The position numbers and the translations under genes were made by a program. Below, one piece after another: positions 1 through 27,683 of a stretch of 27,683 bases of DNA (the first letter of the stretch is position 1; each line of letters starts with the position of its first letter). Origin of the DNA: a virus; the IMG/VR virus record IMGVR_UViG_3300021376_000283, positions 1-27,683 of that record. One strand, given 5' to 3'. The notes under the pieces were generated by a model. It had not been told where the DNA came from. It saw only the letters and a list, made by a program, of their open reading frames with translations, and searched no databases.

Positions 1-20
1 GTACAGCAGGCGCGTCGAGG

Positions 21-1196
21 ATGGGGCAAGCGGTGACGCTGCTGCACGGCGACTGCCTTGCGGTGCTGTGCGAGTTGCAGGACGCGAGCGTGGACGCGGT
101 AGTCACCGATCCGCCGTACGGTCTGTCGTTCATGGGCAAGAAGTGGGACTACGAGGTGCCGAGCGTCGAGGTGTGGCGCGAGTGCCTGCGCGTACTGAAG
201 CCCGGCGGTCATCTGCTCGCCTTCGCGGGTACGCGCACGCAGCACCGCATGGCGTGCAACATTGAGGACGCGGGCTTCGACATCCGCGACATGATTGCGT
301 GGGTGTACGGGAGCGGCTTCCCGAAGTCGCTCGATGTGAGCAAGGCGATCGACAGGGCGGCAGGGGCGAAGCGCGAGGTGGTAGGAATGTCTGCGCGTCA
401 TGGTGGTGGTGCAAAAGTTTTTGAGAATCAGGGCGGGACTGGATTTGCAACAAACGGCAAGCCTGACATCACCGCACCCGCGACCGACGCAGCGAAGCAG
501 TGGGCGGGATGGGGTACTGCGCTGAAGCCTGCGATGGAGCCGATCACCGTGGCGCGGAAGCCGCTGATCGGCACGGTCGCGGAGAATGTGCTGCGGCACG
601 GCACGGGTGCGATCAATGTGGACGGGTGCAGGGTGGGGACGGAGGATGATGATGATTATGGGCGAAGCGCGGCGGGAGCGGATGGGAAAGTGAATAGCGG
701 GATATGGAGCAATGGGGCGCGTCCAAAGTTTGAACAGCAGGCGCACTCTCAAGGTCGCTTCCCCGCGAACATCATCCACGACGGCAGCGACGAGGTGGTG
801 GGGCTGTTCCCGCAGACGGAAAGCCAACAAACGCGGTTTCGCGTGAAGGGGCGGAGTGCAGGCATTCTTGGCAAAGAAGGTGCGGACAGAGACTATATCG
901 GCGGATTCAACGACAGCGGTTCCGCTGCTCGCTTCTTCTACTGTGCGAAGGCGAGCAAGCGCGACAGGGACGAAGGCAACCACCATCCCACCGTGAAGCC
1001 CACCGACCTGATGCGCTACCTCTGCCGACTCGTCACGCCACCGAACGGCATCGTGCTCGACCCGTTCATGGGAAGCGGCAGCACAGGCAAGGCGTGCGCG
1101 CTCGAAGGCTTCCGCTTCATCGGCATTGAGCGCGAGGCGGAGTACATCGAGATCGCCGAGCGTAGGATCATGGCATGTCAGACATCGAGCCGCTGA
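21..1196 (+). CDS. Site-specific DNA methyltransferase (amino-methyltransferase, beta-type motif order)
   Basis: This 391-aa protein should transfer a methyl group from S-adenosylmethionine to the exocyclic amino group of adenine or cytosine in phage DNA. The catalytic motif DPPY is at residues 30-33. The SAM-binding motif LDPFMGSGSTG is near residues 346-356, so the catalytic motif comes before the SAM motif, as in beta-class N6-adenine/N4-cytosine enzymes. The roughly 200 residues between the common N-terminal block and the C-terminal SAM block probably form the target-recognition region. The reading frame stays open to the window edge, and GAGG touches the ATG too closely to be a good ribosome site, so the true start may lie upstream. 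It overlaps the next gene by 22 bases. Sitting beside the terminase genes suggests late expression and protection or marking of DNA before packaging, which is inference. No restriction endonuclease partner is visible. Confidence 0.93.
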   Translation: MGQAVTLLHGDCLAVLCELQDASVDAVVTDPPYGLSFMGKKWDYEVPSVEVWRECLRVLKPGGHLLAFAGTRTQHRMACNIEDAGFDIRDMIAWVYGSGFPKSLDVSKAIDRAAGAKREVVGMSARHGGGAKVFENQGGTGFATNGKPDITAPATDAAKQWAGWGTALKPAMEPITVARKPLIGTVAENVLRHGTGAINVDGCRVGTEDDDDYGRSAAGADGKVNSGIWSNGARPKFEQQAHSQGRFPANIIHDGSDEVVGLFPQTESQQTRFRVKGRSAGILGKEGADRDYIGGFNDSGSAARFFYCAKASKRDRDEGNHHPTVKPTDLMRYLCRLVTPPNGIVLDPFMGSGSTGKACALEGFRFIGIEREAEYIEIAERRIMACQTSSR

Positions 1197-1498
1197 AGGA
1201 CAGAATCCTGACGACCAACCGTCCCGCCGAGGACTTGCGGACGATCATGCGAGCGATGCGCGATGGCTGGGCTGTGCCGACCGATGTCAAGCGTGCAGCC
1301 GTGCTTCGAGCCATGCAGATTGTGAACGACCCGCTCGCCGACATGCGCGATGTTCAGCGGTCGAGCGAGTTCCTGCTCGCCATCGACAAGCACCTGCTCG
1401 ACAGCATGAAGCAGGAGGACTCGATGCAGCGGCTCGACAACGGGCAGGCGACCGAGCGCATCGAACTCAAGCCGATCACCTTCGAGCGGCGCGACTGA
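1175..1498 (+). CDS. Probable terminase small subunit
   Basis: This is a 107-aa hydrophilic, largely helical protein lying directly before the large terminase. It overlaps the methyltransferase by 22 bases, and its TGA shares one base with the ATG of the large terminase (TGATG). I see no clear DNA-binding motif, so the call rests mainly on position, size and charge pattern. Small terminase subunits recognise the packaging site and load the large subunit onto DNA. The N-terminal half (DRILTTNRPAEDLRTIMRAM region) is arginine-rich and could carry a helix-turn-helix. The C-terminal tail is short and charged, as is common for the segment that contacts the large subunit. It could instead be an unrelated small phage protein. 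Confidence 0.55.
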   Translation: MSDIEPLKDRILTTNRPAEDLRTIMRAMRDGWAVPTDVKRAAVLRAMQIVNDPLADMRDVQRSSEFLLAIDKHLLDSMKQEDSMQRLDNGQATERIELKPITFERRD

Positions 1499-2700
1499 TG
1501 CCAGCCGCACTCCGCCTGCCGCCTCTCTACGGCAAGCAGCACGACGCGATCCACGACCCGGCACGCATCGTCGTCATCGAGGCGGCGACGAAGGTCGGCA
1601 AGACCGCCGGGTGCATGTGTTGGCTGCTCGGTCAGGCGTGGAACGATCCGAAGGGCGGTCACGCCTACTGGTGGGTCGCGCCCGTGTATCAGCAGTCGCG
1701 CATCGCGTTCGACCGCATGAAGGCGTGGATGCGTGAGGCGGACCCGCTGAAGACGATCTGGAAGTCGCACGACACTGAGCAGTGGATCGAACTCGCCAAC
1801 GGCAACCGCATCTCGTTCAAGTCAGGCGAGAACAGCGACAACCTGTACGGTGAGGACGTGTACGCGGCGGTGCTCGACGAGGCAACTCGGATGCGTGAGG
1901 AATCCTGGCACGCGGTGCGCTCGACGCTGACGGCCACAAAGGGCGCGGTGCGGATCATCGGCAATGTACGAGGGCGCAAGAACTGGGTGCACGCTCTGGC
2001 GCAGCGTGCCGATGGCCAGACAGTCGCGTACCACAAACTCACCGCATACGACGCGGTCGAGGGCAAGGTGCTCGCGCTCGCCGAGGTCGAGGCGGCCAAG
2101 CGTGATCTGCCCGAGCATGTGTTTCGCGAGTTGTATCTCGCCGAGCCTGCAGACGACGGCGGCAACCCGTTCGGGATGCAGGCGATCGAGGGCTGCATCG
2201 TGCCGCTATCGACCGACCCTGTCGCGGTGTGGGGCGTGGACTTGGCGAAGTCCCAGGACTGGACGGTCGTGGTCGGTCTCGATCGTGACTGCCGCGTCGC
2301 CATGATCGACAGGTGGCGCAGCGACTGGGGACAGACGCTATCGAGGCTGAAGGTCATCATCGGCGACACGCCTGCGCTCATCGACTCCACAGGTGTCGGC
2401 GATCCGATCGTCGAGGAGTTGCAGCGCAGTCTGCCGTGCGTCACCGCGTTCAAGTTCACCGCGCAGAGCAAGCAGCAACTGATGGAGGGTCTCGCCGCGA
2501 GGGTGCAGAGCAAGGGCATAGGATTCCCAGACGGCTGGCTCAAGGACGAGATGCAAGCGTTCGAGTTCGAGTACAGCCGAACAGGTGTGCGCTACTCTGC
2601 TCCGACTGGCTTGCACGACGATGGAGTCTGCGCTCTTGCGCTCGCGGTGCGTCACCTCGGCACCGTCGGCACGAACACGCTTGAGGTGAGGATCTTCTGA
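1498..2700 (+). CDS. terL: Terminase large subunit (packaging ATPase and nuclease)
   Basis: This 400-aa protein is the DNA-packaging motor. The ATPase domain shows Walker A (A-x-x-K-x-G-K-T at residues 29-36) and Walker B (hydrophobic run ending in DE at 127-128), followed by a threonine in the usual coupling position. The C-terminal RNase H-like nuclease shows the expected acidic residues: D248 in VWGVDLA, D296 in ALIDSTG and the DD pair at 374-375 in HDDGVCAL. The open frame extends much further upstream, but that part is the shadow of the methyltransferase and small subunit. The ATG at 1498, overlapping the previous stop, gives a start just before the adenine-binding and Walker A region. 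At 400 residues it is on the short side for the family, and all catalytic elements are present. Confidence 0.95.
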   Translation: MPAALRLPPLYGKQHDAIHDPARIVVIEAATKVGKTAGCMCWLLGQAWNDPKGGHAYWWVAPVYQQSRIAFDRMKAWMREADPLKTIWKSHDTEQWIELANGNRISFKSGENSDNLYGEDVYAAVLDEATRMREESWHAVRSTLTATKGAVRIIGNVRGRKNWVHALAQRADGQTVAYHKLTAYDAVEGKVLALAEVEAAKRDLPEHVFRELYLAEPADDGGNPFGMQAIEGCIVPLSTDPVAVWGVDLAKSQDWTVVVGLDRDCRVAMIDRWRSDWGQTLSRLKVIIGDTPALIDSTGVGDPIVEELQRSLPCVTAFKFTAQSKQQLMEGLAARVQSKGIGFPDGWLKDEMQAFEFEYSRTGVRYSAPTGLHDDGVCALALAVRHLGTVGTNTLEVRIF

Positions 2701-2703
2701 ACC

Positions 2704-4827
2704 ATGGGCATCCTCGATCTCTTCCGCACAAAGCAAGTCACAGACGATCAGAAGTACATGGAGTCGAGCGTGGGCGTGGTGTCGCTCTCGTCGATGGGCA
2801 TGATGCCACAGTTCTCGATGACGAGGTCGGTGGACGCGTACCGCTCGTGGGTGTACGCGGCTGCAACGATCAATGCACAGGCGGTCGCTGCTGTCCCGCT
2901 GCGGCTGTATGTCCGCACCGATGTCGCGCAGTCGTCGAAGATGTGGTCGACACGACCAGTGCCACGCAAGCGCAAGGCGTACCTGCTCGGCGACAGCGAG
3001 CGCAAGCCGAGCGTGTCGGCGATGAAGTCCGCGCAACTGGCAGGTGACTTCGAGGAGGTCACCGACGCGCATCCAGTGCTCGAACTGCTCCGCAAGGCGA
3101 ACCCGTACGAGGACGGCTTCGGGCTTGCCGTAAGCCGCATCCTGTTCCTGGAACTGACAGGCAACGCATACCTGCATGTCGTCACCGACAAGACGCTCGG
3201 CGTACCCGCTGCTCTGTACACGGTGCCCGCGCAGCATGTGACCGTGCAGCCCGGGCGCGAGCGTCTCATCGACTTCTACCTGTACGGCACGAACTCGCAG
3301 CAGATGAGGCGGTTCGAGTTGGACGAGATCATTCAGTTCAAGCGACCGAACCCGATGAGCCTGTACTACGGGTGCGGCAAGGTCGAGGCGGCGTACGGCG
3401 CGATCCAGTTGAACGCAGCGACGCACGAGATGGACTTGGGCTACGCGCAGAACATGGCGCGACCCGACTACGCGGCGATCGTCAAGGGCGGCGCGAGCGC
3501 GGAGTCGATGCGACGCTTCGAGGAGTCGATGCGGATGCTGCATCAGGGCGGTCGCAAGGCGGGACGCATGGTGGCGATCAGCGGCGACATCACGCTGCAG
3601 CCGCTCTCGTTCCCGGCGAAAGACACGGCAGGACGTGACGACATCGTCGAGGAGATCAGCGCGATCTTCGGCGTGCCTGTCACGATGCTGAAGGCGAACG
3701 ACCCGAACCTCGCATCGAGCACGGCGGGCTACGCGCAGTGGCGCGAGAGCACGGTGTCGCCGATCTGCAGGCTCGACGAGGAGACGCTGAACGCACGGCT
3801 CCTGCCGCTGTTCGGCATCGAGGAGGACGCATACCTCGCGTACGACGATGCGGTTCCTGCCAACCGTGAGGCGGACGCACGCGAACGGGCGGCGGCGGTC
3901 GCAGGCGGATGGCGCACGCCCAACGAGGCGCGGCTCGAAGAGGGCTACGACGAATTGCCTGACCCCGAGGCGAACAAGTTGCACGTCGGCGGCCTGCCGC
4001 TCGGCGGTGCTGCGGCGGCGGGTGCGTCGCCGTTCCCGGGCTTGCAACTTGCGCTACAGGGATTGCAGCAGCAGGCGGCACCTCGCACGGTGATACAGCC
4101 TGCCGAGCCAGTCAAGTCGCTCCCGCCAGCCGAGGACGACCGCATCACCTTCGTGGTCGGCGAGACCGAAAAGGCAGAGGGCGACGACTGCGTGCGCGAC
4201 AAGGTGCGGGTGCTGATCCGCGAGGGCTACGACCGAGATCAGGCGGTCGCCATCGCGTACTCGATGTGCAGCGAGAAGGCGATCGATGATGTCGATCTGA
4301 AGCCGACCACCGAGATGGCTGCACTCGCCAGTCGCGGTCTCGAACTTCGGGCCGAGTACGGTCGAGGCGGGACTGAGATCGGTGTCGCACGCGCACGCGA
4401 TATCGGCAACCGCGAGAACCTGTCGCCCGAGACGGTGAACCGCATGCACTCCTTCTTCTCGCGGCACCGCGTCGATCTGGACGCAACGGGCGCACGACCC
4501 GGCGAGGACGGCTACCCGACTGCAGGCGCGATCGCGTGGATGCTCTGGGGCGGCGATCCGAGCGACCCCGACGGCGCAGGTGCAGGATGGGCTGCACGCA
4601 AAGTCGAGGAGTTGCGAGGCGCGGCGGAGAAGGCGTACGCGGACGAACGTGAGGCTTTCGTGCGTGCGGCGGAGCAGCGTGTCGCCGAGTACAAGGCACT
4701 GGAGATGGTGCACGGCGAAGGCGCGGACGCGATCAGCGAACTGCAGCGTCAGATCGCAGCGATGAACGAGCGGCAGGCTGCGCTGTCGGATGTGATGAAG
4801 GCTCTCGGCGAGGCGTTCGATGCTTGA
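2704..4827 (+). CDS. HK97-type portal protein with long C-terminal extension
   Basis: The portal forms the dodecameric ring through which DNA enters and leaves the head. Residues 1 to about 420 look like a complete HK97/lambda-like portal: an early conserved segment (SWVYAAATINAQAVAAVPLRLY), the EIIQFKRPNP segment, and the late motif leading into the wing and stem (FGVPVTMLKA). The usual length for this type is a little over 400 residues, so about 290 residues are additional. The extension contains a small Cys-flanked helical module (CVRDKVRVLIREGYDRDQA, near residues 495-520). It also has a glycine/arginine-rich module with a GRGGTEIGVARARDI core and an aromatic end (near 540-635), and a final acidic coiled-coil-like helix. 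Similar modules occur on internal head proteins of environmental phages. The gene starts 4 bases after the terminase stop, and its last 8 bases overlap the next gene. Confidence 0.93.
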   Translation: MGILDLFRTKQVTDDQKYMESSVGVVSLSSMGMMPQFSMTRSVDAYRSWVYAAATINAQAVAAVPLRLYVRTDVAQSSKMWSTRPVPRKRKAYLLGDSERKPSVSAMKSAQLAGDFEEVTDAHPVLELLRKANPYEDGFGLAVSRILFLELTGNAYLHVVTDKTLGVPAALYTVPAQHVTVQPGRERLIDFYLYGTNSQQMRRFELDEIIQFKRPNPMSLYYGCGKVEAAYGAIQLNAATHEMDLGYAQNMARPDYAAIVKGGASAESMRRFEESMRMLHQGGRKAGRMVAISGDITLQPLSFPAKDTAGRDDIVEEISAIFGVPVTMLKANDPNLASSTAGYAQWRESTVSPICRLDEETLNARLLPLFGIEEDAYLAYDDAVPANREADARERAAAVAGGWRTPNEARLEEGYDELPDPEANKLHVGGLPLGGAAAAGASPFPGLQLALQGLQQQAAPRTVIQPAEPVKSLPPAEDDRITFVVGETEKAEGDDCVRDKVRVLIREGYDRDQAVAIAYSMCSEKAIDDVDLKPTTEMAALASRGLELRAEYGRGGTEIGVARARDIGNRENLSPETVNRMHSFFSRHRVDLDATGARPGEDGYPTAGAIAWMLWGGDPSDPDGAGAGWAARKVEELRGAAEKAYADEREAFVRAAEQRVAEYKALEMVHGEGADAISELQRQIAAMNERQAALSDVMKALGEAFDA

Positions 4828-6634
4828 CAGAGTCGAGGGCATCCGCAAGGCAGTCGCACGGCTTCGAGCCGCAAGCGTGCCATCGACCGTAGTGCACTCG
4901 CCAAAGGGTGAGAAGGGCGACAAAGGCGAGCGCGGCGAGAAGGGCACATCGTTCAGGTGGAGAGGTCAGGTCCGCAAGGGCATGGGATTCTCGCCGAATG
5001 ACGTTGTGCACTACAAGGGCGCGGCCTACCTGTGCCTCGCCGTGACGACCGACCCGCCACCGAGCGACTCGTGGGCGGTCATGTGCAAGGCGGAGGACGG
5101 GCGCGACGGACGCGACGGAGCGCAGGGTGCAGTCGGTCCACAGGGCGAGCAAGGCGTACAAGGTCCGCAAGGTGAGCCGGGAGCGGTCGGGCTTCGATGG
5201 CGCGGCGCGTACTCGCAGGGTCAACGGTACGAGGTCGGCGACATCGTCGGGTATGAGGGCGGCGCATTCGTGTGTGTGGCGGCGACGATGCAGTCGCCCG
5301 TGACAGGCGCTGGATGGCAGGTGCTCGCCGAGGCAGGCAAGACGGGGTCGCGTGGACCGAAAGGCGAGCGCGGCGCAGACGGCACCTCGGCGACGATCGC
5401 GGACGGCGACTATGGCGACATCATCGTCAGCAGCAGCGGCACGGTCTGGACGCTCGACACCTTGCAGAATGTGCTGACGGTGTCAAACACGACCGAGACT
5501 TCATCCACAAGTACGGGCGCGATCGTGTGCTCTGGCGGCATCGGCGCGACGAAGGCGGTGCGCGGTGGGAATGACTCGTTCTTCAATAGCGTTCGTATCG
5601 GTCGAGGGTCATCAAATCTGTCTGACAACACCGCCGTCGGTGAAGCCGCACTCTCGGGCAGCGGCAACACGGGCACACAGCAGACTGCGATCGGAAAGAA
5701 CGCGATCTTTTCAGCAAGCACGGGAGCATTCAACACGGGGATCGGCTATCAGGCTTTGTACAGCAACGGTGCAGGATCAAGCAACACAGCGATCGGAGCG
5801 AACGCGCTATTCAGTAATCAGGGCGGCACACTCAATCTTGCGAACGGGCTGAACGCGCTCTACTCAAATGTGAGCGGCAACTACAACGTCGGACTCGGTG
5901 TCAATGCTTTGCAGAACGCTACAGGCAGCGACAACATCGCAATCGGGGTCAATGCGCTGGTGTCTCAAACGAGCGCGAACGACAACACTGCAGTCGGATA
6001 TGAGGCAGGGCAGTATGTCACCGATTCGCGCAACGTTTTCGTGGGTAAAGGTGCGGGAGTCAATGCAAGCGGCACGGCGAGCACGCGAGCAACGACTTCG
6101 CAGGAGTGCGTGTTCGTCGGAGCGCACGCGCATCCGGTTGGGACGGGCGACGACAACAGCATCGTCATAGGTTATAACTCGACAGGCGATGGATCGAACA
6201 CGACCGTCATCGGGACGACGAGCACAACGCAGGCACGGGTGCGCGGCGCAACGCTGCTATCGACTGGCGCAAACGGTCAGAGCACCATCTTTGGGCAGTC
6301 CACGACTCTGCTTTCAGGCTTGAGCGGAGAGTCGGTCACAGCAGCGAACCTGATCCCGGCGAACTGCGTGGTCATCGGTGTCAGTGTGCGAGTCACGACA
6401 GCGATCACCGGGGCAGACAGTTTCACCGTGCGTGAAGATTTAGGAGGCAGCGTTTATCTAGACAGTGTTGCTACGACGGTCGGCACTACAGCCATCGGAG
6501 TTGGAGCCAACGGATACCCCATTGCATTCGAGTCTGCTACGGACATCAAACTGGTCGCAAACGGATCAAACTTCACAGGCGGAGCGGTGCGCGTGACCGT
6601 TCACTACATCTCGATGGAGGCGGCGACATCGTGA
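4820..6634 (+). CDS. Collagen-like fibre protein with YadA-head-like repeats
   Basis: This 604-aa modular trimeric fibre candidate starts with a short helix. Next comes a Gly-X-Y collagen-like stretch and a small W/Y-rich module starting FRWRG and containing NDVVHYKGAAY. A second collagen stretch follows, then a second copy of the W/Y module (LRWRGAY ... VGDIVGYEGGAF) and a third GXY segment. The W/Y modules resemble the CBM5/12 chitin-binding pattern. Residues about 265-420 carry repeats of the form NTAVG..AL, NTAIG.NAL and NIAIGVNAL, typical of left-handed trimeric YadA-like head domains. The C-terminal roughly 130 residues form a beta-rich tip domain ending in GGAVRVTVHY, a type I recognise from phage fibres. 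The protein probably binds a cell-surface polysaccharide or protein. Its place between portal and protease genes is unusual for a tail fibre, so a head or neck fibre is possible. Confidence 0.85.
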   Translation: MLDRVEGIRKAVARLRAASVPSTVVHSPKGEKGDKGERGEKGTSFRWRGQVRKGMGFSPNDVVHYKGAAYLCLAVTTDPPPSDSWAVMCKAEDGRDGRDGAQGAVGPQGEQGVQGPQGEPGAVGLRWRGAYSQGQRYEVGDIVGYEGGAFVCVAATMQSPVTGAGWQVLAEAGKTGSRGPKGERGADGTSATIADGDYGDIIVSSSGTVWTLDTLQNVLTVSNTTETSSTSTGAIVCSGGIGATKAVRGGNDSFFNSVRIGRGSSNLSDNTAVGEAALSGSGNTGTQQTAIGKNAIFSASTGAFNTGIGYQALYSNGAGSSNTAIGANALFSNQGGTLNLANGLNALYSNVSGNYNVGLGVNALQNATGSDNIAIGVNALVSQTSANDNTAVGYEAGQYVTDSRNVFVGKGAGVNASGTASTRATTSQECVFVGAHAHPVGTGDDNSIVIGYNSTGDGSNTTVIGTTSTTQARVRGATLLSTGANGQSTIFGQSTTLLSGLSGESVTAANLIPANCVVIGVSVRVTTAITGADSFTVREDLGGSVYLDSVATTVGTTAIGVGANGYPIAFESATDIKLVANGSNFTGGAVRVTVHYISMEAATS

Positions 6635-6888
6635 TGCACGATGACTACTACCCCACAGCAGCGGCAGCGTGCCTTATCGTGCAGCACCTTGACATCATGG
6701 CACGCGAGATCGAGGGCGTTCTCAATGCGGGATCGGTAGACGAGATCGCACGACTCGCACCGCTCGCAGAGCACATCGAGCAGACGATGCTCAAACCATA
6801 CGTGTACCGTTATTCGACGACCATGCAGCGCGACAACTGGATGCGAGCAGCGCACGCGGCTCGTGTCGCATTAGGAGATAGCAAATGA
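6634..6888 (+). CDS. Small protein between the two fibre genes, unknown function
   Basis: This 84-aa, mainly helical protein is not one I recognise. The ATG at 6634 overlaps the TGA of the upstream fibre (TGATG), and a GTG at 6631 is an alternative start. The stop overlaps the ATG of the second fibre gene (ATGA), so translation of all three is probably coupled. It contains a run of acidic and alanine-rich residues (residues 20-55) and then an aromatic/arginine segment with WMRAAHAARVAL. There is no signal peptide, membrane helix or cysteine. Being locked between two paralogous fibres makes a fibre-assembly chaperone or a connector a reasonable guess, but nothing in the sequence proves it. Confidence 0.75.
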   Translation: MHDDYYPTAAAACLIVQHLDIMAREIEGVLNAGSVDEIARLAPLAEHIEQTMLKPYVYRYSTTMQRDNWMRAAHAARVALGDSK

Positions 6889-8276
6889 ACCGTGACACCA
6901 TCGCAAGGATCAAGAAGACCGTGCAGTCGCTCGCGCCCGAGTTGGAGGTGTTGCGCGGTGAGAAGGGCGAGAAGGGCGACTCGTTCCGATGGCGCGGCAA
7001 GTATGTCGAGGCACGCAAGTATGCGCGGTTCGATGTTGTGACGAGAGGTCGGTCGGCGTATCTGGCGACCGAGATGACATCACAGCAGCCACCTGATGCT
7101 CCGTGGGTCTGCATCGCGCAAGCGGTGGACGGTGATCCGGGCGAGCGCGGTGAGCGCGGCGTGCAGGGCATGATCGGCAAGCAGGGCGAGGTCGGTCCAG
7201 AGGGTCCACGCGGCGAGCGCGGTGAGCCGGGGCTGAGATGGGCAGGCGATTATCAAGTGGGGCGGCGGTACGAGGTCGGCGATGTTGTCGGTGCAGGAGG
7301 CGGCGCGTACGTTGCCATCGCGTCCACCGAGCAGACACCGCTCGGCGGCGCAGGGTGGAACACGCTCGCAAAGGGCGGAGAGACGGGACCGAGAGGACCG
7401 AAGGGTGAAACGGGTGAAGCGGGTGCTGCGCTCCTCGCTGTGGAATATCTCGTGATCGCAGGCGGTGGCGGCGGTGGCGGTGCAAGCAACGGTGGCTTGC
7501 GGTCAGGCGGCGGTGGTGGCGCAGGAGGATTTCGGACGAATGTAGGCGGATCGTTGCTCACCTTGTCAGGCGGATCGTACGCGGTGACGGTCGGCGCAGG
7601 TGGTGCAGCAGCAACAGCCAACACAACAGGAACCAGTGGGTCGAACAGCGTCTTTTCGTCCGTGACATCAAACGGCGGCGGAGGTGGAGGAACACCACTA
7701 GTAGTCGGAGCAGGTGGGAGTGGTGGATCAGGTGGCGGCGGCGCAGGATTGGGCACAGCACTGGCGGGATCGGGCAACACGCCAACTACCTCACCGAGTC
7801 AGGGAAATGACGGCGGCAATGGAGCATCGACAGGAACATTCCGTGGCGGCGGCGGCGGCGGCGCAGGCGCATTGGGCACATCGGCAGGTACTACTGTTGG
7901 CGTTGATGCACCCAACGGCGGAGATGGTACCGCGAGCGTCATCACAGGCAGCAGCAACACCTATGCAGGCGGTGGCGGCGGCGGTGCTGCTGCAAGTTTC
8001 GGTCCATTAGGCGCAGGAGGATCAGGCGGAGGCGGGGATGGCGCACTCGAAGGAACGAGCAACGCTGTTGCGGGAACAGTAAATCTCGGCGGCGGCGGTG
8101 GCGGCGGCGGTGGACTAAATGGTGCGAGTGCAGGGCAAATAGGGGCGGCAGGAGGCTCGGGTGTTGTCATCGTGCGCTACCTCGGCTCGCAGCGTGCCAC
8201 TGGCGGCACCGTCACAGAGAGCGGCGGGTACTCGATCCATACATTCACATCATCGGGAACCTTTGAGGTCACATAA
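6885..8276 (+). CDS. Collagen-like fibre protein with glycine-rich tip (paralogue of the 4820 gene)
   Basis: This 463-aa protein repeats the N-terminal plan of the gene at 4820: a short helix, GEKGEKGDS-type collagen repeats, a W/Y module starting FRWRGKY, a second collagen stretch, a second W/Y module (LRWAGDY ... VGDVVGAGGGAY), and a short GPRGPKGE segment. From about residue 185 it changes completely. It opens with YLVIAGGGGGGG, continues with many GGGGGG clusters, and ends with GGSGVVIVRYL and a final FTSSGTFEVT strand. This is the glycine-rich adhesin-like domain found on phage and bacterial surface proteins, likely a polyglycine-II sandwich. Its ATG overlaps the previous stop. GGC/GGT codon runs make the DNA repetitive at 7450-8160, so this region is prone to slippage and assembly error. 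Confidence 0.85.
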   Translation: MNRDTIARIKKTVQSLAPELEVLRGEKGEKGDSFRWRGKYVEARKYARFDVVTRGRSAYLATEMTSQQPPDAPWVCIAQAVDGDPGERGERGVQGMIGKQGEVGPEGPRGERGEPGLRWAGDYQVGRRYEVGDVVGAGGGAYVAIASTEQTPLGGAGWNTLAKGGETGPRGPKGETGEAGAALLAVEYLVIAGGGGGGGASNGGLRSGGGGGAGGFRTNVGGSLLTLSGGSYAVTVGAGGAAATANTTGTSGSNSVFSSVTSNGGGGGGTPLVVGAGGSGGSGGGGAGLGTALAGSGNTPTTSPSQGNDGGNGASTGTFRGGGGGGAGALGTSAGTTVGVDAPNGGDGTASVITGSSNTYAGGGGGGAAASFGPLGAGGSGGGGDGALEGTSNAVAGTVNLGGGGGGGGGLNGASAGQIGAAGGSGVVIVRYLGSQRATGGTVTESGGYSIHTFTSSGTFEVT

Positions 8277-8285
8277 GGTAAACAC

Positions 8286-8594
8286 ATGGCACACTTTGCA
8301 CGAGTTCACATCACTGGCAAGATCGACCGAGTCATCGTCGCGGAGCAGTCGTTCATCGACACGCTGCCCGACTCCGTGTTCTGGGTGCAGACCTCGTACA
8401 ACACGCGAGGCGGCGTGCACTACGACAACGCCACTGGACAACCGAGCGCGGATCAGGGCAAGGCACTCCGCAAGAACTTCGCTGGCATCGGATACACGTA
8501 CGACGCGCAGCGCGACGCATTCATCCCGCCGAAGCCGAGTGACGACGCGGTGCTCGACGAGGCAACGTGTCTGTGGCAGGTGGTAGAGGACTGA
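8286..8594 (+). CDS. Conserved small phage protein, unknown function
   Basis: This 102-aa protein belongs to a recognisable but functionally unknown phage type. It begins MAHFARV, has a VIVAEQSFIDTLPD segment, then WVQTSYNTRGGVHY, an LRKNFAGIGYTYD segment and an FIPPKP stretch, and ends in LDEATCLW. I have seen this pattern in proteins of marine and freshwater phages, often beside fibre or structural genes. No enzymatic motif is visible. It starts 10 bases after the glycine-rich fibre stop and its TGA overlaps the ATG of the MuF-like gene. A virion role is likely from context, since it sits in the head and fibre cluster. Confidence 0.85.
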   Translation: MAHFARVHITGKIDRVIVAEQSFIDTLPDSVFWVQTSYNTRGGVHYDNATGQPSADQGKALRKNFAGIGYTYDAQRDAFIPPKPSDDAVLDEATCLWQVVED

Positions 8595-9499
8595 TGTGCG
8601 GAGTCTGCAAGAGCGCAGCGCAACCGCGACTGCACTGGCTCGACTGGCGTGCCGAGCGTCAGGTCGTGCGATACGGTGAGAAGCAGGAGTCGTTCGCCGA
8701 CCTTGAGTCCGCTCTGATGGGGCAGTTCAGCACGCAACTCGAACGAGAACTGCGGCGAATGAACGACGAGGCGGCACGTGCATACGCGGCAGCAATCCGC
8801 ACTGGTGATGGCGATGCCATGCGAGCACTCGAAGCGGCGCAGCGTGCAGTCATCACGAGCCGCCCAGAGATCGCAGCGCAGATCGCTGAGGTCGGGCGTG
8901 AGTACACGAGGCTCATCGTGAACGCAGGCTTCGAGGCGGGCGCGCAGGGCTTCTTCGATGTGTCGGGCGAGCCGAGCCGCAGCGTGATCGCAGCGACCGC
9001 TCGTGCATCGCAGCGCATGGCTGACAGCGTCACGCGCACGCAGGCACGGCTCATCGGCAACGCCATCCGCACGGGTGTCGAGGAGGACTTGACGAGCCGC
9101 GAGGTGCAGCAACTGCTACGGGCAGGTGGACTCGACGCAGATCGAGCGCAGGCGATCGCAAGGACCGAGACCGCACGCGCATACAGCGACGGGCAGATCG
9201 CCGCGTGGAGGGACACGGACGGCATCGTCACTGGCAAGACATGGCTCGTGTCGCCGTTCGCGTGCGAGTTCTGCGATGCGGCTGCGATCGAGTTCGGCGA
9301 CAAGGCGATCCCGCTCGATCAGGACTTCTACCCGCTCGGCTCCCAGATCATCGGCGAGAGCGGCAAGTCGCTCACCATAGGATTCGAGGCAGTCTCTGGT
9401 CCGCCACTGCACCCGAACTGTCGATGCAGTATCGACGCGGCACTGGAGGAACTGCCAGAGGGCGAAGGCGAAGGCATTTTCGAGGTCACAGTCACATGA
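8594..9499 (+). CDS. Head morphogenesis / minor head protein (SPP1 gp7, MuF-like)
   Basis: This 301-aa protein carries the signature of the MuF/gp7 minor head proteins, which attach to the portal inside the procapsid and may be ejected with DNA. The conserved block is at the C-terminal half: IARTETARAYS (near residues 190-200), then WLVSPFACEFCDAA and finally PPLHPNCRCS. The four cysteines and one histidine of the last two motifs are in the order expected for the metal-binding core. The N-terminal half is helical and alanine/arginine-rich. The frame is open upstream to a GTG at 8567, but the ATG at 8594 overlaps the previous stop and starts with a plausible MCGVCKSA sequence. The order MuF then protease then capsid is standard. 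Confidence 0.9.
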   Translation: MCGVCKSAAQPRLHWLDWRAERQVVRYGEKQESFADLESALMGQFSTQLERELRRMNDEAARAYAAAIRTGDGDAMRALEAAQRAVITSRPEIAAQIAEVGREYTRLIVNAGFEAGAQGFFDVSGEPSRSVIAATARASQRMADSVTRTQARLIGNAIRTGVEEDLTSREVQQLLRAGGLDADRAQAIARTETARAYSDGQIAAWRDTDGIVTGKTWLVSPFACEFCDAAAIEFGDKAIPLDQDFYPLGSQIIGESGKSLTIGFEAVSGPPLHPNCRCSIDAALEELPEGEGEGIFEVTVT

Positions 9500-10515
9500 T
9501 GCACCACAAGACACTTGACGCGGCATACAGCAGCGAGGACGGCACCAAGTTCGTCGCCACCATCACAACCGACACGATCGACCGCGATGGCGAGGTCGTG
9601 ATCCCGGCAGGCATGAACAGCAAGGAGTACGAGCGGAACCCCGTGCTGCTGTACGCGCACGACCCGAAGATGCCGATCGGCAAGATGGAGACGCTGCGGC
9701 GCGGCGACGGCAAGATCGAGGCAGACTTCCGACTTGCGCCTCGACCGCAAGAGCATCAGGGCGAGTGGCTGCCCGACACCGTCGGTGCGCTGATGAAGTT
9801 CGGCGCACTGCGCGGCGTGTCGATCGGATTCCACGCGCAAGCCAACGGGATGCGGTCGGCAAGCAAGGCGGATGTCGAGCGGTACGGTGACGGCGTGAAG
9901 CGCGTGTTCTCGAAGTGGAACCTGCTCGAAGTCTCGGTCGTAAGTGTGCCTGCAAATCAGGAGGCACTCGTCACGGCGATCCAGAAGGGCGTGGCGACGG
10001 CGGAGGCAGTGAAGGCTCTGGGCATCAAGGCAGACCCGCCTGCAAAGCCGAGCGAGCGCATCGAGGGCAGCGAGCGCAACCCCGAAGGATCGGCTAGCGA
10101 CACACGCGGCGGCATCGAGATCGACGAGGCAACCGAGACCGCGCTCAAGAACAAGGTCGAGGAGCACAACGAAAAGCACGGCGACGAGGCAGGTAAGAAG
10201 GTGAACCTCGGCATGTTGAAGGCGGTGTACCGTCGGGGCGCGGGTGCGTTCAGCACGAGCCACCGTCCCGGCATGACACGGAACCAGTGGTCGATGGCTC
10301 GGGTCAATGCGTTCCTGTATCTCGTGCGGCGAGGGCGACCTGAGAATCCGAAGTACACGAGCGACTACGACCTACTGCCCAAGGGACATCCGAAGCGGAG
10401 CGATGGCGACAAGGCGTACAGCGTCAGCGTGAGCGTGCCAGCGGTCGGCATCGACGATGTCCGACACGCTGCTCGGGTGGCGATGGCCAAGGCTTGCGGA
10501 CGGTTCCGCATCTGA
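9496..10515 (+). CDS. HK97-type prohead protease (U35-like) with C-terminal extension
   Basis: This 339-aa serine protease matures the procapsid by cutting the capsid delta domain. The catalytic pair is visible as H55 in LLYAHDP and S109 in LRGVSIGFHA, with the beta strand LLEVSVVSVPAN following (residues about 140-155). Family members are usually about 200-230 residues. The remaining part holds a helical segment (TALKNKVEEHNEKHG) and a striking module with LGMLKAVYRRGAGAFSTSHR, TRNQWSMARVNAFLYLV and NPKYTSDYDLLP. That module is a recurrent tail on phage head proteins whose role I do not know. Starts at 9496 and 9499 are both ATG and both overlap the previous TGA. The open frame further upstream is a shadow of the MuF-like gene. 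Confidence 0.92.
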   Translation: MMHHKTLDAAYSSEDGTKFVATITTDTIDRDGEVVIPAGMNSKEYERNPVLLYAHDPKMPIGKMETLRRGDGKIEADFRLAPRPQEHQGEWLPDTVGALMKFGALRGVSIGFHAQANGMRSASKADVERYGDGVKRVFSKWNLLEVSVVSVPANQEALVTAIQKGVATAEAVKALGIKADPPAKPSERIEGSERNPEGSASDTRGGIEIDEATETALKNKVEEHNEKHGDEAGKKVNLGMLKAVYRRGAGAFSTSHRPGMTRNQWSMARVNAFLYLVRRGRPENPKYTSDYDLLPKGHPKRSDGDKAYSVSVSVPAVGIDDVRHAARVAMAKACGRFRI

Positions 10516-10636
10516 CCCTGCTATAGTTCGACAAACGGTGGCTCGAACCGATGCGCGGACAGCGCGAGCGGGTGAGTCGGACGAAGGGTCAATCACAACA
10601 CGCACACAACGCAGCACTCGCTGCGTGGAGATCACA
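10516..10636 (+). promoter_or_regulatory. Leader of the capsid gene with possible extended -10 promoter
   Basis: This 121-base gap is large for the window. It holds TG-C-TATAGT at 10519-10527, which fits an extended -10 element (TGn plus TATAAT-like hexamer). I find no good -35 at 16-18 bases upstream. GGAG at 10627-10630, six bases before the capsid ATG at 10637, is a good ribosome site. A separate promoter for the highly expressed capsid gene would make sense, but the promoter call is weak. Confidence 0.35.
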
Positions 10637-12043
10637 ATGCTCAAGACCATCACGGTCGAGGAGTTGCAGAAGCATCTGCAGTCACTCGCCAATCAGGTCG
10701 GCGCGAAGCGATACGAGGCAGCCAAGAATCTCATCTTGGAAGGTCTCGTCATCGTGGACGCTGATGGCAAACCCGTCGATCCCGACAACATCGAGTACAA
10801 GGTCACGCTGTCGCCCATGGCTGCAGGTGACGAGGACATGATGAAGCCGGAGGACGAGGAGAAGCCAAAGATGAAGCCAGAGGACGAGGACGAGGACAAG
10901 CCAGTCAAGTCGCTCGTCGCCGAGGCTGTCAAGGCAATCAAGGCGGAGTCACAAGTCTCCGCATCTCACCCAATCGCAACAAAGGAAACCAATATCATGG
11001 ATATCTCTGCACCGCTTGCTCGGAGCAAGCACTTCCAAACCAGCGAGGAAGCCTACGGCTTCGGTCGCTTCGTTCTCGCATGTCGCGGTCACATCAAGAG
11101 CCGCGAATGGTGTGTCGAGAAGGGTCTGATCACGAAGGACCATCTGTCGGGCAACAACACGCTCGGCGGCTACCTCGTGCCCGACCAGTTCAACAACACG
11201 CTGATCAACCTGCGCGAACAGTTCGGCATCTTCCGACAGAACGCAAACGTGCTCAGCATGGAGCGTGACACTCTGCAAGTGCCTCGTCGCATCTCGACCT
11301 TGACGGCGAACTTCGTCGGCGAGGCTGCAGCAGCGAGCGAGACGCAGCAGAACTTCGACCTCGTGACGCTCGTCGCCAAGAAGTCGGTCGTGCTCACCCA
11401 GATCAGCGGCGAACTCGCCGAGGACAATGTGGTGAACCTCGCCGATCAGATCGCAGGCGAAATGGCGTACGCGCAGTCCAAGTTGGAAGATCAGTGCGGA
11501 TTCACTGGCGACGGCACATCGTCGTTCGGTGGCATCGTCGGACTGAACAACGCAGTCGGCTCTGCGGGCACGAGCACGGCAGCAGGCACCGCGCTGACTG
11601 CTATCACTCTTGCACAGGTTCGTGCCGCCATGGGGCTTCTGCCACAGTACGCGGACAACGCGAACACCAAGTTCTACATGCACCGCACCGTGTTCAACTC
11701 GCTCTGCCAGCGTCTCGCTGAGAACGCAGGCGGCGCGACTGTGGTGGAGATCGGAGACGGCGCGAACAAACTGCGCTTCCTCGGATATCCCGTTGTTCTC
11801 GCGCAAGCGATGAACAGCACCACGGGCAACGGCAGCGTCATGTTGCACTTCGGCGATCTTCGTCAGGCAGCAATTCTCGGCGACCGCAAGCAGAACCAGA
11901 TCGCGTTCAGCGACTCGGCATCCTCGTCCTTCGAGGCTGACCTCGTCACCGTGCGCGGCATCTCGCGGTTCGACATCGTCAACGCGAATGTCGGATCGTC
12001 GTCTGTCGCAGGCTCGATCGTCACACTCAAGGCAGGCGCCTAA
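10637..12043 (+). CDS. Major capsid protein (HK97 fold) with N-terminal delta/scaffold domain
   Basis: This 468-aa protein forms the icosahedral shell. Residues 1-120 are helical and very acidic (repeated KPEDE-type segments near 70-90), typical of a delta domain that acts as internal scaffold and is later removed by the prohead protease. The HK97-like core follows: N-arm, the LGGYLVPDQF segment, VPRRISTLTANFVGE (E-loop region), SGELAEDN, a long spine helix (IAGEMAYAQSKLEDQCGFTGDG) and GIVGL. The P-domain end reads FYMHRTVF, then LRFLGYPVVLA and a final ILGDRKQN. GGAG with 6-base spacing supports the ATG at 10637; the open frame before it overlaps the protease and is not used. An in-frame ATG at 10997, preceded by AAAGGA, could start a core-only product. 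Confidence 0.93.
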   Translation: MLKTITVEELQKHLQSLANQVGAKRYEAAKNLILEGLVIVDADGKPVDPDNIEYKVTLSPMAAGDEDMMKPEDEEKPKMKPEDEDEDKPVKSLVAEAVKAIKAESQVSASHPIATKETNIMDISAPLARSKHFQTSEEAYGFGRFVLACRGHIKSREWCVEKGLITKDHLSGNNTLGGYLVPDQFNNTLINLREQFGIFRQNANVLSMERDTLQVPRRISTLTANFVGEAAAASETQQNFDLVTLVAKKSVVLTQISGELAEDNVVNLADQIAGEMAYAQSKLEDQCGFTGDGTSSFGGIVGLNNAVGSAGTSTAAGTALTAITLAQVRAAMGLLPQYADNANTKFYMHRTVFNSLCQRLAENAGGATVVEIGDGANKLRFLGYPVVLAQAMNSTTGNGSVMLHFGDLRQAAILGDRKQNQIAFSDSASSSFEADLVTVRGISRFDIVNANVGSSSVAGSIVTLKAGA

Positions 12044-12064
12044 TCACGAAAGGACAAGGCACAC

Positions 12065-12520
12065 ATGTTTTCACTTCAAGGCGTAAAGCATCAGAACCTC
12101 ATCTCACCGCAGAGCATCGCATCGAATGCCACCGTGACGAGCATCAATATCGACACGAGTGGCTTCAGCGAACTGCAGATCTGTGTGATGCGCGAGTCGC
12201 ACGCCACGGCGGGCTTCTCGGCTCTCACGATTCAGCAGTCGGACGACACTGTCGCAAGTAATTTTGCGACCGTCACTGGTCTTGTGGCTGGCACCGATTA
12301 CACATCGGCAAGTGCTATCGGTGGAACGAGCAGCAGCGTCACGAATGTGTCGTTCGTTGCGAATGTCGATCTGCGTGGCAAGAAGCGATTCTTCCGCGTT
12401 CTGGTCACGCCTGCGACGGCTTCCGCGTCCGTGGCTGGTCATGTGATCCTCGCAAGAGGTTCGCAGAGCGCACTCGACTCGGCGGCTGGCGCGGCGCAGT
12501 TCGTCCAGACTCCAGACTGA
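12065..12520 (+). CDS. Probable capsid decoration or head-stabilising protein
   Basis: This 151-aa beta-rich protein is dominated by S, T, A and V and contains almost no charged clusters, in keeping with a virion surface protein. The single strong landmark is a basic patch (LRGKKRFFRVLV, residues about 100-110) followed by SASVAGHVILARG. The gene starts 22 bases after the capsid stop behind AAAGGACA, and it is the last gene before a strong terminator, so capsid and this protein can be made together in large amounts. That pairing is the usual place for a decoration or cement protein. I do not recognise a family, and a head-fibre base or a neck protein are alternatives. Confidence 0.7.
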   Translation: MFSLQGVKHQNLISPQSIASNATVTSINIDTSGFSELQICVMRESHATAGFSALTIQQSDDTVASNFATVTGLVAGTDYTSASAIGGTSSSVTNVSFVANVDLRGKKRFFRVLVTPATASASVAGHVILARGSQSALDSAAGAAQFVQTPD

Positions 12521-12545
12521 TCTCGCATCAGTTTCACTCTTTCAG

Positions 12546-12581
12546 CACGCCCGATCCGCAAGGGTCGGGCGTGTCTTTTTT
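12546..12581 (+). terminator. Strong rho-independent terminator after the capsid module
   Basis: The 12-base arms at 12546-12557 and 12562-12573 pair with one T-G wobble and enclose a GCAA (GNRA) tetraloop. A T-rich tract follows, with six consecutive T at 12576-12581. This is a textbook intrinsic terminator. It should reduce transcription of the neck and tail genes relative to capsid genes, unless there is antitermination or a new promoter downstream. Confidence 0.93.
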
Positions 12582-12590
12582 CACGCTAGT

Positions 12591-13868
12591 ATGCGTCCCA
12601 TGAAACTTGACATCGGATGTGGGAAGCGACGCTACGAGGGATACACGCCGCACGACTGGAGCCTCGATCACGACGCTCGATTCTTGCCGTACGAGGACAA
12701 CAGTCTCGAAGAGATCCGCGCATCGCATGTGCTCGAACACTTGCCGCGTGGTGATGTCGAGGAGACGCTGCGGCACTGGGTGAGCAAGATCAAGCCGGGC
12801 GGCATTCTGCGGATCGCCGTGCCTGACTTCGATGAGATCGTGCGACTTGCAGCCGAGGACCGAGACGCGGACGATGACTCGAAGCCGCCGTTCCCGTGGG
12901 AGTCGTACATCATGGGCGGACAGACGACCCCGTACGACTCGCACCGCACACTCTGGAACTACCCGAAACTCAAAGCGGCGATGGAGCAGCAAGGGCTGAT
13001 CGAGATCACGACATGGAAGAACGACTACTCGGGCAGCGATATCAAGATCGGCGAATGCAGCGATCATGTGTTCTCGCTGAACCTCGCCGGGCGCAAGCCG
13101 GGCATCGCTGTCCATGACGCTCCTGCTCCCAAGTACCCAGATGTCCGGGCCGTGATGACGATGCCGCGACTCGCGTGGACGGACAACATGTTCTGCGTGT
13201 CGCAGGCTTGTATGCAACTGGGCATACAGGTTCAGAACTCGATCGGAGTCTTCTACGGGCAGGGCATTCAGCGGGTGCTCGAATCGTGCGCGGCGAGCGA
13301 GGATGTGAAGTGGGCACTCACGATCGACTACGACTCGATCTTCGACTGGAAGGACATCGTGTGCCTGCGGCAGATCGCCGAGGATGCAGGACTGGACGCG
13401 ATCGCTCCGATGCAGGCGGGACGCGAGCGCAACATCGCGCTCTTCAACACGGTGTCCGAGGACGGGAAAGCGATGGCGGCGAAAGCGGAGGACTTCGCTA
13501 AGCCGTGGTTCCCCGTCTCGACGATGCACTTCGGGCTGACGCTCATCCGCGTGGAGTCGCTGCGAAAGATGGCAAAGCCATGGTTCAAGAGCGAGCCTGC
13601 ACCCGATGGATCATGGAACGATGGTCGAATAGACGACGACATCTACTTCTGGCGCAACGCAAACAAGCACGGGTGGAAACTCGGCATTTCGCCCAAGGTG
13701 CACATCGGACACATCGAGTGCATGATCTCGTGGATCACGCCCGACAAGGGCAAGGAGTACCAGTCGATGTTCTCGTGGCTTCGAGGTGGTAAGCCGTGGT
13801 ATGTCCGCAACCGCGAGCAGGTGTGGCGAATGCCGACCTCGCTGCGACCCTCTGAAGCACAGGTATAG
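12591..13868 (+). CDS. SAM methyltransferase - GT-A-like glycosyltransferase fusion
   Basis: This 425-aa protein joins two enzymes. Residues 1 to about 175 are a class I SAM methyltransferase: LDIGCGKR (motif I, near 6-13), SHVLEHLPRGD, then KIKPGGILRIAVPDF. This pattern is common in predicted small-molecule or sugar methyltransferases. Residues about 185-425 look like a GT-A glycosyltransferase: an early MTMPRLAW strand, DYD at 246-248 as the metal/nucleotide-sugar DxD, and a late acidic-aromatic block (RIDDDIYFWRNANKHGWKL) followed by HIGHI, as in many phage glycosyltransferases. It may build and methylate a glycan on virion proteins or alter the host surface; the acceptor is unknown. It begins 9 bases after the terminator T-run with no clear Shine-Dalgarno; ATGs at 12591 and 12600 are both possible starts. 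Confidence 0.85.
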   Translation: MRPMKLDIGCGKRRYEGYTPHDWSLDHDARFLPYEDNSLEEIRASHVLEHLPRGDVEETLRHWVSKIKPGGILRIAVPDFDEIVRLAAEDRDADDDSKPPFPWESYIMGGQTTPYDSHRTLWNYPKLKAAMEQQGLIEITTWKNDYSGSDIKIGECSDHVFSLNLAGRKPGIAVHDAPAPKYPDVRAVMTMPRLAWTDNMFCVSQACMQLGIQVQNSIGVFYGQGIQRVLESCAASEDVKWALTIDYDSIFDWKDIVCLRQIAEDAGLDAIAPMQAGRERNIALFNTVSEDGKAMAAKAEDFAKPWFPVSTMHFGLTLIRVESLRKMAKPWFKSEPAPDGSWNDGRIDDDIYFWRNANKHGWKLGISPKVHIGHIECMISWITPDKGKEYQSMFSWLRGGKPWYVRNREQVWRMPTSLRPSEAQV

Positions 13869-13876
13869 GATTCGGC

Positions 13877-14749
13877 ATGGCAGTCGGCACCTTCGCGCTC
13901 ATCACCCTGCAGGAGTTGAAGGATCACCTCGGGATTACGGGGTCAGGCGACGACACGCTTCTAGAGCGTGCCATCGACCGTGCGACCGCTCGCATCGAGA
14001 CCTACATGGGGCGCAATGTCCTGGCACGCTCTTACGCGGAGTGGCACGGCGGGAACACAGTCCGAGCGATCCGAACCAAGCAGCACCCGATCAATAGCGT
14101 GACGGGCGTGTTCACGGGCATCCGCACCGCGTTCACGGTGTCGAGCACGGTGGCAAGCGATCTCCGCGTCACCGTCAGCGTCAACAGCGAGGCGGTCGGA
14201 ACGGGTGCGCCGGGCCTGATGATCTCGCGCACGACTAGCGGTGGCGTGACCACCACGAGCACGCTCGCCTTCTCGACCTATCCCGATGTCACCTCACTGG
14301 TGGCAGCGATCAATGCGCTGACGGGCGTGTCCGCGAGCGTGGTCTTCGCCTGCCGCACGGCGCAACTCCATCCCCGTGCAGGCGGTGACTGCCTGATCGG
14401 ACCCGTGAACATCCACTGCGCCGAGGTCGGTGCGGAGTATGTGTACGAGAGCGACACGGGGATCGTGCACATCCAGTCCGATGCGTTCCCGCTCGGCGAC
14501 ACCTACCTCGCTCGGTTCCCGGCGGCGTACCAGTCGGTCCTCATCGAGTACACGGCGGGGTACTCAGCCACGCCTGACGATCTGAAGGAGGCGTGCTGCG
14601 AGGTCGCGGCGATGCTGTTCCAGACCCGCAAGCAGGACCGCAGCCTGTCGAGCGAAAGCCTCGGCGACTACTCGTACAGCAGGGCAACGATGGCAGAGGT
14701 GAACGAGATGCTCGCCTCGCTGCTGAACAAGTACCGGGAGGTCACTTGA
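13877..14749 (+). CDS. Head-tail connector protein (HK97 gp6 / phage gp6-like)
   Basis: The first neck-ring protein sits below the portal. The N-terminus reads ITLQELKDHLGITGSGDDTLLERAIDRATARIETYMGR in outline, the characteristic helical start of gp6-like connectors. The C-terminal part has VLIEYTAGYSATPDDLKEACCEVAAMLF, also typical. Between them lies a beta-rich insert of roughly 130 residues (about 70-200) rich in T, S and V, making this 290-aa protein longer than the common gp6-like proteins of roughly 100-200 residues. The ATG at 13877 follows AGGA by 6 bases. The gene leads the neck cassette connector, adaptor, gp10-like, tail terminator, in the usual order. Confidence 0.82.
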   Translation: MAVGTFALITLQELKDHLGITGSGDDTLLERAIDRATARIETYMGRNVLARSYAEWHGGNTVRAIRTKQHPINSVTGVFTGIRTAFTVSSTVASDLRVTVSVNSEAVGTGAPGLMISRTTSGGVTTTSTLAFSTYPDVTSLVAAINALTGVSASVVFACRTAQLHPRAGGDCLIGPVNIHCAEVGAEYVYESDTGIVHIQSDAFPLGDTYLARFPAAYQSVLIEYTAGYSATPDDLKEACCEVAAMLFQTRKQDRSLSSESLGDYSYSRATMAEVNEMLASLLNKYREVT

Positions 14750-14763
14750 GCGGAGTGCGGAGC

Positions 14764-15105
14764 ATGGTGGATCGCTTCGGCGTGTCCGTCACCCCGTTCA
14801 CCCTGACCGACAACACGGTGGACTCGGGCGGCGCGGTGATCCGCTCGTGGACGGCTGGCACGGCGTTCACGATGTTCCTACAGCCTGCCATGCCACGCGA
14901 GTCGGTGATCGCAGGCGCAAGGCGTGCGACTCTCGATGCTCGCGGGTACTGCGACATCTCGGTGACGCTGACGACGGGGATGCGGATCTCGTTTTCGAGC
15001 AAGGTGTACGAGGTGCTCGGCTTCTACACTCCCGACTTCCGCGAAACACCTGATCGGCTCGCGTACCAGATCGTGTCGCTGCAGACGGTGGAGGGCTTGG
15101 CGTGA
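14764..15105 (+). CDS. Head-tail adaptor / head closure protein
   Basis: This 113-aa beta-rich protein lies directly after the connector. Its size, a strand-rich pattern (YCDISVTLTTGMRISFSSKVYEVLGFYTPDF) and its genome position match head-tail joining proteins of the SPP1 gp16 type, which close the head exit after packaging. The open frame begins far upstream inside the connector gene. ATG 14764 has GGAG eight bases before it; GTG 14755 and TTG 14746 are alternatives. Its stop overlaps the next GTG by 4 bases. Confidence 0.72.
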   Translation: MVDRFGVSVTPFTLTDNTVDSGGAVIRSWTAGTAFTMFLQPAMPRESVIAGARRATLDARGYCDISVTLTTGMRISFSSKVYEVLGFYTPDFRETPDRLAYQIVSLQTVEGLA

Positions 15106-15557
15106 AAGCGAAGCACAACTTCAACTCGGCGCACTTTGCACAGCACATCACCGCTGACTTGCAGAGGTCTGCAAACACTCTCATCCTGATGTATCAGAAG
15201 AACCTGAAGAACACCCTCAGCATCGCTGGCACTGGCAAGTTGTATCGAGGCGGCGGGCAGGGAAAAGGATCGCTGCGGAGACGATCGGTTCCCGGCGCAC
15301 CACCTGCGGTTGACACGGGTGAACTCCGGCGAAGCGTGCAGACCAAGCCGACACTGACATCTAAGCGGAGCAGTCTGATCCGATTCGTCATCGCAGGTGT
15401 CAAGAAGTACGGATTCATGCTCGATGCAGGCAAGGGCCGCCGCGCACGACCGTGGATTGCAAGAAGCGCCGACCCCGTCCGAAGGATCGCTGCATCGGTC
15501 GTTTCGAAGAACCTCAACAAAGCCATCCGCAACTACAGACCACCTAGCCCACGATGA
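15102..15557 (+). CDS. HK97 gp10-like neck / tail-completion protein
   Basis: This 151-aa basic protein has the family hallmark GAPPAVDTGELRRSV near residues 65-80, then a strand with KYGFMLDAGKG and RARPWIARSADP, which matches the end of gp10-like proteins (tail-facing neck component). The N-terminal third is a helix with several lysines. It starts with GTG, overlaps the previous TGA (GTGA) and is preceded by GGAGG at 15090-15094, a strong ribosome site. Its stop overlaps the next ATG (ATGA). Confidence 0.85.
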   Translation: MKAKHNFNSAHFAQHITADLQRSANTLILMYQKNLKNTLSIAGTGKLYRGGGQGKGSLRRRSVPGAPPAVDTGELRRSVQTKPTLTSKRSSLIRFVIAGVKKYGFMLDAGKGRRARPWIARSADPVRRIAASVVSKNLNKAIRNYRPPSPR

Positions 15558-15985
15558 GCCAGATCGTCCTCACAAGCCTCTACAACGAACTGACCAGCGC
15601 GACAGGCGCAGGCACGGTGTTCCAAATCGTCGGCGGTCGCATCTACCAGATCGAGGCACCGCAGGGTGTGGCCTTGCCTTGCCTTGTGTTCAGCATCAGC
15701 GGCAACGACACCGAGATCTTCATGGGCACGGCAGTCAAGTCGCGGCAGGAGATGACCGCGACCTTCGTCTTCTTCTTTAAGCCTGACTCAGCCGCCGCTG
15801 TTGCTACCGCGATGACTGCTGAGGCCGCGCTCTTCACGCTCCTGAACCGAGCGTCGCTGACCCCGTCGGATGCGTCATATACTTCCATCGACTCGTATGT
15901 CTTGACACGCGGCGTGCCTGACATTGGCGAGGACTTCATCACGGTCGAAACCACCTACCGCATCATCGCAATCAAGGACACCTAA
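15554..15985 (+). CDS. Tail terminator protein
   Basis: This 143-aa alpha/beta protein lies between the gp10-like protein and the tail tube, the usual place of the tail terminator that caps the growing tube and joins it to the head. It starts with a helix (IVLTSLYNELTS), followed by GGRIYQIEAPQGVALPCLVFSI, a pattern seen in terminator and DUF3168-like proteins, and ends in VETTYRIIAIKDT. The ATG overlaps the preceding TGA. The family assignment is based on order and fold pattern rather than a unique motif. Confidence 0.75.
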   Translation: MSQIVLTSLYNELTSATGAGTVFQIVGGRIYQIEAPQGVALPCLVFSISGNDTEIFMGTAVKSRQEMTATFVFFFKPDSAAAVATAMTAEAALFTLLNRASLTPSDASYTSIDSYVLTRGVPDIGEDFITVETTYRIIAIKDT

Positions 15986-15987
15986 TC

Positions 15988-16398
15988 ATGGCAGCAATCA
16001 GCGGCGCAAACGGTAATGTCTCATTCGCAGGCGCGGTCGGACTCATCAAGTCGTGGACCGCGAATGTCGCACCATCAGAGATCGACATCAGTTCGTTCGG
16101 CAGCGTCGGCAAGCGACGGCTGCACGGCATCCTCGACATCACGGGGACGATCGTGGCGACGATGGACAGCGGCAGCAACCCGCTGTCATCCTCTGCGTGG
16201 TTCGTGCAGAGTGCAACAGGCGCGACATGCACGCTGACGGCAGAGGACCAAAACTCTATCGCCTTCAACGCGCTGATCCGCTCCGCTGACATCTCGGTCG
16301 ATGTAAACGGCGAGGCGACCGTGACCTTCAACTACCAACTCAGCGCACCAGCGGCGGCGACGAACTACGCTGCCATTGTCACAACGACTTGGTCGTGA
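15988..16398 (+). CDS. Major tail tube protein
   Basis: This 136-aa beta-rich protein is the likely tube subunit. It begins MAAISGANGNVSFAG, contains the segment WTANVAPSEIDISSFG, and has ITGTIVATMDSG and ADISVDVNGEATVTFNYQL strands. This order of strands with an early conserved S/F-G turn is what I expect from small siphophage tube proteins. It lies between the tail terminator and the G/GT chaperones, which is the canonical position. AAGGA at about 15973-15977 can act as ribosome site. Confidence 0.83.
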   Translation: MAAISGANGNVSFAGAVGLIKSWTANVAPSEIDISSFGSVGKRRLHGILDITGTIVATMDSGSNPLSSSAWFVQSATGATCTLTAEDQNSIAFNALIRSADISVDVNGEATVTFNYQLSAPAAATNYAAIVTTTWS

Positions 16399-16625
16399 TC
16401 GACTTCTTCAACAAGCGCGAGACACCCGACGACTGGCGCGTCGAGTGGGTCAAGGGCGGAGAATCGGACGGTCGATGGGTGCAGGGCAACGTCACGCGGC
16501 AGGCAGCGATCGAGGCGGCACTGCGAGCGGCGAGCATCTTTGACAAGAGCGCGGTCTCCTGCGTTACTATCCGCAGACGCAAGGAGATCACGAGATGGAC
16601 AAAGCCCACAAGACGCGCATGGTGA
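16395..16625 (+). CDS. Small protein between tail tube and chaperone genes, unknown function
   Basis: This possible 76-aa gene starts with GTG overlapping the tail tube stop (GTGA). It reads IDFFNKRETPDDWRVEWVKG and then a helical alanine-rich segment (TRQAAIEAALRAASIF), ending with basic residues. The amino-acid composition looks like a real protein, and without it there would be a gap of almost 200 bases in an otherwise packed operon. Doubts are the absent Shine-Dalgarno, the GTG start and a 31-base overlap with the chaperone gene. I do not recognise a family. Confidence 0.55.
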   Translation: MIDFFNKRETPDDWRVEWVKGGESDGRWVQGNVTRQAAIEAALRAASIFDKSAVSCVTIRRRKEITRWTKPTRRAW

Positions 16626-16987
16626 AGATCGGGCGACACACGCTGTCGCTGCTATCGGCTCGGGACTTTATGGAGATCGGCGAGGCGCGATGGCACTCGA
16701 TCTCGCAGCGCACTCTAGAGATGCTGACCGACTCACGAGCCGAGCCTGCACAGCGGGTCGAGCAGATGAAGGCGGTCTACGACCTGCGCGACCGCACGAC
16801 CACGCTCGCGCTGCAGCACGCAGCGACAATCGAGGGCGCGTTCGATGTCATCGAGCACGCATGTCAGAAGGTCAAGATCGACCCGAGCGAGGACTTGGCA
16901 GCGATGCAGCCCGAGGCCGTGATCCGTGCCGCGCTGGCACTCCTGTCAGTCGATGTGGACGGGGAGACCGACTCGGGAAACGGGTGA
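16595..16987 (+). CDS. Tail assembly chaperone, short form (gpG-like)
   Basis: This 130-aa helical protein directly precedes the tape measure. It should coat the tape-measure protein and recruit tube subunits. The ATG at 16595 follows AAGGAGA with good spacing. The sequence is rich in A, R, E and L with no beta pattern, as in gpG-like chaperones. Close to its end the zero frame reads TCG GGA AAC GGG TGA, embedding the slippery heptamer G-GGA-AAC at 16975-16981. A second open frame in the -1 register continues beyond the stop to 17157, so this is the short partner of a frameshifted pair. Confidence 0.88.
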   Translation: MDKAHKTRMVKIGRHTLSLLSARDFMEIGEARWHSISQRTLEMLTDSRAEPAQRVEQMKAVYDLRDRTTTLALQHAATIEGAFDVIEHACQKVKIDPSEDLAAMQPEAVIRAALALLSVDVDGETDSGNG

Positions 16988-17157
16988 AGGCGACGGGCGA
17001 CACGGACTGGTATGCGCTCGCCGCCTTCATCTGCAAGTACGCGCCGGGCTTCGGCGACCCGCTCGACATGCCGCTTGACCGACTGATCGCCACGGCGGAT
17101 GCGGTGTCTGCAATGGTGAAGCGGGAAGCTGATGCGATGAACAGCGGCATAGGATGA
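16595..17157 (+). CDS. Tail assembly chaperone, -1 frameshift fusion (gpGT-like)
   Basis: Slipping back one base after AAC at 16981 avoids the TGA at 16985-16987 and continues as RVKATGDTDWYALAAFICKY and so on to the stop at 17155-17157. The fusion would be 187 residues: 129 from the G part and 58 from the T part. The added T domain contains PGFGDPLDMPLDRLIATAD and ends MNSGIG. Known G/GT pairs need a fixed low ratio of fusion to short form for correct tail length. The heptamer follows the X-XXY-YYZ rule exactly in the zero frame. The coding sequence is 16595-16981 joined to 16981-17157. Confidence 0.88.
16975..16981 (+). promoter_or_regulatory. Programmed -1 ribosomal frameshift site GGGAAAC
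   Basis: The heptamer G GGA AAC is in the zero-frame phase of the chaperone gene and lies 3 bases before the zero-frame TGA. The A-site AAC and P-site GGA can re-pair as AAA and GGG after a -1 slip. The -1 frame then stays open for 58 codons up to the tape measure gene. GGGAAAC is one of the known slippery forms in phage tail chaperone genes. Confidence 0.88.
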
Positions 17158-17161
17158 TGAC

Positions 17162-18367
17162 ATGAGCATGGCAGGTGGCAACCCTTCGATCGAGATCAGC
17201 GTGACCGCTCGCATCGACGAGTTGGAGCAGGGACTGAAGGCAGCACAAGCAAAGGTCGATGGCACGGTCGTTCCGATGGGGCAGGCTGGCGAGCGAGCAG
17301 GCGATGCCTTTGCCAAGAAGTTCGGCGCGGTGATGAAGGCGGCGGGCATCTTTGCCATTGTGCGAACGATGACTGGTGCAGGCGCGGCTGCCTCAGAAGC
17401 CTTTGCCAAAGGCGCAAGCGGACAGGAGGTCGCCATTGCCTTCATGGAGGATTTGCAGAAATCGTTGTTCAGCATCCCAATCGCAGGCGACATCGCGCGC
17501 ATTTTCGACAATGTTCTGAACGGCGCAGAGAAGGCAGGAGAGGCAGCAGCAGAAGCCTTTGCTGCAAAGTTTGAGTCAACAACCGTGAGGATGCTTGAGA
17601 CACGAGATGCAGGCAAGAAGGCCATAGAGGGATTGCAGCGTGGGGTCACTCGCGGCGAAGAAGAACTCACGCTCGGCATGAGCGAGGAAGGCAAGATCGA
17701 GATCGCTCGACGTGAGAAGATACGGGACTTGGATGAGCAGATCGCAGAGACACGACAAAGGCAGCAGAAGGAGATGTCCTTCTTCAATATCCAAGGCAAG
17801 ACGAAGGGCGAGGAGATAGCACTGGAAAAGGCAAGGGCGAACATCGCCTCGCAGTTCGATGCTCAGGTGAGACTTCTTGAGGTCCAGAAGAAGCAGGCGG
17901 ACGCAAAGGCTGCACAAGACGCAAAAGCACTAGCCGATGGCAAGGCACTAGAAGCACAGACAAAGGCACAGGCAGAAGCAGCAAAGGCGCAGGCAGCAGC
18001 AACGAAGGCTGCAGAGGAAGCAGCGAAGGCAAAGCGCGACGCAGATATCAAAGCACTGCAGCAGACGGGCAAGGCACGCGAGGACGCGATCGCAGCGCAG
18101 ATCGCTGCGCTGCAGGGTCAATCACCAGCCGCACGCGCCGCGTCGATCGGCGCACTGACGCAGCAGTTCGCAGGAAACATGGGCGGCGACATTCAGACCG
18201 CGCTCGGCACGTTCCGAGGTGGTGGTGCGGCTCTCGCCGATCGAGCGTTCCAAGAGGCGAAAGCGCAGACTGAGAAGCAGGAGAAGATCGTGAAGTTGCA
18301 GGAGGAGATGAAGCGGCTTCACGAGGAGACGAACCGCAAGATCGACGCGATGAAGGGACCATCCTAA
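17162..18367 (+). CDS. Tail tape measure protein (short)
   Basis: This 401-aa protein is almost wholly helical. After an N-terminal region with GGNPSIEISVTARIDELEQGLKAAQ it has a weakly hydrophobic segment (about residues 55-125) that could be the membrane-active part. It then continues as long alanine/lysine/glutamine-rich coiled coil (about 185-300) and a final EKQEKIVKLQEEMKRLHEE helix. Position after the G/GT pair is decisive. Scaling from lambda (853 residues for about 150 nm) suggests a tail of roughly 65-70 nm, which is inference. No lytic transglycosylase or peptidase domain is visible. ATGs at 17162 and 17168 are both possible; AGGA at 17151-17154 fits the first. Confidence 0.87.
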   Translation: MSMAGGNPSIEISVTARIDELEQGLKAAQAKVDGTVVPMGQAGERAGDAFAKKFGAVMKAAGIFAIVRTMTGAGAAASEAFAKGASGQEVAIAFMEDLQKSLFSIPIAGDIARIFDNVLNGAEKAGEAAAEAFAAKFESTTVRMLETRDAGKKAIEGLQRGVTRGEEELTLGMSEEGKIEIARREKIRDLDEQIAETRQRQQKEMSFFNIQGKTKGEEIALEKARANIASQFDAQVRLLEVQKKQADAKAAQDAKALADGKALEAQTKAQAEAAKAQAAATKAAEEAAKAKRDADIKALQQTGKAREDAIAAQIAALQGQSPAARAASIGALTQQFAGNMGGDIQTALGTFRGGGAALADRAFQEAKAQTEKQEKIVKLQEEMKRLHEETNRKIDAMKGPS

Positions 18368-19227
18368 TGCCAGCCACAGCGATCGAACTGCAGTCGAGCA
18401 GGCAGTACAACCATAACAAGGGCAAGCCCACGGCTGTCCGCGAGTTCATCGTCATCGACGCAGAGAGCGAAGCGGATGTGCTCGCGCTGTTCGGCAGCAC
18501 TCTGCCACAGAAGAACGACCTCTACCCGAACACGAGTGCGTTCATCTATGACCTCATCGCTCGTGACTTCTCGATCCAGAAGGTGCCTGAGCACCCGAAA
18601 GCGTTCCGCGTCTCGTTCACCTATGAGCCAGAGGGCAACCTCGTCCCGGCAAATGTCAATCCGTTCTCCACCGACAAGGAACCCGGTGAGATCGGATACC
18701 GAACAGCGCAGGCGAGTACCCGTGCTGAGTTGGTCGATCTCTGGCGCAGTGTCCCATACTCAACGATCAACACATACGAGGCGCAGGGCAGCATGGACAG
18801 CGACACCGACATCGGCGGCACTGCGCTCGATCAGCGCGGCATACCAGTCTCATCTATTGAGATCAAGCAGGAGATCAGCATCACGGTCGTCGATCAGATA
18901 CTCCCAAATCCGGCAGCCATACGCGACGCGCTCGGCAAACGCAACTCTGTAGTGTTCCTCGGATACGACGACGGGCATGTACTTTTCACAGGCTTCGATG
19001 GGTCGATTCAGCCTGAGACGGGCAACACGCAGTGCACCTTCAAGTTCTTGTTTTCATCGTTCGCGCATCTCGTGCAGATACCGCAGCGCACATCCCTCGG
19101 CGATGTCGTGACGAGCAACAACTCAGCGAGCGCATACTATGGCAAGGCGTTCAAGGTCTATTTGCAGCAGCCTTTCCGATTCGCCTTTGACTTCAACTCA
19201 CTCTCGCCGCACTTCTCAGGACTCTAA
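18367..19227 (+). CDS. Tail protein after the tape measure, probable distal tail component
   Basis: This 286-aa protein follows the tape measure with a one-base overlap (TAATG). It begins MPATAIELQSSRQYNHNKGK and has an FIVIDAESEADVLALFG segment, then IARDFSIQKVPEHPKAFRVSF and a C-terminal beta-rich part (VVFLGYDDGHVLFTGFDG, FKFLFSSFAH). The pattern of mixed alpha/beta with a late galectin-like strand set would suit a distal-tail or hub protein. I do not recognise a specific family; the call depends on its place in the tail operon. Confidence 0.65.
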   Translation: MPATAIELQSSRQYNHNKGKPTAVREFIVIDAESEADVLALFGSTLPQKNDLYPNTSAFIYDLIARDFSIQKVPEHPKAFRVSFTYEPEGNLVPANVNPFSTDKEPGEIGYRTAQASTRAELVDLWRSVPYSTINTYEAQGSMDSDTDIGGTALDQRGIPVSSIEIKQEISITVVDQILPNPAAIRDALGKRNSVVFLGYDDGHVLFTGFDGSIQPETGNTQCTFKFLFSSFAHLVQIPQRTSLGDVVTSNNSASAYYGKAFKVYLQQPFRFAFDFNSLSPHFSGL

Positions 19228-19229
19228 AA

Positions 19230-19616
19230 ATGGCAGACGAAATCAGATTTTCCCTCAACGTGGAGATCACGAAGGAAGACCTCAAACTGTTCTTCCGTCC
19301 CGGCACGATTACTCCCGACCTTAGCAGCAATGTGCATGACTCGATCACGAAGACATGCACAGGCACAGCCACTGCCTCCATCTATACGGTGGCAAACGCT
19401 GCGAGCAACGGGTACGCGTTCTTTCAGAACCTCATGACGACCACAACGCTGACGAGCGACAATGTCATCTTCGGTGTCGGGTCCACCGCTTTCATGCGAC
19501 TGCGACCCGGCGAGGTGGCTGCTATGCGGCTCGGGACTAATCCGACCAGCATCTCAGTCGCCACGGGTGCAACGGGTGAGACGGTCTCCTATCAGGCAAT
19601 GTTCCTTTCGCCGTGA
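19230..19616 (+). CDS. Probable virion protein, unknown function
   Basis: This 128-aa protein starts MADEIRFSLNVEITKEDLKLFFRPG, then has a DLSSNVHDSITKTCTGTAT stretch and ends with FMRLRPGEVAAMRLG and a last strand. The RLRPGE.A..RLG segment resembles short phage structural proteins with a jelly-roll-like end, but I cannot name the family. The ATG lies 2 bases after the previous stop, with AGGA at about 19218-19221; its TGA overlaps the GTG of the next gene. Confidence 0.72.
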   Translation: MADEIRFSLNVEITKEDLKLFFRPGTITPDLSSNVHDSITKTCTGTATASIYTVANAASNGYAFFQNLMTTTTLTSDNVIFGVGSTAFMRLRPGEVAAMRLGTNPTSISVATGATGETVSYQAMFLSP

Positions 19617-20548
19617 GCCTTCCGCGATTCATCACAGGCCGATACGGGAAGATCACCGCTGCTCACCTGAACGACACGTTCGAGGCGGTCGAGCGTGTGC
19701 AGAACACCCCGATCGGGCAGAAGTCGATGCTGCCGCGTGGCGGCACAATCCTCGCACGCATCCGCGCTCTCACGACCGACGCAGTGCAGGGAGTGGCTCA
19801 GGACACTGATGTCGGCATCAGTGGGGCAACGGCTCGGACCTGTTGGATGTATGACTGGGAAGAAGTGCAGTTCGGTGTCGCGGACTTCGAGCCGACACCG
19901 GGAGTTGGCAGCACATTCTCACACACTGGACCAGAGCAGGTAGCAGGCGGCACGGAGGGTGAACTGGAAAATGATACGACCTATGTGCCTTGCATCGACT
20001 TCTCGCCTCAGCCGAGGCTGATCGCTGGCGATCTCGTGCTACTGCAACCGATGCAGGTGCGCGTCGGGAGTAAATATGTGTCTATGCTCGCGTGCGTCCT
20101 GCTTGAGCCGACAACATTCCTCGCTCGTCTGACTGGATATGAGGCGGTCGAAGGCGTGTATCGTTTTGTTGCCGTCACCGCTCAAATCTCGCACATTCTG
20201 GCTGCTTCGACTTTGCGTCCCGCCGTGAACCTGTACGAGATCAATGCGCTGCGCTCGCGCTCATCCTCGTACGCGAATGTACTCACGATGACCGAGGGAG
20301 GCATCATCACGACATTCTCGGGGAGTAATGATTGGGGGCACGGCCAATCCTTGAACGAGGACAACACTGCAAACGCAACCGTCACGAAACTACCTCTGCC
20401 TGTTGGTGGAGCAGGCACTGGTACACTGGTCGTCATGCACCGCGCCGTCATCGAATACGACACCGGAACCCCACGAGGAGCGGACACCGCGTACTTCTGC
20501 TTCTACGCTGTGTCGCCCGTCGAAGCGGAGTGCAAGGGAGGAGAATAG
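19613..20548 (+). CDS. Probable tail-tip / virion protein, unknown function
   Basis: This 311-aa protein starts with GTG overlapping the previous stop and opens with SLPRFITGRYGKITAAHLNDTFEAVERVQ, a segment of the kind found at the base of small virion proteins. It continues with beta-rich stretches and a central LLQPMQVRVGSKYVSMLAC. The C-terminal third is rich in T, G and V. There is no transmembrane segment or enzymatic motif. It lies between a small structural gene and the cysteine-rich protein and is followed immediately (stop and ATG adjacent) by that gene, so the two may act together. Confidence 0.7.
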   Translation: MSLPRFITGRYGKITAAHLNDTFEAVERVQNTPIGQKSMLPRGGTILARIRALTTDAVQGVAQDTDVGISGATARTCWMYDWEEVQFGVADFEPTPGVGSTFSHTGPEQVAGGTEGELENDTTYVPCIDFSPQPRLIAGDLVLLQPMQVRVGSKYVSMLACVLLEPTTFLARLTGYEAVEGVYRFVAVTAQISHILAASTLRPAVNLYEINALRSRSSSYANVLTMTEGGIITTFSGSNDWGHGQSLNEDNTANATVTKLPLPVGGAGTGTLVVMHRAVIEYDTGTPRGADTAYFCFYAVSPVEAECKGGE

Positions 20549-21685
20549 ATGCCAATTTTGCCGGGCATGTTGAATCCGGGATGCTGTTGCATCGGACCAG
20601 AATTCGACTGCAAGGAAAGAGATACAATCAGGGACGACATACTTGCATTCCCACTCCAAGACTACACGGCAGACTTCTCGGGCAGTGCTTTCATGTACGC
20701 CGTTCAGGAGTCATCCGAAGGTGAGTTTTTGAGTTGTAATGAGTACATTCCTAACCCGAAATGTTGGTCCTACGACTGTTGCATTGCGTGCGGCGGGAAC
20801 AATGACACATGCACGCAGTTCAACTGCTATCAACATGAGACAGTAAACAAACGCACCTGCTTCAATGTCTCCAACGGAGTTGTAGCCTCACGACAGTTCA
20901 GATTCGGTGACCCCTCTTTCAGTGAATGCACCTGTATCGGCTCTCCCAACCCGTGCACCACTTGCACTGGCTTCACGGGATGCTCGTTCACTAGCAACGG
21001 TCTTGACTCGCTCACCCCACCAGCCGGGTACTTTTGTGCGACTACCGGTTTCGTCCCGTGCCCCGGCTCAACTACCGTATACGGATCAGTGGTTTTCGAC
21101 CTTGGATATAAGCGAGAAGTTGTGACAGTTGGAACTACCACTACAACGACTGAGAAGCGTTTGAGACTCGTATCGTTTCAGCGGAGTGTAGTTGGAGGCG
21201 AGCCTACTTGCCACCTTAGTCTAACCTTAGATTTTTGTTTGAAAAGTTCAAGACCGTTCTCTTCAAATACCGCATACGTTTGTGGACCAAGTGGTATCGG
21301 CCCTCCATTTGTCGATGGCTTCATTCAGAATCACCGGTATTTCCGTGAGTGGAACGGTACCGACAATGCTGTAGCATTCCTCGCAAGGGAACTTCGCCTA
21401 CAGGTAATCGATTGGAGTTATAATCTTTGCCCATTTGACAACGTAAATGGTGACACGGATTATTGCTATTACCACGAAAACTTTGTCCCCAGCGATTGTG
21501 GAAGTTTCACTCAGACAGACCCTGAGTGTGCAATTTGCACGCCAGCACAACTCGATATCGTGCTCGATCTCTACACGCCAAACACATACGGCCAAACTGT
21601 TTCGTGTGATGTGGCGATGAACCCGATCGTCGACGCGGACTTTCAGCCGTGGCAGACCGTCCCACCGACTATTTACATCACATAA
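20549..21685 (+). CDS. Cysteine-rich protein, probable virion component
   Basis: This 378-aa protein of unknown family has 28 cysteines by my count (about 7 percent), many in short pairs such as CCC near residue 12-14, CC and CxxC, scattered along the whole length. It has no signal peptide or membrane helix; it begins MPILPGMLNPG. GGAGG at 20537-20541, seven bases from the ATG, is a strong ribosome site. The DNA is clearly AT-richer than its neighbours: the 60 bases at 21421-21480 have 22 G or C, against 43 in a line of the portal gene (3841-3900). This suggests separate ancestry. Disulfides could form only outside the reducing cytoplasm, which fits an exposed virion protein; bound metal clusters are the alternative. 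Confidence 0.75.
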   Translation: MPILPGMLNPGCCCIGPEFDCKERDTIRDDILAFPLQDYTADFSGSAFMYAVQESSEGEFLSCNEYIPNPKCWSYDCCIACGGNNDTCTQFNCYQHETVNKRTCFNVSNGVVASRQFRFGDPSFSECTCIGSPNPCTTCTGFTGCSFTSNGLDSLTPPAGYFCATTGFVPCPGSTTVYGSVVFDLGYKREVVTVGTTTTTTEKRLRLVSFQRSVVGGEPTCHLSLTLDFCLKSSRPFSSNTAYVCGPSGIGPPFVDGFIQNHRYFREWNGTDNAVAFLARELRLQVIDWSYNLCPFDNVNGDTDYCYYHENFVPSDCGSFTQTDPECAICTPAQLDIVLDLYTPNTYGQTVSCDVAMNPIVDADFQPWQTVPPTIYIT

Positions 21686-21688
21686 ACT

Positions 21689-22123
21689 ATGAGCGACAAG
21701 ATCACATATCGGAAGAATGGCGTGCCAATCAGCGATCCATCATCGGAGGGCGTGCCATCAATCTCAACAGAGTCCGCACCTGCTGATCCAAGTCATGCGG
21801 GATCGAGTCAAGCACCGAGGACCGAGATGTCTGCTGTTCAGATTGCAAACCTAGCAATGCCATCTCGCCGTGTGATGATCTTGCGATTCGGTCGCAAGGC
21901 ATGGAGTTTCGTCGTCGCCGTGGGATCGTGGATGGTGACTCGTGACATGCAGCGTGCGAGATATGTCAAGCGCATCGAGGCGTGTCTTGGCTGTCCACAC
22001 CGAACGCGCACTGGCATCGTCGGTCACTGCGGGAAGTGCGGGTGCGGTCGAAACAAACTCTCGGAACTGTCAGTCAAGGCTGCGATGCCTGCAGCGAAGT
22101 GTCCTGAGAACAAGTGGGAGTGA
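21689..22123 (+). CDS. Small protein with C-terminal zinc-like cysteine cluster (DUF6171-like pattern)
   Basis: This 144-aa protein has a low-complexity N-terminus (P, S, A and E rich, residues 15-45), a semi-hydrophobic stretch (WSFVVAVGSWMV, about 71-82) and a C-terminal cluster C-x2-C, C-x2-C-x-C and C-P-x-x-K-W. The final cluster pattern (CxxCPH ... CGKCGC ... CP..KW) recurs in small phage and bacterial proteins and probably binds zinc. Whether the middle segment is a membrane helix is doubtful because it is short and flanked by arginines. It is the last gene before a strong terminator, placed 3 bases after the cysteine-rich protein, and has no obvious Shine-Dalgarno. Confidence 0.72.
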   Translation: MSDKITYRKNGVPISDPSSEGVPSISTESAPADPSHAGSSQAPRTEMSAVQIANLAMPSRRVMILRFGRKAWSFVVAVGSWMVTRDMQRARYVKRIEACLGCPHRTRTGIVGHCGKCGCGRNKLSELSVKAAMPAAKCPENKWE

Positions 22124-22248
22124 GCATTCGCTGCAGATCAGAGACTGCACGAGGTGCGGTTGCCTGACCGGGAGGCACAGCGCAAGTGGGCACCGTACGA
22201 GTTGCATGTCGGCGGCAAGCGCATACCATGAGATCGTCTCTCATTCTG
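22124..22248 (+). other. Short gap with in-frame protein-like extension, no assigned gene
   Basis: After the TGA at 22121-22123 the same frame continues for 35 codons to a TGA at 22229. The reading includes RLPDREAQRKWAPYELHVGG, which looks like protein rather than noise. There is no ATG in this frame; a GTG at 22154 could start a 25-aa peptide. Another frame encodes a CTRCGC segment. I see no ribosome site. It could be a decayed gene end, a readthrough extension or chance. Confidence 0.25.
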
Positions 22249-22283
22249 ACGCTCCACCGTCCCAAGCGGTGGGGCGTTTTTTA
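22249..22283 (+). terminator. Rho-independent terminator ending the late region
   Basis: The arms at 22249-22259 and 22267-22277 form an 11-base stem with one T-G wobble, a 7-base loop and six T at 22277-22282. This is a strong intrinsic terminator that separates the late (structural) genes from the early region downstream. Confidence 0.93.
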
Positions 22284-22486
22284 TTGACCCCAACACACCG
22301 ACCTCGCCGTGGATGCCATTAGAAGCCTCGGCTCCGAGGAGGACTGGAGATACCACCCGACCCCCACGGACGCGCCACAGGGCATCTGCGGCGGTCTGTT
22401 TTGGGCGGTCTCCCCGAACGGATGCCGAACAGGGCAGGTGGCGTGGGTGGTGGTGGGGGAAACTTGTAAAAATGTGTGGGAAGTGC
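22284..22486 (+). other. Non-coding upstream region of the early promoter
   Basis: About 200 bases with no convincing gene. An inverted repeat with arms CCTCGG (22326-22331) and CCGAGG (22334-22339) and a 2-base centre could be a regulator site. A 64-codon open frame (22309-22503) lacks a ribosome site and ends inside the promoter, so I do not call it. The last part before the -35 is AT-richer (AACTTGTAAAAATGTGTG), as expected upstream of a strong promoter. Confidence 0.5.
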
Positions 22487-22514
22487 TTGACAGCGGTCGA
22501 TAGTGGTGTATGAT
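22487..22514 (+). promoter_or_regulatory. Strong sigma-70-like promoter of the early operon
   Basis: A perfect TTGACA (22487-22492) and TATGAT (22509-22514, 5 of 6 matches to TATAAT) are separated by 16 bases. The upstream sequence is AT-rich. Transcription should start near 22521, directly before a hairpin and about 50 bases before the first early gene. It is the best promoter in the window and follows a terminator. Confidence 0.88.
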
Positions 22515-22523
22515 GATCACGTA

Positions 22524-22539
22524 CTCGCCGCGTGGCGAG
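22524..22539 (+). promoter_or_regulatory. Inverted repeat just after the early promoter
   Basis: CTCGCC-GCGT-GGCGAG is a perfect 6-base inverted repeat with a 4-base centre, placed about 10 bases after the -10 box. It may be an operator for a repressor, or a 5' mRNA hairpin that stabilises the early transcript. The sequence alone does not decide between them. Confidence 0.5.
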
Positions 22540-22572
22540 GGACGATCGAGAGACCCAAACAGGAGAGACACC

Positions 22573-22854
22573 ATGACAACGATCCAGGAAAAGATCGAGA
22601 TGGCGAAGCAGCGACTGCAGATTGCGCGAGTGCGACTGGAGGAGGCGGAGCAGTTGTTGAACATCGCTTGTGGCGAAGGAACACGCAAGCAGATCGACGC
22701 GGCTGACGAGGCCTTCCGCATCGCGCTCGACCAGTGCATCGAGATCGAGGACAAGATCGAAGCCATGACCGAAGACCAGATCGACGAGGGCATCGACGCA
22801 GAGGCGGATCGCTGCTCATCGCACGTCGACTGCAGCGAAGGAGGTGCAGCGTGA
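22573..22854 (+). CDS. Small helical early protein, unknown function
   Basis: This 93-aa acidic protein is predicted to be almost entirely helical (MTTIQEKIEMAKQRLQIARVRLEEAEQLL), with heptad-like spacing that suggests a coiled coil. It is the first gene behind the early promoter. The leader CCCAAACAGGAGAGACAC (22554-22571) gives a strong ribosome site, and the same 18 bases recur before the gene at 23084. The C-terminus EGGAA is encoded by a stretch that also contains the ribosome site of the next gene, and the same 16 bases recur at 23335-23350. The open frame before 22573 runs into the promoter and is not used. Confidence 0.82.
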   Translation: MTTIQEKIEMAKQRLQIARVRLEEAEQLLNIACGEGTRKQIDAADEAFRIALDQCIEIEDKIEAMTEDQIDEGIDAEADRCSSHVDCSEGGAA

Positions 22855-23057
22855 AGGACGGCGAAGTCACCATCACACTCCGCAGGTCTGAACTGCGAGA
22901 CCTGATCGTCACGATCACTGCGATGTACGACCAGTCTGCCATGAGTTTCGAGGAGATGCAGCATCGCTTCCCGATCTTTGCAAACGGGTACGACCGCCTC
23001 TGCCATCAGGCGCAACTCGCAGGCGTTCCGACCAACAGCGACGAGAGCATCGACTGA
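22851..23057 (+). CDS. Small early protein, unknown function
   Basis: This 68-aa protein starts with GTG, overlapping the preceding TGA (GTGA) with AGGAGG 6 bases upstream. It contains RRSELRDLIVTITAMYDQ followed by FEEMQHRFPIF, suggesting two helices. No motif is recognised. It is translationally coupled to the helical gene before it, and the pair mirrors the pair at 23084-23610. Confidence 0.75.
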   Translation: MKDGEVTITLRRSELRDLIVTITAMYDQSAMSFEEMQHRFPIFANGYDRLCHQAQLAGVPTNSDESID

Positions 23058-23083
23058 CCGACAACCCCAAACAGGAGAGACAC

Positions 23084-23350
23084 ATGAAAGTCATCGAGTA
23101 TGAGGTCCGCTACATCGACGAGCACGGCGATTCAATTGACATCGACATCTTCAAGTCGAGATCGGAGGCACTCGACGAAGCGAAGCGACTGGTCGCGGAC
23201 AACAAGACTGTGATCGTGGAGAGACGCAAGAACACGATCACCTCAGACGACCACTGGGGTAAGTTGACTGGGATCGACTACGAGATCATCTTCACCGCGG
23301 GCAATGCCGACTGGCTCCGCGCAGGCGGATGGACAGGAGGTGCAGCGTGA
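23084..23350 (+). CDS. Small alpha/beta early protein, unknown function
   Basis: This 88-aa protein starts MKVIEYEVRYIDEHGDSIDIDIF, a beta hairpin-like start, then SRSEALDEAKRLVADN as a helix and further strands. The style is that of small phage proteins with one ferredoxin-like or dodecin-like fold, but I cannot assign a family. The leader is identical to that of the gene at 22573 over 18 bases, and the C-terminus again ends GGAA with the same coupling sequence. Confidence 0.8.
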   Translation: MKVIEYEVRYIDEHGDSIDIDIFKSRSEALDEAKRLVADNKTVIVERRKNTITSDDHWGKLTGIDYEIIFTAGNADWLRAGGWTGGAA

Positions 23351-23610
23351 GCGATCTGCAGCACCAGTCTCGAATGTTCATCGAGGATGTCTACGGCACA
23401 GGTCCGCGCACGGTGGGACACCCGTCGCACGATGACCGACCGCGCACACCGAAGGACATGATCGGCGATATCGCGTGGCGGTACTTGTCGATCGTGGACA
23501 GCGACGATCTCAACCCGCGCACGCCCGTGTCGTTCATCGTGGGAGACCTCGAAGCCGCGCTTCACGCAGCCTTCCACGCAGGTCGGCTTTTCGCAAAGGA
23601 GAACCCATGA
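23347..23610 (+). CDS. Small early protein, unknown function
   Basis: This 87-aa protein starts with GTG inside GTGA overlapping the previous stop, with AGGAGG just upstream. It is hydrophilic with a histidine- and arginine-rich first half (GHPSHDDRPRTPKDM) and a helical second half (VGDLEAALHAAFHAGRLFA). I do not recognise a family. It is the second member of the second cassette, and its stop overlaps the ATG of the tiny membrane protein. Confidence 0.75.
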   Translation: MSDLQHQSRMFIEDVYGTGPRTVGHPSHDDRPRTPKDMIGDIAWRYLSIVDSDDLNPRTPVSFIVGDLEAALHAAFHAGRLFAKENP

Positions 23611-23720
23611 TCATCATCGTCGGAGCCGCTACCCTGCTGCTCCTCATCGTTACCGTGACTGTTTGCACCGCAGACATTCCCGGCGTGACCGACCGCAACT
23701 ACCACAGGAGAGACACATGA
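23607..23720 (+). CDS. Tiny single-pass membrane protein candidate
   Basis: This 37-aa peptide has a hydrophobic N-terminal helix (IIIVGAATLLLLIVTVTVC, residues 2-20) followed by a polar tail. ATG overlaps the previous TGA and its own TGA overlaps the ATG of the recombinase (ATGA both sides), so it is a coupled gene in the operon rather than noise. Possible roles are a small membrane-active early protein or a host-interaction factor. It is not where holins usually lie, and no lysis partners are visible. Confidence 0.6.
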   Translation: MIIIVGAATLLLLIVTVTVCTADIPGVTDRNYHRRDT

Positions 23721-24490
23721 GACACAGTGATTCGATCGCACAACTCGCAGCCGCGCTCGCAAAGGCGCAGGCTCGCATTCAGCCTGCCGTCAAGGATCGG
23801 GTCAACCCGCACTTCCGCTCGCACTACGCGACGCTCGAAGCGATCGTCGAAGCCTGCCGGGAAGCACTGGCGGCGAACGATCTCGCCGTCCTGCAACTCC
23901 CATGCGACGATCCGAACTGCGAGCGCGTCGCGCTCCGCACCATGATCGTGCACAAGAGCGGCGAGTTCATCGAGGAGGCGGTCAGCGCACGGCTCGTGAA
24001 GAACGATCCGCAGGGACTGGGGAGCGCACTCACCTATCTCCGACGGTACGCCCTAGCAGCGATCGTCGGAGTGACCGCAACCGAGGACGACGACGGCAAC
24101 GCAGCGAGCGCACCGCAGCAGGTGCAGCGCGTACAGCCGAGCGCACCACCTCCGACCGCTGCACCGCGCATCACGCCGACGATCGTCGGCGACACGCAGG
24201 TGTTCACGGGAATCCTGGCGTATGTGAAGAGCGAGCAGGGAACGAGCAAGGCGGGAAAGCAGTACACGAAGACCCGCGTGGGGTGGACCGACGACAGCGG
24301 CGAGAAGGTGTATGCGAGCACCTTCTCGGAGACAGACGGCGCGTTCGCCAACCGTGCGAAGACGCAGGGCATCCCCGTGCGCGTCACCTACCGCACGGGC
24401 GAGCGTGGGGTCGACGTGATCTCGATCGACACTGCCGAGCAGGTCAGCGCAGTGGAGGCGATGGGAGGCGAAGATGTCATTCCATTCTGA
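23717..24490 (+). CDS. ERF-family single-strand annealing recombinase with OB-like domain and SSB-like tip
   Basis: This 257-aa protein shows the ERF family pattern in residues 1 to about 128: LAAALAKAQARIQPAVKDRV, NPHFRSHYATLEAIVEACR and GSALTYLRRYALAAIVGV, with EDDDGN after it. ERF proteins anneal complementary single strands during phage recombination and replication. A proline/alanine linker (about 129-157) leads to residues about 159-245, which look like an OB fold (VFTGILAYVKSEQGTSKAGKQY, then VRVTYRTGERGVDVISID). The last residues, EDVIPF, resemble the acidic SSB tip DDDIPF that recruits replication and repair proteins. The ATG at 23717 has ACAGGAGAGACAC before it; the open frame upstream is not used. 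Confidence 0.9.
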   Translation: MRHSDSIAQLAAALAKAQARIQPAVKDRVNPHFRSHYATLEAIVEACREALAANDLAVLQLPCDDPNCERVALRTMIVHKSGEFIEEAVSARLVKNDPQGLGSALTYLRRYALAAIVGVTATEDDDGNAASAPQQVQRVQPSAPPPTAAPRITPTIVGDTQVFTGILAYVKSEQGTSKAGKQYTKTRVGWTDDSGEKVYASTFSETDGAFANRAKTQGIPVRVTYRTGERGVDVISIDTAEQVSAVEAMGGEDVIPF

Positions 24491-24824
24491 TCTGGCGAAA
24501 CTCGCCCGGGATGCGGCTCGCATTTATGATGTGAGCAAAGTCGTACTCGCATGTGCAACGGTCGAGGCTGCGATGGTTGGGAGCGAGCCTCCCAGCCGTC
24601 GCGGCAAGGCCGCGCAGAGCAAGATGCAGAGCCGCATGATCGCGGCGATCGTGTCGCTCACCGATCGCACGGTGGCGCAGGCAGGTGAGATCTTCGGACT
24701 CGACGAGACACAAGCACTCAATCGTCGGCGGTGGTTCCTCGATGACTGCACCGAGGACTATCGCCGGGCATATCTCGCGCAGGTGCAGAGCAAACTGGAG
24801 GCGGCGCGTGACTCTGCCGCATGA
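24474..24824 (+). CDS. Helical early protein, weakly DnaA-domain-IV-like
   Basis: This 116-aa helical protein overlaps the recombinase by 17 bases and is preceded by GGGAGG at 24463-24468. The region AAMVGSEPPSRRGKAAQSKM then IAAIVSLTDRTVAQAGEIFGLDETQALNRRRWF has the spacing of DnaA domain IV (basic segment, helix-turn-helix, then a signature-like region). The exact DnaA signature is absent, so the match is only suggestive. It could bind DNA near the initiator region or be an unrelated phage protein. Confidence 0.55.
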   Translation: MSFHSDLAKLARDAARIYDVSKVVLACATVEAAMVGSEPPSRRGKAAQSKMQSRMIAAIVSLTDRTVAQAGEIFGLDETQALNRRRWFLDDCTEDYRRAYLAQVQSKLEAARDSAA

Positions 24825-24981
24825 GCGTCGGCTAGCGGTGGAGAACGCTCGTGCGTTCCTCCTCGACCTGCTTGATGCGAAGGCAACCCCGAGGATTCCG
24901 CGCTCGATCCGACAGCGAGCGCGAGCGATCCTGAAGCACTACCCTGTCGCACAAGGAGAGACCACATGGAGAACAAAGTGA
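24808..24981 (+). CDS. BPSL0761-like small protein
   Basis: This 57-aa basic protein starts with GTG at 24808 and overlaps both neighbours. It reads TLPHERRLAVENARAFLLDL, then KATPRIPRSIRQRARAILKHYP. I recognise this pattern (HER..A...AREFL..L......P..IR..AR.LL.HYP) as that of small proteins named BPSL0761 family, found in phages and in bacterial mobile regions, function unknown. The charged helices could bind nucleic acid. It overlaps the next ATG by 16 bases. Confidence 0.7.
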   Translation: MTLPHERRLAVENARAFLLDLLDAKATPRIPRSIRQRARAILKHYPVAQGETTWRTK

Positions 24982-25280
24982 GAGACGACACACCGATCCG
25001 CGTCCTGTTTGCGAGCCGCAAGGCGAGATACATCATCCACAACGAGATCATGGACAAGATTCACGAGTTGCAGCGCGAGCGCGATGAACTGATCGCAGAC
25101 CATGTGTATCACGACATGAACGAGTACGGCGATTTCAACAATCTGATGGAGATTTACCAGAAGTGGCACGCCGTGGACAGGTGGACACGCGACTTCACGA
25201 AGCCGCTGTCGTGCGAGTCGTGGTACGAGGTGTTTAGGCGCAGAGACGAGGAAGAGAATGCGCCGGTGGAGAAGGACTGA
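24966..25280 (+). CDS. Small early protein, unknown function
   Basis: This 104-aa charged helical protein begins MENKVRDDTPIRVLFASRKAR and contains IMDKIHELQRERDELIADHV, a coiled-coil-like stretch, followed by an aromatic section with WHAVDRWTRDF. ACAAGGAGAGACCAC precedes the ATG, a variant of the repeated leader used in this operon. I do not recognise a family. The stop is followed by an 81-base gap with a strong hairpin. Confidence 0.72.
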   Translation: MENKVRDDTPIRVLFASRKARYIIHNEIMDKIHELQRERDELIADHVYHDMNEYGDFNNLMEIYQKWHAVDRWTRDFTKPLSCESWYEVFRRRDEEENAPVEKD

Positions 25281-25361
25281 AAAGACAGCCGCCGCAGGGA
25301 GCGTGGACCCCATGCGGCGGCTCGATCGAGAGCATCCACGAGAGAGGCATGGACGCGACGC
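25281..25361 (+). promoter_or_regulatory. Gap with hairpin and palindrome before the initiator-like gene
   Basis: The 10-base arms AGCCGCCGCA (25287-25296) and TGCGGCGGCT (25313-25322) are perfectly complementary around a 16-base loop that contains a GGG/CCC pair. CTCGATCGAG (25321-25330) is a 10-base palindrome right behind. There is no T-run, so this is not a classic terminator. It may be an operator, an mRNA control hairpin or part of an origin. Confidence 0.5.
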
Positions 25362-26138
25362 ATGAGCAATATACCAGAGAGCAAAGCACCGTGGATGAAA
25401 CTGTGGGTCGCCGACTTCGTGTCGAGCACCTACGCGATGACCCCGGCGCAGGTCGGAGCGCACTTCCGCATGATGCTCCACGCATGGGAGCGCGGCGATG
25501 TGCCGACCGACCCGTCGGCACTCAGGCGCATTACGGGTGACATCGACGAGGGCGAGATGGCCGAGGTGCTGCGGCGATGGCAGCGTGACGGCGATCGGCT
25601 AGTCAACAAGCGGCTCGAAGCCGAGCGTCACGAGATGATCGACCTGCACGACCGCAGAAGCGAGGCGGGTCGCCGTGGGAGTTTCCGCAGATGGCAAACC
25701 CATAGCAAACCTATAGCAAACGGTATGGCAAACGGTATGGCAAACGGTATGGCATGCTCAGATGCTCAGATGCTCAGAGGCTCAGATGCACAGAACCCAG
25801 ATGCACAGACACACCATCAGCACGGAGCGTCTGCCAAGCCAGCCGCTCGTGCTCGTGGTGGGGTCACATTCGACTATGCGACTGGACGGATGGACGGGAT
25901 CACGGACTCGCACCGAGAGCGGTGGGCAGCCGCGTACCCGGCGGTGGAGATCGAGCAGCAGGTGAACGCAGCGGCAGCGTGGCTCGCAGCGAACCCGAAG
26001 CAGCGCAAGAAGAACATCGAGCGGTTCCTGACGAACTGGCTCGCAAGACAACAGGAACGCGGCGGCGTGCGGCAGCACCGTGTATCCTCCATCTCGCCGC
26101 GCACGATCGACGAGGTGCCCGAGCACCTCCGCTTCTAG
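25362..26138 (+). CDS. Replication initiator / helicase-loader-like protein (DUF1376-like N-terminus)
   Basis: This 258-aa two-domain protein has an N-terminal part (about residues 9-90) reading MKLWVADFVSSTYAMTPAQ, then GAHFRMMLHAWERGDVPTD. This is the winged-helix-like DUF1376 (YdaU) pattern found in phage replication proteins. The C-terminal part (about 165-245) has RERWAAAYPAVEIEQQVNAAAAWL and KNIERFLTNWLARQQ, typical of the helicase-loading or primosome end. The linker (about 108-150) is encoded by tandem DNA repeats and is low-complexity (PIANGMANGMANGMA and so on). This matches lambda O, where the origin lies inside the initiator gene. The ribosome site is weak (GAGAGG about 14 bases upstream). 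Confidence 0.78.
   Translation: MSNIPESKAPWMKLWVADFVSSTYAMTPAQVGAHFRMMLHAWERGDVPTDPSALRRITGDIDEGEMAEVLRRWQRDGDRLVNKRLEAERHEMIDLHDRRSEAGRRGSFRRWQTHSKPIANGMANGMANGMACSDAQMLRGSDAQNPDAQTHHQHGASAKPAARARGGVTFDYATGRMDGITDSHRERWAAAYPAVEIEQQVNAAAAWLAANPKQRKKNIERFLTNWLARQQERGGVRQHRVSSISPRTIDEVPEHLRF
25693..25754 (+). repeat. Tandem (A/G)GCAAAC repeats with 11-12 base spacing (iteron candidate)
   Basis: (A/G)GCAAAC starts at 25693, 25704, 25715, 25727 and 25739, with a partial sixth (GGCA) at 25751. Spacing is 11, 11, 12, 12 and 12 bases. The core GCAAAC is read in three different codon phases within the gene, so DNA rather than protein is repeated. About one turn of the helix per unit suits a protein-binding array. 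Confidence 0.85.
25754..25808 (+). repeat. Tandem 8-base ATGCTCAG repeats
   Basis: ATGCTCAG occurs three times in a row (25754, 25762, 25770), then AGGCTCAG (25778), ATGCACAG (25786), AACCCAG (25794, 7 bases) and ATGCACAG (25801). The period of 8 is not a multiple of 3, so the encoded residues differ between copies. It directly follows the GCAAAC array. Confidence 0.85.
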
Positions 26139-26146
26139 GAGACGAC

Positions 26147-26764
26147 ATGAGAGACGACATCACATGGGAAGACAACGAGAAGGCGATCCGCGACCTCTGG
26201 CCGACCGCGATGTACCCGGCAGACCTGAGGGACCTGATCAAGCGGCAACTCAGCAGACTGAACCAAGCATGGCTGCGCGAAGCGATCGAGGAGGTGAAGT
26301 GCAAGTTCGCATCGCATCAGCCTGAGTTGAAGTGGTGGCTGCAGGCATACGAGCGCATTGAGGCGCGGTGGTTCAAGACACAGCCTGCTGTCACGACTGC
26401 ACGACCGATCATCGTGGATCACACTCGCGTACGACATGGCACGACCTACGAGGTGTCGAGCATCTTCTTCTCGCTCGAAGAGGCGGTCGCCTTCGCTCGG
26501 AACTGCGGCGGCAGCATCCGAGGTCGGCGACACACCCAAAGCGATGACGATCTTCGTGCTGAGATCCGCGCTCTGCCACGCGAGCAGATCAGCGCAGCGG
26601 TCGCATGGCTGCGCCAGCGCATGTGGATCGGAAGCGAGCCAGTGAGCGGAGACTTGGCGAAGTGGTCGCCTGCTCTGCTCGGCGCGATCGCAGGCGCACT
26701 CGATGTTACATCTCGTACCCTCCGCGTACCCGCAGCACTGCCACCCGCAAAGGAGACACCATGA
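26147..26764 (+). CDS. Early-region protein, unknown function
   Basis: This 205-aa protein starts 8 bases after the initiator-like gene with GGAG at 26138-26141. Its first half contains a helical charged segment (AIRDLWPTAMYPADLRDLIKRQLSRLNQAWLREAIEEVKCKFAS) and a tryptophan-rich patch (LKWWLQAYERIEARWF). The second half has FSLEEAVAFARNCGGS and a third helical region with EQISAAVAWLRQRMW. Following an initiator or helicase loader, a replication-related partner is plausible, but no family is recognised. The stop overlaps the next ATG. The longer open frame from 25754 is a shadow. Confidence 0.75.
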   Translation: MRDDITWEDNEKAIRDLWPTAMYPADLRDLIKRQLSRLNQAWLREAIEEVKCKFASHQPELKWWLQAYERIEARWFKTQPAVTTARPIIVDHTRVRHGTTYEVSSIFFSLEEAVAFARNCGGSIRGRRHTQSDDDLRAEIRALPREQISAAVAWLRQRMWIGSEPVSGDLAKWSPALLGAIAGALDVTSRTLRVPAALPPAKETP

Positions 26765-27249
26765 CGAACACGGCCATCACGCACGGACACCTGATCGACC
26801 TCAACCGACAACTGCTCGATGTGCCGCGACTGCCCGACGAGGCACGCGGCGAGCGGCTGCGAGAACTGCACGAGCAAGCGACCTCGTGGATGCTGCAGTG
26901 CAAGAACCTGATCACCACGATCGAGGCTGCAGCGTTCGAGCACATCTCGGCGACGCATGAGGACATCCCGCTCGGACCCGACCGCAGGTGGACCATCGGC
27001 AAGGACAAGAAGACCAAGAGCCTCGACGACACTGCGATCCTGCACGCGATCCTCGAAGCGACGCAGGGCGATGTCGGTCGGCTGACGACTGGGCCCAACG
27101 GCGTGCTCGGCTCGCAGCCGTGGAAGCCTGCGACGGTGAAGGGCATCATCGGGACCGAGGCGTTTGAGCGGCTGTTCAAGACGACATACGACGAGACCTT
27201 GAAACTCAAGGTGATCGACGACACGCACCTTCGGGCGTTCCGAGGGTGA
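26761..27249 (+). CDS. Early-region protein, unknown function
   Basis: This 162-aa protein has an N-terminal helical half (LIDLNRQLLDVPRLPDEARGERLRELHEQATSWML) and a central WTIGKDKKTKSLDDTAILHAIL. A later patch with PNGVLGSQPWKPATVKGIIG is followed by FERLFKTTYDETLKLKVID. AAAGGAGACACC (26749-26760) directly before the ATG gives a good ribosome site and fits the repeated leader style of the operon. I recognise no family. Confidence 0.78.
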   Translation: MTNTAITHGHLIDLNRQLLDVPRLPDEARGERLRELHEQATSWMLQCKNLITTIEAAAFEHISATHEDIPLGPDRRWTIGKDKKTKSLDDTAILHAILEATQGDVGRLTTGPNGVLGSQPWKPATVKGIIGTEAFERLFKTTYDETLKLKVIDDTHLRAFRG

Positions 27250-27283
27250 GAGAGACAAGAGAGACTGAAAGAAGGAGCATCAA

Positions 27284-27683
27284 ATGAATCAAGGCGAAAT
27301 GAGTATCGAGTTCGTGAATAGTGCACAGGCAGTCAGTTTTTTCATCGAGAAGGTCGGAAGCCAGACCAAACCTGCGACCGTGGTTCGTGAGGTGATCATG
27401 AACGCAGTCGAGGCAAATGCGACGAAGATCGAGATCGACTGGGACCCGCAGTTCGACAAGTTGGGCGTGAAGAAGTTGAGGATCAGCGACAACGGCGACG
27501 GCATGTCCGCAGGCTTCTGGATGAGCAAATGCAATCTATTTGCAAGTGGCAAGGAGCAGGCGAGCGATAAGAACTACGGCATCGGTGGCAAGATGGCTGG
27601 TTTGTGCCACCACCCGAACGGGGTGATCTATGTGTCATACCACTGCGGTGAGGTGTTCACGGGAACGATTTATCGAGATGAGG
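27284..27683 (+). CDS. GHKL-type ATPase (HATPase/Hsp90-MutL-MORC fold), cut by the window end
   Basis: At least 133 codons are present and the gene continues past the window. The Bergerat ATP-binding fold is visible: the N-box with E36 and N40 in REVIMNAVEANA, the G1 box DNGDGM at 69-74, and a G2-like GIGGKMAG at 99-106. AAGGAG at 27272-27277 with 6-base spacing supports the ATG at 27284. It resembles stand-alone phage and bacterial HATPase proteins of the Hsp90/MutL/MORC group rather than sensor kinases, since no dimerisation or receiver part precedes it. The role is open: DNA handling, anti-defence or host takeover. The domain after the ATPase lies outside the window. Confidence 0.85.
   Translation, partial: MNQGEMSIEFVNSAQAVSFFIEKVGSQTKPATVVREVIMNAVEANATKIEIDWDPQFDKLGVKKLRISDNGDGMSAGFWMSKCNLFASGKEQASDKNYGIGGKMAGLCHHPNGVIYVSYHCGEVFTGTIYRDE

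Follow-up and report, generated by a model that had tools for sequence, protein, structure and literature searches.

A putative replication origin formed by phased repeats in the linker of a phage DUF1376 gene

The DUF1376 gene and its neighbourhood

The window analysed here, i.e. the whole stretch of 27,683 nucleotides, is a linear 27.7-kb virus record from IMG/VR (IMGVR_UViG_3300021376_000283) with terminase, portal and head genes at its left side. On its plus strand, at positions 25362..26138, an open reading frame encodes a protein of 258 aa, to which we assign the putative role of a replisome organiser. The initial annotation described this protein as DUF1376-like and helicase-loader-like; the former assignment is borne out by a match to the PF07120 (DUF1376) profile (E 1.2e-7, 32.5 bits against the curated cut-off of 30.1, residues 10-88), while the latter found no support. 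The protein also matches phrog_3992, annotated as 'primosomal protein' (residues 7-232, E 9e-12), and has a close homologue in a single viral contig (hereafter L002).

Directly downstream, at 26147..26764 (plus strand), lies a gene for a 205-aa protein, in the slot taken by DnaC-like or putative replication genes in relatives: the gene order in a related Pseudomonas phage is cI-cro-cII-DUF1376-DnaC, and in a Rac phage relative ydaU is followed by ydaV, which encodes a putative replication protein. Searched via the ORF that contains it, the 205-aa product matched neither a Pfam nor a PHROG family at E 0.1, and its only relative found is encoded by the neighbour gene on the same contig as L002; we regard it as a candidate for an unrecognised loader. 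The cI-cro-cII-DUF1376-DnaC context, together with the 'primosomal protein' match, supports a role of the DUF1376 gene product as initiator. At 27284-27683 the window holds the start of a further gene, truncated at the window end, in which motifs resembling those of GHKL-type ATPases (EA..A, DNGDGM, GIGGKMAG) can be discerned by eye.

According to the Pfam match and to an AlphaFold2 model computed from 62 related sequences, the protein begins with the DUF1376 domain (residues 10-88, 25389..25625, plus strand), presumably its DNA-binding part. Residues 21-110 are modelled with pLDDT values mostly of 92-97 as helices, two short strands forming a hairpin and then a long helix. Comparison of this predicted domain with PDB chains returned only weak similarities (best Z 6.1), with winged-helix proteins (the C-terminal domain of ORC2, MarR, CRP, FadR, a Rep-DNA complex) mixed with unrelated chains; since the matches are weak and the list is mixed, a winged-helix fold of the DUF1376 domain is plausible, not established. 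Among solved structures, none matches the DUF1376 part by sequence, and hits to DnaT arise from the C-termini of relatives. The domain is followed by a stretch predicted to be disordered (residues ~115-169, 25705..25868, plus strand), which holds most of both arrays described below and where the amino acid identity to the L002 protein is lowest; its pLDDT, still 74 in the block 111-120, stays under 50 at residues 122-134 and 136-169.

The C-terminal module (residues 168-235, 25863..26066, plus strand) was delineated by its likeness in tblastn to the C-terminal part of Orf73, the replication protein O of Pseudomonas phage D3 (33-37% identity within residues 146-253, E 6e-5 to 3e-3). A beta-beta-alpha3 fold is predicted for it by AlphaFold2 with moderate confidence, below that of the N-terminal domain, and it presumably recruits a helicase or a loader. 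At E 0.1 the window protein matches neither PF17948 (the DnaT-like C-terminal domain) nor PF04492 (Phage_rep_O), the latter of which does match D3 Orf73; by profile, the window protein thus does not belong to the Phage_rep_O (lambda O) family. The C-terminal modules differ among DUF1376 genes: a PF17948 DnaT domain is found in L033 and, weakly, in L157, while the module of L034 appears by eye similar to that of the window.

Two repeat arrays in the linker

The first array (25692..25757, plus strand) comprises five GCAAAC words, starting at 25694, 25705, 25716, 25728 and 25740, and a degenerate sixth, GCATGC, at 25752, as the initial annotation had described; we interpret them, from their spacing and from comparison with shuffled sequences, as putative initiator-binding iterons. 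The steps of 11, 11, 12 and 12 bp are near whole helical turns, and the words are read in all three frames (codon phases 0, 2, 1, 1, 1). It had been claimed that the periods are not multiples of three, which holds for the 11-bp steps and for the 8-bp array but not for the 12-bp steps, owing to which the last three words fall in one frame and encode the protein repeat ANGMANGMANGMA. The array is the strongest period-12 run in the whole 27.7 kb, and the longest chain of a 6-mer at 11-12 bp spacing has five members in the window, compared with two (99 times) or three (once) in 100 first-order Markov copies of it. When synonymous codons were shuffled with the protein kept fixed, the 11/12/22/23-bp repetition of the gene was retained as significant at p = 0.002, the floor for 500 shuffles.

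The second array (25754..25809, plus strand) follows at once, with about seven 8-bp units of the CAGATGCT type, likewise in agreement with the initial count: Tandem Repeats Finder (TRF) reports 7.1 copies with an 81% match, and the CAGA cores are spaced by 8, 8, 8, 8, 7 and 8 bp. It is the strongest period-8 run of the window, with a best period-8 score of 24 against 12 in the 100 Markov copies. The GC content of the two arrays is 48% and 52.5%, as compared with 64-66% in the parts of the gene on either side, and the lowest 60-bp GC at the arrays lies within the bottom 2% of the window; a mild low-melting region is therefore present. The initial annotation saw no clearly AT-rich unwinding element next to the arrays; the second array itself, at 52.5% GC, is not truly AT-rich (the corresponding runs are clearly lower in GC in many relatives). 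The GC skew along the window does not switch at the arrays, which on a linear 27.7-kb fragment speaks neither for nor against an origin.

Viral contigs were searched for close relatives with the protein as a query and with two-sequence and five-sequence alignments, and the only close contig found was L002, whose protein is 74% identical to that of the window and matches PF07120 with 35.4 bits. In place of GCAAAC it has five WTGCYA words at steps of 12, 11, 12 and 12 bp, and its second array is of the CAGAAGAG type, with CARA cores at the same seven gene positions as in the window (398-445), so that the register 8,8,8,8,7,8 is kept while the letters differ. Downstream of the linker the two DNAs are near-identical, while most linker residues differ. 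The initial annotation had held that repeats conserved among diverged linker residues in relatives would support its reading, and this is what L002, which keeps the spacing while letters and residues change, and the DUF1376 family at large both present. The concerted change of the units from CAGATGCT in the window to CAGAAGAG in L002 suggests, in turn, a contribution of slippage or conversion to the form of the second array.

Repetition and codon conservation across the DUF1376 family

To see the arrays in the context of the family, the nucleotides 240-480 of 93 non-redundant DUF1376 genes from viral contigs and bacterial genomes were scored for self-similarity against synonymous-codon shuffles, and 59 DUF1376 genes of environmental phages, fetched afterwards, were treated with identical settings. 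In the first set, self-matches at lag 11 number 667, about six times the 107.6 +/- 16.6 of the shuffles (z 34); harmonics appear at lags 22, 23 and 33-35, while lags 13, 14, 17, 19 and 20 stay near 1x; p<=0.05 at lags 11/12/22/23 is reached by 67 of the 93 genes, as against 8 at control lags. The second set gave 6.4x at lag 11 (z 27) and 43 significant genes out of 59, with 3 at control lags, and in both sets together the peaks fall at 11-12, 22-24 and 33-35 bp. The threshold at these four lags is missed by 26/93 and 16/59 genes, respectively. Neighbouring genes, taken as a control (147 ORFs, those containing N left out), show 1.14x at lag 11. Thus, the repeats are real and are maintained as DNA, as initially claimed for the window, with the shuffling of its gene and the family-wide signal in agreement.

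The words fall into two dominant classes, AGCAA/GCAAA, to which the window belongs, and CAACG/AACGG; words very similar to those of the window occur in L171, L199, L214 and L237. The similarity of words follows that of the DUF1376 domains overall (Mantel r 0.41), but below 45% domain identity the signal is absent (r -0.01, p 0.585), so that the comparison does not demonstrate that words and domains co-evolve. In all genes that allowed scoring of both elements (45/45 in the first set, 17/17 in the second), the words are followed downstream by the short-period run, and its GC content is below that of its own gene in 49/53 and 15/17 cases. The unit of the run varies by lineage (AGAAG, ATACAG, TTCACC, CAATCA; in the window, as in L002, it has 8 bp), and some DUF1376 genes have no clear run. 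A regular expression for 6-bp CAC/ACAG tracts, applied to the second set, did not separate the linker (10/59) from the domain (9/59), so that only part of the genes in this set show a clear short run. Across the DUF1376 family, the order and the spacing of sites and tract are preserved. Both fall within the linker that separates two predicted domains, which is also where the initial annotation had placed the arrays of the window. Some linkers carry, beside the expected origin, an additional segment: in L106 (2001-3095) and L109 (2001-3050) it resembles by eye a T5orf172/GIY-YIG-like nuclease domain, and in L153 (1983-3086) an HNH-like one.

Codon conservation was analysed in the N-terminal 170 codons of an enterobacterial and a pseudomonad group of 24 genes each, and these results refer to gammaproteobacterial phages rather than to the lineage of the window, represented by one relative. 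In the iterons and the run, the normalised excess of codon identity rises to 0.92-0.94 at an amino acid identity of only ~0.3-0.8, while in most of the DUF1376 domain it is ~0.1-0.5 at an amino acid identity of ~0.75-1.0; among the analysed 170 codons, those of iterons and run are the most conserved for a given residue. Neither protein constraint nor slippage, taken alone, would readily account for such a pattern. In L013-L022 and similar genes we also observed, at gene nucleotides ~165-205 and hence inside the DUF1376 domain, AACG..CGTT-type sites at 11-bp steps, with raised synonymous conservation in the gammaproteobacterial genes (codons ~55-66). The origin of such gammaproteobacterial genes may be bipartite, with its parts ~150-200 bp apart.

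A putative origin within the initiator gene

Taken together, we consider it probable that the two arrays constitute the replication origin of the phage, which would thus lie within the gene for the phage's own initiator, with the DUF1376 domain binding the words, the adjacent tract opening and the C-terminal module bringing a helicase or a loader. The initial annotation had read them as the phage origin, and L002, the family-wide pattern, the gene context and the primosomal match speak for it; origin function itself we infer from these data and from analogy. The mechanism we envisage is modelled on the origins in gene O of lambda and Stx phages and on oriL of SPP1. The DUF1376 domain would bind the GCAAAC words, which, being about one helical turn apart, lie on one face of the DNA, and would thereby build a nucleoprotein array; this array would strain the adjoining short-period, lower-GC 8-bp tract, causing it to open; and the C-terminal module would then bring the helicase or its loader, as suggested by the O-like module of D3 and by the DnaC-like neighbours in relatives.

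The second array had initially been proposed as a site for another protein, e.g. the product of the gene at 24474, for which we found no support; the position of this array, constantly on the downstream side of the words, and its reduced GC content agree better with an unwinding tract. A more specific variant, to which we give limited credence, is that the short-period run of DUF1376 phages could be a repeated element for capture of the single strand, equivalent in phages to the DnaA-trio and built of units of 5, 6, 7 or 8 bases that differ between lineages, read by the initiator or the loader after opening; a step of 8 bp does not match the helical repeat but would suit stepwise movement along single-stranded DNA.

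Linkers tolerate change, the runs of 5-6 bp resemble microsatellites, and the units of the second array change in concert between the window and L002, as slippage or conversion would give, so that the arrays might be taken for by-products of replication slippage or tandem duplication in a residue-tolerant linker, devoid of any function as DNA. We find this quite unlikely, as slippage provides no reason for peaks at 11-12, 22-23 and 33-35 bp with lags 13, 14, 17, 19 and 20 at background in both sets, nor for the mixing of 11 and 12 bp steps within single arrays, the invariant order of words and run, or the conservation of synonymous positions there in orthologues above the rest of the analysed part. 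Selection on the protein, with the repeats serving as a repetitive spacer peptide, is very improbable, even though three words encode ANGM repeats and relatives have linkers such as DTDTDT or PSPSPS: the words are read in three frames, the linker ranks among the least conserved parts in its residues while its codons are the most conserved, and the residues of L002 differ at similar spacing.

In place of an origin, the words might form a set of sites at which the DUF1376 protein or some other regulator of the phage acts in autoregulation, partition or copy control. Binding of sites alone would leave an identical signature in the sequence, and iteron arrays of plasmids also serve in control. Yet the words lie inside the linker of the putative initiator and not at a promoter, the lower-GC run adjoins them always on one side, and in lambda and SPP1 there are known cases of an origin located in the gene of its initiator, which makes a purely regulatory role unlikely in our opinion. 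If the arrays are indeed origins, a large uncharacterised family of phage and prophage proteins, DUF1376, gains a function as origin-binding initiators, and every DUF1376 gene would hold an origin of its own whose location can be predicted, making candidate origins of many phages and prophages readable from sequence alone. The family would also supply a large number of naturally occurring pairs of DNA-binding domain and site in which changes of initiator specificity could be studied, and would extend the design of an origin inside the linker of its initiator to a domain outside the lambda O family profile.

Origins within initiator genes are already known; in the open-access literature, outside which most subscription journals fall, we found no report of origins in DUF1376/YdaU genes, no functional data for any DUF1376 protein and no description of the DUF1376-wide arrangement of phased sites and run in the linker. 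A comparable case from within the family is YdaU of the E. coli Rac prophage, a DUF1376 protein whose gene is followed by a putative replication gene, ydaV; in Rac-SA53, repetition at 11/12/22/23 bp is significant in the linker of YdaU, which also holds an ATACAG run. An origin of Rac, oriJ, is known to be active (PMC3945230) and may or may not coincide with ydaU. Orf73 of Pseudomonas phage D3, in a lambda-like gene order with a gene for a DnaB-like helicase in the next-gene slot, shares with the window protein only the C-terminal module, its N-terminal domain being Phage_rep_O, and TRF detects no tandem arrays in its gene.

In lambda and Stx phages, the origin occupies the middle of gene O and is made up of iterons followed by an AT-rich tract, and the O protein combines N-terminal DNA binding with C-terminal partner binding across a flexible linker (PMC6022878, PMC7466680), an organisation that is predicted for the window protein as well. 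The two systems differ in the N-terminal domain (Phage_rep_O, PF04492, in lambda O; DUF1376 in the window), in the sites (four 18-bp dyad iterons in lambda, words at 11-12 bp in DUF1376 genes) and in the tract, which in DUF1376 genes, unlike in lambda, is made of short tandem units. In iteron plasmids, helically phased direct repeats, whose phasing matters, lie beside a low-melting region as in the window, but they bind monomeric plasmid initiators, while the array of the window is inside the coding sequence of a putative phage initiator (PMC5043065). In SPP1, oriL comprises direct repeats and an AT-rich unwinding element within gene 38 (PMC6316719), and gp38 is thus like the window protein, with direct repeats and a (here putative) unwinding element in its own gene, although SPP1 has a second origin, oriR, and the likeness is one of architecture, with no sequence relationship seen. 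What the window has in common with SPP1 and lambda is a feature of this type of origin, an array of repeated sites inside the gene of the (here putative) initiator itself.
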